Assembly: GCF_002915595.1 (NCBI RefSeq)
Contig: NZ_PQGG01000007.1
Coordinates: forward strand, 1 to 64,000
From: Zhongshania marina
GTDB lineage: Bacteria; Pseudomonadota; Gammaproteobacteria; Pseudomonadales; Spongiibacteraceae
DNA length: 64,000 nucleotides
Direction of reading: 5' to 3'
In this document: piece after piece, positions 1 through 64,000 of the stretch
How positions within the stretch are numbered: the stretch's first letter is position 1
Layout of the letters: each line of letters begins with the position of its first letter
Notes under the pieces: model-generated
What the model saw: only the letters and a program-made list of their open reading frames with translations
Databases searched by the model: none
Told to the model about the DNA's origin: nothing
Translations under genes and position numbers: made by a program

Positions 1-9
1 CAGATCCCT

Positions 10-41
10 GACAAACCCCCGTATTTTTACTGGGGTTTGTC
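10..41. repeat. Subterminal hairpin in the left IS end
   Basis: GACAAACCCC (10-19) and GGGGTTTGTC (32-41) form a perfect 10-bp stem with a 12-base AT-rich loop. It follows the transposase stop codon and overlaps the terminal repeat. It could end the transposase transcript or block transcripts entering from the left flank, or help the transposase recognise the end. No long T-run follows on either strand, so a strict intrinsic-terminator call is weak. Confidence 0.6.
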
Positions 42-170
42 GTTTCTACGGCTCGTTCTCACACAGGCATAGAATTTAGGCGATTCCCCAAATTAATCAC
101 CAAGGTGCTTAAATCGCCTTCTAGTCGGCTTTTAGGGTGCTAATTCAGAGGTTTTAAACGACAAAATGGC

Positions 171-1514
171 CTACGCTGCCATCAGTGCTATCTTTTTAAT
201 GTTTTGGGCGGCAGCTACCAATAAACATTGGCCTTGAACACGGTTTAATCCTTTATAACGTGCATAGCGGTAACCATGAAGCTGTTTTGCATCTGCAAAA
301 CTTCGCTCAACGGTTTCTTTTCGCCTCTTATAAATAACTTTCCCTTCTGATGTTAGCCTGTGCTGATTAATCCGCTCCTTGCTCGCTTCCCAAACATGGC
401 GGGTAACCGTTTTTACCTGCTTTGCGTTCCTGGTACAGCGTGATAGATGCTCACAGTGTTGGCAAATACGTGGATCTGACTGGTAGTGGCGGTAACCTTC
501 CCGATTAGTGGTTTTATAGATGAGCTGTTGACCCGCTGGGCACTTGTAGGTATCGCTATCGGCATCGTATTGATATTCACGTTTGTAGAAATAACCTTTC
601 TTATGCGTGGGGCGGCGATAGCCCATTACACCGTACAGTCCTCGATCTTCAATGCCTTTACAAACGGCTGAGGTGAAGTATCCCGCATCTAGTCCTACTG
701 CTTCTACTGGTAGGTCAAAGCGCTTAATTTGCCGGTCTAGCCGCTTCAGGTAAGGCACACTGTCATGGATATTCCCCGGCGTAACGTGAACATCGGTAAC
801 GATGTTGCATTTACCATCGACTGTTCGATGATCTAAGTAAAAGAACCCTTTAGGCTTTTCATCTCGTACCATGTAGCCACTGTCGGGGTCGGTAGTGCTT
901 TTATTTATTTCTCTGGTGACTGGCGCTTTCGTTGTCGGCGCTAACGGCTTTTTTCCGTGGCGTAATCTGTCCTCCTCTACAGCGCTATCAAGCGCATCCA
1001 TGTAATCTTGACGAGAGGCGGCGACCTGAACTTTGGTTTTCTTGTGTTTATTGGCGTTGGCTTTTAGGTGGGTCGAGTCGGTGAAGAGGTGCTTTCCTGA
1101 TACCAGTCGTTTTGATATTGCCTGCAAAACGATTTCATCAAAGATTTGTTGGTATACACCTGACTCATTAAACCGCCTGCGACGATTTTGACTAAATGTA
1201 GAGGCATCTGGGATTTTGTCCGTTAAGTTTAAACCTAAAAACCAACGATAAGCGACGTTCACTTGCACTTCGCGAACCAGCTGGCGCTCACTGCGAACAC
1301 CGAATAAGTAGCCAACTAACAACATCTTAAAGAGTAGTGTTGGATCTAAAGCTGGTCGCCCGTTATCAGCACAGTAGAGATCTTTGACGAGATCATGAAT
1401 AAAGCTGAAATCGATATGTTTATCGACTTTGCGCAGCAGGTGGTCTGAGGGGACTAGCTCGTCAATACAGACGAACTCCATCGAGGATTGGGTTTGCGGT
1501 CGAGTATTTAGCAT
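171..1514 (-). CDS. IS1182-family DDE transposase
   Basis: This 447-residue protein catalyses cut-and-paste or copy movement of the surrounding IS. An N-terminal DUF772-like helical domain covers about residues 36-95. The RNase-H-like DDE domain follows, with probable catalytic residues D146 (in LFTDST), D276 (in GLDAGY) and E403 (in KETVERSF). A cysteine cluster, C325 and C351/C354/C360, suggests a small metal-binding insertion typical of this family. The frame is intact with no frameshift, so the enzyme could be active. The space between the right IS end and the ATG is only 52 bases. It holds a TATAAT at 1520-1525, five bases upstream of the start codon, and no convincing -35 box. A later ATG at codon 12 is an alternative start. 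Confidence 0.9.
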   Translation of the reverse strand: MLNTRPQTQSSMEFVCIDELVPSDHLLRKVDKHIDFSFIHDLVKDLYCADNGRPALDPTLLFKMLLVGYLFGVRSERQLVREVQVNVAYRWFLGLNLTDKIPDASTFSQNRRRRFNESGVYQQIFDEIVLQAISKRLVSGKHLFTDSTHLKANANKHKKTKVQVAASRQDYMDALDSAVEEDRLRHGKKPLAPTTKAPVTREINKSTTDPDSGYMVRDEKPKGFFYLDHRTVDGKCNIVTDVHVTPGNIHDSVPYLKRLDRQIKRFDLPVEAVGLDAGYFTSAVCKGIEDRGLYGVMGYRRPTHKKGYFYKREYQYDADSDTYKCPAGQQLIYKTTNREGYRHYQSDPRICQHCEHLSRCTRNAKQVKTVTRHVWEASKERINQHRLTSEGKVIYKRRKETVERSFADAKQLHGYRYARYKGLNRVQGQCLLVAAAQNIKKIALMAA

Positions 1515-1522
1515 GCCCCATT

Positions 1523-1550
1523 ATAAAAAATCCTCGCGCTTTGGCGAGGA
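1523..1550 (-). terminator. Intrinsic terminator inside the right IS end, reading toward the transposase
   Basis: On the minus strand TCCTCGC and GCGAGGA pair in a perfect 7-bp stem with a 6-base loop, followed at once by six T residues. It lies between the terminal repeat and the transposase start, so it should stop transcription entering from the flanking gene. Insulating an IS in this way is a known strategy to limit transposase expression; its role here is inferred. Confidence 0.65.
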
Positions 1551-1566
1551 CTTTGTCAGCAGTCTG

Positions 1567-1590
1567 GGGTGCCAATTGGCACCCTTTTTA
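1567..1590 (+). terminator. 18-base palindrome with T-run beside the IS
   Basis: GGGTGCCAATTGGCACCC (1567-1584) is a perfect palindrome followed on the plus strand by TTTTTA. It sits 22 bases beyond the DUF1820 stop codon, where that gene's terminator would be expected. For the minus-strand gene the T-run would have to lie left of 1567, which is exactly where the IS begins. The IS may therefore have inserted next to, or split, a bidirectional terminator. Confidence 0.5.
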
Positions 1591-1606
1591 CGTCTGTTGC
1601 TCTCAA

Positions 1607-1951
1607 TCATTCGCTATCAGGCGTACGCGTAATAGGCCGCCCCGGCACGCTGGGAAAATGACGCACATTGCTAGCGCCATCAGAATCGACGATTTTACCC
1701 GTTCCCTCTTTTTCAACCTCATCAATCCGCACAATGGCGTGCATCGGAATATAGCTGCGCGTTACGCCGCTAAATTCATTTTTCAGCTTTTCTTCGCCCG
1801 GATTCACCACAATCTGACTTTGTTCGCCAAACACAAACTCTTCAATTTCTATAAATCCATACATATCGCTTTGGTAAATTGCGCGTGCGTAAAGCTCATA
1901 AACCTTGCTGTTATTGTGAAAAATGACTTTATAAATAGGGGCTTGGGCCAT
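1607..1951 (-). CDS. DUF1820 family protein
   Basis: A 114-residue cytoplasmic protein that matches the DUF1820 family along its whole length. It shows the typical opening IYKVIFHNNSKVYELYAR, the central YGFIEIEEFVFG, and SYIPMHAIVRIDEVEKEGTG near residue 70-90. The family is conserved in many gammaproteobacteria, and I know of no assigned biochemical role. It has no signal peptide or membrane segment. The gene is divergent from miaB across 165 bases that contain a good -10 element for miaB. Its downstream side has been reshaped by the IS insertion, which ends 40 bases after the stop codon. Confidence 0.85.
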   Translation of the reverse strand: MAQAPIYKVIFHNNSKVYELYARAIYQSDMYGFIEIEEFVFGEQSQIVVNPGEEKLKNEFSGVTRSYIPMHAIVRIDEVEKEGTGKIVDSDGASNVRHFPSVPGRPITRTPDSE

Positions 1952-2083
1952 AGTCTTTCCATTGTCTCTGGTACTGCTTCAGGGCACTTTACTAAGTTGT
2001 AATACACCGGAAAACCGGGCCGCGGATGATAGCATAAATTTGCCAAATCCTCTGCACTTCTGGGTTTTAGACGGTATTTTCGC

Positions 2084-2089
2084 TATAAT
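2084..2089 (+). promoter_or_regulatory. Candidate -10 element of the miaB operon
   Basis: A perfect TATAAT lies 36 bases before the ATG at 2126, which would place the transcription start near 2096. No clear TTGACA is seen 16-18 bases upstream, so promoter assignment rests on the -10 alone and on the position between divergent genes. Confidence 0.4.
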
Positions 2090-2125
2090 GCCAGCCCAAT
2101 TTTATTAGCAGCCTGTTTGCAACTT

Positions 2126-3520
2126 ATGCCAGAAGAACTCACGTCAAATAACGCCAATCCAAACTCGGTATCGCTACCGCCAAGTGTCGCTGACAAGCCT
2201 AAAAAGCTATTCATCAAGACCCACGGTTGCCAGATGAATGAGTATGATTCTTCGCGCATACAGGATTTATTGGGCGTCAGCCACGGCCTAGAGATTACCG
2301 ACGACCCGAAAGAGGCCGACGTGCTGCTGCTAAATACCTGCTCAATTCGCGAAAAAGCGCAGGAAAAAGTCTTCCACCAGCTAGGCCGCTGGAAGAAACT
2401 CAAAGACAAAAACCCCAATCTTAAAATTGGTGTCGGCGGCTGTGTGGCAAGCCAAGAAGGTAGCGACATTGGCAAACGCGCACCCTATGTCGATCTCATT
2501 TTTGGGCCGCAAACCTTACACCGCGTGCCAGACATGCTCGACGCCAAAAAAGTCGACGGCCCAATTGTGGTCGACGTCACCTTCCCAGAAATAGAGAAAT
2601 TCGACTCTCTACCAGAACCCAGCGTCGATGGCCCAAGCGCCTTTGTGTCAATTATGGAAGGCTGCTCTAAATACTGCACCTTCTGCGTGGTGCCCTATAC
2701 CCGTGGTGAAGAAGTCAGCCGCCCCTTTGAAGACGTGATCGTAGAAGTGTCTCAACTCGCGGCCAAAGGCGTGCGCGAAGTAAATTTACTAGGGCAAAAC
2801 GTCAACGCCTATCGCGGTGAAAACCACGAAGGCGACATCATCGACTTTGCCGAGCTTATTCACTTTGTTGCTCAAATCGACGGTATTGATCGCATTCGCT
2901 ACACCACCTCGCACCCCGTTGAGTTCAGCGAGGCACTCATTCAAGCCTACGCCACCGTACCTGAGCTAGTCGATCACTTACATCTACCCGTTCAGCACGG
3001 CAGCGACCGCATTTTAGCGGCGATGAAACGCGGCCATACCGCCGACGAATACCGCGCCAAAATTGCCAAACTAAAAGCCATTCGCCCCAACATCAGCTTG
3101 TCATCGGATTTTATTATTGGCTTCCCAGGAGAAACCGAAGAAGACTTTAATAACACCATGCAACTGATTAAAGACATCGGTTTTGATCATTCATTTAGCT
3201 TTATTTACAGTGCCCGCCCCGGCACACCAGCGGCGCAATTGCCCGACGACACCCCAGAAGAAGTTAAAAAAGAACGACTGGCAACGCTGCAACACCATAT
3301 ATTGCAAAACGCCGCTCAAATCAGTCGTCAAATGGTTGGAACCCAGCAACGTATTTTAGTGACCGGCGTCTCTCGCAAAGATCCAGGCGAGCTGCAGGGC
3401 CGTACTGAAAACAACCGTGTCGTTAACTTCCCCTGCGCCGACCAAGCCGTTATTGGCCAATTCGTTGACGTGAATATTCTGCAAGCCTATTCCAACTCAC
3501 TGCGCGGCGAACTGTGCTAA
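2126..3520 (+). CDS. miaB: tRNA-2-methylthio-N6-dimethylallyladenosine synthase MiaB
   Basis: MiaB is a radical-SAM methylthiotransferase that adds the 2-methylthio group to i6A37 of tRNAs reading codons that begin with U. Counting from this ATG (464 aa), the N-terminal cluster cysteines are C35 (HGCQMNEYD), C72 (NTCSIREKA) and C106 (GGCVAS). The radical-SAM motif is C180-x3-C184-x2-C187 in [17 protein letters not shown]-terminal TRAM domain ends the protein. An in-frame TTG at 2117 would add three residues; neither start has a strong ribosome-binding site. The N-terminus is about 25 residues longer than in Pseudomonas. It leads the same block as in Pseudomonas (miaB, ybeZ, ybeY, ybeX). Confidence 0.95.
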
Positions 3521-3579
3521 AACGATGCAACTGATGCTTTTTATACTTTCAAACCTGCCCCTCGGCACTCGGTGACCCA

Positions 3580-4566
3580 TTGACAGCGACAGACACTCAG
3601 CGCGTACTCACCCTCGAACCCAACGACAGCCGGCTGCTGGCCGAACTGTGCGGTCACTTCGACGCCAACCTAAAATTAATCGAACAACGCCTTCACGTTC
3701 GCATTGCCGCGCGGGCCAATACGTTTCAAATCAACGGCCAAGCCAATGCCGTTGACGACGCGGTGCAACTGATCAAACAGCTTTATAACGAGAGTCAAAG
3801 CGGCAGCAGCCTTAATACCGACACCGTACACCTGCACCTCCAGGAAGCGGGCATAGAACAACTCAGTGAGCCCGCCAGCAGCGACGACATACCGGTAGTC
3901 ATTCAAACCAAAAAGGCCAGCATCAAGCCCCGCGGCAAAAATCAGCAACTCTACGTAAAAGCCATTCAAAGCTGCGATATTAATTTTGGTATCGGCCCTG
4001 CGGGAACCGGCAAAACCTATCTTGCCGTTGCCTGCGCGGTAGAAGCGTTAATTTCGAATGAAGTGCAGCGCATTTTGCTCGTTAGACCTGCCGTCGAAGC
4101 CGGCGAAAAATTAGGTTTTTTGCCCGGTGATCTCGCGCAAAAAATAGATCCTTATTTGCGCCCGCTTTACGACGCGTTATACGAAATGCTTGGCGTCGAA
4201 ACCGTCACCAAATTGATTGAACGCAATATTATTGAAATTGCGCCACTGGCCTATATGCGCGGCCGCACCCTGAGCGATTCTTATATCATTTTGGACGAAG
4301 CGCAAAACACGACCCGCGAACAAATGAAAATGTTTCTGACCCGCATCGGCTTTGGCTCAACAGCGGTCATTACCGGCGACGCCACCCAAATCGATTTACC
4401 CCGTGGCACACCTTCAGGCCTTATACACGTCATGAAGGTATTGGGTGATATCGACGGCATCAGCATGACCCACTTTGCCGCTAAAGACGTCATTCGCCAC
4501 CCGCTAGTGCAACGTATCGTTGAAGCATATGCCGCATTTGATGCGAGTAACGAAACCCCGCGATGA
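3580..4566 (+). CDS. ybeZ: PhoH-like ATPase YbeZ
   Basis: A 328-residue PhoH-family P-loop ATPase, thought to work with the RNase YbeY in rRNA maturation and RNA turnover. The Walker A motif is GPAGTGKT at about residues 139-146. The Walker B region is [10 protein letters not shown] near residue 230. An N-terminal KH-like region (about 1-75) is usual for chromosomal YbeZ. The start is a TTG codon, the only in-frame start that preserves the family N-terminus. The stop overlaps the ybeY start by four bases (ATGA), which points to translational coupling. The 59-base gap after miaB shows no terminator, so it is probably cotranscribed. Confidence 0.92.
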
Positions 4567-5033
4567 ACGACACAATCGAGCTGGAGCTAGATCTCCAGAT
4601 AGCCTGCGAAGCCGCAAACCTGCCAAGCGAAGCGCAATTTATCCTTTGGTCCAAAACCGCACTGCAAGGGCATCGCAGTGAGGCTGAGCTGAGTATTCGC
4701 CTTGTCGATGAAGACGAAAGCGCCGAGTTAAATATACAATACCGGCAAAAGTCTGGCCCTACCAATGTCTTGTCATTTCCGGCTGATCTGCCCCCAGAGC
4801 TCGAACTCCCCCTGCTTGGCGACCTCGCTATTTGCAAACAAGTCGTGGAGCGTGAGGCCAAAGAGCAACACAAAGCCTGCCTAGACCACTGGGCGCATAT
4901 GGTAATTCACGGTACACTCCATCTGCTCGGCTACGACCACATTGCGGACGACGAAGCCGAGGAAATGGAGGCGCTTGAAATTGCGCTTTTAAAAACACTT
5001 AATATCAGTAACCCCTATACCCCTATTTTGTGA
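4563..5033 (+). CDS. ybeY: Endoribonuclease YbeY
   Basis: YbeY is a zinc-dependent single-strand endoribonuclease required for 16S rRNA 3'-end processing and 70S ribosome quality control. The signature HGxLHLxGYDH is present as [11 protein letters not shown], giving metal ligands H116, H120 and H126. Length (156 aa) is normal. The start overlaps the ybeZ stop by four bases. The final codons overlap a possible GTG start of ybeX. Pairing with ybeZ is conserved in most bacteria. Confidence 0.95.
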
Positions 5034-5050
5034 GGACAGCACCCAAAACC

Positions 5051-5902
5051 ATGAGCGAAGATCGATCTAGCAACGATCCAAGTGATAAATCTTGGATCGA
5101 GAAAATTGCCCATGCTTTTTCATCTGAACCCAAAACACGGGAAGATCTGTTTGAATTACTTGCTGTCGCCAAACAGAACGAAGTCATAGATGACGATGCA
5201 ATCAGTATTGTTGAAGGTGCTATGCATATCAGTGATATGCAAGCCAGAGAAATCATGGTTCCACGCCCTCAGATGGTGGTACTAAAGGCCGACCAGCCCC
5301 TCAGCGAATTACTTCCTATCATTATCGATACTGGCCATTCTCGCTATCCCGTCATTGGCGATACCCTCGACAATGTCTTAGGCATTTTGCTATCCAAGGA
5401 TTTACTGCCGCTGCTGTGGAAATTTGAGAACAGCGCCGACATCGACATCCGCGACATCTTACGGCCCGCAACACTGGTGCCAGAGAGCAAACGCTTAAAC
5501 GTATTACTGCGGGATTTTCGTGAAAAACGCCATCACATGGCGGTGGTTATCGATGAATACGGCGGCGCGGCTGGCCTTATCACCATTGAAGACATACTCG
5601 AGCAAATCGTCGGCGAAATCGAAGACGAGTACGACGAGGACGACGATCTGCCCATTCGCAAGATCGCCGACAACGACTTTGTGGTGCAGGCCCTCACCCC
5701 CATTGAAGACTTCAACGACTACTTTAGCGCACGCTTTAGTGACGAAGAATTCGACACCATCGGCGGTCTGTTACTCAAAGCCTTCGGCCACCTGCCCAGT
5801 CGCAATGAGATAACGCGGCTCGAAGATTACGAATTCAAAGTAGTGAATGCCGACAGCCGGCAAATTCATCTACTGAGAATGCGTAAACTTGAAGAAAGCT
5901 AA
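5051..5902 (+). CDS. ybeX: CorC/YbeX family CBS-domain protein
   Basis: A cytoplasmic protein of 283 residues from this start, with two CBS domains (IMVPRPQM followed by the second in the DIRDILRPA region) and a C-terminal CorC_HlyC domain. Homologues are linked to magnesium/cobalt efflux and, more recently, to ribosome metabolism. I chose the ATG at 5051 because the MSEDRSSN opening matches homologues and a GAGGA sequence lies 14 bases upstream. An overlapping GTG at 5030 would add seven residues. It ends the ybeZ-ybeY-ybeX run and is followed by two hairpins. Confidence 0.92.
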   Translation: MSEDRSSNDPSDKSWIEKIAHAFSSEPKTREDLFELLAVAKQNEVIDDDAISIVEGAMHISDMQAREIMVPRPQMVVLKADQPLSELLPIIIDTGHSRYPVIGDTLDNVLGILLSKDLLPLLWKFENSADIDIRDILRPATLVPESKRLNVLLRDFREKRHHMAVVIDEYGGAAGLITIEDILEQIVGEIEDEYDEDDDLPIRKIADNDFVVQALTPIEDFNDYFSARFSDEEFDTIGGLLLKAFGHLPSRNEITRLEDYEFKVVNADSRQIHLLRMRKLEES

Positions 5903-5922
5903 AGTGCGGTAAATCACAATAT

Positions 5923-5949
5923 CGAGGGGTGGAAAATACCTACCCCTCG
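5923..5949. terminator. Hairpin after ybeX
   Basis: CGAGGGGT (5923-5930) and ACCCCTCG (5942-5949) form a perfect 8-bp stem with an 11-base loop, 20 bases after the ybeX stop. No T-run follows, so it is better called a structured 3' end or attenuator than a classical terminator. Confidence 0.5.
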
Positions 5950-5981
5950 AACTTCTGTCTCAATTAGGGTCTACAATGAGC

Positions 5982-6001
5982 CTAGGGCCAATAGGCCCTA
6001 G
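5982..6001. terminator. Second hairpin between ybeX and the GltB-like gene
   Basis: CTAGGGCC (5982-5989), loop AATA, and GGCCCTAG (5994-6001) make a perfect 8-bp stem with a tetraloop, 33 bases before the next ATG. With the hairpin just upstream it could separate ybeX transcription from the next gene. It lacks a T-tail. Confidence 0.45.
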
Positions 6002-6034
6002 ATATCGCTCATCTTTACCAGCGTAGAGGCCCGT

Positions 6035-7651
6035 ATGTCCGATCAAACCCTAGACACACTCAATAAAATCGCCAGCACCTTTATAGAGTACAGCGCCCTG
6101 TTATTCTTGCTTGCGCTAGGCCTAGGGGCGATTTACTTGGTGTACATTTACATCAGTGACATCACGCAAACCCAGCATGCCATACGCCGCAACTACCCCG
6201 TTATTGGGCGATTCCGCTATATTTTTGAACACCTCGGCGAATTCTTTCGCCAGTACTTTTTTGCCATGGACCGCGAAGAGTTGCCCTTTAACCGCTCTCA
6301 GCGCTCTTGGGTATACCGCGCTGCGAAAAATATCGACACCACCATTGCCTTCGGCTCAACTCGGCCCCTAAACCAGAGCAATGAAGTGCTATTCATGAAC
6401 TGCCTATTCCCCACACTAAGCCAAGATGCCGCCCCCACCCACGCGGTCACCATCGGCGAGGGTTTTGCAAAACACCCCTATACCAGCTCTGCGATTTTTA
6501 ATATTTCTGGCATGAGCTTTGGTGCCATATCCAAACCCGCCATCCGCGCCCTCAGCGCCGGCGCCAAAGAAGCCGGCATTTGGCTCAATACCGGTGAAGG
6601 CGGTTTATCGCCCTACCACTTAGAATCTGGCTGCGACATTGTCTTTCAAATTGGCACGGCCAAATATGGCGTGCGGGATGCGGAAGGCCACCTCAGCGAC
6701 GAAAAGCTCAAGGCCATCGCCGCCCATCCCGAAGTGCGGATGATAGAAATCAAACTCAGCCAAGGTGCCAAGCCCGGCAAGGGCGGCATTCTACCCGGCG
6801 GCAAAGTCACCGAAGAAGTCGCCAAAATTCGCGGCATAGAGATCGGCAAAGACTCCATTAGCCCCAACGGTCACACCGACATCCACAATATCGATCAACT
6901 GCTAGATATGATCGTAAAAATTCGCGATCTCACCGGTAAACCCGTGGGCTTTAAAGCCGTCATCGGTTTTTCTGAGTGGTTAGACGAGCTGGGAGAAACC
7001 GTCCACAAGCGCGGCCTTAAATACGCACCCGACTTTATCACCATCGACAGCGCCGACGGCGGCACCGGCGCCGCGCCGCAAAGTTTAATGGACTATGTTG
7101 GCCTACCCATCCGCCGCAGCCTGCCCTTGGTAGTAGATAAATTAAATGAATACAATTTGCGCAAGCGGATTAAAGTGATTGCCTCTGGCAAAATGATCAA
7201 CCCTGCGGAAGCAGCCTGGGCCCTATGTGTAGGTGCCGACTTTATCGTTAGCGCCCGCGGCTTTATGTTTGCACTTGGCTGTATTCAAGCGCTGCAGTGT
7301 AATAAAAATACCTGCCCCACCGGCATCACCACCCACGACCCTGAATTACAGCGCGGTTTAGTGCCGGAGAACAAAGCAACTCGGGTAAAAAATTACGCCC
7401 TAAACCTTATGCACGAAGTCGGTGTTATCGCCCACTCCTGCGGTGTAAAAGAAGCACGCGCCCTCACCCGCGAGCATGTGTATCTCATCGATAATAATGG
7501 CAGCCCCGAACCGCTAACACACCGTTACCCAGAAAAAACGCCCAAACCCGAATACCTTATTGCTAGCACCGCAGACAATATGGAAGATTCAGAGACGGGC
7601 GTACACGCAGCTATTCCCATCACCACAGGCAAAGATAGCCGCCCGCGCTAA
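6035..7651 (+). CDS. Membrane-anchored FMN-binding glutamate-synthase-family protein
   Basis: A 538-residue protein resembling the central FMN-binding domain of the glutamate synthase large subunit. An N-terminal transmembrane helix spans about residues 18-40 (SALLFLLALGLGAIYLVYIY). The FMN barrel carries GGxLPGGKV-type phosphate-binding and active-site segments (KPGKGGILPGGKV) and SADGGTGAAP. A [3Fe-4S]-type cysteine set appears as GCIQALQCNKNTC. The glutaminase domain and beta-helix of true GltB are missing, and the real gltB lies at 41313-45761. Substrate and electron donor are unknown for this family. It interrupts the usual ybeX-lnt adjacency. Confidence 0.85.
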   Translation: MSDQTLDTLNKIASTFIEYSALLFLLALGLGAIYLVYIYISDITQTQHAIRRNYPVIGRFRYIFEHLGEFFRQYFFAMDREELPFNRSQRSWVYRAAKNIDTTIAFGSTRPLNQSNEVLFMNCLFPTLSQDAAPTHAVTIGEGFAKHPYTSSAIFNISGMSFGAISKPAIRALSAGAKEAGIWLNTGEGGLSPYHLESGCDIVFQIGTAKYGVRDAEGHLSDEKLKAIAAHPEVRMIEIKLSQGAKPGKGGILPGGKVTEEVAKIRGIEIGKDSISPNGHTDIHNIDQLLDMIVKIRDLTGKPVGFKAVIGFSEWLDELGETVHKRGLKYAPDFITIDSADGGTGAAPQSLMDYVGLPIRRSLPLVVDKLNEYNLRKRIKVIASGKMINPAEAAWALCVGADFIVSARGFMFALGCIQALQCNKNTCPTGITTHDPELQRGLVPENKATRVKNYALNLMHEVGVIAHSCGVKEARALTREHVYLIDNNGSPEPLTHRYPEKTPKPEYLIASTADNMEDSETGVHAAIPITTGKDSRPR

Positions 7652-7734
7652 TTCATATATTTGCGCTAGCACCCAAGAGAGGCCGTCGCTACACTAAGCC
7701 TCCAATTTATTGATGAAGGCCGGACCAACGCCCT

Positions 7735-9246
7735 GTGAAAATCAGTCACTACGTCTTTGCTGCAGCTGCCGGCGCCAGCCTTACTCTTTCTCTTGCCCCT
7801 TTTGATTGGTGGTGGATCGCCATCATCGCCATGGCTGCCCTTGCCGCCTGCCTGAACACCACAACAGCTAAGCAAGGTTTTATGCGAGCTTGGTGTTTTG
7901 GCAGTGCCAGCTTTGCCACCGGCGTGTCGTGGGTTTATATCGCCATGCACGATTTCGGCGAAACCCCCGCCATGCTTGCCGTCCCGATGACCGCGATTTT
8001 TTGTATCGGCCTAGGCCTCATCCCTGCACTATTTGGCTACTGCTACAGCCGCTGGATTCGCGACGGCATCGCCGGCAAAACCCTCGGTTTTGCTGCGTTA
8101 TGGGTCATATTTGAATGGCTGCGCGGCTGGATATTTACCGGCTTCCCCTGGCTTTACTTGGGCTACGGGCATCTGCACACCCCCATGGCGGGCTGGTCTC
8201 CGGTTATCGGCGTTTACGGGCTCAGTTTTTGGGTCGCCTTAAGTGGCGCTGCCCTCGCCCTTTGCCTCACTGCGCCGGCTGCATTGAAGCCCTACGGCTA
8301 TAGCACTTTAGCCGCCTGCCTAGCCCTTTTCGGGCTCGGTTTTTCGCTGCAAAAGCATGAATGGACACTTGCCGTAGACACACCGCCACTGCGCATTGGC
8401 GCGGTGCAATCCAATATCTCCCAAGAAAAAAAGTGGGCCTACACCCAATATTGGGCGACCCTAGAACAGTACGACCTCGCCTCAGAAGAGCTGTGGCCAG
8501 ACTCCGACCTAGTCATTTGGCCAGAAGCCGCCATCCCCGCCCTATATCACAACGCCTTGTCGTATTTTGATTACATTGCCGAGCGCGCCCAAGCCAACAA
8601 CAGCGCACTTATTACCGGCGTGCCCACCCGCTTTAAAGAAGACATGTACAACTCCGTCATGGTCATCAGCGGCGGCGAAGGCATCTATCACAAACAACGC
8701 TTAGTGCCTTTTGGCGAATACGTGCCATTGTCTCACTACATACGCGGCCTGATTAAATTCTTTGACCTGCCCATGTCCAGCTTTACCCGAGGCGGCTCTG
8801 ATCAAGGCCACCTCACTGTAAAGGGTTGGCAACTCGCCGCCTCCATCTGCTACGAAATCGCCTACCCCGACCTCATTGCCGACAGCGCCCGCAATAGCGA
8901 CCTACTATTTACCATCAGCAACGACGCCTGGTTTGGCCACTCCATCGGCCCAGACCAACACATGCAAATGGCGCAAATGCGCGCATTAGAGAATGGCCGC
9001 GAACTAATCCGCGTCACCAGTACCGGCATTACCGCCATTGTTGACCACCGCGGCAATATCCGCACCCGCATCCCCTCATTCGAAGCTGGCAATTTAAAGG
9101 GTATTGTTCACGCACGCAGTGGCACCACGCCGTTCACGCGTTATGGGTCTACGCCGATTATTGTTTTATGCTTTGGACTGGTAATCTACGCGGGATTTAG
9201 GCGCCGGCCGGATCAGGCAAGATCAAATACCATGACGGGCGTCTGA
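7735..9246 (+). CDS. lnt: Apolipoprotein N-acyltransferase
   Basis: Lnt adds the third acyl chain to the N-terminal cysteine of lipoproteins in the inner membrane. The 503-residue protein has an N-terminal multi-helix membrane region (about 1-205). The periplasmic nitrilase domain follows with the triad E264 (WPEAAIP), K320 (HKQRLVPFGEYVP) and C372 (SICYEIAYP). A C-terminal helix lies near 480. The start is GTG; a nearby ATG is out of frame. It would modify several lipoproteins encoded in this window (LptE, PilP, the phosphatase at 13952, the M48 protease and others). Confidence 0.95.
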   Translation: MKISHYVFAAAAGASLTLSLAPFDWWWIAIIAMAALAACLNTTTAKQGFMRAWCFGSASFATGVSWVYIAMHDFGETPAMLAVPMTAIFCIGLGLIPALFGYCYSRWIRDGIAGKTLGFAALWVIFEWLRGWIFTGFPWLYLGYGHLHTPMAGWSPVIGVYGLSFWVALSGAALALCLTAPAALKPYGYSTLAACLALFGLGFSLQKHEWTLAVDTPPLRIGAVQSNISQEKKWAYTQYWATLEQYDLASEELWPDSDLVIWPEAAIPALYHNALSYFDYIAERAQANNSALITGVPTRFKEDMYNSVMVISGGEGIYHKQRLVPFGEYVPLSHYIRGLIKFFDLPMSSFTRGGSDQGHLTVKGWQLAASICYEIAYPDLIADSARNSDLLFTISNDAWFGHSIGPDQHMQMAQMRALENGRELIRVTSTGITAIVDHRGNIRTRIPSFEAGNLKGIVHARSGTTPFTRYGSTPIIVLCFGLVIYAGFRRRPDQARSNTMTGV

Positions 9247-9404
9247 CCGCAGATACTTTAAAGCATTCTCTAGCCGCTCACCTAGATACTCGGTCGAGGT
9301 CGGGCACGACGAGTTACTAAAGAATTTTCATCTTACGGTTGCGACAGTTTTTACCAAAATACTCTCTGCGGCCACCAATCCCTTCAGCAGCGCTGAGCAC
9401 TGGA

Positions 9405-9600
9405 GCAAGTAACGGGTTAAGCGGGAAACTGTTTGAGCCGAAGGCGAGTTTTTCCCGCGCCGTTACTTGCGAAGCGCGGAAGGTATCGATGGCATTTTTT
9501 GTCATCGACGCTGCTGCAGGGTGCCTTTTTTCTTTGCTTACTTTCTTTTTGGGCATGCAAAAAGAAAGTGAGTCGCCCAGCGAGGGCGAAATCAAGACTT
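9405..9600. repeat. Long structured intergenic repeat with nested palindromes
   Basis: The 649-base gap between lnt and leuS holds no credible gene. This part contains an outer inverted pair GCAAGTAACGG (9405-9415)/CCGTTACTTGC (9460-9470) that encloses an inner pair GCGGGAAA (9421-9428)/TTTCCCGC (9451-9458). A separate perfect 12-bp hairpin follows, ACTTTCTTTTTG (9540-9551)/CAAAAAGAAAGT (9558-9569), with a 6-base loop. From memory, similar sequence recurs as a dispersed non-coding repeat in many gammaproteobacteria, where it produces false ORF calls. Ends are approximate. Confidence 0.6.
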
Positions 9601-9675
9601 GCAGCAAACCGATGAACAAAGACATTGACAGCACCCACACGGATACCCAATCCAGCCGAACATAGCGAAACCAAT

Positions 9676-9791
9676 AATATTTGGGGTCAGTGTAAAAACT
9701 CTGGCCACCGAGTATTTACGATTTCAAACTAAATATCCCCTGCTGCTGCCTATAGGTCGAAAAGAAAGTTTTTACACTGACCCAAAATATT
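9676..9791. mobile_element. 116-bp MITE-like element with 25-bp terminal inverted repeats
   Basis: The 25 bases at 9676-9700 and the reverse complement of 9767-9791 are identical except at one position. The shared core is GGGTCAGTGTAAAAACT. The 66 bases between them hold no ORF. The arms resemble the GGGTCAGAGTAA-type palindromes that flank REP-associated tyrosine (Y1) transposases, so the element may be a non-autonomous derivative mobilised in trans. It lies about 100 bases upstream of leuS. Paired transcripts would form a long hairpin that could also act on transcription. Confidence 0.65.
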
Positions 9792-9895
9792 TCGGCGCTG
9801 GACGCGCGAAAATAGGCACTTATTCATAGCCCGCTTAGCTGCTAGAATAGGCGCCCTTAAATTATTCGCCGCTGTACAGAGACCTGACACCGCCA

Positions 9896-12355
9896 ATGGA
9901 CCAACATTACGCCCCCCGCGACATCGAAACCTGCGCCCAACAATTTTGGCAGGATCAAAACAGTTTTGCCGCCGTCGAAGACGCCAGCCGCGAAAAATAC
10001 TACTGCCTCGCCATGTTTCCCTACCCCAGCGGTAAATTACACATGGGGCATGTTCGCAATTACAGCATTGCCGATGTGATCTCGCGCTACCAGCGCATGT
10101 TGGGCAAAAATGTCTTACAGCCCATGGGGTGGGATGCCTTTGGTTTACCCGCAGAAAACGCGGCGGTTAAAAACAAAACAGCACCAGCAAAGTGGACGGT
10201 TGAAAACATCGCCTATATGCGCAATCAACTTAAGCAATTGGGCTTTGCTTACGACTGGAAACGCGAATTCGCCACGTGCAAATCAGACTATTACCGCTGG
10301 GAACAGTGGTTCTTCACCCGCCTTTATGAAAAGGGCATGGTCTACAAAAAAACCTCGGCGGTGAACTGGTGCCCCGTTGACGAAACCGTGCTCGCGAATG
10401 AACAAGTTATCGACGGTTGCTGCTGGCGCTGTGACACCCAAGTTCAGCGCAAGGAAATCCCCCAGTGGTTTATTAAAATCACCAGCTATGCCGATCAACT
10501 GCTCAATGATTTAGACCAGTTAGACGGCTGGCCTGAGCAAGTTAAAACCATGCAGCGCAACTGGATTGGTCGCTCGCAGGGCGTGCAGATGCGCTTTGAT
10601 TTAGATGCCCCCATTGCAGGCACGGACAATTTCGAGGTTTATACCACCCGTCCAGACACACTCATGGGCGTGACCTATGTCAGCTTGGCGGCGGAACACC
10701 CCATCAGCTTAGAGTTGGCAAAAACCAATGCTGCACTCGCTGCGTTCATCGACGAATGCCGCAACAGCTCCGTGGCCGAAGCCGATATGGCAACCATGGA
10801 AAAGAAAGGCATGGCCACCGGCATTAATGCCCGCCACCCAATCACCGGCGAAGCAGTGCAGGTTTGGGTCGCCAACTATGTATTAATGGATTACGGCACC
10901 GGTGCGGTAATGGCTGTACCCGCGCACGATCAACGCGACTACGAATTTGCCAAGAAATACGACCTCGCCATCAATCAGGTTATCGCCCCTGAAAACGGCG
11001 ACACCATTAATTTAGATGACGGCGCCTTCACTGAGAAAGGCGTATTGGTAAATTCCGCAGCCTTCGACGGCCTAAATTTTGACGCTGCATTTACAGCTAT
11101 TTCCGACGAGCTAGTCGCTAAAGGCAAAGGCCAAGTCACGACCAATTATCGTCTTCGTGATTGGGGTGTGTCTCGTCAACGCTATTGGGGCGCGCCAATT
11201 CCGATTTTCAACCTGCCTGATGGCGGTGAGATTGCTGTTCCCGCCCACAAGCTGCCGATTCTACTGCCAGAAGATGTGGAGATGGATGGCGTGCAATCGC
11301 CCATCAAGGCAGACCCAGAGTGGCGCAAAGACGAATTAGACGGTGTAGCTGTCGAGCGCGAAACCGACACCTTCGACACCTTTATGGAGTCGAGCTGGTA
11401 CTACGCGCGCTTTACCTGCCCAGACTTTGAAGACGGCATGCTCGACCCCGACCGCGCCAATTACTGGCTGCCGGTAGACCAATACGTGGGCGGCATCGAA
11501 CACGCGATTCTCCACCTATTGTACGCGCGCTTCTTCCACAAGCTCATGCGTGACGAAGGCCTGCTGGATTCAGACGAGCCGTTTAAACAATTACTCTGCC
11601 AAGGCATGGTATTAAAAGACGGCAGCAAGATGTCCAAGTCCAAGGGCAATACCGTCGACCCACAGGCCCTTATTGAGCAGTACGGCGCAGACACCGTGCG
11701 CCTATTCATTATGTTTGCTGCGCCGCCAGAACAGAGTTTGGAGTGGTCCGACAGCGCGGTAGAAGGCTCGCACCGTTTCTTAAAGCGGTTGTGGAAGTTA
11801 GCGGCAACGCATCTTGAAGCTGGCCCAGCACCGGCATTAAGCCCAGAAAGTTTAAGCGGCCCGCAGCAGGATTTACGCCGTAAAACCCACGAAACCATTG
11901 CCAAAGTCAGCGATGATTACGGCCGTCGCCTGACCTTCAACACCGCCATTGCAGCGGTGATGGAGTTAGTAAATGAAATAAGCCGCTTCCAACGCCAAAG
12001 CGACCAGTGCCTTGCCGTTGAGCGGGAAGCCATTGAGGCGACAGTACGTTTGCTGGCACCTATCGTGCCGCATATTAGTCACCAACTTTGGCTAAACTTG
12101 GGTCACAGCGATGCGGTTATTGATGCGCCCTGGCCTCAGGTAGACGAGTCGGCCCTTGTTCGCAACACCATTGAAATGGCGGTACAGGTCAATGGTAAAC
12201 TGCGGGCTACCATTGAGGTCGCCGCCGACGCCGATGCGGAAAGTATTAAGCAAATGGCGCGGGAGCAGGAAAACGTTCAGCGCTTCCTTGCCGACTTAAC
12301 GATCCGCAAAGAAATTTTAGTCCCTAAAAAACTGGTGAATATCGTTGCTAACTAA
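9896..12355 (+). CDS. leuS: Leucyl-tRNA synthetase
   Basis: This class I synthetase charges tRNA-Leu. The HIGH motif is HMGH at residues 49-52 within [11 protein letters not shown]. The KMSKS motif is near residue 580 ([14 protein letters not shown]). The CP1 editing domain lies between them, with the [13 protein letters not shown] threonine-rich region around residue 245-260. An anticodon-binding and C-terminal domain completes the 819 residues, close to the usual 860. The last 11 bases overlap the TTG start of lptE, the standard gammaproteobacterial arrangement leuS-lptE-holA. Upstream are two repeat elements, so its promoter must lie between about 9792 and 9890. Confidence 0.97.
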
Positions 12356-12863
12356 ACTGGCCACTAAGACGTTCATTGCAGCAGCCTGCCTAATCCTCGC
12401 AGGCTGCGGTTTCGCCCTGCGCGGCGACACCAGCATTGACGCGTCCTTACAGCCAATTTATATCCTTAGCGACCGCGCCAGCCAAGAGCTCAGTCTCTCC
12501 TTAAAACGCCAATTTGCGATAAATGATGTAAGCATTAGCAAAAGTCGCAAAAACGCCAAGCTCATTGTGATCATAAAATTATTGGATGAAGACAAGCGCA
12601 GTGTTGCCCTAGACCGCGAAGCCCGCGACGCCGAATACGCGCTTTTTGAATCCGCCAGTATCGAGCTGCAAAGCCCAGACGGCAAAAATCTGCGCGGCCC
12701 GCACACCCTGCAGCAACGCCGCCTGATCGTAAACGACCCCGACAACCCGGTTGGCGAAGAAACCGAATCCACCATCGTGCGCGCTGAAATGCGCGAGCAA
12801 TTAAGTATTCGCCTCGCCCGCCAAGTCGAGTTCTGGTCACACCAAATTCAAGAAGCACACTAA
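12345..12863 (+). CDS. lptE: LPS-assembly lipoprotein LptE
   Basis: LptE is the outer-membrane lipoprotein that plugs the LptD barrel and helps insert lipopolysaccharide. The 172-residue precursor has a lipoprotein signal peptide ending in the lipobox LAGC (cysteine near residue 21), followed by the typical GFALRG opening. The start is TTG inside the end of leuS; no later start would keep the signal peptide. The last base of the stop is the first base of the holA ATG. Position between leuS and holA supports the assignment, since sequence conservation in this family is low. Confidence 0.9.
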
Positions 12864-13885
12864 TGCGAGTACGCTCAGAGCAACTCGCCGGTCATTTAAG
12901 CAAGCAATTATTACCGGTGTATTTGGTCTGTGGCGAAGAGCTGCTTATCACTCAAGAATGCTGCGACGATATTCGCCAGAATTGCCGAGCGCAGGGAATT
13001 AGCGAGCGCGAAGTGTTCAATGTTGACCGCAGCTTCGACTGGGGACAATTGCTCGACGCCGGTCAGTCAATGTCTTTATTCGGCGAGCGTAAACTCATTG
13101 AGTTGCGACTGGGCGACAGCAAGATGGATCAAAAAAGCTCCGCAATCCTGCAAGAATATCTACAGCACGCCGACGGCAGCAATATTCTCTTAGTAAGCTG
13201 CGGCAAGCTCGACAGCCGCAGCATGAATAGCAAATGGGTAAAAGCCCTAGACAATGCTGGCGCGGTTATTCAAGTGTGGCCAGTCGACCGCCAACACCTC
13301 AATAACTGGATTATGCAGCGCATGCGCAAAATCGGCCTAAGCGCCGACGGCGATGCCGTACAGCTACTCGCCGACCGCGTTGAGGGCAATCTTCTCGCCG
13401 CCGACCAAGAAATATCTAAACTCAAAATACTGGCGGGGGATCAAGCCATTACCGCCGACGTAGTCGCCAATGCCGTTGCCAGCAGCGCCCGCTACGATGT
13501 ATTTAAACTGATTGACACCGCGTTAGCTGGCAATGCCGGCAACGCCCTACAAATGCTTAACAGCCTATTGGCAGAGGGTGGCGAAGATATCGCCATGCTT
13601 GGCGCAGTTACCCGCGAAATACGCAGTCTTTACCAATGCGCACAACAGCTAGAACAAGGTGGCGGAATAGATCGTGTCTTAGATAACGCCCGCGTGTGGG
13701 ATAAACGCAAAGCGCTTTATAAAAGCACATTGCGTCGATTAAAAAGTGTGCAGCTCGGTAAACTTTTATTACTAGCAAGCCGCGTTGATGCAGCCCAAAA
13801 AGGTCAGAGCAAAGAAAACAGCACCGTATTGTTTGCTAATTTAGTCTCGCTGCTCGCCGGTCAAAAATTAAGTGAAGTAGTCTAA
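12863..13885 (+). CDS. holA: DNA polymerase III subunit delta
   Basis: HolA is the clamp-loader delta subunit, which opens the beta sliding clamp. The 340-residue length and the opening VYLVCGEELLITQEC match the family, as does the middle region VEGNLLAADQEISKLKIL. It has an AAA+-like fold without a functional Walker A, as expected. The start overlaps the lptE stop (TAATG). The gene ends the leuS-lptE-holA operon, and a hairpin lies 27 bases beyond the stop. Confidence 0.94.
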   Translation: MRVRSEQLAGHLSKQLLPVYLVCGEELLITQECCDDIRQNCRAQGISEREVFNVDRSFDWGQLLDAGQSMSLFGERKLIELRLGDSKMDQKSSAILQEYLQHADGSNILLVSCGKLDSRSMNSKWVKALDNAGAVIQVWPVDRQHLNNWIMQRMRKIGLSADGDAVQLLADRVEGNLLAADQEISKLKILAGDQAITADVVANAVASSARYDVFKLIDTALAGNAGNALQMLNSLLAEGGEDIAMLGAVTREIRSLYQCAQQLEQGGGIDRVLDNARVWDKRKALYKSTLRRLKSVQLGKLLLLASRVDAAQKGQSKENSTVLFANLVSLLAGQKLSEVV

Positions 13886-13911
13886 ACACAACAACATTCC
13901 CCCTCCCGTCA

Positions 13912-13937
13912 CCGAAGTCCTGCAAGCAAGACTTCGG
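13912..13937. terminator. Hairpin between holA and the phosphatase gene
   Basis: CCGAAGTC (13912-13919) and GACTTCGG (13930-13937) pair in a perfect 8-bp stem. It sits between two converging genes and probably ends both transcripts, although no T-run follows on either side. Confidence 0.5.
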
Positions 13938-13951
13938 CAAGCTAGTAGGTC

Positions 13952-16093
13952 TTAGCCACCAAGGCCAGACAAACCATCTAACAGCCCACCTAAACCGGGA
14001 AGTGGCAGTCCGCCCAAGCCCTGCAGCAACGATTGCAGCACGGTGGTATCAAGGGTGTAAGTCACTTCACGCACCACAAGAAGCAGGCCGCTGCTTATAA
14101 AGTCTGGACCAAGCCCGATCGCATTGCTGACTTCTGCGGGTGCGAACTCTTCTATAGGCACAACTTTCAACAATAAATTAGAAAGCAAATCATCGGTCGT
14201 CGATACCAGCACCTGCCCTAATTCGCTGCTACTAACATTACCCACCGCGTCGATAACTCGGGTCACATCAAACAGCAGTTCAGACAGTAAACTCAGAGCA
14301 CCGCCAGCCACCGGCACGCTGCCACCTTCTTCCTCAATACTGTCGACGATACCCTGAATATTGGCAGCTAGATTATTGAGCGGGTCGGTAAGGCTACGAA
14401 GATCCGCACTCGTCACATCATCTTCGCTACCGGCCTCACCGCTAAACTGCTCCAATGCCGCCGCAAGCTGGTCGAAGGGCGCGGGAAGACCTCCGGCACT
14501 TGGCGCAGGTATTGCGCTCTGCAAATTTTGCAGGGCGTATAACAGGGCCTGACTCGCGCGCTCACCACCGGCCAATACCAACTCGGGGTTTTGTTCAGTG
14601 GCTGCGCCCTGCAAACCGCTGATCAAGGAATCCACCACTTCCAATAAGGCATTGCCAGACTGGCCAACCGCAGCCACGACACCCGCCATATTCTCTTCGG
14701 GAATGGCAGCCGCCAAGCCTGCAAAACCCGCGGCAAATTGGGCTTGCACTGGATCGAGATTACCCTCTTGATCGTTCACGTCAAAATCTGACTCTCCCTC
14801 TAAAGGGTTTGTGAAGCCATCTGACTCGGGTAAACCAACAGCGGCCATCTGCGTTTGTTCGCGGCGAAATGCCGGTTGTGGCGCACTAAATGAACCCAGG
14901 CCTAGCGCAGCATCATCTGGGTCAACTTGGTAGACTTCGCCAAGCATTTTGTCGCCCTTGATCTCTACCCAAACAAAGCCGTAGCTGTCGCCTTTTTCGT
15001 AGTACACCGCATTGTCATCACGATTTTCCAAACTGCGGGTTTTACTCGCCGCGCCAGAAACCACAAAGCCAGTTTTACCACATGACGCTACCGGCATTAG
15101 CCATTGCAAATCGTGGTCATGGCCCGCGAAAAAGAAATCCGCTTTGTCGCAAATCGTTTCTTCCAAAAATGCCTTGTAACGACTGCCCGCCAATACCGGC
15201 GCCACAAAGCCCGGCACGCCGTCGTAATTGCCGGCATTACCGTGGGAGCCATTAGAAATGTAAGGATGGTGGGCGAAGGCGATTTTCCATTTTGCCTTGC
15301 TATTCGCCATCGCGTCTTTCAACCACTGCGCTTGGGCTAAGCCATAGCTGTTATATGAAAAGTTTTCGTCACTATCGGGAAAACCGCCAGCAACCTGATT
15401 GGAATCCACCGCAAATAATTCAAGTAAAGGCGCGGCCGCGTCACCACCCTTGGCTACGCGATAATAACGGGCTGGCATATTCCAGCGCTGGGTTTGGCGA
15501 GGTTGATCTGGGTGCAGCGCATCGCGGTAATGGTAGTCAACCTGATAGTCGCCATTCGAGTTGTTTGCACCGTCACCGCCAAAGAAACCACTATTGTCGT
15601 GGTTACCTAAAACCATATAGAAAGGCAGGTCGATTGGCGCAAATGGTAATTCAAATTTTTCTTCGAATTGCGGATCAAGTTCAGAGCTAACGCCAGACTC
15701 ATAAATATTGTCGCCGAGCCCCAAGACTAGATCACAGCCTTTTACAGCGCAGACCTTAGCAACGGCCTCACCCACGGCATAGGCACCAGCGCTGCCGCTG
15801 CCGCCGTCGCCGATCAAAATCATTCTTACGGCGATTGGCTCAGTGACTTCGCCTGGAGTCTCACCGCCTGGGGTTTCCCCAACTGGAGTTTCGCCGTCAG
15901 GCGTTTCGCCCGTGGGAGTTTCACCGTCTGGAGTTTCATCGGTAGGCGTCTCACCTGAGGGCGTTTCATCAACAATATCGCCACCCACTGGCCCAGCATT
16001 ATTTGAAGAAGAGCCTTTAGAAGACGAACCACCGCAGGCCGCCAAGCTCATCATGACAACAAGGAGAATTGAGCTATTAATATATTTCATCAC
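13952..16093 (-). CDS. Secreted purple-acid-phosphatase-like lipoprotein with a long unknown C-terminus
   Basis: A 713-residue predicted lipoprotein. The signal peptide ends in LAAC (C20), then comes a Ser/Gly linker and eight 5-residue units of the form [G/D]ETPx (residues 42-81). The metallophosphoesterase domain (about 88-400) has all metal-ligand blocks: GDGG near 95, GLGDNIYE, LGNHDNSG, AHHPY and AGHDHD. The order resembles tartrate-resistant acid phosphatases. The last 280 residues are rich in small and hydrophobic residues, end in Gly/Leu-rich repeats (GLGGLPLPGLGGLLDGL), and match no domain I recognise. It probably releases phosphate from organic esters at the cell surface. It follows phoD with a 66-base gap. 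Confidence 0.8.
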   Translation of the reverse strand: MMKYINSSILLVVMMSLAACGGSSSKGSSSNNAGPVGGDIVDETPSGETPTDETPDGETPTGETPDGETPVGETPGGETPGEVTEPIAVRMILIGDGGSGSAGAYAVGEAVAKVCAVKGCDLVLGLGDNIYESGVSSELDPQFEEKFELPFAPIDLPFYMVLGNHDNSGFFGGDGANNSNGDYQVDYHYRDALHPDQPRQTQRWNMPARYYRVAKGGDAAAPLLELFAVDSNQVAGGFPDSDENFSYNSYGLAQAQWLKDAMANSKAKWKIAFAHHPYISNGSHGNAGNYDGVPGFVAPVLAGSRYKAFLEETICDKADFFFAGHDHDLQWLMPVASCGKTGFVVSGAASKTRSLENRDDNAVYYEKGDSYGFVWVEIKGDKMLGEVYQVDPDDAALGLGSFSAPQPAFRREQTQMAAVGLPESDGFTNPLEGESDFDVNDQEGNLDPVQAQFAAGFAGLAAAIPEENMAGVVAAVGQSGNALLEVVDSLISGLQGAATEQNPELVLAGGERASQALLYALQNLQSAIPAPSAGGLPAPFDQLAAALEQFSGEAGSEDDVTSADLRSLTDPLNNLAANIQGIVDSIEEEGGSVPVAGGALSLLSELLFDVTRVIDAVGNVSSSELGQVLVSTTDDLLSNLLLKVVPIEEFAPAEVSNAIGLGPDFISSGLLLVVREVTYTLDTTVLQSLLQGLGGLPLPGLGGLLDGLSGLGG
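15851..15970 (-). repeat. Coding minisatellite: eight 15-bp units
   Basis: Eight consecutive 15-base units encode the [G/D]ETPx linker between the lipid anchor and the phosphatase domain. Unit length is a multiple of three, so gain or loss of units would change linker length without a frameshift. Third-position differences between units show the array is not newly expanded. Confidence 0.8.
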
Positions 16094-16159
16094 ATTTCTC
16101 TCACATTCTTTCGCAACACGAAAATACCGTTAGAATGACTCTAAAATCTACAGAAGCGG

Positions 16160-17794
16160 TCACACTTTAGGGTAAGACACAGGAGTATCTTCAATAATCC
16201 TGCTACTTCCGCTATTTACAGCCAGTGTTTTTACCTTGGTAGATTCCACCCCCGACTGCTCTGCCGAATCAATACTCGCGGCGTAGTAAAATTCAGCTTG
16301 GACGCGTTGATGATTGACATCTATAAGTATAAACCCGTGATTTTTTAAATCTGTGTACTTCATATGCGGATTCACCACCGGCAATACCGCAGACACTAAC
16401 TCCGCCGCACCATCTGGAAAGCCCGGCGACGTCACACTGGGAGCAACAAATTCAACACCCAGCGGCTCTTCGAACACGCCACCGGTGAGTACCGCGCTGC
16501 TTTTATACAATTCACTGGCCCAACTAGTGTGAATATCACCCGTTAGAACAACCATATTTTTAATGCTGTTTTCGTCGACAAAATCGAGTATTTCTTCACG
16601 CTCAACTGGATAGCCATCCCACTGGTCCATATTAATCGCCACTAGCGGGCTAAACTCATCGGTCGGAACACCTGGCAACAAACGCTGAATTTCCAGTAGC
16701 TGCAACTGGGCAAACATGACCTGCTGACCAACAAACTTCCACTGACCTTGGGCCGTTGCCAGCTTGTTTTTAAACCACTCCTTTTGAGTTTGGCCGAGCA
16801 AGTCGCGGGCATCGCCACGGGCGGGATCTACCGGATTTTCCAATTGTTTAGCCCGACCCTCTAAGCGCGTATCCAGCATCATAAAATCAGCTAAATCGCC
16901 GTAGCGAAAGGCGCGGTAAATACTGTCTTCACTCTCGGTCGGCGGACGAATCGGCATCCATTCAAAGTAGGCTTGTATGGCCTGCGCTTTACGCGCCTCC
17001 CACTCCCCCTCACCGTCATTATGATTCTCCGCGCCATCTTTATAGGAATCATTTGCGGATTCATGATCATCCCAAACCGTAATAAAAGGATGAATTTGAT
17101 GCACCGCCTGCAGGTCGGGGTCTTTTCGATAATGAGCGTAACGGCGTCGATAATCATCTAATACTAAAATTTCGTGAGGCGGATCGAGCAAGCGCTGGGC
17201 GTTGTCGCCGTATTGGCTATCACCATACTCGTAGATGTAGTCGCCTAAATGCAGTACAAAATCCAAATCACTGCGGTTGGCGATCATTCGATAGACAGAA
17301 AAATAACCGTGGGGATAACTGCTACAAGAACACACCGCATAGCGCAGACGTTCAGCATACTGCCCCGGTGTGGGTAAAGTCTGCGCACGACCCACCGGCG
17401 AGTACTGCTCCCCCACCGAGAAGCGATACCAGTAGTACTGTTCCGACAACAAGCCCGCCGCATCGAATTTAACTGTGTAATCCCGCTCGCCGCTGGTGGT
17501 GAAGACCTCCGCTAAAACAATACTATTAAACTCAGGATCTTCAGCCACTTCGCACAGAACATGAATTGCGCCGGCCGACTCTTGCTCTGGTGTCAGCCGC
17601 GTCCACAAAATAACCCGATCATCCAGCGGGTCACCACTGGCAACGCCATGAAGAAAAGAAACCTTCACATCGGAAACCGGTGGGTTCGACGAAGACGGTC
17701 TCGAACCGGAATTGCTGTTACCGCCACAGGCTGTCAATATTGGCACCGCAATAGACGCCGTGGTCATTGCGCGGAGAAAATGTCGTCGTTTCAC
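16160..17794 (-). CDS. phoD: PhoD-family alkaline phosphatase, Tat-exported lipoprotein
   Basis: PhoD is a secreted calcium/iron phosphodiesterase and phosphomonoesterase that releases phosphate from organic sources. The 544-residue precursor starts with a twin-arginine motif KRRHFLRAM and ends its signal in LTAC, so it is both a Tat substrate and a lipoprotein. Family motifs are visible: VLHLGDYIYEYG, TVWDDHESANDSY, DTRLEGR and VVLTGDIHTSW. An N-terminal fibronectin-like PhoD_N domain (about 42-135) precedes them. Tat export fits the tatABC genes at 62551-63923. It appears cotranscribed with the second phosphatase downstream. Confidence 0.92.
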   Translation of the reverse strand: MKRRHFLRAMTTASIAVPILTACGGNSNSGSRPSSSNPPVSDVKVSFLHGVASGDPLDDRVILWTRLTPEQESAGAIHVLCEVAEDPEFNSIVLAEVFTTSGERDYTVKFDAAGLLSEQYYWYRFSVGEQYSPVGRAQTLPTPGQYAERLRYAVCSCSSYPHGYFSVYRMIANRSDLDFVLHLGDYIYEYGDSQYGDNAQRLLDPPHEILVLDDYRRRYAHYRKDPDLQAVHQIHPFITVWDDHESANDSYKDGAENHNDGEGEWEARKAQAIQAYFEWMPIRPPTESEDSIYRAFRYGDLADFMMLDTRLEGRAKQLENPVDPARGDARDLLGQTQKEWFKNKLATAQGQWKFVGQQVMFAQLQLLEIQRLLPGVPTDEFSPLVAINMDQWDGYPVEREEILDFVDENSIKNMVVLTGDIHTSWASELYKSSAVLTGGVFEEPLGVEFVAPSVTSPGFPDGAAELVSAVLPVVNPHMKYTDLKNHGFILIDVNHQRVQAEFYYAASIDSAEQSGVESTKVKTLAVNSGSSRIIEDTPVSYPKV

Positions 17795-17872
17795 GGAAAA
17801 CTCACTCGTGCTGTCATCAAAAAGTAACAGAATGATAACTTCACGGTGTTACAAATAGATTTCAGTGCTTGT

Positions 17873-17890
17873 TTGTCACTGAAGCGTCAC
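17873..17890. promoter_or_regulatory. Weak Pho-box-like direct repeat
   Basis: TTGTCAC (17873-17879) and GCGTCAC (17884-17890) are direct half-sites spaced 11 bases apart, like the PhoB consensus CTGTCAT-N4-CTGTCAT, but match only 5/7 and 4/7. They lie between divergent phoD and a small lipoprotein gene, pointing toward the latter. This is suggestive only. Confidence 0.2.
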
Positions 17891-17907
17891 GGAGATACCT
17901 TCGCCAA

Positions 17908-18351
17908 ATGAAAAAGTTAGTTATTTTGACAGTCTGCGCTTTGCTCATATCCTGCAGCAGCAAGCCAATTCCCTTCACCGACTACCTAGTCAAAAACTTA
18001 CTGCGCGATAACCTCGAAGCCTTGGCCTCACCGCCAATTTTTAAGGTAGAAGATATTACCGTCAGAACCATAGAGAGTGGCGAAACTACTGGCATGGCAA
18101 CCGCCGATGTCAGGCTGCGCTTTCCTGAAGATTTCGATACGGTGGTAAGTCTACGCAGGCTGGAACCATTTAACATCGCCTACCTGCAATACAAGAGTAG
18201 CTTTGGGAAATTCTCAGCGGGGGAAAGCCAAGTACACCACGCGGAATATCAATTCGAACGCCGCGACGGTAAATGGTTTATTGTGGGTAGCCGCGCCATT
18301 TCAGCGCCGGAAATTTTCCCCGCCGCCGGCAGCCAAACGACACAAGAATAA
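17908..18351 (+). CDS. Small lipoprotein of unknown function
   Basis: I do not recognise this 147-residue protein. It has a clear lipoprotein signal peptide, MKKLVILTVCALLISC, with the lipobox cysteine at about 16. The mature part is about 130 residues of mixed alpha/beta character, including a segment ending in YQFERRDGKWFIVGSR. That segment resembles NTF2-like or DUF4440-type secreted domains, but the match is too loose to name. The ATG at 17908 is chosen because a GGAG lies 11-13 bases upstream and the signal peptide starts there; an in-frame TTG at 17869 would spoil it. It is divergent from phoD, so a link to phosphate stress is possible but unproven. Confidence 0.65.
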   Translation: MKKLVILTVCALLISCSSKPIPFTDYLVKNLLRDNLEALASPPIFKVEDITVRTIESGETTGMATADVRLRFPEDFDTVVSLRRLEPFNIAYLQYKSSFGKFSAGESQVHHAEYQFERRDGKWFIVGSRAISAPEIFPAAGSQTTQE

Positions 18352-18367
18352 TTTCGCGCGCTATTAA

Positions 18368-18979
18368 TCAATAATGACTGCCTAATTGCACCCAGGGCGC
18401 CTTGCCGTCTTGGTGATATACCGTAAAACGCGTGAGCCCTGCATAGGGCACGCTTAAACGGGTCATCGCTCCCATTGGCATTCCCAGCCAATGACAGATC
18501 ATCACGCGAATCACCGCGCCGTGCACCACCAGCAATACTGATTGTCCTTGGTGCTGCGCGGCAATGGCATCTAACTCCATGGTAACCCTCTGGCAGAAGT
18601 CCGGCATAGCTTCACCGTTTGGTGGACTTGCCTCAGCCGGTGATTCCCAAAAATCCGACCACTCTTGGGGAAAGCGCTGCCGGGCTATATCGTGGGCTAA
18701 ACCTTCCCAATCGCCAAAGTGCATTTCGCGCAGATTATCGCGAATCGCCAACGGGGTACCGCGCTCCGCCGACAGCGTTTCGGCAAAGCGTTGGCAACGC
18801 TGCAGCGGCGAGCTAACAATATTGTCCCAATACACCTCGCCCATACTTAGCACTTTATCGCGCATTTGCTGCCAGCCAAGTTCACTGAGTGCGACATCGG
18901 TACTGCCACGAAATATCTCACCGCCTTCACAGGCGCCGTGACGCAACAAGTCGATATGAGTGCTAATCACCTTGGCCAT
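18368..18979 (-). CDS. cobC: Alpha-ribazole phosphatase (histidine phosphatase family)
   Basis: CobC removes phosphate from alpha-ribazole-5'-phosphate, or from adenosylcobalamin phosphate, in nucleotide-loop assembly. The RHG catalytic motif appears as LLRHGACEGG near residue 11, and the second histidine is in VVHGAVIRVM near residue 155. I set the start at ATG 18979, which has AGGA nine bases upstream. A longer frame would overlap cobT. It follows cobT by 16 bases on the same strand. Other histidine phosphatases look similar, so the cob context decides the name. Confidence 0.85.
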   Translation of the reverse strand: MAKVISTHIDLLRHGACEGGEIFRGSTDVALSELGWQQMRDKVLSMGEVYWDNIVSSPLQRCQRFAETLSAERGTPLAIRDNLREMHFGDWEGLAHDIARQRFPQEWSDFWESPAEASPPNGEAMPDFCQRVTMELDAIAAQHQGQSVLLVVHGAVIRVMICHWLGMPMGAMTRLSVPYAGLTRFTVYHQDGKAPWVQLGSHY

Positions 18980-18995
18980 AGCCAAACGTCCTATA

Positions 18996-20042
18996 TTAAT
19001 TGCTACCGCGACTAACACCCGCTTGCTCAAAGCTCGCCATCTCTTTTTGCAATCTGCAGGCGGCCTGCATAATTGGCAGGGCTAATGCAGCACCGCTGCC
19101 CTCACCCAAGCGCATATCTAACTGCAATAATGGCTCCGCCTCCATTTTATTGAGTAAGCGGCTATGCCCCGGCTCCGCTGAACAGTGGGAGAAGAACAGC
19201 CACGGGCGAATTGACGGGTTAATTCTTACCGCCGACATCGCGGCAGCCGTGCAAATATAGCCGTCAACTATCACCGCTATACCCTTCTGCGCCGCGCGAA
19301 TATAAGCGCCCACTAGCGCATTAATTTCATAACCGCCAATGCGGCGTATGACTTCCATGCCATTTTTCATATGGGGCAGATGCCGCGACATAGCGCGGGT
19401 GACAACCGCGGATTTTTTCGCCAACATTTGATCATTTATACCCGTACCCCGCCCCACCATTGCCGTTGCCGACAAACGGGTGTGAGCCACAGCCAACGCC
19501 GCTGCAGAGGTACTATTGCCAATACCCATCTCACCGCCAACGAATACGTCGATGTCGCCGGCTTGATCGATAATGCTTCGCCCAACCTCCAGCGCTTCTT
19601 CGCACTGCTCCATGGTCATCGCTTCGGTCACGCACATATTTTGAGTACCGGCGCTGACTCGCATATCGAGGACATTGGGTAAATCTTCAAGGGCGTACAC
19701 CGTGCCGACATTGATTACTTTAAAATCAACACCCATCGCCTTAGCCAAAACACTAATCGCAGCACCGCCATTGGCAAAATTGCGCACCATTTCAGAGGTT
19801 ACCGACTGAGGATATGCAGACACGTCTTCAGTCGTCACGCCGTGATCGCCGGCAAATACCGCAATCAGCGCTTTATCAACATGCGGTTCCAAGGTGCGCT
19901 GAACCGCAGACAATTGAATAGCGACATCCTCTAAACGGCCCAATGCACCCAGCGGCTTCGTTAAACTTGCCTGCCGTGCTTGCGCGGCCGCGCGAAACTC
20001 TTCGTCAGCTTCTGGCGCCGACTCCTCATACCAATGTGACAT
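18996..20042 (-). CDS. cobT: Nicotinate-nucleotide-dimethylbenzimidazole phosphoribosyltransferase
   Basis: CobT activates the lower ligand of cobalamin by making alpha-ribazole phosphate from dimethylbenzimidazole and NaMN. At 348 residues it has the normal family length. Typical segments include FAGDHGVTTEDVSAYP near residue 84, GEMGIGNSTSAAAL near 172, and the C-terminal RLGEGSGAALALP, which carries the catalytic glutamate. It lies four bases downstream of cobU and just upstream of cobC, forming a compact cobUTC operon. cobS, often found next to cobC, is not in this window. Confidence 0.95.
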   Translation of the reverse strand: MSHWYEESAPEADEEFRAAAQARQASLTKPLGALGRLEDVAIQLSAVQRTLEPHVDKALIAVFAGDHGVTTEDVSAYPQSVTSEMVRNFANGGAAISVLAKAMGVDFKVINVGTVYALEDLPNVLDMRVSAGTQNMCVTEAMTMEQCEEALEVGRSIIDQAGDIDVFVGGEMGIGNSTSAAALAVAHTRLSATAMVGRGTGINDQMLAKKSAVVTRAMSRHLPHMKNGMEVIRRIGGYEINALVGAYIRAAQKGIAVIVDGYICTAAAMSAVRINPSIRPWLFFSHCSAEPGHSRLLNKMEAEPLLQLDMRLGEGSGAALALPIMQAACRLQKEMASFEQAGVSRGSN

Positions 20043-20046
20043 ACCT

Positions 20047-20583
20047 TTACCCTTTCAGAACTTGCTCTAAACCCGCCGTTACCAGCACGACCCGATCTGC
20101 CATAGCAGCGAGGTCCTGATGCAAGCGTCCCGACTCATCGACAAAATGCCGACTTAATGCTCCCAGTGGCACAATTCCCTGCCCCACCTCATTACTCACC
20201 AACACAATATGACCTTCTGCCTGCTGCAGCACCCGATAAAACTCATCACGCACGCCATACCAGCTGGCTAAATCATCTTTCATCAACCAATTACTTAGCC
20301 ACAGGGTTAGACAGTCCACCAAAATTGCCGTATTCGCAGACGCACTGCCACTAATCGCCGCCGCTAGCTCCTCCGGCGCCTCCACGGTTTGCCAGCCATC
20401 ATCGCGGCGCTGGTGCTGATGATGCGCAATTCGCGACGTCATTTCCTCATCGCCAGCCCTTGCGGTTGCTATGTATATGCGTTGAACATCGCTTGCAGCG
20501 CTGCAAATACGTTGCTCAGCTAGGCGACTTTTCCCAGATCGTGCACCACCAAGATACAGTTCCAGCACCGCTATACTCCCCAT
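20047..20583 (-). CDS. cobU: Adenosylcobinamide kinase / guanylyltransferase
   Basis: CobU (CobP) phosphorylates adenosylcobinamide and transfers GMP to give adenosylcobinamide-GDP. The P-loop is GGARSGKS at residues 12-19. The central HHQHQRRDDGW segment holds the histidine that is guanylylated, and LVSNEVGQGIVP is a further family block. Length is 178 residues. It opens the cobUTC operon, divergent from a PduO-type adenosyltransferase 86 bases away. That gap is too short for a full cobalamin riboswitch, and I see none. Confidence 0.93.
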   Translation of the reverse strand: MGSIAVLELYLGGARSGKSRLAEQRICSAASDVQRIYIATARAGDEEMTSRIAHHQHQRRDDGWQTVEAPEELAAAISGSASANTAILVDCLTLWLSNWLMKDDLASWYGVRDEFYRVLQQAEGHIVLVSNEVGQGIVPLGALSRHFVDESGRLHQDLAAMADRVVLVTAGLEQVLKG

Positions 20584-20669
20584 ACACAGCCGTCAATACT
20601 GCCACCCTGAAGTGATCTGACGTATAGTAAACCGCTTATTCTACTAGACCGGCTGCAACTGAGGGAAAT

Positions 20670-21224
20670 ATGGGACATCGATTATCGAAGATTTATACGC
20701 GCACCGGCGATGACGGCACCACTGGGCTCGGCGATGGCTCGCGTATCGATAAAGATCACCACCGCATGGAAAGTATCGGTACGGTTGACGAACTCAACTC
20801 GGTCATCGGCTTATTAATGGCTGAACTACCCTCTGACGACGCCTATATGCCGCTGCTAGCTCGTATTCAACATGATTTATTTGACCTCGGTGGCGAACTC
20901 GCCGTGCCGGGCTACACCATGATTAGTGCCGAGCGTATCGGCGAGCTAGAAGCGAGCTTAGATACCCTTAACGAAGACCTTCCTCCCCTCAAAAACTTTA
21001 TTCTACCGGGTGGTAGCAAGCCTGCGGCGCTCTGCCATATGGCAAGGTCAGTGTGCCGCCGCGCTGAACGCTGTCTAGTCGCCCTCAATAAAACCGATGA
21101 AGTAAATGCAACGGGGCGCCAATATTTAAACCGGCTGTCTGACTTTTTGTTTGTCATGGCAAGATTGCTAGCACGCCGCAATGGCGGCCAAGAAGTACTC
21201 TGGGTTCAAGCAGATAAACGATAA
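20670..21224 (+). CDS. PduO-type cob(I)alamin adenosyltransferase
   Basis: This 184-residue enzyme transfers adenosyl from ATP to cob(I)alamin to make coenzyme B12. The family signature opens the protein: IYTRTGDDGTTGLGDGSR, with the ATP-binding glycine/threonine loop. SIGTVDELNSVIGL follows near residue 36, and MARSVCRRAERCLVAL near 128 carries the conserved arginines. A GAGGGA site precedes the ATG. Divergence from cobU puts corrinoid adenosylation and nucleotide-loop assembly side by side. A hairpin follows the stop. Confidence 0.93.
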   Translation: MGHRLSKIYTRTGDDGTTGLGDGSRIDKDHHRMESIGTVDELNSVIGLLMAELPSDDAYMPLLARIQHDLFDLGGELAVPGYTMISAERIGELEASLDTLNEDLPPLKNFILPGGSKPAALCHMARSVCRRAERCLVALNKTDEVNATGRQYLNRLSDFLFVMARLLARRNGGQEVLWVQADKR

Positions 21225-21231
21225 AACCGGT

Positions 21232-21257
21232 GGCCCTGTTGCAGCTTAAACAGGGCC
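21232..21257. terminator. Bidirectional hairpin between convergent genes
   Basis: GGCCCTGTT (21232-21240) and AACAGGGCC (21249-21257) form a perfect 9-bp stem with an 8-base loop. It lies 8 bases after the adenosyltransferase stop and 3 bases from the end of the ROK kinase gene. Confidence 0.6.
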
Positions 21258-21259
21258 GT

Positions 21260-22138
21260 TCACCACAGCCACGCCGCACCGCGAACACCACTGCTATCGC
21301 CGTATTTAGCTTTCACTAAGGCTGTGACACAGCTATCACTAAACACATAGTCGCCCCAATACTGGGGGACTTTTTCATAAATCATATCGATATTAGACAC
21401 ACCTCCGCCCAACACAATTGCAGCGGGATCTAATAAATTAATAACACCAGACAAAGCTCGCGCTAATTGATGGCAATAATTGTCTAAAACGTTATTAGCT
21501 AAAGCCTCGCCAGCCACTGCACGCTTGGCAATGTCGACTGCATTAATCGTCTCACCACCGGCAACAATATAACTGTTTGCCAAACCGCCACCACACAAAT
21601 ACGTTTCAATACAATTCAAACGACCGCAGTAGCAAACCCGCTGCTCCGCAGCACCTGGCATAGGGTTGTGGCCCCATTCGCCACCAATACTGTTTACACC
21701 GGTGAGCACTTTTTTATCAATAACGACACCGCCGCCAGTACCAGTGCCTATAATCACGCCAAACACAGTCGGGTAATCTGCACCGGCGCCATCGACCGCC
21801 TCAGACAGGGCAAAGCAGTTGGCATCATTAGCAAAACGCACTTCACAGCCAAGGCGAGCCCCCAAATCAGCAGGTAATGCGCGACCGCTAATAGCGAGGG
21901 TATTACTGTTTTTTATTAGGCCAGTGACTGCAGATATCGCACCCGGACCACCTAAACCTACACTGGCGCTACCGCCAGCTTTGATTTGCAATCCCTCGAC
22001 AAGGGCCGTGATAGCGTCAAGCACCTCTTCGTAACTATGGGCCGGCGTAGCAACACGTTCACGTGCAAGCTGCTCGCCATTATCAGCCAGCAATACCCCT
22101 TCGATTTTTGTACCGCCGAGATCAACGCCAATCCGCAA
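21260..22138 (-). CDS. ROK-family sugar kinase (fructokinase/glucokinase-like)
   Basis: A cytoplasmic sugar kinase of 292 residues. The ATP-binding phosphate-1 motif GVDLGGTKIEG is at the N-terminus. The catalytic aspartate is in FANDANCFALSEA, the glycine loop in GTGTGGGVV, and the ROK zinc motif GHNPMPGAAEQRVCYCGRLN runs on into CIE. I place the start at TTG 22138 because AGGGAG lies six bases upstream and the protein then opens MRIGVDLGGTK like its relatives. A TTG six codons earlier lacks a site. It is likely the third gene of the ampD-ampE operon. The exact sugar cannot be read from the sequence; fructose (Mak-like) is my best guess. Confidence 0.88.
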   Translation of the reverse strand: MRIGVDLGGTKIEGVLLADNGEQLARERVATPAHSYEEVLDAITALVEGLQIKAGGSASVGLGGPGAISAVTGLIKNSNTLAISGRALPADLGARLGCEVRFANDANCFALSEAVDGAGADYPTVFGVIIGTGTGGGVVIDKKVLTGVNSIGGEWGHNPMPGAAEQRVCYCGRLNCIETYLCGGGLANSYIVAGGETINAVDIAKRAVAGEALANNVLDNYCHQLARALSGVINLLDPAAIVLGGGVSNIDMIYEKVPQYWGDYVFSDSCVTALVKAKYGDSSGVRGAAWLW

Positions 22139-22177
22139 AGCAGGCTCCCTACCCAATCACAAAAAGCCGCAGCCGGC

Positions 22178-23032
22178 TTATATCAGCTGCAGCACCGCTA
22201 CAGCACACACCCAAACCAATAAACTGCGAGACAGCAAATGCTGCACCGCTAATAATTCATCGCTGGCCAATTTTACAAATTGCTCACCGTCGATCTGCCC
22301 CTCGGGCAAATACGCTGGCAGCGCCTTCATACCAATTTTATCTAGCACCTCAGCCGAAGGTAGCTCGCTATTAAAATGCTCGCGCCACGCGGCCATACAG
22401 CTATCGAAATTACCGATAATCGCAAAGGCAAAACCCAGCATCCGCGCCGGCAACCACTCCAAATAATATAAAGTAATCGCAGCGCGATCTCGGTCTTCCT
22501 GTTTAAGTTGATCGTCATTCGCCAATATAAACAATAATCTATAGGCTAGCGCCGCCGCTGGGCCCGCCACCACAAACCAAAATATCACTGCAAACCAGCG
22601 TTCAAAGCCTTGGTAAAACACCGCCTTCCGAACGCTTGTATGTAGCTGGAACGCATTTTCAGCACCCGTCTCGCAAAGCTCAGCACTAAAGCCGCGACCA
22701 TGCTGATAGGCACCTTCTAAATCTCCGCGCTGCCAGCTATTTAAATAGAGCTTAAGTAATATCTGAAAATCACCACGCCCCAAGCTATAAAGTAGCAGGG
22801 CAACACTCAGCAGAAACACCGGCAAGCCAAACAGCAGTGGCGCCAACAACCACAGCACCGCAAACACCGCTAGCACAGGGGCTGCCACCAGCAACATCAA
22901 ACGCAGCGTGCTACTGGCAATGCCTGCGGTCATTTCGCGATAACGTATAAACCAATTATCTTCTTGGATAACACCACCGCTACCCCAAAATTGCACCGCT
23001 GCCCAAGCGATGAGAATGGCAAAAAATTCCAT
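22178..23032 (-). CDS. ampE: AmpE-like inner-membrane protein
   Basis: A 284-residue membrane protein matching AmpE, which accompanies AmpD and has been proposed as a signalling modulator in beta-lactamase induction; its biochemical role is unclear. A hydrophobic pair of helices lies near residues 43-85, another near 145-170, and a C-terminal helix ends the protein (LLVWVCAVAVLQL). The conserved ENAFQLHTSVRKAVFYQGFE block near 125-142 fits the family. It starts three bases after the ampD stop codon, which supports co-translation. Confidence 0.85.
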   Translation of the reverse strand: MEFFAILIAWAAVQFWGSGGVIQEDNWFIRYREMTAGIASSTLRLMLLVAAPVLAVFAVLWLLAPLLFGLPVFLLSVALLLYSLGRGDFQILLKLYLNSWQRGDLEGAYQHGRGFSAELCETGAENAFQLHTSVRKAVFYQGFERWFAVIFWFVVAGPAAALAYRLLFILANDDQLKQEDRDRAAITLYYLEWLPARMLGFAFAIIGNFDSCMAAWREHFNSELPSAEVLDKIGMKALPAYLPEGQIDGEQFVKLASDELLAVQHLLSRSLLVWVCAVAVLQLI

Positions 23033-23035
23033 GAT

Positions 23036-23584
23036 CTATCCCAATGCGTTTTTATAATAGGTCCAATCAAAGGCTGCGCCAGGGTCGGTTTTACGGCCCG
23101 GCGCAATATCACAATGGCCAACTATACGTGCTGTGGTAATAGCCGGATAGTAGCTTTGCAGGCTTTCTGTAACCGCTAATAGCTCGCGATATTGGGCTTC
23201 GCTATAGGCGCAATCATCACTGCCCTCTAACTCAATACCAATACTAAAATCGTTGCAATTTTCGCGCCCATCAAACTGCGACACCCCCGCATGCCAAGCG
23301 CGGTCGTTAAATGAGACAAATTGAGTAATACCGCCCCGCCGATCAATAAACAAATGCGCCGACACTGTCAGTCCCTGCAAATCGGCAAAACTGGGGTGAG
23401 CGCTGCAATCTAAGCAATTCGTAAACAATTGCTGTACATACGGCCCACCAAAATTCCCCGCCGGCAAACTGATGTTATGAATAACCAACAAGCTAATTTC
23501 GCTGGGATCTGGCCGCTGGTTAAAATTCGGCGAGGGAATTTTGTTTGCATTAGCCAGCCAGCCCGAGGGCTCTATAAGGTACAT
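23036..23584 (-). CDS. ampD: 1,6-anhydro-N-acetylmuramyl-L-alanine amidase AmpD
   Basis: AmpD is the cytoplasmic zinc amidase that cleaves anhydro-muropeptides during cell-wall recycling, thereby limiting AmpR-driven beta-lactamase expression. The metal and catalytic residues known from Citrobacter AmpD align well: H36 (VIHN), H157 and D167 as ligands, with E118 and K165 in catalytic positions. At 182 residues it has normal length and no signal peptide, as expected for AmpD rather than AmpDh2/3. No ampC or ampR is in the window, so recycling is probably the main role here. Confidence 0.94.
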   Translation of the reverse strand: MYLIEPSGWLANANKIPSPNFNQRPDPSEISLLVIHNISLPAGNFGGPYVQQLFTNCLDCSAHPSFADLQGLTVSAHLFIDRRGGITQFVSFNDRAWHAGVSQFDGRENCNDFSIGIELEGSDDCAYSEAQYRELLAVTESLQSYYPAITTARIVGHCDIAPGRKTDPGAAFDWTYYKNALG

Positions 23585-23684
23585 ATCCCTTCACCACGCT
23601 TATTTAGCTTTTGTTTGAGTTGCGAGAAATCACAGCATTCTGCCGAGAGTACATCGACCAGCTACACTCTGCAAAACTCCGCTA

Positions 23685-24575
23685 TTACGCATTCTCACTA
23701 AATGATGCTTCCACGCCATCCGCCAATAGCCGCAGCAAACCTTCCTGCACCATCGTCGCGACCAGCTCGCCAGTTTCAGCAAAAAAATGACCAATCACCA
23801 AAGCCCTATCGCCAAAGCAATTGGCACTGTGGATGTCGTATAAATGCCAATTATTAAGATTCACAGGGCGATGAATCCACATCGAATGATTCAAACTCGC
23901 CATTTGTGAGGGCTGGCTAGATATTTGCTCTCGGTAAGGCAGTGAAGCCGTACGAATAAAATTGTGATCACTAATAAACGCTAACATCGCCCGCTGCAAA
24001 GCAGGATCCTCAGGTATGGCGTGCTTTGCCTTCACCCACATGCGCTGCATAGGCGGGCGCTTTTCTACCTCTAAGTAAGAAGGCAGCTCTAAACAGCGAA
24101 AATCAAAAACACTCTGGGTGACTAAAAAATCATAGAGCCGACTTAAACCGAGCGCGTTAAAATTTTCACGGTAGGACTCCATCGCGCGATAAGACTCCGG
24201 CCCCGCAACCGGTGGCATCAGTGGCTGCTGATCAAAACCTTGCGCTTCATTGTGAAAGGAGGCATCTAGCGTTAATAACTCCCGCCCCGCTTGTACCGCA
24301 GAAACCCGACGCACACTGAAATTGCGACCATCGCGAAGATTGGCGACCTTGAAACTGATAGGGCCCTCAAGATTGCCCGCGCGCAAGAACTGGGCGCTTA
24401 AGGAATGACATAAACGCCCCTCAACCGATTGATTGGCCGCCGACAGCGCCTGCCCCAAGACCTGCCCGCCATAAACGTGATTCTTAGCAGCAGAATAACG
24501 GCTATAACCGACAAACTCATTCTCGGCCCTACGCTCCAAATTCAGATGCGCGATAAACTCTTCAACTAAACTCAT
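23685..24575 (-). CDS. tesB: Acyl-CoA thioesterase II
   Basis: TesB hydrolyses medium- and long-chain acyl-CoA to free acid and CoA. The 296-residue protein shows two tandem hotdog folds. The first contains NHVYGGQVLGQALSAA (residues 31-46) and the second contains LASLNHSMWIHRP with NNWHLYDIHS. The D-N/S-Q/T catalytic set is consistent with the family. It may serve lipid turnover together with fadH at 28966. It stands alone, 168 bases from the divergent dehydrogenase gene. Confidence 0.9.
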   Translation of the reverse strand: MSLVEEFIAHLNLERRAENEFVGYSRYSAAKNHVYGGQVLGQALSAANQSVEGRLCHSLSAQFLRAGNLEGPISFKVANLRDGRNFSVRRVSAVQAGRELLTLDASFHNEAQGFDQQPLMPPVAGPESYRAMESYRENFNALGLSRLYDFLVTQSVFDFRCLELPSYLEVEKRPPMQRMWVKAKHAIPEDPALQRAMLAFISDHNFIRTASLPYREQISSQPSQMASLNHSMWIHRPVNLNNWHLYDIHSANCFGDRALVIGHFFAETGELVATMVQEGLLRLLADGVEASFSENA

Positions 24576-24743
24576 AAATACCCCGAAATTCGCAGGCGCT
24601 AGAATACAACAGCGGCCGTCGAATTTTACATATTGATCTCACGCCAATAAAAAATAATACGCATACGCACAGTGTTGGTGTAAATTTGCTATGATCTCCG
24701 TCAAGCGAAAAATGTTAGCTATAAAACTGAACTGGAGACCACA

Positions 24744-25745
24744 ATGCGCGCTATAACCGTGACCAAACCCGCCTCACTCGACACCCTCACCGTAAGTGAA
24801 TTGCCCGACCCCACTCCAGCTCAAGGCGAAATACTTGTGCAATGGCGGGCAAGCTCGCTGAATTATCACGACTACCTTGTTGCGAATGGCAGCCTTCCCG
24901 TTGTGGACGGACGTATTCCACTTTCTGACGGTGCCGGCGATGTGATCGCGCTAGGCGAAGGCGTCACAAAGTGGAAGGTGGGCGATAAAGTCATGTCTAC
25001 CTTCTTTCCTAAATGGGTGGACGGCAGGGTCAATAAGGCCAAAACCATTGGCTTGGGCGGCGATACCGTCGACGGCTGCGCCGCAGACAAATCATGTGTG
25101 GCGCAGGACGCAGTAACCGCCATACCCGAGGCTTACAGCTACGCCGAAGCAGCGACCTTACCCTGCGCCGCATTAACAGCGTGGCGAGCACTGATGGTAG
25201 AAGGCGGCTTACAGGCAGGCGATAGCGTATTAGTGGAAGGCTCCGGCGGCATGTCAGTATTTGCTCTGCAATTTGCCAAAGCGGCCGGCGCTTACGTTTA
25301 CGCCACTACCTCAAATGACGACAAAATAGATCAACTCAAAAAACTAGGAGCGGATACCGTCATCAACTACAAAACCGATCCTAAGTGGGGAGCAACCATT
25401 AATAAGCTTTCTGGTGGCGGGGTCGACCATGTGTTGGATGTTGGCGGCAACACCACCCTCGGCCACTCCATCGACGCAGCGCGCGTCGGCGGACATATCT
25501 CACTCATCGGCATTCTCGGTGGCTTCACTGCAGAGATAATGTTGCCAAAATTATTTGGTAAGCAAATGCGGATGACGGGAATCTCAGTTGGCAGCGCAGA
25601 AATGCAGGATGCGATGGTAAGAGCCATAAATATTGCTGGAATTCGCCCAGTCATTGATCGCAGCTTTAGCCTAGAAGAACTCGGCGCCGCCTTCCGCTAC
25701 CAAGAAACCGGCCAGCACTTTGGCAAAATCGTTATCGAGTATTAA
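24744..25745 (+). CDS. Medium-chain (MDR) NAD(P)-dependent alcohol dehydrogenase
   Basis: A 333-residue MDR-superfamily oxidoreductase. The N-terminal GroES-like domain runs to about residue 125, and the nucleotide-binding Rossmann domain contains VLVEGSGGMSVFALQFAK. It lacks the four-cysteine structural zinc lobe of classical zinc alcohol dehydrogenases, which suggests a zinc-free or single-zinc reductase. GGAG lies six bases before the ATG. The stop region overlaps the end of the convergent HAD gene by 14 bases. Substrate is not readable from the sequence. Confidence 0.85.
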   Translation: MRAITVTKPASLDTLTVSELPDPTPAQGEILVQWRASSLNYHDYLVANGSLPVVDGRIPLSDGAGDVIALGEGVTKWKVGDKVMSTFFPKWVDGRVNKAKTIGLGGDTVDGCAADKSCVAQDAVTAIPEAYSYAEAATLPCAALTAWRALMVEGGLQAGDSVLVEGSGGMSVFALQFAKAAGAYVYATTSNDDKIDQLKKLGADTVINYKTDPKWGATINKLSGGGVDHVLDVGGNTTLGHSIDAARVGGHISLIGILGGFTAEIMLPKLFGKQMRMTGISVGSAEMQDAMVRAINIAGIRPVIDRSFSLEELGAAFRYQETGQHFGKIVIEY

Positions 25746-26328
25746 ACCCCGCCAACAAACTGGCTAACTGATCGAAATGGCGGATAGTGATATCCGCCTG
25801 ACCTGAATACTCGGAATTGCCACTGGGGTCATACAGGCAGCTCCGCATTCCCGCCGCAGCCGCCGCCTGTAAGTCATACACATAATCCCCGACGTAAATA
25901 GTATTTGCTGGCGCCACCGAAAACCTTGCAGCTAAATTTAGCAAGCCCGTCGGATCTGGCTTTGCCGGCGCATCTTCACGGCTGATTAAGGCAAGCGGTG
26001 GAATTCCTAGGCGACTTGCACACAAATCAAAAGCGGCGCGGGTATTTCTGGTCACAATTCCCGTAGCAATGTCCTGTTCGGCCAAAAACGCAAGCAAGGC
26101 CTTCGCCCCCGGCATCCACTCTGAATTCGCCGCCCCCGCCATTTCAAATTCATGAATCGTGTCTGCAGCTTTAGCGCGCTCCTTCGGGCAGGGTAACTCT
26201 GCCAAATACGCCAATAAATCTACCTTATCAGGCCATGCTAATTTTGTGCGCAAAGCGTGAAAATCCAAACCAGAATCAAGCAACGTGCCATCTAGATCGA
26301 AGAACACTGCGGACACATTTTTTAGCAT
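25732..26328 (-). CDS. HAD-superfamily hydrolase (Gph-like)
   Basis: A 198-residue HAD phosphatase. Motif I is FFDLDGTLLDS near residue 11, motif II threonine is in IVTRNT, and motifs III/IV are KPDP and YVGDYVYDL. The small cap domain fits phosphoglycolate-phosphatase-like enzymes that hydrolyse small sugar or glycolate phosphates. I set the start at ATG 26328, which keeps the usual MLKNVSAVFFDLDG opening. A longer frame would run into the ABC permease gene. It lies five bases downstream of the ABC permease and probably shares its transcript. Confidence 0.85.
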   Translation of the reverse strand: MLKNVSAVFFDLDGTLLDSGLDFHALRTKLAWPDKVDLLAYLAELPCPKERAKAADTIHEFEMAGAANSEWMPGAKALLAFLAEQDIATGIVTRNTRAAFDLCASRLGIPPLALISREDAPAKPDPTGLLNLAARFSVAPANTIYVGDYVYDLQAAAAAGMRSCLYDPSGNSEYSGQADITIRHFDQLASLLAGFNTR

Positions 26329-26333
26329 GAGGC

Positions 26334-27095
26334 TTAACTTTTTAACCGATAGCCGGTGCGGAATATCCACGCAATACCAAGCAGACACAACCCCATAAAT
26401 AATAAAATCATCGCCACGCTAACGCCGATATTCACATCCGCTACGCCGTAAAAACTCCAGCGAAACGCGCTGATCAAATACACTACTGGATTCGCCAAGG
26501 TGATGGACTGCCATAGCGGCGGCAACATACTGATCGAATAAAAACTACCCCCTAAAAATGTCAGCGGCGTAACAATCAACATGGGCACAACCTGTAGTTT
26601 TTCAAAACCGTCCGCCCAAATACCGATAATAAATCCGAACAAACTAAAGGTCGCTGCGGTAAGCACTAAAAAGGCCACCATCCAAAACGGATGAGCCACG
26701 TGGTAATCCACAAATAGATTTGCCGTAATTAAAATAATGCTACCAACGATGACGGACTTGGTGGTTGCCGCGCCGACATAGCCCAGCAGTATTTCCCGCA
26801 TAGATATCGGCGCCGATAAAATTTCGTAAATGGTGCCGTTGTATTTAGGAAAATAAATACCGAAGGAGGCGTTGGAAATACTCTCTGTCAGCAACGCCAA
26901 CATTACCAAGCCAGGAATAATAAATGCGCCGTAACTTACGCCATCGATCTCGACCATACGTGAACCAATAGCCGAACCAAACACCACAAAATATAACGAA
27001 GTCGATATTACTGGCGAGGCAATACTCTGCATAATGGTGCGCCAGGTGCGGTGCAATTCAAATTTGTATATTGCCTTAATTGCATGAAAATTCAT
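26334..27095 (-). CDS. ABC-2-type permease (YadH-like)
   Basis: An inner-membrane permease of 253 residues with about six transmembrane helices and the ABC-2 membrane pattern ([19 protein letters not shown] near residue 30; [13 protein letters not shown] near 190). It pairs with the ATPase gene just upstream, overlapping it by four bases (ATGA). Relatives such as YadH and DrrB export lipids, polysaccharide precursors or drugs; the substrate here is unknown. Confidence 0.9.
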
Positions 27096-28042
27096 TCGGC
27101 GGCCTCCGTGTCTGCGGTCGCGCGCTCACTGACCAAGCTCACGAATATCTCCTCGAGAGAACGCTGTTTAGAACGCAAATCTTTATAGTCGATGCCATGC
27201 TCATCAAGGCGGCGGAATAAATCTGCAATACCGGTTTGCTCACTTTGGGTATCAAAATGATAAATCAATTCAAGTCCATCATCGGTTAACGACAAGGGGT
27301 AGTCTTTTAATTCCGTCGGTAATTCAAGCAGAGGTTTTTGTAATTGCAGACGTAATTGCTTTTGTCCGAGCTTGTCCATTAGGGCGCTTTTTTCTTCGAC
27401 GAGAATGAGCTCACCACGGCTGATCACACCAATGCGATCAGCCATTTCTTCCGCTTCTTCAATATAGTGGGTAGTTAAAATAATGGTAACGCCGCGCTCG
27501 CGTAGGCCGCGAACCATCTCCCACATATCTCGCCGCAGCTCAACATCTACCCCTGCGGTGGGCTCATCGAGAAATAATATTTCCGGCTCATGGGATAAAG
27601 CCTTGGCAATCATTACCCGCCGCTTCATTCCCCCCGACAACTCCATAATCCGAGAGTCGCGTTTATCCCACAGGGATAATTGCCGCAATATTTGTTCTAT
27701 ATAGGCCTTGTTAGGCGGACGCCCAAACAGGCCGCGACTAAAGTTTACCGTCGATAACACGCTCTCAAAGCCATCAGTGCACAACTCCTGTGGCACCAAG
27801 CCAATTTTGCTGCGGGCGGCACGAAAATCTTTAATGATGTCGTGGCCATCTGCAGTTATATGACCCGAGCTAGGATTCACAATACCGCAGATAATACTAA
27901 TCATGGTGGTTTTGCCGGCGCCGTTGGGGCCAAGCAAAGCAAATATTTCACCCTGCTGAATATCTAAAGAAACATCGCGCAGTGCTTGAAATCCAGAATC
28001 GTAAACCTTGCTCAAATGTTGAACACTGATAATAGCTGACAC
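27092..28042 (-). CDS. ABC transporter ATP-binding protein (YadG-like)
   Basis: The ATPase partner of the ABC-2 permease downstream. Walker A is GPNGAGKTT near residue 36, the signature is LSGGMKRRV, and Walker B is [11 protein letters not shown]. The C-terminal extension after about residue 220 is typical of the drug/lipid export subfamily. I prefer the GTG at 28042, since GAGGA lies six bases upstream. A GTG two codons earlier would abut that site. Together with the permease it forms a half-and-half exporter, followed by a HAD phosphatase. Confidence 0.9.
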
Positions 28043-28169
28043 GAACACTCCTCACTGACCACGGCTGAGATACAACACCGCATTGAAATTAAATCGCCCA
28101 AGAGTGTCGGCGATGTGGGGGAGCTTGGCAAGTGAAGTGCTAAAAACTACGCAGACAAATACGAGATCG

Positions 28170-28817
28170 CTAAGCCTGTATGTAAAGCTGCTGCCAAAAC
28201 ATCTTGGCAGCGGTATCACTCATCACATTGATCGCAGTGGCGTCGAGGTAGATACCGTCTATCAATAAACGGCTCATACCGTGCAGGGTGGACCAACTCA
28301 CCTGAGCAAAACGCAGCGCATCAACAGTGCTCGTGCTAATAGATTGCTGCCACAAACGAATCTGCTCGATATACACCTTAAAGGCATTGTGGGCCTCAAG
28401 CCTCAAGGATTCGGTAAGCTGCTCGGACTTCCACAAACGCGCGCCGAACATCAACTCATAATATTCCGCATTGTCGATAGAAAACTGCACATACCGATGC
28501 ACAAACAATCGTACCGCAGCTTCACTGATTTCTGCCCCTTCAACATAGGGCGGCGTGCGCACAACCTCACGTAAACGGCGAAAACCCTCTTCAGCAACAC
28601 CGCACAACAAGGCCTGCTTGTCTTTGAAATGGTGGTAAGGCGCGGTGCGGGAGACACCGAGATTTTGCGCTAATTTCCTCATCGACAAGCCCGCCTCACC
28701 CTCTTCTTTTAGCAAACGAGCGGCTTCGTCCAATATTTGGCGACGCAAATCCCCGTGGTGATAGGGCTTATCACCCGATTCACAGGGTTCGACTAAAGAT
28801 GATTGGCGGTTTGTCAT
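28170..28817 (-). CDS. TetR/AcrR-family transcriptional regulator
   Basis: A 215-residue regulator. The N-terminal helix-turn-helix (about residues 24-68) reads LSMRKLAQNLGVSRTAPYHHF. The C-terminal ligand domain ends in a TetR_C WHG-like region (SWSTLHGMSRLLIDG). It is divergent from fadH with a 148-base gap that carries two TTGACAC repeats, so it probably controls fadH and itself, perhaps sensing an acyl-CoA or fatty acid. Binding and ligand are inference. Confidence 0.88.
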   Translation of the reverse strand: MTNRQSSLVEPCESGDKPYHHGDLRRQILDEAARLLKEEGEAGLSMRKLAQNLGVSRTAPYHHFKDKQALLCGVAEEGFRRLREVVRTPPYVEGAEISEAAVRLFVHRYVQFSIDNAEYYELMFGARLWKSEQLTESLRLEAHNAFKVYIEQIRLWQQSISTSTVDALRFAQVSWSTLHGMSRLLIDGIYLDATAINVMSDTAAKMFWQQLYIQA

Positions 28818-28839
28818 GGCAACAATTTACCAAGCAATC

Positions 28840-28887
28840 TTGACACTGTCCATATTGAGCATTAATCTCAGCAAACTTGACACCGTC
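28840..28887 (+). promoter_or_regulatory. Two TTGACAC(T/C)GTC repeats between the TetR gene and fadH
   Basis: TTGACACTGTC (28840-28850) and TTGACACCGTC (28877-28887) differ at one base and are spaced 37 bases apart. Each contains a consensus -35 hexamer, and the first has the GACA-C-TGTC dyad. They could be tandem promoters for fadH, operator sites for the TetR protein, or both. A TATTAA 15 bases after the second is a possible -10. Confidence 0.35.
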
Positions 28888-28923
28888 TAGTTTGCCTTAT
28901 TAAACCCTAAGCGGTGTCGCTAG

Positions 28924-30981
<2,058 letters not shown>

Positions 30982-30993
30982 TAAGCAATCCAC

Positions 30994-31020
30994 GGCGGGG
31001 GAGCACTTATCTCCTCCGCC
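30994..31020. terminator. GC-rich hairpin after fadH
   Basis: GGCGGGGGAG and CTCCTCCGCC pair over 10 positions with one mismatch and a 7-base loop, starting 12 bases after the fadH stop. There is no T-run. The remaining intergenic DNA up to 31278 shows no gene or other structure that I can support. Confidence 0.45.
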
Positions 31021-31278
31021 ACCCTCACACAGATAAACCTTGCTGCCGTAAACCTGGCTATGCAATAAAACCCCGCGCACTGTATTTCTCCGCCACATCT
31101 ATAGGTTAGGATTGAGAATTCTCATAGAATTTGCTGCAAGCACGCAATCAATAGGGATAATCCCCAAGGGCCTACTCGGAACCAAAGTACTAACTTAGGC
31201 ATCAAAACACCATCTTTCTCACACCAGCCGCACACTGAATTTTGTCGCCACCACCCGCGACCTTATGCAAGGATCTGA

Positions 31279-32220
31279 ATGCCTCCATCACAAACTCTAT
31301 TGCGCACCACCGCGATACTCCTGCTTTCACTTTTATTTGCGGCGGCCGTAGATGCCGATCCGCAGCGCCAACGCATTGAGGTGCGCAGTACTTGGTTGAC
31401 AGAAATGAGCGGCGTTGCCGCCAGCCAAATTCATGCAAATCACTACTGGGCACACAACGATAGCGGTGACCGTGGACGCTTATTTTCCTTCGACAACAAG
31501 GGCAATATGCTCACTGAATTGCGCATAGACGGCAGCAGCGCCTTTGACTGGGAGGATATGACAAGCTTTAAAGACAGCAGTGGAGCCTACTTATTAATTG
31601 GTGATATTGGCGACAATATGATGCTGCGTCCCTTTGCTGATGTTTATCTAGTAAAAGAACCAAGAGATGTTAGCAAAGCAATTACCCACGCAAAGGTTGG
31701 CAGACATTATTCACTGATTTACGAAGACGGCCCCCACGACGCTGAAGCGATTGCCGTTGATGTCGCCGAACGCTTTGTTTATATCCTCACAAAACGCGAC
31801 ACCCACCCTAGGCTATATCGCTTTTCCTTGGATGCAATAGCCGGCAAGGCTATTCCACTGAATTACCTCGGAGAAATACGCAGCATTCCTAGCGTCGAAA
31901 ATCACAAGGCTCAGCGCCAAGGCGGTATCAGTGGCGGCTCGCCAACAGCGATGGAGTTTAATGCAGATGGCGATATGGCAATGATCGTGACACTGCGGAA
32001 CACCTATTATTTTAGACGCGGAAAAAATCAAAGCTGGTTGCAGGCACTCAATAAAACGCCATTTGCACGCACACCTAATCGCCTACGCCAAGTTGAGTCC
32101 GGCACATTTACAAAAGACGGCAAGCAGGTATTAATTGGGTCAGAAGGGCGGCCAGCAGTATTGGAATTTGTCGATATACCAGCGCAATCAAAAGAAAAAG
32201 AAAAAGAAAAAGAAAAATAA
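31279..32220 (+). CDS. Secreted propeller-like protein of unknown function
   Basis: A 313-residue protein with a signal peptide (about 1-26, ending in AVDA). The mature part carries motifs that recur in a family of secreted beta-propeller-like proteins: YWAHNDSGDRGRLFSF, FDWEDM, LIGDIGDN and HDAEAIAVD. The acidic Asp/Asn clusters suggest metal binding. I do not know a confirmed function. The C-terminus is a lysine/glutamate run, KEKEKEKEK, encoded by a GAAAAA hexamer array. A hairpin terminator follows. Confidence 0.7.
   Translation: MPPSQTLLRTTAILLLSLLFAAAVDADPQRQRIEVRSTWLTEMSGVAASQIHANHYWAHNDSGDRGRLFSFDNKGNMLTELRIDGSSAFDWEDMTSFKDSSGAYLLIGDIGDNMMLRPFADVYLVKEPRDVSKAITHAKVGRHYSLIYEDGPHDAEAIAVDVAERFVYILTKRDTHPRLYRFSLDAIAGKAIPLNYLGEIRSIPSVENHKAQRQGGISGGSPTAMEFNADGDMAMIVTLRNTYYFRRGKNQSWLQALNKTPFARTPNRLRQVESGTFTKDGKQVLIGSEGRPAVLEFVDIPAQSKEKEKEKEK
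32189..32218 (+). repeat. Hexanucleotide GAAAAA microsatellite at a gene 3' end
   Basis: About four and a half copies of GAAAAA run into the stop codon and encode alternating Lys-Glu. Changes of whole units keep the frame and alter only tail length, while single-base slippage in the A-runs would shift the stop codon. Confidence 0.75.
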
Positions 32221-32224
32221 GACT

Positions 32225-32247
32225 GCCGGCACAAGATCTGTGCCGGC
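32225..32247. terminator. Bidirectional hairpin terminator
   Basis: GCCGGCACA (32225-32233) and TGTGCCGGC (32239-32247) form a perfect 9-bp stem with a 5-base loop, then GCATTTATTTA. It sits in the 35-base gap between convergent genes. Confidence 0.7.
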
Positions 32248-32255
32248 GCATTTAT

Positions 32256-32651
32256 TTAGGCCGCGATAGCCGGTGTGATGCACAGCAGCGTTAAAATCAC
32301 GCCAATGCCAGCAAGCCACACCAAGCTGCGCAAGGTCGCCCAATTTTGCAAATAGCAGATGGTAAAAAGAACGCGAACCCCAATATACGACATCGCCAGC
32401 TGATTCACGCAAGCCTGCTCGGCACCACCAAACTGCGCAATAATCACCGCCGCTGCAAACAGCGGAAACCCTTCAAACCCGTTTTGCATAGCCGCCACTG
32501 CACGGGCGCGACGCCCATCCAAGCGCGCCATCCACTCCCGTGGATGATTATTATCAAAACGGCCAATTTCCGGATTACCCAGCTTCGCAATTAACGCCGT
32601 TAAACCTGGCATAAGACCCGCGACGAACACACACCAAAACGCGATACTCAT
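32256..32651 (-). CDS. MAPEG-family membrane protein
   Basis: A 131-residue integral membrane protein with about four helices. The conserved MAPEG region reads ARAVAAMQNGFEGFPLFAAA with the usual R/N/E set, followed by SYIGVRVLFTICYL. Eukaryotic members act in eicosanoid and glutathione metabolism; the role of bacterial members is mostly unknown. The gene stands alone, convergent with the secreted protein gene. Confidence 0.85.
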   Translation of the reverse strand: MSIAFWCVFVAGLMPGLTALIAKLGNPEIGRFDNNHPREWMARLDGRRARAVAAMQNGFEGFPLFAAAVIIAQFGGAEQACVNQLAMSYIGVRVLFTICYLQNWATLRSLVWLAGIGVILTLLCITPAIAA

Positions 32652-32790
32652 ATTACTTCCCCCAAAATACTAGCTATTAAGTTTATTTTTCTTTTACCAC
32701 TTTCAAGGGCGTTCACTATTGTGAAGCCATCTACAAAACACCGCAGTTTGGCTAACTGCAGCGTAATATTCTTTTGAAATTGTATAGTCA

Positions 32791-33513
32791 TTAATCCGAT
32801 TTATTTGGCTTAACTAAGGCTCTCAGCCAATTAAAAAAGCCGTTTTCCTGCAGCACCATTTTATCTACACCATCAAAAAATTTCTCTAACTGCTCAGGCT
32901 CAGCAAAATAATCAGCGCGGGTTTTCATTTCGATATTTGGATCAAGTGTTTTAACGACGACAGCCGGATTCCCCGCCACAATCACGTTTGCCGGCACGTC
33001 TTTAGTGACAACTGCGCAGGCGGCCACAACACTGTTTTCACCAATCGACACGCCCTTCAAAACTGTGCAGCGATCGCCCAGCCAAACATTATTTGCGATA
33101 TGCACCGGCGTAAGTGCATTGCTGCGACTGCTGCGGTCATATAGATCGTGCCAATCGCTATCAGTGATATACACACCATTGGCCATCATAACGCTGTCGC
33201 CAATAATAATTTCGTGGGCGGCGGAGATGCGGGTGCCAGGGCTAATTAATACATAATCGCCAATTTTAATGCGGCCACTTTTTTCATCAGCACCCCACAC
33301 CCCTATCTTTACGCGATTGTCAGGTTCACCAATCACCGTAGCGCATTTCCCAATCTCGATATTTGGCCCAGAGATGGAGATATACCAAGGCTTCATAAAA
33401 GTGGGATAATCACCGAGATAGTCGCAAGCAGGCTTCAGAAAATGCTGTGTGTACCACGCACGAAAGCGCAAATAATTTTTTTTAACCCAATAGGGTCTTC
33501 TGTCCTGCCGCAT
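32791..33513 (-). CDS. Hexapeptide-repeat acyltransferase (WbbJ-like)
   Basis: A 240-residue left-handed beta-helix protein with hexapeptide-type turns from about residue 70 to 185 (IKIGDYVLISPGTRISAAHE, VWLGDRCTVLKGVSIGENSV). The histidine in SDWHDL is a candidate catalytic residue. Relatives acetylate sugars of O-antigen or capsule, or xenobiotics. An N-terminal extension of about 60 residues precedes the helix. It stands alone, not in a polysaccharide cluster, so the substrate is unknown. Confidence 0.82.
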   Translation of the reverse strand: MRQDRRPYWVKKNYLRFRAWYTQHFLKPACDYLGDYPTFMKPWYISISGPNIEIGKCATVIGEPDNRVKIGVWGADEKSGRIKIGDYVLISPGTRISAAHEIIIGDSVMMANGVYITDSDWHDLYDRSSRSNALTPVHIANNVWLGDRCTVLKGVSIGENSVVAACAVVTKDVPANVIVAGNPAVVVKTLDPNIEMKTRADYFAEPEQLEKFFDGVDKMVLQENGFFNWLRALVKPNKSD

Positions 33514-33591
33514 TAGTTATCCATCATTATTATGATGGGCTAGTGTCGCAAGGGAGGCCAGGCAGGGCAATCGGTTCAACGTTACCAATTC

Positions 33592-34278
33592 ATGAAAAAA
33601 CGCAGCGACAACAGTCCACCGCGAGAAGTGACTAGCAATCAATCTGACCTCCACCCCAACTTAGCAACAACGGTGAACAAGCACCTGCGCCACCGCTTTC
33701 AAAAGCCCTACGCGGATCACAATATCGAGGCATTTAAACAGGCCTGCGCGTGGCTAGCCGAACGGCCTAGCCCGATAATCCTAGACTCCTTTTGCGGCAC
33801 CGGCGAAAGCAGCCGCCAACTTGCAAGGCAATTTCCCAGTGCAGTGGTCATTGGCGTCGATAAATCTGCCGCACGCTTGCAGCGCCATCAAGCTCAGGGC
33901 GATGAAATCGTCGATAACTACTTGCTCCTGCGCGCCGACGTCGACGATTTTTGGCGTTTAGCCGCCGAGGCCAACTGGCGATTGCAGCAGCACTATTTGC
34001 TCTACCCCAACCCCTGGCCTAAAAGCGCGCAACTGCAGTATCGCGTGCACGGCTCTGCGGTTTTCCCAGCCTTGCTCCAACTCGGCGGCTCGGTGACGCT
34101 GCGCAGCAACTGGAAGTTATATGTTGAGGAATTTGCCACCGCACTCACTCTCGCTGGGTACAAGGCTCTGGCGAGACCCTATCTACCCGAAAAGACGATC
34201 ACCGCCTTCGAGCGCAAATATCACCTCGCAGAGCAAGCCCTGTGGGAGTGTCGCTGCGCAATAAATTCGGGCAGTTAA
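33592..34278 (+). CDS. TrmB-like SAM-dependent methyltransferase
   Basis: A 228-residue Rossmann methyltransferase. The SAM-binding motif ILDSFCGTGESSRQLA is near residue 63. The segment LLYPNPWPKSAQLQYRVHG near 142 resembles the LxFPDPWPKxRHxKRR block of TrmB, which makes m7G46 in tRNA. Here the first Asp of that block is Asn and the following basic run is lost (SAQLQYR in place of the usual KRH-rich stretch). It is therefore probably a paralogue with altered substrate rather than the housekeeping TrmB. It precedes cysE by 59 bases. Confidence 0.7.
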   Translation: MKKRSDNSPPREVTSNQSDLHPNLATTVNKHLRHRFQKPYADHNIEAFKQACAWLAERPSPIILDSFCGTGESSRQLARQFPSAVVIGVDKSAARLQRHQAQGDEIVDNYLLLRADVDDFWRLAAEANWRLQQHYLLYPNPWPKSAQLQYRVHGSAVFPALLQLGGSVTLRSNWKLYVEEFATALTLAGYKALARPYLPEKTITAFERKYHLAEQALWECRCAINSGS

Positions 34279-34358
34279 GTCAGACGCGGCGGGCCTCTAT
34301 TATCTAGCCCGTCGGCGGCGTTATACTAGGGCTACATTTGACGACACCAAAATTAACG

Positions 34359-35171
34359 ATGAGCACTCTCGCAGAAAAAACCGCTATCACCCAAGACCCC
34401 GTTTGGCAGACCATCCGCAAGGAAACTGCTTGCGAGGTTGAGCGCGAGCCTGTGCTCGCCAGCTTTTTACACGCGACTATCCTGAATCACGACAGCCTTG
34501 AAACAGCCTTGAGTTTCCACCTCGCGCATATTCTAAATAGCCCCGCCGCCTCAGCTCTATTAGTTCGTGAAGTGATTGAGAAGGCCTTTGCCGCCGACGC
34601 CAGCATTGGCCGTGCGATACGTGCGGATATCTGCGCAGTGTTTGAGCGCGACTCGGCCTGCTCTAGCCTTTCGGTGCCATTTTTGTACTTTAAAGGTTTT
34701 CACGCTCTGCAGTCGTATCGCATTGCCCATTGGCTGTGGGAGCAAGGCCGTACGTCATTAGCCTTGTTTTTTCAGAACCGTATATCCTGCGAATTCGGCG
34801 TTGATATTCATCCTGCCGCGAAAATCGGTCGCGGCATTTTAATGGATCACGCCACCGGTATTGTGATTGGCGAAACCGCCGTGGTTGGCAACAATGTATC
34901 AATTATGCAATCGGTCACTCTGGGTGGAACCGGTAAGGAAGAGGGCGACCGCCATCCCAAAGTCGCCGACGGCGTGCTACTCAGCGCCGGCGCAAAGGTA
35001 CTCGGCAATATTCATATTGGGGAAGGTGCGCAGGTTGTGGCGGGAAGCGTGGTATTGCGGGATGTGCCTGCCCACACTGTCGTTGCTGGTGTCCCCGCAA
35101 AGGTGATCGGCAAGCCAGATTGCGCCGCACCGGCACTGTCTATGAATCATCGCGCCTGCTGCGACGAGTAA
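34359..35171 (+). CDS. cysE: Serine O-acetyltransferase
   Basis: CysE acetylates serine with acetyl-CoA, the first step of cysteine synthesis. The 270-residue protein has the N-terminal helical CysE domain (about 10-140) and a beta-helix domain with GVDIHPAAKIGRGILMDHAT, GIVIGETAVVG and GGTGKEEGDRHPK. Active-site histidines lie in MDHATG and GDRHPK. The long E. coli-type architecture suggests feedback inhibition by cysteine through the C-terminus. I chose the ATG at 34359; an in-frame TTG at 34338 would add seven residues. Confidence 0.94.
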   Translation: MSTLAEKTAITQDPVWQTIRKETACEVEREPVLASFLHATILNHDSLETALSFHLAHILNSPAASALLVREVIEKAFAADASIGRAIRADICAVFERDSACSSLSVPFLYFKGFHALQSYRIAHWLWEQGRTSLALFFQNRISCEFGVDIHPAAKIGRGILMDHATGIVIGETAVVGNNVSIMQSVTLGGTGKEEGDRHPKVADGVLLSAGAKVLGNIHIGEGAQVVAGSVVLRDVPAHTVVAGVPAKVIGKPDCAAPALSMNHRACCDE

Positions 35172-35199
35172 ACTCGTCGCGCGGGCAATCTTCTAATAA

Positions 35200-35994
35200 T
35201 CAACGCTTGCAAGAAGGCCGAATACCGTTTGCTTGCGCCTTCTGGTACAGCGGCTTCGCGGTGAGCATTTGTTTTTGCAAATCTTTTATACGCGATTCGT
35301 GAGAAGGGTGAGTAGACATAAACTCTGGTGGTTGCCCTTGGCTCAACGCCCCCATATTTTGCCACAGAGCCACGCTGGCCTCTGGGTTAAAGCCAGACTT
35401 AGCCATTAGGTCTAAACCAACAATATCCGCCTCAGACTCTTGCGCGCGACCGTAGGGCAACACCACACCGTATTGAGTACCTAAACCTAACAGGCCCATT
35501 ACCGTTTCTTTGCCAGCGCCTTCACCCAGTAGTACGCCAATTAACTGGGTACCTGTGCCGGCAACGCTTTGCAGTGACATCCGCTCTGCACTGTGGTGTG
35601 CCAATACGTGCCCCACTTCATGACCTATTACTGTGGCGAGCTGATCGGCATTTTTAGCAACTTGTAATATACCGGTGTGTACGCCAATTTTCTTACCAGG
35701 CAAGGCAAAGGCGTTTGCCGATTTCTCTTCGAACACCACCACTTCCCAGCTACCACGCCACTCTGCGGGCAAAGAAACGGTAATCGCATCGGCAATACAA
35801 CTTACATAACGGTTCGTTGCACTGTCTTTGCTGATAGTCATTTTCTTTTTCATTTCATCAAATGCCGTGCCGCCCATTTGCGACATTTCGCCATCTGAAA
35901 ATAACAGCATCTGACGTCGTCCCGTTGGCGACTCAGCACAAGAGGCAAGTAAGCTCGCTAATACTATTGCCAAAATCGGCTTGAACATTGTCAT
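35200..35994 (-). CDS. M48-family metalloprotease lipoprotein (LoiP/YggG-like)
   Basis: A 264-residue periplasmic lipoprotein protease. The signal peptide ends in LLASC (C19). The zinc site is HEVGH at residues 125-129, with the third ligand in ESEADIVGLDLM. Relatives such as LoiP and BepA act in outer-membrane protein quality control, which is the likely role here. A second in-frame ATG two codons in is equally possible as the start. It converges on cysE with a 28-base gap lacking a clear terminator. Confidence 0.9.
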   Translation of the reverse strand: MTMFKPILAIVLASLLASCAESPTGRRQMLLFSDGEMSQMGGTAFDEMKKKMTISKDSATNRYVSCIADAITVSLPAEWRGSWEVVVFEEKSANAFALPGKKIGVHTGILQVAKNADQLATVIGHEVGHVLAHHSAERMSLQSVAGTGTQLIGVLLGEGAGKETVMGLLGLGTQYGVVLPYGRAQESEADIVGLDLMAKSGFNPEASVALWQNMGALSQGQPPEFMSTHPSHESRIKDLQKQMLTAKPLYQKAQANGIRPSCKR

Positions 35995-36101
35995 AAATTT
36001 CCCCGCATGGATCTGCTATTTTGCAGCTATGATGGCATAGCCTTTAAGTTGATGAACGATATAAGTGTAGTCTGCCAGATAACGATAATGGAGTGTATAG
36101 C

Positions 36102-36698
36102 GTGAAAGAACCTTGTCCGTGGTGCAAAGCCACGCCTGATTATATTAAATATCACGATGAAGAATGGGGCGTACCCTCTGATGACGACCGCCTGCATTTC
36201 GAATTTCTGGTGTTAGAGTCTGCCCAAGCGGGCCTAAGCTGGCTAACAATACTGAATAAGCGCGACGGCTACCGCAAAGCTTTTGCAAATTTTGATCCCC
36301 GCAAAGTTGCTAAATTTGACGAGGCTATGGTCGAAACCCTCAAAGCCAACCCCGGTATTGTCCGCAATCGTCTAAAAATTGAGAGCACGATCAGCAATGC
36401 TCGGCACTTTTTAACAATTCAGAAGGAATACGGGAGTTTTGCCCGCTATATGTGGTCGTACTTTGACAACAAGCCCATCCAAAACAAATGGAAAACAATG
36501 GCAGAGGTACCTGCCACCAGTAAAGAATCAGACGCCATTAGCAAGGATCTTAAAAAGCGCGGCTTTAAGTTTTTTGGCAGCACGATTTGCTACGCGAATT
36601 TACAAGCGCTGGGCTTTGTTAACGATCATTTGCTAAGCTGCCCACGCCACAAAGTGTGTGCAGAACTCGGCAAAAATTTTCGGCCACACTGGTTATAA
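36102..36698 (+). CDS. tag: DNA-3-methyladenine glycosylase I
   Basis: Tag excises 3-methyladenine from alkylated DNA. The 198-residue protein opens CPWCKATPDYIKYHDEEWG, which carries the zinc cysteines and the conserved aromatic residues. LESAQAGLSWLTILNKRDGY follows, with the catalytic-pocket residues, and C-terminal cysteine/histidine ligands lie in LLSCPRHKVC. The GTG at 36102 is favoured because GGAG lies eight bases upstream; the earlier GTG at 36093 overlaps that site. The next gene starts 20 bases after the stop. Confidence 0.93.
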   Translation: MKEPCPWCKATPDYIKYHDEEWGVPSDDDRLHFEFLVLESAQAGLSWLTILNKRDGYRKAFANFDPRKVAKFDEAMVETLKANPGIVRNRLKIESTISNARHFLTIQKEYGSFARYMWSYFDNKPIQNKWKTMAEVPATSKESDAISKDLKKRGFKFFGSTICYANLQALGFVNDHLLSCPRHKVCAELGKNFRPHWL

Positions 36699-36718
36699 CG
36701 ACAAAAAAGGTGAGCACA

Positions 36719-37267
36719 ATGAAATTATTCGCTTTATTCGCCCCAATCCTACTCATTGCGCTATCCGGCTGCAGTAGCACAGACGTCGTAACGGACTACA
36801 ACCCCCGCGCCGATTTTAGCCGCTACGAGCGCTATACCATCGCTGACAGCAGCGGCGCAGATAAAGTCGTATCGCCCTTTATTATTGAGAATGTAAAAGA
36901 ATCATTGCAGCGCCAACTCAGAGCCGGACTCTACAAACAGGCAGACACTCCTGCCAATGCTGATTTCCTTGTCCGCTATTACATTGCAGAAGCGGCAGAA
37001 ACCATCGACAGAAGCCCACGCCTTGGACTGGGATTGGGTAGCTTTGGCGGCAATTTTGGGGTTAGCACCTCGGTTGGGGTTCCCCTCGGCAAAGACAAAA
37101 TCAACCGCAATATTCAAATCATCATCGACTTACTAAACCCTGCCGACAAAAAGCTAACTTGGCGCGGTTCACTCGTAATCGAGTTAGATGACCGCGACCC
37201 AAAGGTAAACGCCAACACCATCGAACGCGCCGTCACCGAGATATGGAGCCAATTTCCCCCCGCCTAA
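36719..37267 (+). CDS. DUF4136 lipoprotein
   Basis: A 182-residue predicted lipoprotein (signal peptide ending in ALSGC, C18) with a DUF4136 domain. Typical features are DYNPRADFSRYERYTI near the start and a C-terminal IERAVTEIWSQFPP. A glycine-rich stretch, RLGLGLGSFGGNFGVSTSVG, lies in the middle. The function of the family is unknown; many members are outer-membrane or stress-linked. The start is ATG 36719, with AGGTGA just upstream. It may be cotranscribed with tag. Confidence 0.85.
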   Translation: MKLFALFAPILLIALSGCSSTDVVTDYNPRADFSRYERYTIADSSGADKVVSPFIIENVKESLQRQLRAGLYKQADTPANADFLVRYYIAEAAETIDRSPRLGLGLGSFGGNFGVSTSVGVPLGKDKINRNIQIIIDLLNPADKKLTWRGSLVIELDDRDPKVNANTIERAVTEIWSQFPPA

Positions 37268-37291
37268 ATACGGTTTAGCCGCTGCGGCGGC

Positions 37292-37846
37292 TTACTCAAA
37301 ACAATAGGGAAATAAGGCTTTAATCGCTTCACCATCCATATCTTGCAGCAGTGCGATATTCCGCTCAGGAATGCCCTCTGGATCTGGATGCGAAGCAATT
37401 GCCTGCTCTAGACTATCTTCCCTGAGCAAATGAAATATCGGATACGGGGCGCGATTACTAAAGTTTTCATGATCGCTCTTTTCTGTACCGGCAAATTGGT
37501 AATCGGGGTGGAAGCTCGCAATTTGAATATCACCCTCCCAGCCACCTTCCTGCAATACCGCATCGGCTATATCCAGAAAATCGTTATAATCATAAAAATC
37601 CTGCAGCATGTCAGGCACCACTAGCAAGCTGGTTTCCAGCTTATCCAGGCCGGTTTCTTCAATACGGCATAGCGCTTGATGCAAATCATTAAGCAAATCT
37701 TCTGCGCCGCGAGCTCGGCTGACATCGATCGCCACGCGCTTTTCCTGCAGGGGCTTAGCCGCAAAAGGGCACAAACCCAAACCCACTACCGCCTGCTCCA
37801 ACCAGCGCTGAACCTGCTGCTGAACCACTTCATCGTCTACTGTCAT
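37292..37846 (-). CDS. DUF1415 family protein
   Basis: A 184-residue cytoplasmic protein matching DUF1415 throughout. Hallmarks are VVGLGLCPFAAKPLQEKRV near residue 20-38, LLVVPDMLQDFYDYNDFL near 94, and IASFHPDYQFAGT with NRAPYPIFHLLRE near 130-155. No function is assigned to this family. The gene is convergent with the DUF4136 gene. Upstream (37847-38070) there is a 224-base gap in which I see no gene. Confidence 0.85.
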   Translation of the reverse strand: MTVDDEVVQQQVQRWLEQAVVGLGLCPFAAKPLQEKRVAIDVSRARGAEDLLNDLHQALCRIEETGLDKLETSLLVVPDMLQDFYDYNDFLDIADAVLQEGGWEGDIQIASFHPDYQFAGTEKSDHENFSNRAPYPIFHLLREDSLEQAIASHPDPEGIPERNIALLQDMDGEAIKALFPYCFE

Positions 37847-38070
37847 TTCAATGCTTTTCTCTTAAGTTTTATAAACAAATTCGCAGCTAATCTGCACCAA
37901 GCCTTAGATTGTTCTGGAATCACAGCATCGCGGCTTAGGAATAAATACAATAATACAAGACCGCTGCAGCGCATCCGGACACTGCTACACTAAAGATGTG
38001 AATTAGGTTGGAGCCCGCCTTTACTGAGGCTAACAATTCTACCTAAGCCTGACATAGTTAGGAGCATAAT

Positions 38071-38625
38071 ATGAAACGTTATTATTTTCTGTCCGATAAT
38101 CTCGACAAGCTCGCTGACGTCGAACACGACCTTGCCGACAACGGTATTTCTAAGCCCCAGATCCACGTCCTCAGCCGCGATGATTCCGGTGTCAGCAAGC
38201 GCAAATTAAATGATGTTGAAGCGGTACTGCGCAAAGATGTCGTTCACGCAATGGAACGCGGTGCCCTGATAGGCTTCGCCGCAGCAGCCTTAGTATTAGC
38301 GGTAGGTCACTATTCCGGTGCAACCAGCAGCGTAGGATGGATGCCATTTATCTTTCTATCCATTGTTATGCTTGGCTTTTTCACTTGGGAAGGCGGACTA
38401 TTTGGCATACAGGAGCCACACCACGATTTCAAACGCTTCGACCAAGCCTTAGCCTCTGGTCGTCATTTGCTTTTGATTGATATAAATGAAAAAGACCATA
38501 GCATTCTAAACAGAGTGACCGCGCATTATCCCGAGCTAGAGTTTTCCGGCACCGGAAACGGCTCACCGCAATGGTTTATTGGCTTGCAAAATAAGTGGCG
38601 CCACTTCGTTGAGGTCATGCCCTAG
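38071..38625 (+). CDS. Two-helix membrane protein of unknown function
   Basis: A 184-residue protein with soluble ends and two adjacent transmembrane helices (about residues 66-86 and 90-110). The N-terminal part, YYFLSDNLDKLADVEHDLAD with QIHVLSRDD, recurs in uncharacterised gammaproteobacterial proteins that are sometimes mislabelled as NAD/FAD enzymes. The C-terminal part (HHDFKRFDQALASGRHLLLID) continues the same soluble fold, suggesting a domain split by a hairpin of helices. A clear ribosome-binding site (TAGGAG) precedes the ATG. A strong terminator follows. Confidence 0.75.
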   Translation: MKRYYFLSDNLDKLADVEHDLADNGISKPQIHVLSRDDSGVSKRKLNDVEAVLRKDVVHAMERGALIGFAAAALVLAVGHYSGATSSVGWMPFIFLSIVMLGFFTWEGGLFGIQEPHHDFKRFDQALASGRHLLLIDINEKDHSILNRVTAHYPELEFSGTGNGSPQWFIGLQNKWRHFVEVMP

Positions 38626-38658
38626 AGATAGAGATTTTCTCAACTCAATTTACTCATA

Positions 38659-38694
38659 AAAAAATACCGGTGACGTAGGCACCGGTATTTTTTT
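38659..38694. terminator. Strong bidirectional intrinsic terminator
   Basis: ATACCGGTG (38664-38672) and CACCGGTAT (38680-38688) form a perfect 9-bp stem with a 7-base loop. A-runs lie on the left and T-runs on the right, so it works for both the plus-strand membrane-protein gene and minus-strand hemE. Confidence 0.9.
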
Positions 38695-38730
38695 ATCTAA
38701 ACAAACCTTGTTCAACTAGCTAGCATCACA

Positions 38731-39798
38731 CTAACGCTGATGATATTGCGCCGACAGCTCGCGAACACACTCTATAAACGCACCAGCGTGAGCGGGGTCT
38801 ACCTCTGGCGTTATTCCGTGACCAAGATTAAAAACATGCCCCGGCCCATTGCCAAAACGAGCGAGAATAGTTGCAACTTCTTCACGAATTCGCGCAGGGG
38901 AAGCGCGTAACATTGAGGGGTCCATATTGCCCTGCAGCGCAACGCGATCACCTACCCGCGCCTTCGCCACACCAATATCGGTAGTCCAATCTAGGCCTAA
39001 AGCGCTAGCACCGGTATCCGCCATCAACTCTAACCACTGGCCACCGTTTTTAGTAAACAGAATAACTGGCACAACACGGCCGTCATTCTCTTTAATTAAG
39101 CCGTCTACGATTTTTTTCATATAACGCAGACTAAATTCTTGATAGGCGTTGTGGCTTAAAGCGCCACCCCAGGTATCAAAAATCTGCACCGCTTGTGCGC
39201 CAGCGCGAATTTGGTCATTCAAATAAGCAGTCACACTCTGCGCCAGCTTATCTAATAAAGCATGCATTAATTCAGGCTGATCAAAAGCCAAAGCTTTAGC
39301 GCGCGCATGATCTTTAGAACCACCGCCCTCAACCATATAGGTGGCCAAAGTCCACGGACTACCGGAAAAACCAATCAACGGCACACTACCATTCAACTCA
39401 CGGCGAATAGTGCGCACGGCATCGCAGACATAAGTTAGGTGCTTCTCACCATCAACAACCGGCAGCGCATCTACATCGGCCATTGTACGAACTGTTTTTT
39501 TGAAACGCGGACCTTCGCCGGTTTCAAAATACAGCCCCAAACCCATTGCGTCGGGAATCGTTAAAATATCGGAAAATAAGATTGCCGCATCGAGAGGATA
39601 GCGAGCCAAAGGTTGCAGTGTCACCTCGCAGGCAAGCTCAGGGTTCATGCACAGCGACATAAAATCACCCGCAACTGCACGCGTGGCTCGATACTCAGGT
39701 AAATAACGCCCCGCCTGCCGCATCATCCATACCGGAGTGTAATCAACAGGTAAGCGCTGAAGGGCGCGAAGGAAAGTATCGTTTTTTAGTTCAGTCAT
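38731..39798 (-). CDS. hemE: Uroporphyrinogen III decarboxylase
   Basis: HemE removes four carboxyl groups from uroporphyrinogen III to give coproporphyrinogen III in haem synthesis. The signatures [16 protein letters not shown] (residues 21-36) and [20 protein letters not shown] (near 145) are present. At 355 residues it has normal length. It follows gltD on the minus strand, the same order as in Pseudomonas, but is separated from it by a palindromic segment. Confidence 0.96.
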
Positions 39799-39810
39799 AG
39801 TAAACCTTAA

Positions 39811-41293
<1,483 letters not shown>

Positions 41294-41312
41294 TCATTGC
41301 TACTCGGCGGGC

Positions 41313-44300
41313 TTATTCCGGACGTCTTCTGGTGGAGTCAAGCAAACGGCTGAGGCTCGCCGCCTTTGGCTTGATCATCCAGAATTTACCGATGTAGTCG
41401 TCAAAATTATCGAGGATATGCTGCCCCCACGCGGAGCTTGTTTCTGCCACGTACTCAACAATATTGCCGCGCAAGTGTGCTCGGTAGGCCTCCATCGACT
41501 CGGAGTTTATCCGGCACATTTCGACTAGCTCGCTGTTATATCGATCAACAAAGCGATTTGCCTCATCTAAGACGTAGGCAAAGCCACCCGTCATACCTGC
41601 ACCAAAGTTGACCCCAGTAGGCCCCAAAACGGTGACAATGCCGCCGGTCATATATTCGCAGCAATGATCTCCCGCGCCTTCAACAACGGCGTGAGCGCCA
41701 GAGTTACGAACACCAAAGCGCTCCCCCGCAATACCCGCAGCAAAGAGCTTGCCGCCGGTCGCGCCGTAGAGGCAGGTATTACCGATAATGGCCGTATCTT
41801 GGCTGTTAAACACACTGCCTTTTGGCGGATAAATAACCAATTTACCGCCGGCCATGCCCTTACCGACGTAGTCGTTGGCATCGCCCTCAAGATACATATT
41901 CAAACCACCAGCATTCCACACACCAAAGCTCTGGCCTGCAGTGCCCTTCATACGCAGTGTCACTGGCGCATCTTCCATACCAAGATTGCCGTGGCGCTTG
42001 GCGATCTCACCGGACAAACGAGCACCAATAGAACGGTCGCAGTTGGTTACATTAAACTCAAGATCCGCGCCGGACTTCGCTTCAATGGCTGGCAGTGCCG
42101 CAGCAACCATCGCCTCGGCTTTCTCGCCCTTATCGAAAGGCGCATTTAAATCAACCTGACAAAACTCTGGCTGATCCTTGGCGGCGGGATCTTTGAATAG
42201 AATTGGCGACAAATCTAGCAATTCTTGCTTCTCTGTCTCGCCTTCCTTCTGCATCAATAAATCAGTGCGACCGATCAGCTCTTCCATCGTGCGAACGCCA
42301 ATGCTGGCCATCCACTCACGGGTTTCAGTCGCTATAAAGGTGAAGAAATTCATCACCATTTCGACGGTGCCGATGAAATGCTCGTCACGCAGGCGCTCGT
42401 CCTGAGTAGCAACACCCGTCGCACAGTTATTGAGGTGACAAATACGCAAATACTTGCAACCCAGCGCCACCATTGGTGTGGTACCAAAACCAAAGCTTTC
42501 TGCGCCAAGCATTGCCGCTTTAACAACATCTAAGCCGGTTTTTAGACCGCCGTCGGTTTGTACTCGAACCTTGCCACGCAAGCCGTTGCCTCGCAGTGTT
42601 TGCTGGGCTTCAGATAAACCTAGTTCCCACGGTGAACCCGCATAGCGGATAGACGTAATAGGGCTCGCAGCGGTACCGCCGTCATAACCAGAAATAGTAA
42701 TCAGATCGGCGTAAGCCTTAGCCACACCAGCGGCAATGGTGCCGACACCTGGCTCAGACACCAGTTTTACCGAAACCAGCGCCGAGGGGTTAACCTGCTT
42801 AAGATCAAAAATTAACTGAGCTAAATCTTCAATCGAATAAATATCGTGATGCGGCGGCGGTGAAATCAAGGTCACGCCAGGCACCGAGTAACGCAGTCTT
42901 GCAATCAAGGCGTTAACTTTACCACCAGGTAACTGACCACCTTCACCGGGCTTAGCACCCTGCGCTACTTTGATCTGCAGCACTTCGGCGTTAACCAGAT
43001 AATGCGGTGTCACCCCAAAGCGGCCAGATGCAACCTGCTTAATTTTTGAAACCCGCTCAGTGCCGTAGCGAGCGGGATCTTCACCACCCTCACCGGAATT
43101 TGAACGGCCGCCAAGACGATTCATGGCGGTTGCCAAGGCCTCGTGGGCCTCTGGGCTTAAAGCCCCCAAAGACATGCCCGCAGAGTCAAAACGGCGCAAT
43201 AAGCTTTCTATCGGCTCAACTTCATCAAGCGGAATCGGCTTGATATCGCCTTTAAAACCCAGCAGATCGCGGATAGTCGCAACCGGACGGTTATTTACCA
43301 AAGCCGCGTATTTCTTCCACTGAGCGTAATCGCCACTTTTCACTGCATCTTGCAGGGTCATGACCACATCTGGGTTAAATGCGTGGTATTCCTTGCCATG
43401 CACGTATTTCAGCAAACCACCCTGATCGATAGTTTTGCGCGGCAACCATGCTACCGTCGCCAAGGCTTCTTGGTCGCGCTGTAGCTCGGCAAAACCTGCA
43501 CCAGCAATCCGGCTAGCCACACCTTTAAAGCAGGTATCGACAACCTCGGTAGCTAAACCAATCGCTTCAAACAATTGCGCGCCACGGTAAGAGGCAATTG
43601 TCGATATGCCCATTTTGGACATAATTTTCAGAAGGCCTTTGTTAATGCCTTTTACATAATTAGTGTGTGCGGTTTGCTCGTCACCAAGAATCTCACCGCT
43701 GCCCAACATATCGCTGATGACTGCATAAGCCATATACGGATACACCGCGGTCGCACCAAAGCCAAACAAACAGGCCATCTGATGCGAATCACGAGCACTG
43801 CCGCTCTCTACAACGATGTTCGCGTCACAGCGCAGGCCTTGCTTAATCAAGTGATGGTGAACTGCGCCAGTTGCCAACAAGCTATGTACGGCGAGTAGAC
43901 CTGGCTCAATAGCGCGATCACTCAGCAATAAAATAACCTTGCCGTCACGCACTGCACTTTCTGCCGCTGCTGCCACATTTGCAACCGCCTCTTTTAGAGA
44001 GGTCAATGCGGGATCGTAGCTCAAATCTATTCGCGCTAAGGGATAGCGAGGCGAATCCACGTGCATTAAGCGGTCAAATTTGTCCGGTGACAAAACCGGG
44101 CTGGTTAGGATTAAGCGATCAGCGTGATCCGCCGTTTGCTCAAATACATTTTGCTCTGCGCCCAGCAGCGTTTCCAAACTCATAACGATAGTTTCGCGTA
44201 GCGGATCTATCGGCGGATTGGTAACCTGCGCAAACTTCTGGCGGAAATAGTCATATAGAGAACGCTTCTGCCGCGACAGCACAGCCATTGGGGTATCGTC

Positions 44301-45761
44301 ACCCATTGAGCCAACTGCTTCATTGCCGCTATCTGCCAATGCCGACAACACCTGCTCACGCTCTTCAAAACTAACTTGGAAATATTTTTGGAATGCCGCC
44401 AAGGTATCAGCCTCGGGTAGCGCAGGACGATTACCCTGCCCCAGCTGATCCTGAAGACGATTTCCATTTTCACGCAACCATTGCTTATAAGGATGCGCAG
44501 ACTTCAGGCGATTATCGACCTCTTCAGTGTGCAGCACCTCACCTGTTTCAGTATCGACAACCAGAATTTGCCCAGGGCCAACGCGGCCTTTTGAGACCAC
44601 ATCTTCCGGCGTATAGCCATAGGTGCCAATTTCTGAGGCAACGGTGATGAAACCATCTTTAGTGATAACCCAACGCGAAGGCCGCAGACCATTGCGGTCT
44701 AGCATACACACCGCATAGCGACCGTCGGTTAAAACCAAGCCGGCGGGGCCATCCCACGGTTCCATATGCATGGAGTTATATTCGTAAAATGCCTTTAAGT
44801 CGGCATCCATGTGCTCAATATTTTGCCAAGCAGGCGGTACTAGCATCCGCACAGCTCGGAACAAATCCATGCCGCCAGCAACTAACAACTCAAGCATATT
44901 ATCTAAACTTGAGGAGTCGGAACCGGTGCGGTTAACCAGAGGCGCAAGCTCAGCAACATCCGGTAACAATGGGCTACTAAAATTACGCGTACGCGCTTCC
45001 GCCCAATTGCGGTTGCCCTCAATGGTATTAATTTCACCATTATGGGCCAGCATCCGGAAGGGCTGGGCCAAAGGCCAACGAGGCATGGTGTTGGTCGAAA
45101 AACGCTGGTGGAATACACAAATTGCGGTTTCTAACTCAGGATTGGCAAGGTCTAAGTAAAAGCGCGGCAAATCCACCGGCATCACCAAACCTTTGTATGA
45201 AATAACGTCAGCAGACAAACTCGATATATAAAAATCGGGATCGCCAGCCAAAGCCATTTCGGCCTCACGCCGAACGACAAACAAACAGGTGCGCAACTGC
45301 TGCGCATCCATGCCGTCAACATTAATAAATATCTGTTCAATACGTGGCAGGCTTGATAGTGCAATCTCACCGCAAACGGACTCATCTACCGGCACCACCC
45401 GCCAGCCTGCTGGTTGCAGGCCATTTTTACGCAAGACAGTTTCAAATTCAGCCCGCGCAGAAGCAGCAAGCTTCTCGTCGCGGCTGAGAAAAATCTGCCC
45501 CACGCCGTAATTTTCGCTCAGCTCACTACCGCAGGACTCTTTTGCCACCGCGCGTAAAAAGCCGTCTGGCTTTTTGAGCAATAAGCCACAGCCGTCACCC
45601 GTTTTACCGTCGGCGGCAATACCACCACGGTGCGTCATGCAGGTCAGCGATTCGATGGCAGTCTGCAACAATTTATGACTCGGTTCACCCTGCATATGGG
45701 CTATTAGGCCGAATCCACAGTTGTCGCGCACATCTTCAGGTCTGTACAGGCCTGTACTCAT
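41313..45761 (-). CDS. gltB: Glutamate synthase large subunit
   Basis: GltB is the alpha subunit of NADPH-dependent glutamate synthase, 1482 residues. The class II glutamine amidotransferase domain starts at C15 ([13 protein letters not shown]), exposed by removal of a short propeptide. Central and FMN-binding domains follow ([24 protein letters not shown]), then the [3Fe-4S] cysteines in [18 protein letters not shown]-terminal beta-helix has repeated glycine motifs ([22 protein letters not shown]). The 164-base gap upstream contains its promoter and lacks the SPOR/DamX gene usually found between aroB and gltB. Confidence 0.97.
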
Positions 45762-45925
45762 AAAACGACTCTCGCAAAATTACTAAGAAAAACAAAAAGA
45801 TAGTCGAAAAGAATGTTCGGGGATCTTACACTTACCCGAAAAAAGGAGTGACATTCTACACGGACAGAGCAAAAGCAACAAACGTCACCGAGTAAGCGAT
45901 CATTTTTTAAACAATGCCCTCACAA

Positions 45926-47011
45926 CTAAGCACGAACACCCGCCGCACGCAAGACCTTGGCAATTGTCGCCTCAGGGGCCTCACTACTCACTACCGCCTC
46001 ACCCAAGCCTTTCAGCAATACTAGGCGCAAACGGCCATCTAGCACCTTTTTATCACGCCCCATTAGCTGCAAAAATTGATCCACATCCATATTTTCTGGC
46101 GGCGAAGTAGGTAAACCAGCCAATTCAAGCAGTTTCTTTCCCCGCTCATATATATCAGCGCCCAACCACCCCAGCTCAAGTGACAGCGCCATTGCCAATA
46201 CCATCCCCGCTGACACGGCCTCGCCATGCAGCCAATTGCCATAGCCTTCCGCTGTTTCAATCGCATGACCAAAGGTGTGACCGAGGTTTAAAATTGCTCG
46301 ACGACCACCCTCGCGCTCATCCTCAGCCACGACCTCTGCCTTGTTTACACAGGAGCGATACACGGCTTCTTCGAGTAAATCCGTATTTCGGCTCATCAGC
46401 CCCGCAATATTGCTTTCTAGCCACTCAAAAAAGGGCGCATCGCAAATCAAACCGTATTTAATCACTTCGGCCATACCCGCGGAATATTCACGCTCCGGCA
46501 AGGTATCGAGCAGACTTAAATCCGCAAGCACGCAATTTGGCTGATGGAAGGCGCCAATCATGTTTTTACCCATGGGATGATTTACACCCGTTTTACCACC
46601 CACCGAGGAATCAACCATCGACAATAAAGTGCTGGGAATTTGGATAAACTGAACGCCGCGCTGATAGCAAGCCGCCGCAAACCCGCACATATCACCAACC
46701 ACCCCACCTCCAAGAGCGATCAAGGTGGTACCGCGGTTATGATTTTTCGCCAATAACGTGTCAAAAATCTGCTCTAGGGTTGCCAACGTTTTATAGGCTT
46801 CACCATCTGGCAAAATCACCTCACACACGGATTTATCGCCAAGCTGGGCCTTCAACTTTTCAAGATACAAAGGGGCAATCGTATCGTTAGTTACAATACA
46901 GACTTGCTTGCCAGCAATATACTTCGTCCACAGGTCCGGCTCGCCAATAAGATCACGCGCAATAAAAATGGGATAGCTGCGCTCTCCCAAATCGAGTTCG
47001 AGGTTTTTCAT
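45926..47011 (-). CDS. aroB: 3-Dehydroquinate synthase
   Basis: AroB converts DAHP to 3-dehydroquinate, the second shikimate-pathway step, using NAD and a divalent metal. The NAD/phosphate loop [20 protein letters not shown] is near residue 102-121, and substrate-binding [19 protein letters not shown] follows. The metal-binding residues sit in [10 protein letters not shown] and [10 protein letters not shown]. At 361 residues it is normal. It follows aroK by 51 bases on the same strand, as in many gammaproteobacteria. Confidence 0.96.
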
Positions 47012-47062
47012 CTGTGGTGTATCCGAGAAATGATTAATATACCGACCAAGTAGGCCAGTATA

Positions 47063-47602
47063 TCAATATTGAGCACTCAGGTCGTCAGCACCGAGCTGGG
47101 AACATAATTCTTGCACAACCGACTTAGGGGTTCTGTTGTCTGTTAAAACCGTATAATCAGCAATTTCTTCATAAAGTGGTTCGCGCAAAGCCATTAAATT
47201 ACGCAAAGTCGTCGCTGGATCACCGGTTTGCAACAAAGGCCGTTTGCGATCCCGCGCGGTGCGGCGTATTTGCTCATCTACCGACGTTTTAAGATAAATC
47301 ACCGTGCCTTTGGCGACCATCAACTTTCGACTATCGCTGCGCAATACCGCTCCACCGCCGGTAGAAATAACTACTTGAGCAGCATCACTTAATTCGGCAA
47401 GCATGGACTCTTCGCGATCTCTAAAGCCTTCCTCGCCCTCCATGTCGAAAATCCATGGAATATCAACACCGCTGCGCTCTTCTATTTCGCGATCAACATC
47501 GCGAAAATCAAAGCGTAAAGTGTCTGCAAGTAAACGGCCAATCGTACTTTTACCAGCGCCCATTGGGCCGACTAAAAATACAGCGCCAGACTTCATTATC
47601 AC
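47063..47602 (-). CDS. aroK: Shikimate kinase
   Basis: AroK phosphorylates shikimate at the 3-hydroxyl. Walker A is GPMGAGKST near residue 12-20. The shikimate-binding [11 protein letters not shown] follows, with R in FRDREE and GGGAVLR, and the lid arginine is in RDRKRPLLQ. Length is 179 residues. It starts four bases after the pilQ stop on the same strand, so it belongs to the pil transcript, a typical link. Either of two ATG codons (47602 or 47596) could start it. Confidence 0.95.
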
Positions 47603-47606
47603 AATA

Positions 47607-49769
47607 TCAATCTACCAAACTGTCGGCCAAAATACGTGGCGTAATAAATATTAGCGTCTCCTGCTTCTCCCGCGACACTGTTGTGCTTTTAAACAAGCGC
47701 CCAATAAAAGGAATATCACCTAATAGCGGCACCTTTGTCTCCGAGGAAATATCTAGCTGATCATAAACGCCACCCAGAACCACGGTTTCGCCATTGCTAA
47801 CTAATACGCGGGTTTTCAGTTCTGTTGTGTCAATTGTCGGCACCTGACCACCTAGGCCAGTGGCAATCACTAGTGAACCAATCGTATCTTGGTTAATGGT
47901 TAAATCCATAATGATACGGTCGTCAGGCGTGATGATTGGCGTCACATCTAGTTTCAAAACTGCCTCTTTAAAGGCGATAGTGGTTTCGCCGTTTGCAGAG
48001 GATTCTGGATAGGGAATTTCCGTACCAGATTTAATGATTGCAGGCTCTTTGTCACCAGTAACAACACGAGGCTGAGAAACAATTTCACCACGGCCCTTTG
48101 ATTCTAGGGCAGATAGCTCTAGGTTGAGCAGCACGTCTGAGCTTATAAAGCCAAGCGCAAAGGAACCCGCCGCACCAGACACACCCAAGTCAGTTACCAG
48201 ACCCGGCACGGCAGTGTAAGTAGGAGAACCGGCTGCAAGCGCAGACAAGTAATTGTTTTGCGTAGCTTGATCGCTAGCCAAATCCCCGTTCGCTGAGTAC
48301 ACCTTATCGCCATCGGCTTTTACATAAGCACCGCCCCACTTCACACCGAGCGAACGGTCAAAGTCTGAGCTTGCACGGACAATCCGCGCCTCGATCTGAA
48401 CCTGCCGAACCGGCACATCAATAAGAGAAATCAGGCGTCTAAACTCATCTAAACGCTCCGCCGTTTCGGTGATTAATAGCGAATTAGTGCGCTCATCTAC
48501 AATCACTTTGCCACGGGGCGACAAAATGCTACCCGTTGAATTCTCATCATTCTCACCGTTGCGCTCTGGACGGAACAACTTAAATAATTCTGCCGCGTCG
48601 GCATAGCGCACCCGTATAAATTCGCTTTGCAGCGGCGCAAGTTCTTCTACTTGCTTTTGCGCCTCAATTTCCTGACGCTCGCGCTCGGCAATTTCAGCCG
48701 CGGGAGCAACCATCAACACGTTACCAACTTGGCGCTTGTCTAAGCCTTTGGTTTTTAACACCAGCTCCAAAGCCTGATCCCAAGGTACATTTTGTAGGCG
48801 CAGGGTGATATTTCCGCTGACGGTATCACTGGCCACCAAGTTTAATTCGGTAAAATCTGCAATAAGCTGTAATACAGATCGAACTTCAATGTCTTGGAAG
48901 TTCAAAGACAGTTTTTCACCTACATAGGCAAATTCGCGTCGGCGATCTTCAACTTCTTTCTTGGTGAGTGGCTTCACACTAACCACATATTCCGTATCGG
49001 TTTGGTAGGCTAGGTAGTCGTACTCGCCACTCGCCTCCAGCGACAGTTTCGCGCCTTTTTCACCCATGCGCGCATCAATGCTCTTCACCGGCGTTGCAAA
49101 ATCGCCAACATCAAAACGGCGCTGCAAATTCTGCGGCAAACTTACGCCGCCAAAATCCACTTTGATTTTTGAACCTTCTACAAAAACATTCACATCGGCC
49201 TTGGCATCAGCCAACTGAATCACTAATCGGCCTTCGCCTTTCTCGCCACGGCGGAAATCTAAATCTGTAATACTGTTGCTCACACTTACCGTTGGCGTAG
49301 ACGCTGTTAATGGGCTGTTATATTTTTCTTTTAAATACGCTTGGCTACCGCCGCTACCAACCTCGACAATTAAGACATTGCCTTCTTGGCGGGTTTCGTA
49401 ACTCGCCAACTTGATCAAATTTAATACTACACGGGTGCGATCGCGACCTTCCAACACCACTGCACTGCTAGCATTGTCGTACGCTAAGGGGAATTTCTTC
49501 TGGCTGAGCATATTGCCAGCACCCACTAAATCAAGGGCGATTCGCGCTGGCTTCTCGATGGTATAACCCTTCACCTCTGGCGCCGGCCCGTCGAAGGTTA
49601 ATCGCGCTTCAAAGCTACCACCCTGCAGCGAATTAAATTCGACATTTTTTAAATTCGATGCCATGGCGGTAATAGATGCCAAAAACAACCATAAACCTGT
49701 TAGGAGTTGTCGCCCCAGCCCCGCCTTGTAACAAGGTCTTTTGCACTGCATCTGCACTCGGGTATTCAT
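47607..49769 (-). CDS. pilQ: Type IV pilus secretin PilQ
   Basis: PilQ forms the outer-membrane channel for the type IV pilus. From this start it has 720 residues. A signal peptide ends near ITAMA, and two AMIN peptidoglycan-binding domains follow (about 35-130 and 155-260). STN/N0 ([20 protein letters not shown]) and N1 domains come next, and the secretin barrel is in the C-terminal 250 residues, with [16 protein letters not shown] as its signature. The start ATG 49769 has GGAG six bases upstream; an ATG five codons earlier overlaps that site. It ends the pilMNOPQ operon. Confidence 0.95.
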
Positions 49770-49792
49770 GTACTTCTCCGCCATTCGAATTC

Positions 49793-50323
49793 TTACTTAC
49801 GGACTTTCAATTCAAGGGAGCGAGGCCGCTCAACCCAACCATCCCCGCCGGTAGATACAATCTCCACCACTGTCAGGTAATTTTCTGCTACATCAATAAT
49901 CTTGCCGAAATTTCGCCCTAGATAATTATTTTTCCGCACACGATGCACACCGCCATCAGGGTCTTTCACCAAGGCCCAAAGAACACCATCAAGACGAACC
50001 GTTCCGACGACGGTTATGGAATCCAGCGAGAATTGCTCTAGGAACTCTTTTTCACGCTTTAAATCTGGTTTGACGTTGCTCGCTGCTTCCAAGCGCGCAA
50101 TTTCCTTAACATCTACCGGCCGATTAAATGGCGCACGTAAACCAGATGCGGTGTAACTGAATGCACGGTAAGCCTTTAATGCGGGAATAGGCGCAATTTG
50201 GCCAGACGGCAAGGCGCGTTTTTCTGCCACGAAGGCATCTAAGTCTGCGTATTGATTGCCACCACTACACGCAGCAAGTACCGCAACGCCAAAAAGCAAA
50301 AGCAGGCGAGGGAATATCATCAT
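49793..50323 (-). CDS. pilP: Type IV pilus lipoprotein PilP
   Basis: PilP is an inner-membrane lipoprotein that links the PilNO complex to the secretin PilQ. The signal peptide ends in VLAAC. The C-terminal HR-type beta domain carries GTVRLDGVLWALVKDPDGGV and ENYLTVVEIV. Length is 176 residues. The ATG overlaps the stop of pilO, indicating coupled translation. Confidence 0.93.
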   Translation of the reverse strand: MMIFPRLLLLFGVAVLAACSGGNQYADLDAFVAEKRALPSGQIAPIPALKAYRAFSYTASGLRAPFNRPVDVKEIARLEAASNVKPDLKREKEFLEQFSLDSITVVGTVRLDGVLWALVKDPDGGVHRVRKNNYLGRNFGKIIDVAENYLTVVEIVSTGGDGWVERPRSLELKVRK

Positions 50324-50946
50324 TTGCCCCCCTCCTGATCTTTATAACGATAGGTTTTTGCCGTTATCGACATCGTTTGCTGACTGAGGTTTTTATCAGA
50401 ACTGATAGTGTAATCATGCAGGGTAACAATACGTGGCAAACCCGCAATTCCACTCACAAAAGCTGCCAGATCGTGATAGCTGCCACTAACTTTAATAGCG
50501 ATTGGCAATTCAACATAAAACTCTTTGAGTCGCTCTGACTGAAGTTGAATACTGCTAATATCAAGGCCGTTAGATACCGCTTTTTCCGTCATATCTTCCA
50601 ATAGGCCCGGCACTTCGGTATCAGCAGGTAACTGGCTTAAAAGCACACCGAAGGACTCTTCCATTTCCAGCATTTGCTTTTTTAATGGCACTAGCTTTGC
50701 CGCTTTAAAAGCTTTCTTTTCAAATTCATCTTTAAGCTTTAACTCTTGCGCCTCAACACTGGCCAGCTTTACTCGCAAATCGGCGATAACGTAAAAATAT
50801 CCACCTGCGAGACACAAAACAAACACCGCAACCCAGGCGCCGACTCTTACCAATAAGGGCCATGCGCCAATATTCTCGACATCTAAATCACTAAGATCGA
50901 AACTCTTAAGCTCGTCAACCAGTTCTTGCCACGCTGCCACAGCCAT
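50320..50946 (-). CDS. pilO: Type IV pilus inner-membrane protein PilO
   Basis: PilO pairs with PilN in the inner membrane to form the alignment complex. A single transmembrane helix lies near residues 30-50 (LLVRVGAWVAVFVLCLAGGYF), followed by a coiled coil (about 55-105) and a ferredoxin-like periplasmic domain. Length is 208 residues. It starts six bases after the pilN stop codon. Confidence 0.93.
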   Translation of the reverse strand: MAVAAWQELVDELKSFDLSDLDVENIGAWPLLVRVGAWVAVFVLCLAGGYFYVIADLRVKLASVEAQELKLKDEFEKKAFKAAKLVPLKKQMLEMEESFGVLLSQLPADTEVPGLLEDMTEKAVSNGLDISSIQLQSERLKEFYVELPIAIKVSGSYHDLAAFVSGIAGLPRIVTLHDYTISSDKNLSQQTMSITAKTYRYKDQEGGK

Positions 50947-50952
50947 CGCCCC

Positions 50953-51512
50953 CTATTTCTCGTCGTCAGGCGCAGGCGCGCTGATTTTGTATGAGAGCTT
51001 GAAACTGCTCGCTTGATCACCGTAGGCGGACGCCGCACTAACCGCCGTTAAATTGGGATCGGCAAACCAAGGAGAGGCATCTAATTTTCTCATCAAGCTA
51101 GACACCCGGTTATTCGACTCCGCAATTCCCTGAACCTCAATACGGGAGTCTCTACGACTAACCGAGGTATAAAACAGGCCGTCCGGTAGTGTTCGCACCA
51201 TCTCGTCAAATACTCGTACGATCAGCGGCCTTGTACCCTGTAAGTCCTGAATAATGCTCATACGATCTAATAATTGTTGGCGGCGGGTTTCAAGATCTTT
51301 TATTTCGGCGACTTCTTTATTTATTTTCTTTATATGCCCTTGCAGATACGCGTTTCGCCCTTCTTGGTGACTTATCGCGCTGTTCACTATCGACATTGCC
51401 AGCACTACCAGCAATATCGCCAAAACCGCCACACCACCCAAAACGGCTAAAAACTGCTGTTTTACCAGCTGGCGGCGCTCTTCGCGCCAAGGCAATAAGT
51501 TAATTGTTGCCA

Positions 51513-51513
<1 letters not shown>
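50953..51513 (-). CDS. pilN: Type IV pilus inner-membrane protein PilN
   Basis: PilN binds cytoplasmic PilM through its N-terminal INLLPWREERR motif, seen here at residues 4-14. It then crosses the membrane once (about 22-45) and pairs with PilO in the periplasm. Length is 186 residues. The ATG overlaps the pilM stop (TAATG). Confidence 0.95.
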
Positions 51514-52607
<1,094 letters not shown>

Positions 52608-52750
52608 TTAGGGCGTACTCTTACACATAAGATTAAATACCAGTGTATACCAATGCGCAAATAGTTCTGAAAAAAAGACGCCGAAAATGTCACGCTTTTG
52701 GGTATCCTAGCCTTCGAATTGTGATCACGACCTCTAATTAAAGGAATAAT

Positions 52751-55210
52751 ATGTCCAATACGACGCGTTATCTTCGTATTTTGATAGGCCTAAGCATCCT
52801 CGCCACCTGTGGCGCGGTAATGGTATTCGCTACCGCATTCCTTTATATCAGTCCCAAATTACCGTCCGTTGAAGCCCTCAAAGACACGCAACTGCAAACA
52901 CCACTACGTATTTACACCGCCGACGGTAAATTATTAGGTGAATTCGGCGAAAAACGCCGCTCACCGGTTAGTATTCAAGAGGTCCCCGAACTATTTATTG
53001 ACGCCTTTCTCGCCGCTGAAGATGATCATTTCTACAGCCACCACGGCGTCGACGTCAGCGGCCTATTAAGAGCAGCCTCGCAACTTATCACCAGCGGGAG
53101 CATTCAATCTGGCGGCTCCACCATCACCATGCAGGTGGCAAAAAACTACTTTCTCAGCCAAGAACGTACCTTTACGAGGAAATTTACCGAGATTTTCCTC
53201 GCGATTGAAATCGAACGCGCCCTCAGCAAAGGCGATATTTTAGAGCTCTATCTAAACAAAATATTTTTGGGCAACCACGCCTATGGTATCGAAGCTGCAG
53301 CGCAGGTCTATTACGGAAAACCCATAAAGGAATTGAATCTCGCCCAAATGGCGATGATTGCCGGACTACCCAAGGCACCTTCAGCCTACAACCCCGTAGC
53401 CAACCCATCGCGGGCCAAAGTGCGCCGCAACTGGATACTCGGCCGCATGCTGAGCCTTGGCTATATTAGCGAGGCTGACTACAAAACGGCCATGCTTGAA
53501 CCCATTAGCGCCAAAGCCTATGGCACCCAGCTCGACGTAGATGCACCCTACGTCGCAGAGATGGTGAGACTAGACATGCTGGCGCGATTTGGCCGCACCG
53601 CATACGAAGACGGCTATACCGTCATCACCACTGTGAAATCCAATCTACAAGAAACCGCCAACAAAGCGCTTATTGATGGCGTGATTGAATACGATACTCG
53701 TCATGGCTATCGCGGTGCCGAGCGTCACTGGACGCTACCAAACGATATCGACTCAGACCAACGCCGTGATTTAAGTCAAAAGCTGGAGGAAATCGGCAGA
53801 ATTGGCCCCTGGCACCCCGCCTTAGTTTTAGATGTAAGCGAAAAAAGCGCCTCCATACTTCTCTCCGGAGAACTACAAACCACGCTGGAATGGGAGCACG
53901 GCCTAAACAAAACCGTACGCTACATCAGCGAAGATCGCGTTAGCTACGCAGCTGAAACTGCATCAGAACTGCTCAAAGCTGGCGACGTCATTCGCGTCAA
54001 AATGAGCGATACAACACCGAGACATTGGGAACTTTCCCAGCTACCCAAGGTACAAGGCGCTCTTGTATCCTTAGACGCTGACAACGGCGCCATCCTGAGT
54101 TTAGTTGGCGGTTACAATTATCAAAAAAGCGCATTCAACCGTGTAACCCAAGCAGCGCGTCAGCCGGGTTCCAATTTCAAACCTTTTATCTATACCGCCG
54201 CCCTAGATAACGGCTTTACACCCGCCACTATTATTAACGATGCACCAATTGTCTTCGACAGTGACGCACAAGGTAATACTTGGCGGCCTAGCAATGACAA
54301 CGGCCGATTTAATGGCCCCATGCGCCTACGGCAAGCGCTCTACCTGTCGCGCAACTTAGTATCGATTCGTGTGTTACGAGAATTGGGTATTGCCAAGGCA
54401 ATTAACTACGTTAGCCGTTTTGGGTTTGACGCCAGCAAACTGCCTCACGACCTCTCCTTAGCACTGGGAAGCCATTCACTTACCCCCCTCGATGTCGTCA
54501 CCGGCTATGCCGTCTTCGCCAACGGTGGTTACAAGGTGTCGCCCTATTTTATTGACCGTATTATCGACCGAGACGGCAATACCGTTTATCGCGCCGACCC
54601 CGAAGTTGTATGCCAGCGCTGCAACGACGACAACCTCGACGAAGAACCAATAGCGCGTATCGAGGCGGACTCTTTAGACGACATTCTTTCCGGCGACGAC
54701 GATGCACTGCAGCCCCGCTACGCCAAACGAGTCATTGACGAAGAAGTTGCGTTTCTTATCGACAGTATTTTGCAAGACGTTATCACTCGAGGCACAGGGC
54801 GCAAGGCGCTTGTATTAAATCGTGGTGATGCCGCAGGTAAAACCGGTACCACCAATGGTCCTACAGACGCTTGGTTTTCTGGCTACAGTGGCGGTATTGT
54901 CACATCGACATGGGCCGGTTTCGACCAAAACCTCAATCTTGGCCGTCGCGAATACGGTGGTTCGGTGGCACTGCCAATCTGGATAGACTATATGCGCGAA
55001 GCCTTAAAAAATCGCCCAGAGCGCCATCAAAAGCAACCAGACAGCATTATCTCGGTTCGTATAGACCCCGATACCGGCAACCTAGCCCACCCAGGACAAG
55101 CCAACGCAATATTTGAATATTTCCGAACCAGCAACGCGCCTGGCGAAGGCTTTAACCAACCCACAAGCCCATACGAGTCCTATAGCGACGACCCAATCGA
55201 AATATTTTAA
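52751..55210 (+). CDS. mrcA: Penicillin-binding protein 1A
   Basis: A bifunctional class A PBP that polymerises and cross-links peptidoglycan. After a short N-tail and transmembrane helix (about 8-32) comes the glycosyltransferase domain with EDDHFYSHHGVD and GGSTITMQVAKNY. An OB-like insert precedes the transpeptidase domain. The transpeptidase carries SxxK in QPGSNFKPF (near 473), SRN in LYLSRNLVS and KTG in GKTGTTNGP (near 697). Length is 819 residues. AAAGGA precedes the ATG. Confidence 0.96.
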   Translation: MSNTTRYLRILIGLSILATCGAVMVFATAFLYISPKLPSVEALKDTQLQTPLRIYTADGKLLGEFGEKRRSPVSIQEVPELFIDAFLAAEDDHFYSHHGVDVSGLLRAASQLITSGSIQSGGSTITMQVAKNYFLSQERTFTRKFTEIFLAIEIERALSKGDILELYLNKIFLGNHAYGIEAAAQVYYGKPIKELNLAQMAMIAGLPKAPSAYNPVANPSRAKVRRNWILGRMLSLGYISEADYKTAMLEPISAKAYGTQLDVDAPYVAEMVRLDMLARFGRTAYEDGYTVITTVKSNLQETANKALIDGVIEYDTRHGYRGAERHWTLPNDIDSDQRRDLSQKLEEIGRIGPWHPALVLDVSEKSASILLSGELQTTLEWEHGLNKTVRYISEDRVSYAAETASELLKAGDVIRVKMSDTTPRHWELSQLPKVQGALVSLDADNGAILSLVGGYNYQKSAFNRVTQAARQPGSNFKPFIYTAALDNGFTPATIINDAPIVFDSDAQGNTWRPSNDNGRFNGPMRLRQALYLSRNLVSIRVLRELGIAKAINYVSRFGFDASKLPHDLSLALGSHSLTPLDVVTGYAVFANGGYKVSPYFIDRIIDRDGNTVYRADPEVVCQRCNDDNLDEEPIARIEADSLDDILSGDDDALQPRYAKRVIDEEVAFLIDSILQDVITRGTGRKALVLNRGDAAGKTGTTNGPTDAWFSGYSGGIVTSTWAGFDQNLNLGRREYGGSVALPIWIDYMREALKNRPERHQKQPDSIISVRIDPDTGNLAHPGQANAIFEYFRTSNAPGEGFNQPTSPYESYSDDPIEIF

Positions 55211-55216
55211 GACCTA

Positions 55217-55254
55217 CCATACCCGTCAAAAAATCCATATGGCGGGTATGGTTT
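55217..55254. terminator. Terminator between mrcA and radA
   Basis: CCATACCCG (55217-55225) and CGGGTATGG (55243-55251) form a perfect 9-bp stem with a 17-base loop, followed by TTT. It separates two converging genes. Confidence 0.6.
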
Positions 55255-55255
55255 C

Positions 55256-56620
55256 CTAAATCGCCTCCAGCGCTTCCGCCAAGGTTTTCACCCCAATTAC
55301 TGTCATTCCCAAGTCACCGCGGGGGGCATTGCCATGGGGCACAATTGCACGTCTAAAACCATGCTTTCGCGCCTCCTGCAAACGCTCCTGTCCGCTGGGC
55401 ACCGGCCGAATTTCGCCCGACAGGCCCACCTCGCCAAAAACCACCAAGTCCTCTGGCAACGGCCGGTCTCGAAAGCTCGACACTATCGCAAACAATAGAG
55501 CCAAATCAGAACCCGTCTCAAGAACTTTGACGCCGCCAACAACATTAACAAATACATCCTGATCGCCAACTTGCAAACCGCCATGACGATGCAGCACAGC
55601 GAGTAACATTGCCAGTCGGTTTTGTTCCAAGCCCACAGCTACCCGGCGTGGATTACCAAAACCAGAGCTATCCACCAAGGCCTGAATCTCTACCAAAAGG
55701 GGTCGCGTCCCCTCCCACACGACCATTACCGTACTGCCAGAAGTGACCACATCGCCGCGATTTAAAAATATTGCCGACGGATTTTTTACTTCCTTTAAAC
55801 CCAGCTCCGTCATCGCAAAGACACCCAGCTCGTTCACCGCGCCAAAGCGATTTTTGCTGCCGCGCAAAGTCCGATAACGACTATCACTGCTACCCTCAAG
55901 CATAATGGAGCAATCAATAATGTGCTCTAAAACCTTCGGCCCCGCCAAGCCACCATCCTTAGTCACATGCCCAACCATTAACAGCACTGTGCCGGTTTCC
56001 TTGGCAAAGCGTGTCAAGGCCGCCGCGCACTCGCGCACCTGAGACACACTACCCGGTGCCGAACTCACGTCGTCGCTATGCAATACCTGTATAGAATCAA
56101 CCACCAACACCTTGGGCTTGATTTTTGCCGCCTGCCCCAAAAGCAATTCAAGGCTGGTTTCAGCACACAATTTCAAAGTGTCTGCCTGCAAACCCAAACG
56201 CTTGGCCCGCATGGCGATCTGCGGCAAAGATTCCTCACCCGTCGCATACAAACATTCACACTGCGCCGCCAATCGACACAGCACCTGAAGTAGCAAGGTA
56301 CTTTTACCCGCTCCAGGGTGACCACCAATCAATATCGCCGATCCCGGTACCAAGCCGCCACCCAGCACACGGTCGAATTCTTCAAAACCGGTAGAGCGCC
56401 TCGGCAGAGCTTCAATGCTGACATTTGCCAACATCTGCACCTCCCCCGCCACAGAGCCCGCATAGCCCTGACGTGCGGGTGTGGCCTTATTTGCACTAGC
56501 CGGCCCCAAACGCAATTCCGACAGGGTATTCCATGCGCCACAGTCCTGACACTGGCCCTGCCATTTATTGTGCTCAGACCCACAATCCACACATACAAAG
56601 GCCGTTTTTTGTTTCGCCAT
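55256..56620 (-). CDS. radA: DNA repair protein RadA
   Basis: RadA (Sms) is a DnaB-like helicase that promotes branch migration during recombination. The zinc finger has C10/C13/C24/C27. Walker A is GGHPGAGKST near residue 98, the RadA-specific KNRFG motif is in RGSKNRFGAVNELG, and a Lon-protease-like domain ends the protein. Length is 454 residues. It is divergent from the DnaT-like gene across 109 bases. Confidence 0.96.
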   Translation of the reverse strand: MAKQKTAFVCVDCGSEHNKWQGQCQDCGAWNTLSELRLGPASANKATPARQGYAGSVAGEVQMLANVSIEALPRRSTGFEEFDRVLGGGLVPGSAILIGGHPGAGKSTLLLQVLCRLAAQCECLYATGEESLPQIAMRAKRLGLQADTLKLCAETSLELLLGQAAKIKPKVLVVDSIQVLHSDDVSSAPGSVSQVRECAAALTRFAKETGTVLLMVGHVTKDGGLAGPKVLEHIIDCSIMLEGSSDSRYRTLRGSKNRFGAVNELGVFAMTELGLKEVKNPSAIFLNRGDVVTSGSTVMVVWEGTRPLLVEIQALVDSSGFGNPRRVAVGLEQNRLAMLLAVLHRHGGLQVGDQDVFVNVVGGVKVLETGSDLALLFAIVSSFRDRPLPEDLVVFGEVGLSGEIRPVPSGQERLQEARKHGFRRAIVPHGNAPRGDLGMTVIGVKTLAEALEAI

Positions 56621-56729
56621 AAGAATTAAAATCCATCATCATTTCTTTAAATTAAACTCGGCCAGACTCAGGGCTGACAGCCGGCCTACCAAGGCCGTAC
56701 AATGACCCGCTATTGTCAGAGTAATTGAG

Positions 56730-57911
56730 ATGTCCACCGCACTTGTAGAACGCCCATTACTGGTCTCTCCCTCCCTCGCCGCTACCCTAGGGCTAGAGGC
56801 CGCACTGCTGTATCAACTACTCGCCGAATGGCTCCCTCTGCTTAATGGACAAAGCAATCAAGGCCAGCACTGGTTTCTTATCGACAGAAATCAGCTCAGC
56901 AAACAATTGCCCTTTTGGGATGCAGACAAAATCAATGAGGTCTTGCGCACACTTCACGACCTAGGCCTCATTATTATCGGCGCAGCGCTGATGAGCAACG
57001 CACAAAATATTCGCATCGCCCTACCGCAATCAGAACCGCCACAAGAGCTGACTCACAACACTCACTATAGCGCCCAAGCTGCGGCCCAAAAGGAGCAGTC
57101 AACACACGCCGCTAAGCCGCTGCTTGGAAAATCCATGACCGCGTCACCGAGTCGCCCCGTGCCTGGCAACAACATTATTCCTGCTGATTGGCTACCCGAC
57201 AAAGCGGGCATTGAATATTTAACACGCTTCAATCATGTGACCCCAGAATTCATTAACGCCGTACTTCCCGAGTTTATCGCCCATTACCGCGAAACCGGCG
57301 AAACCCGCAGCTCCTGGAATAGCGCGTTTAGCCAATACGTCAGTCGCCGCTGGAAAAAACAGCAGTACGCCAAAATAGAGGAGTCTCGCACCCAGCCCAT
57401 TGATGGCAACTGGAAGCCAAGTATTGACGCCTTAGAAATACTTGAGCGCGATCACGTCAGTCGGCATTTCATTGAAGATGCCATCCCAGAATTTATTCTG
57501 TATTGGCGCGAGCGCGGCACCCCCGACAACAACTGGAATTCTCGCTTTATACAGCATATTCGTTTGCAGTGGGCTCGCTATACTAATACCGTCAGCAATG
57601 AGAATAAGATTGCACCTATAAAATCGGACTGGCAACCCAATGACGCAGTATTCGACATTTTTCATATGGCGCGCATTGATCCCGAATTTGCTCGGGCGCA
57701 GGTCCCCGAATTCATATTATTTTGGCAAGACAGCGGCACCGCCCACCGCTCGTGGAATACAAAATTTCTCCAACATGTAAAATACCGTTGGGCACACAGT
57801 CATCAATTGGGACAGAGCAATGCACGACAGCAACAAGCTACTGGAACAAGCCAAGCGGCAACTGGCTTCATCGAAAAACACACCGACCGCAGCTGGGCAG
57901 ACGAACTCTGA
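56730..57911 (+). CDS. Triple-DnaT-domain replication-type protein
   Basis: A 393-residue protein that I read as three tandem DnaT-like single-strand-DNA-binding modules after a winged-helix-like N-terminus (about 1-95). The modules lie at about residues 150-212, 227-285 and 299-357. Each repeats a W-x-P start, PEF[IA]xxxWRExG and a [SN]WNxxFxQxVxxxW end. DnaT in E. coli helps the PriA primosome load DnaB; it has one such domain. A low-complexity Gln/Ala linker (about 100-148) separates the parts. The next gene, lambda-P-like, overlaps its last 92 bases. The family assignment is from visible pattern and needs a profile search. Confidence 0.75.
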   Translation: MSTALVERPLLVSPSLAATLGLEAALLYQLLAEWLPLLNGQSNQGQHWFLIDRNQLSKQLPFWDADKINEVLRTLHDLGLIIIGAALMSNAQNIRIALPQSEPPQELTHNTHYSAQAAAQKEQSTHAAKPLLGKSMTASPSRPVPGNNIIPADWLPDKAGIEYLTRFNHVTPEFINAVLPEFIAHYRETGETRSSWNSAFSQYVSRRWKKQQYAKIEESRTQPIDGNWKPSIDALEILERDHVSRHFIEDAIPEFILYWRERGTPDNNWNSRFIQHIRLQWARYTNTVSNENKIAPIKSDWQPNDAVFDIFHMARIDPEFARAQVPEFILFWQDSGTAHRSWNTKFLQHVKYRWAHSHQLGQSNARQQQATGTSQAATGFIEKHTDRSWADEL

Positions 57912-58488
57912 GCCCACACCAGATAAAAACGCGGTCATCGATGCACTAAATCAAATGTTTGCCGAATTTGAATTGGTTTATCACAACCAATACAACAAGG
58001 CCTTCTCTAATCCAGAAAAACTGAGCTACGCCAAAAAACTGTGGTTCAGCAATCTTCGTCATATTCAGCCTGACGTCATTATTGCCGCCACCCACCGCGC
58101 CATTCGTGAGTCGGAATTTTTGCCCACTATCAAAGGCATTCTCAAATATTGCGAACCCGATAACCACGAACTCGGCCTACCCGACAGCCACAGCGCCTAC
58201 CTAGAAGCCTGCCGCGCTCCGCAACCCAAGGCCGAATACCAGTGGTCGCATCCGGCGGTATACCACGCCGGTCGCGCAAGCGATTGGTTTTACCTGGCCA
58301 GTACGGCCGAACACAGTGCCTATCCGGTGTTTCGCCGCCATTATGACGATATTTGCCAGCGGATAAAAAACGGCGAAACACTGACCATACCGTCCCAAAA
58401 AGCGATACCCAAAACCATCAGTAAGCCGCTTTCACCAGCAGAACAACGCGAGCGCATGCAAAAAATGCGCGATGAATTGAATATTTAA
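57820..58488 (+). CDS. Lambda-P-like replication protein (putative helicase loader)
   Basis: A 222-residue soluble protein resembling phage lambda replication protein P, which captures DnaB and brings it to the origin. Recognisable features are INxxFxxF-type NQMFAEFELVYHNQYNKAF near residue 44, KLWFSNLRHIQPDVIIAATH near 72, and FLPTIKGILKYCE near 99. The ATG at 57820 lies inside the upstream gene, with GGGA seven bases before it. The next ATG (57955) has no site, so a 92-base overlap in a different frame seems real. Pairing with a DnaT-like gene suggests a primosome function. Confidence 0.7.
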   Translation: MHDSNKLLEQAKRQLASSKNTPTAAGQTNSEPTPDKNAVIDALNQMFAEFELVYHNQYNKAFSNPEKLSYAKKLWFSNLRHIQPDVIIAATHRAIRESEFLPTIKGILKYCEPDNHELGLPDSHSAYLEACRAPQPKAEYQWSHPAVYHAGRASDWFYLASTAEHSAYPVFRRHYDDICQRIKNGETLTIPSQKAIPKTISKPLSPAEQRERMQKMRDELNI

Positions 58489-58533
58489 CAGGCGCAAGAC
58501 TGCAGCTTCTTACATTTTTTTTGGAAGAGAGCC

Positions 58534-58725
58534 GTGGGAAAGGCAATAAACAAATTTAGCGGGATTTTACCGGCACTATATGCTCTAGCCGACGAGGCTA
58601 GCGATAAAAAAAGATCACCGAAAGCAATCGTGCAGGGAGCGCCGTCAAGCGCTACAATAGCGCCCTCGCAAACCAGCCCTGAGCGGCTGACGACACAGAA
58701 CAGGCAAGCTTATGGCAGACAATAA
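58534..58725 (+). CDS. Possible 63-residue small protein upstream of ubiE
   Basis: A GTG-started frame preceded by GGAAGAGAG overlaps the ubiE start by 14 bases. The product is basic and low in secondary-structure signal ([18 protein letters not shown] then a Ser/Thr/Gln-rich tail), and contains AGA and AGG codons that are rare in neighbouring genes. It may be a leader peptide for ubiE or not translated at all. I do not recognise it. Confidence 0.25.
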
Positions 58726-59461
58726 AACCACCCACTTTGGCTATAAAACCGTAGATGCGCAGGACAAGGTCAAAATGGTCGCCGGCGTATTTCATTCAGT
58801 TGCCGCCAAATACGACCTCATGAACGACCTGATGTCGGGTGGTGTTCATCGCCTATGGAAACGCTTTACCATTGAACTGTCTGGGGTGCGCAACGGCAAT
58901 GCAGTGCTCGATATTGCCGGCGGCACCGGCGACCTCGCAGCCAAATTCAGCCGCCTTGTTGGCCCCAGCGGCCGCGTTGTGCTCGCGGACATCAATGACT
59001 CCATGCTCACAGTTGGCCGCGAAAAGCTCACCAATAAGGGCATTGTCGGCAATATTGAATACGTACAAGCCAATGCCGAATGCCTGCCCTTTCCTGACAA
59101 TAGTTTTGACTGCATTACCATCGCCTTCGGACTGCGCAATGTCACCGACAAAGACGCCGCACTGCGCTCGATGAACCGGGTATTGAAACCAGGTGGCCGG
59201 CTCTTAGTCCTAGAATTTTCTAAACCCGTCAACCCCGTTATTGGTAAACTCTACGACCGCTATTCCTTCGACATCCTGCCCAAAATGGGCCAGCTCGTGG
59301 CCAATGACGAAGAAAGCTACCGCTACTTGGCAGAAAGCATTCGCATGCATCCAGACCAAGAAACCCTCAAAGGTATGATGAGCGACGCCGGCTTTGTCGA
59401 TGTGCGCTACCACAATATGACCGCCGGCGTAGTTGCCGTGCACCGAGGTGTAAAGCCGTGA
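58712..59461 (+). CDS. ubiE: Ubiquinone/menaquinone C-methyltransferase
   Basis: UbiE methylates the benzoquinol ring (2-methoxy-6-polyprenyl-1,4-benzoquinol) in ubiquinone synthesis. The SAM motif [15 protein letters not shown] is near residue 65. Family motifs [18 protein letters not shown] and [20 protein letters not shown] follow. Length is 249 residues. The stop overlaps the GTG of ubiJ by four bases. The block ubiE-ubiJ-ubiB is standard. Confidence 0.96.
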
Positions 59462-60096
59462 TCCCACCGGTTCTACAAGGCGCCGCCTTATCCGGTTTAG
59501 AAAACCTGATCAATAAGGCCTTGCAACTAGATCCCGCGACCAGCGCCAAACTTCAAGCGCTTGACGGCCAGCGCTTCTCACTTGAGCTAAAAGAGCCTGA
59601 CCTTAATTTAGGTATTGGCATTAGCGGTAAACGGCTGCGGATCCTTGGACAACACCATGACAATGTAACAAGCCGCCTTAGTGGTCGCTGGAGCGAATTT
59701 GCCAAAGTGGCCAGCGCCAGCGACCCCGCCGCCGCACTAATCAATGGCGACATCAATATCAGTGGCGACACCGGCCCACTTTTAGAGCTGCGCAAAATTC
59801 TCGCAGAGCTAGACCTGGACTGGGAACAACCGCTTGCAGACACTTTCGGCGATGTGGCGGCCCATCAAATTGGCAGCGGCCTGCGCGCTGGCCATCGCTG
59901 GCTCAACAGCACGAGAGCAAATTTACAACGACAATTTAATGAGTTCATCGTCGAAGAAAGTCAGCTCGTGCCACACCCCTGCCAAGCAGAAGATTTTTAC
60001 AGCGACGTCGACGAGCTAAAAGCACGCAGCGAACGCCTAGAAGCCAAAATTCGTCGCCTGCAACAACGCATGACACCCCCATCCAATAAAAACTAA
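59458..60096 (+). CDS. ubiJ: Ubiquinone biosynthesis accessory factor UbiJ
   Basis: UbiJ is a SCP2-domain lipid-binding scaffold of the soluble ubiquinone biosynthesis complex. The SCP2 fold covers about residues 15-110 ([21 protein letters not shown]), and a C-terminal coiled coil ([20 protein letters not shown]) ends the 212 residues. The GTG start overlaps the ubiE stop, and ubiB begins ten bases after the ubiJ stop. Confidence 0.92.
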
Positions 60097-60106
60097 GGAC
60101 AAGAAT

Positions 60107-61738
60107 ATGGGGCTGCGCCGCCTACTCGCCATTTGCTGGATTATTTGTCACTACCGCCTAGACACCCTAATCCCCGCGGACAAACTACCTCTGCGGGCGC
60201 GTCTGCTTTTAAAGTTAGGGCCGTGGCGCATGTTTCCAAAACGGGGATACAGTCGCGGCGAGAGACTGCGCTGCGCACTGGAAAATCTCGGCCCCATCTT
60301 CATCAAATTTGGCCAAGTATTATCTACCCGTCGCGACTTACTACCCGACGACGTCTCGGAAGAGCTGACCAAATTACAAGACCAAGTTCCGCCCTTTGCC
60401 AGTGAACTCGCCGTCGCCGCCATTGAAACAGCCCTGGGCAAACCTATAGCAGAATTATTTGCGGCCTTTGACCGCGAGGCATTGGCGTCGGCGTCTATTG
60501 CTCAAGTTCACACCGCCACGCTGCACAATAATATCGACGTCGTCGTTAAAGTCGTGAGACCAGGTATAGAGCGCACCATCACAGCAGACATTCAGCTACT
60601 GCGCACAATAGCGAGACTCGTCCAGCGCTATGTACCTGACGGTCGCCGGCTTCGCCCCATTGAAGTTGTTGAAGATTATCAACACACCATTTTTGACGAG
60701 TTAGACCTCCAGCGTGAAGGCGCCAACACGTCCCAACTAAAACGCAATTTTAAAGACTCGGAAGTGCTTTACGTTCCCGAGGTTTACTGGGACTACACCC
60801 GTCGCAATGTCTTAGTGATGGAGCGTATTCACGGCATTCCCGTCACCGACGTACACACCCTGCGCGAGCAAGGGACCGACATGAAAAAACTCGCGGAACG
60901 CGGCGTGGAAATATTTTTCACCCAGGTTTTCCGCGACAGCTTTTTTCACGCCGATATGCACCCCGGCAATATATTTATAGCCCATAACCGCCCCGCCTCA
61001 CCGCAATATATCGCAATTGATTGCGCCATCATTGGCAGCCTTAGCGATTTCGACCAGTATTATTTAGCCCGCAACCTTTTGGCTATTTTTCAACGCAATT
61101 ACCGCGAAGTGGCCGAGCTACACGTTGAATGTGGCTGGGTGCCGCCTGAAACCCGAGTTCACGAATTTGAAGCTGCCATTCGCAGTGTTAGCGAGCCCAT
61201 TTTCGAAAAGCCGCTAGCTGAAATATCCTTCGGCCAATTGCTACTGTATCTATTTCAAACCGCGCGGCGCTTTGACATGGAAGTGCAGCCCTCTTTAGTT
61301 CTGCTGCAAAAGACCCTATTAAACATCGAGGGCTTGGGGCGACAGCTTTATCCTCAGCTAGATTTATGGTCCACCGCCATGCCGTTTTTGGAGCGCTGGG
61401 TGCGCGATCGCTACTCGCCTCAAAGCATGCTCAAACGCGTGAGTCATAGACTGCCCGGCTGGCTCGAACAACTTCCCCAATTACCAGAAACCCTGCTTGA
61501 ACGGGGAGTACCGAACAAAAGCAGCAGCGCCGCCGAAGAGCTTCGGCATAAAAATGAAGTCAGTCTGGTGCTTCGCGAACAAGCCGCACGTGCGCGCAAT
61601 CAACGCATCGCCATTATTGCCTTAATAAGTGCCGCACTCATCGCCGACCCAGGTATAAGAGATAGCCTGCGCCACCTGCCTAGCAGCAGCGTGTTGCTAT
61701 TCGGTGTCGCTTTATATTTCTTTATCCGCAGCCGCTGA
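60107..61738 (+). CDS. ubiB: Atypical kinase/ATPase UbiB
   Basis: UbiB is an ABC1/ADCK-type protein kinase-like ATPase needed for ubiquinone synthesis. The invariant KxGQ motif is in [17 protein letters not shown] near residue 65. An alanine-rich loop ([11 protein letters not shown]) replaces the kinase glycine-rich loop. The catalytic blocks are HADMHPGN and [10 protein letters not shown]. Two C-terminal transmembrane helices lie near 500-540. Length is 543 residues. Confidence 0.95.
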
Positions 61739-61747
61739 GGTAAAGTA

Positions 61748-62176
61748 GTGCCCTCACAAAACAGTGCAACAATCATGAATACTGATTTTCTCCAACACAT
61801 CAAATGGAACGACGACGGTTTAGTCGCGGCCATAGCCCAAGATGCCACTAGTGGCCGGGTATTGATGATGGCGTGGATGAACGCCGAGTCTTTGCAGATC
61901 AGCGTAGAAACCGGCGACGCAGTGTATTGGTCGCGCTCGCGGAGCAAATTGTGGCGCAAAGGCGAAAGCTCAGGCAATGTGCAAAAAATTCGCGCGATGG
62001 AGCTAGATTGCGACGGCGATGCACTGCTAATACAAGTTGAACAACTTGGCGGTATTGCCTGCCACACTGGCCGCCAAAGCTGTTTTTACCGCCGACTTAA
62101 TGCTGGCGACTGGCAAACTACTGAAGCCGTATTAAAAGATCCGGCCACCATGTATCAAAAGGTGGACAAATCATGA
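61748..62176 (+). CDS. hisI: Phosphoribosyl-AMP cyclohydrolase
   Basis: HisI opens the adenine ring of phosphoribosyl-AMP, the third histidine step. Conserved blocks are [10 protein letters not shown] near residue 36, [19 protein letters not shown], and the zinc cysteines in DCDGD and [10 protein letters not shown]. The GTG at 61748 has GAGG eight bases upstream. The ATG at 61775 gives a protein closer to family length but lacks a good site, so the start is uncertain. It overlaps hisE by four bases. Confidence 0.93.
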
Positions 62177-62511
62177 CCCAGTCTATTCTAGAGCAACTAG
62201 AGGTTGTATTAGCCTCCCGCAAAGACGCCGATCCCGACAGTTCTTATGTCGCCAGCTTACACAGCAAGGGATTAAATAAAATCCTAGAAAAAGTCGGCGA
62301 AGAAGCGGTAGAAACCGTATTAGCTGCAAAAGACGCAGAGCGCGACGGTGACAATAGCAAGCTCATTTATGAAACCGCCGATCTGTGGTTTCATAGCTTG
62401 GTCATGCTCTCCCATCTTGGCGGCAATCACCAGCAAGTGCTAAACGAACTCGCGCGTCGCTTTGGGCTTTCTGGTTTAGACGAAAAAGCAGCGCGAGACA
62501 CTCAGTCTTAA
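62173..62511 (+). CDS. hisE: Phosphoribosyl-ATP pyrophosphatase
   Basis: HisE hydrolyses phosphoribosyl-ATP to phosphoribosyl-AMP, the step before HisI. The all-alpha NTP-pyrophosphohydrolase signature [15 protein letters not shown] and [13 protein letters not shown] are present. Length is 112 residues. HisI and HisE are separate genes here, as in Pseudomonas, rather than the enterobacterial fusion. Confidence 0.95.
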
Positions 62512-62550
62512 CGTCATACATTTACATAAAAAAGTAACAAGGAAACTATT

Positions 62551-62784
62551 ATGGGCTTAGGCGGCATTAGTATTTGGCAACTGTTAATCATCCTTGCCAT
62601 TGTTGTATTACTCTTCGGCACTAAAAAATTAAAGGGTATGGGCAGCGATCTTGGCGGCGCTTTAAAGGGTTTTAAAGACAGCATGCAGGGCGATGACGAC
62701 GACGCAAAAAACATTGAGAAAAAAGCGCAGGAAGACGCCAGCGCAGCCCAGCAAACAGAGAAAAAAGACGAGTCAAAACTATAA
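62551..62784 (+). CDS. tatA: Twin-arginine translocase subunit TatA
   Basis: TatA oligomerises to form the Tat conduit. It has one N-terminal helix ([14 protein letters not shown]) followed by the [20 protein letters not shown] hinge and amphipathic helix, then a charged tail. Length is 77 residues. AAGGAAAC precedes the ATG. tatB begins at the base after its stop. Confidence 0.95.
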
Positions 62785-63168
62785 ATGTTTGATATTGGCT
62801 TTGCTGAGCTTTTAGTTATCGCCGTTCTCGGACTCCTTATTCTTGGTCCAGAGCGCTTGCCCGGCGCAATTCGCACCACCTCCCTGTGGATTGGAAGGTT
62901 GCGCCGCAGCTTTAACGATATTCGCTCAGAAATTGAAAAAGAAGTTGGCGCCGATGAAATTCGTCGCCAACTTCACAATGAGTCAGTGCTTGCCTCGCTA
63001 AAGGAAGGTAAAAACTCATTAGATCAAGAGTTAAACAAGGCCGGCAAACAGGTTTCTGAAATAGAAAACAGCATCCACCCTCAGCCGAAGGTCAATAAGC
63101 CGGCGGAGTCAGCCAGCACCCCATCCGAAGCCCAAACCGCGACCGACCAAGATAAGCAGCAATCATGA
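62785..63168 (+). CDS. tatB: Twin-arginine translocase subunit TatB
   Basis: TatB works with TatC in twin-arginine signal recognition. It opens [20 protein letters not shown] with the LGPERLP hinge, then a long amphipathic region (about 25-95) and a Pro/Ala/Gln tail. Length is 127 residues. The stop overlaps the tatC start (ATGA). Confidence 0.95.
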
Positions 63169-63923
63169 GTGATGCCGAGCAGGATCAAAGCCAACCGCTA
63201 GTAGCCCATTTAACGGAGCTTCGCGACCGTCTACTGCGAATTGTGCTGGCGGTACTGATTTGCACACTGGGCTTATTCCCCTTTGCCAACACCATTTACA
63301 GCTTTGTCTCGGAGCCCATGCAGCGCTTGCTACCTGAAGGCAGCAGCATGATTGCAACCGAAATTGCGTCGACCTTTTTAACCCCGTTTAAGCTGGTTTT
63401 AGTGTCGGCATTTTGTCTGGCTATGCCGGTTATCCTGCACCAAATATGGCAGTTCATTTCCCCTGGCATGTATCGCCACGAAAAACGCATCGCCGCACCA
63501 CTGCTAATATCAAGCGTGGCCTTATTTTATGCCGGTTTGGCCTTTGCTTATTACGTGGTGTTTCCGCTGGTCTTTGGCTTTTTCAGTGGCATCACCCCAG
63601 CTGGGGTGAGCTATACACCCGATATTGCCCGCTTCTTAGACACCGCACTCAAGCTCTTTTTAGCTTTTGGCGTAGCCTTTGAGATCCCTATCGCGACGGT
63701 ACTGGTGATCGCCTCTGGCGCAATCACAGCAAACGATCTTGCCGAAAAGCGGCCCTACGTCATCATCGCCTGCTTTGTATTTGGAATGCTGCTAACACCG
63801 CCGGATGTGATATCGCAAATGCTGCTAGCGGTGCCAATGTGGCTGCTGTTTGAGATAGGGATTATATTTGGCAGGCTGGTGAAAAAGAAAACCGCTGAAA
63901 CTGATACCGACAATCAAGAATAA
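63165..63923 (+). CDS. tatC: Twin-arginine translocase subunit TatC
   Basis: TatC is the six-helix receptor for twin-arginine signals. It begins with [17 protein letters not shown], and shows [20 protein letters not shown] and [15 protein letters not shown] with the conserved glutamate. Length is 252 residues. PhoD at 16160-17794 is a likely client. Confidence 0.96.
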
Positions 63924-63937
63924 GCCGTAAAACCGCA

Positions 63938-64000
63938 TCAGTACTCGTCTGGTGGCGCCTCGTAACCGAAGGCGAGGTTTTCGAAGCGGGTATGCTTACC
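63938..64000 (-). CDS. dnaB: 3' end of a probable replicative DNA helicase gene (dnaB)
   Basis: The last 63 bases encode, on the minus strand, twenty residues and a TGA stop. The segment GKHTRFENLAFGYE matches the G-[QK]-x-[ST]-RF-[DE]-N ending of DnaB helicases. Only the C-terminus is present, so the call rests on a short motif. The gene converges on tatC. Confidence 0.5.
   Translation of the reverse strand, partial: GKHTRFENLAFGYEAPPDEY

Follow-up and report, generated by a model that had tools for sequence, protein, structure and literature searches.

A chromosomal DopC–DopE-type gene pair with three DnaT domains as a probable domesticated helicase-loading system in Zhongshania marina

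Cells need a way to place the replicative helicase on DNA. One loader with this presumed role, DciA, has a fold unrelated to that of the lambda-P-type loaders. A "third type" of helicase matchmaker, the DopC–DopE pair, was reportedly proposed by Brezellec et al. in 2017, and we take the names DopC and DopE, together with the origin of the two proteins from lambda O and lambda P, to belong to that proposal. In a passage of PMC5109545, Cellvibrionales is given as an order that lacks DnaC/I as well as DciA, and the question is put whether it acquired another loader. In an excerpt of PMC13326638, DopE is listed among the loader families. According to a section of PMC9912922, a docking module on DnaB is common to DciA, DnaC, and lambda P, which makes the replacement of one loader by another plausible. 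Our literature search, outside which most subscription journals lie, found no experimental paper on DopE.

Here we describe a pair of genes in a 64,000-nt stretch of Zhongshania marina DNA (hereafter the window). In our proposal, the pair forms a domesticated helicase-loading system of the DopC–DopE kind on the chromosome and replaces DciA and DnaC in its lineage, with loading being the inferred part, and we give this reading a probability of about 0.87. The proposal rests on homology, architecture, distribution, gene linkage, and conservation; from these we infer DnaB binding and loading, ssDNA binding, docking through a C-terminal tail, and use at oriC and/or in restart. Matched by description, the pair belongs most naturally with the DopC–DopE kind, which is already known. 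It looks like the published pair and so is no peculiarity of this one strain; its first and second ORFs are called DopC and DopE below.

Both ORFs were found where the first-pass annotation of this DNA had placed them, between radA and ubiE (Table 1). The annotation lacked the out-of-frame overlap of the two ORFs. To the right of the pair lie ubiE, ubiJ, ubiB, and tatC, and to the left radA on the opposite strand. In the neighbour check, radA, ubiE, ubiB, tatC, and dnaB passed the NCBIfam cut-offs and ubiJ matched its model but below the cut-off, while the names PBP1, hisI, hisE, and tatA/B, also near the pair, were assigned by eye. The end of dnaB that had been suspected some 5.4 kb away is real: traced beyond the window, the whole gene occupies contig positions 63938 to 65383 on the minus strand, and its 3' end, at 63938, lies 5450 nt beyond ORF2. 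Neither the window's ORFs nor the NCBIfam check of the neighbours revealed phage genes beside the pair, as had been noted before.

Table 1. Features of the locus, in window positions
Feature	Positions	Strand	Details
radA, left neighbour	55256..56620	-	TIGR00416 E 3e-199
dopC-like gene	56730..57911	+	393 aa, winged helix + three DnaT domains + C-terminal D-x-S-W tail
predicted winged-helix domain	56742..57041	+	about residues 5-104, confident structure model
DnaT domain 1	57177..57371	+	profile search of genome, E 4.6e-19
DnaT domain 2	57393..57590	+	profile search of genome, E 2.1e-24
DnaT domain 3	57615..57806	+	profile search of genome
DopC tail, D386-x-S388-W389	57873..57908	+	C-terminal
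out-of-frame overlap dopC/dopE	57820..57911	+	92 nt
dopE-like gene	57820..58488	+	222 aa, lambda-P-type helicase loader
ubiE, right neighbour	58712..59461	+	NF001240 E 4e-139
dnaB 3' end in window	63938..64000	-	TIGR00665 E 1.4e-170

DopE was thought from the outset to resemble lambda P, and the resemblance stands. It matches PF06992 at E 7.5e-13 (49 bits vs a curated cut-off of 26) and phrog_109, "P-like helicase loader", at E 4.9e-27. In the fold comparison, lambda P chains were top-ranked, above the unrelated rows, and are the nearest solved fold, with a high rmsd and in a kind of comparison where helical folds can reach middling Z by chance. Sequence profiles against the PDB gave nothing firm for DopE, and neither DopE nor DopC matched any NCBIfam model.

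DopC contains three PF17948 stretches in the Pfam search (E 4.2e-68), as expected from the three tandem DnaT modules proposed earlier; only the family name given then, "DnaT_2", was wrong, because the Pfam family is DnaT. The profile searches that had been suggested for the DnaT and lambda P families thus returned both, PF17948 and PF06992, and not the blank that was to speak against the idea. The N-terminus, described earlier as winged-helix-like, is predicted to be a winged helix by a confident structure model, and its PHROG matches are weak: residues 6-85 hit a DnaD-like helicase loader (E 2.7e-6), and a second match is to a replication initiation protein (E 1.6e-4). Lambda O (PF04492, Phage_rep_O) has no Pfam match in DopC up to E 1, and lambda O itself and two other phage O proteins match this model as positive controls; the case for descent from lambda O therefore draws on gene order, the tail, and the literature. 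Against the PDB, the DnaT hits of DopC were weak (best E 5e-4). The DnaT contacts to ssDNA K133, F135, R146, and S147 are not kept in the DopC repeats, I150 is W in 39/39, and K143 is K or R in 23/39 (repeat 1), 38/39 (repeat 2), and 36/39 (repeat 3). The genome also encodes a second DnaT-domain protein (G000:C11:108154-108336; L006:1474-2262, minus strand) of 262 aa with one domain, whose PHROG matches are of unknown function and which possibly belongs to a mobile element.

In public genomes, 501 pattern matches were obtained, 474 of them encoding DopC relatives, and the best 80 were analysed; as they were chosen as the closest by score, they favour the window's own architecture, and many of their contigs are short. 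Among the named genomes listed, which may not include the window's own record, the closest DopC relative is that of Zhongshania aliphaticivorans (94% identity). All of the best 80 DopC relatives have three DnaT domains, and DopE adjoins DopC in 79 of the 80 loci. The synteny proposed for examination extends to related genera: radA was found in 62/80 loci (40/80 under a stricter test), always on the opposite strand and within 1.5 kb in 56/80, and ubiE lies downstream in 19/80. A convergent dnaB follows dopE in 35/79 loci, within 1.5 kb in 21 of these 35, and the nearest directly abuts; where at least 6.5 kb of sequence was available to the right (n=56), dnaB was present in 30 loci and absent from 26. 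This linkage of dnaB with dopE supports a shared function. The MAG Halioglobus sp. NAT121 has a DopC on each of two contigs (L110 and L132), by duplication or because the bin is mixed, and at L132 the automated check found no DopE at the locus. Three further DopC loci (L080, L115, and L128) come from MAGs titled Verrucomicrobiaceae, Klebsiella pneumoniae, and Rhodoferax, which may be mistitled or mixed bins.

The C-terminal tail of DopC is conserved. D-x-S-W occurs within the last 25 residues in 80/80 of the closest DopC proteins (the best 80 of 474); as controls, the remaining long ORFs of these loci show a looser pattern in 3/946 cases, and shuffled DopC tails in 9%. The overlap of the two genes is at least 30 nt in 75/79 related loci, so that one stretch encodes both proteins, and the distance from the dopC end to the dopE start is -88 to -91 in 45/79. 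Because the tail falls within this overlap, the other reading frame could have caused D-x-S-W; the 4/79 loci without overlap, which may be close kin, retain the tail (4/4) despite different DopE starts. Lambda O binds lambda P via its C-terminal part. Near their ends, lambda O has N-T-D-W and PAJU2 O has N-D-T-S-W, and the genes of both barely overlap P. Under a second selection, 24 of 51 viral loci had an ORF upstream of P, with the strict pattern in 5/24 and the loose one in 9/24 (shuffle rate of the loose pattern, 27%), compared with 4 strict and 11 loose patterns among 233 control ORFs; an initial round under different selection rules gave 4/45. Among phage proteins encoded upstream of P, the tail thus holds only partly as a general rule, in a minority. 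Scans with lambda O for diverse O proteins recovered only near-copies of lambda and were set aside. A term search of PMC6022878 returned no passage on the binding of lambda P by the C-terminal part of lambda O in the portion searched. On the viral contig L240, the protein upstream of the DopE relative has 154 aa, lacks a DnaT domain, and carries LTDCSWATGL in its last 34 residues.

We then consider the distribution of the pair in an order set of 194 genomes, counted with the families' own profiles (E up to 1e-3, prophage copies included); these profiles were used because the Pfam lambda-P search, whose 38/194 is a lower bound, missed the window's own genome. DopE and DopC each match 120/194 genomes, and the two lists are nearly identical, with G060 only in DopE's and G173, a DciA genome with a weak DopC match (E 1.2e-6), only in DopC's. 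DciA (PF05258) matches 61/194, a count from a Pfam model that may miss genomes as the Pfam lambda-P search did, which could explain some of the 14/194 genomes with neither DopE nor DciA. Only one genome, G060, has both, and its P-like ORF of 190 aa has a prophage-strength score (E 2e-25). DopE presence is therefore almost mutually exclusive with DciA. The first-pass annotation had left it between coexistence with DciA and its replacement; the near-exclusivity argues for replacement. The search of the genome for dciA and dnaC that it proposed matched neither: profile searches of the window's own genome (99.99% complete) gave no match to DciA, DnaC, PriB, or PriC, and PriA is present. DnaC was sought in this genome only, through PF01695; two matches to this model, one over the cut-off, were rejected, as the ORFs were read as DnaA and Lon. 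Three large genomes of order family f34 (G128, G034, and G100) have ten, five, and four DopE-type matches, mostly of prophage strength, and also carry a chromosomal pair at another locus, which was inspected for G128. In a class sample of 274 genomes, 13 match DopE, the window's own included; one of the other 12 is strong and the rest are at E 6e-27 or weaker. The strong one (G367:C1:190416-190982, E 1e-53) is an open frame of 201 aa in a 1.2-Mb genome from another family of the class.

ORF2 has its homologues among phage replication genes, as would be expected if the pair were the remnant of a recent prophage that came to lie between radA and ubiE by chance. We regard this as scarcely credible, given that no phage gene was seen beside the pair, the same locus recurs in related genera, and the order-wide presence of DopE is not that of a prophage confined to one strain, the outcome named beforehand as refuting. 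A tblastn search of 50,697 phage records with DopC (E 1e-3) also found nothing. Against Zhongshania sp. BJYM1, the pair gives dN/dS (NG86) values of 0.06 (DopC, dS 1.6) and 0.04 (DopE, dS 1.1), with the overlap region included, and radA, ubiE, and ubiJ give 0.01 to 0.04 (dS 0.9 to 3.0); judged against this one relative, the pair is under purifying selection. The earlier suggestion of a domesticated helicase-loading system fits the order-wide occurrence, the low dN/dS, the locus shared with related genera, and the near-exclusivity with DciA.

Two functional alternatives were weighed against loading of DnaB in general. Lambda P sequesters DnaB. A protein with the fold of lambda P might accordingly be a decoy or inhibitor of DnaB, e.g., in phage defence or replication control; this is very improbable in our view, as the linked initiator-like partner, the linkage to dnaB, and the exclusivity with DciA all point to a needed function. 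The pair might instead serve replication restart only, in a PriA-linked primosome, with loading at oriC left to another factor or to DnaA and DnaB alone. DnaT domains are known from restart, and with PriA present and PriB and PriC unmatched in the genome, DopC could fill the slot of DnaT. We consider a restart-only role unlikely, because the profile searches found no other loader (DciA or DnaC) in the genome and DopE occurs where DciA does not, DciA being described as an initiation factor in a passage of PMC5109545.

The number of DnaT domains varies beyond the closest relatives. Three DnaT domains within a single ORF were seen in 15 of 30 loci fetched through Pfam, four in one locus, two in two loci, one in seven, and none in five. 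In a survey of 19 chosen loci of the order, some Pfam-checked and with neighbour names given by eye, the radA-locus class has three domains (two in L142), L143 has four at a different genomic place, a class beside a gene read as metG has one in a short chain, and classes elsewhere have a longer N-terminus and one domain. In the prophage relative L009, a P gene adjoins a gene whose product joins PF04492 to a single DnaT domain. Three domains are thus the rule in this lineage, and one in related lineages and prophages. In a DopE tree of 58 chosen rows, made by a quick method and with long branches flagged, the radA-locus class forms one group (99), with the metG-side class beside it (85); classes C, D, and E, which have one DnaT domain, form another (98), and viral rows lie between. 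There may have been one domestication or several. The DopE relative of the viral contig L240 falls inside the radA-locus group; the contig may come from a phage near the source or from one that took the gene back. In a tree of the repeats (64 columns, 13 three-domain proteins of different genera), repeat 3 forms one group (96), repeat 2 lies on one side of a branch (77), and repeat 1 is unresolved; as repeat 3 groups across genera, the tripling looks old in the lineage.

If the pair loads DnaB, DopE would bind the DnaB hexamer and open its ring, and DopC would deliver DopE–DnaB to the right DNA. The winged helix may contact duplex DNA or an initiator, the three DnaT domains may grip about six bases of ssDNA (at two bases for each domain, the figure for E. 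coli DnaT), and the D-x-S-W tail may be a docking peptide for DopE. DnaT is a trimer in solution (PMC4132743) and forms a filament on ssDNA (PMC13377028), and the array in DopC would be akin to a pre-linked piece of such a filament. More tentatively, DopC might be a covalently pre-assembled DnaT filament segment joined to a winged-helix DNA reader, taking the place of lambda O at the origin and that of DnaT/PriB in restart; a single pair would then load DnaB in either pathway, and the tail would hand over DnaB–DopE. We hold this as a possibility rather than an expectation.

Many genomes of the order seem to have given up the ancestral loader in favour of a pair derived from phage; should this be confirmed, virus genes have taken over a core replication step. 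The pair is old and real, its kind is known, and the tripled DnaT part and the link to dnaB are the informative details; with the conserved tail, they offer concrete handles on the mechanism.

Compared with known systems, DciA (PF05258) shares the presumed role of the pair and has no match in this genome. DopE shares with lambda P the family PF06992, the P-like helicase loader PHROG, and the nearest solved fold, at 16% identity over 177 structurally aligned residues; unlike lambda P, it is chromosomal, present in one copy, and conserved. DopC has the gene order of lambda O, upstream of P, and similar words near the C-terminus, but lacks PF04492 and has three DnaT domains. Each of its repeats corresponds to the C-terminal ssDNA-binding domain of E. 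coli DnaT, which has one such domain, whereas DopC has three in one chain behind an N-terminal domain predicted to be a winged helix. The closest match is the DopC–DopE pair itself: a chromosomal, lineage-wide, lambda-derived pair in genomes without DciA and DnaC.
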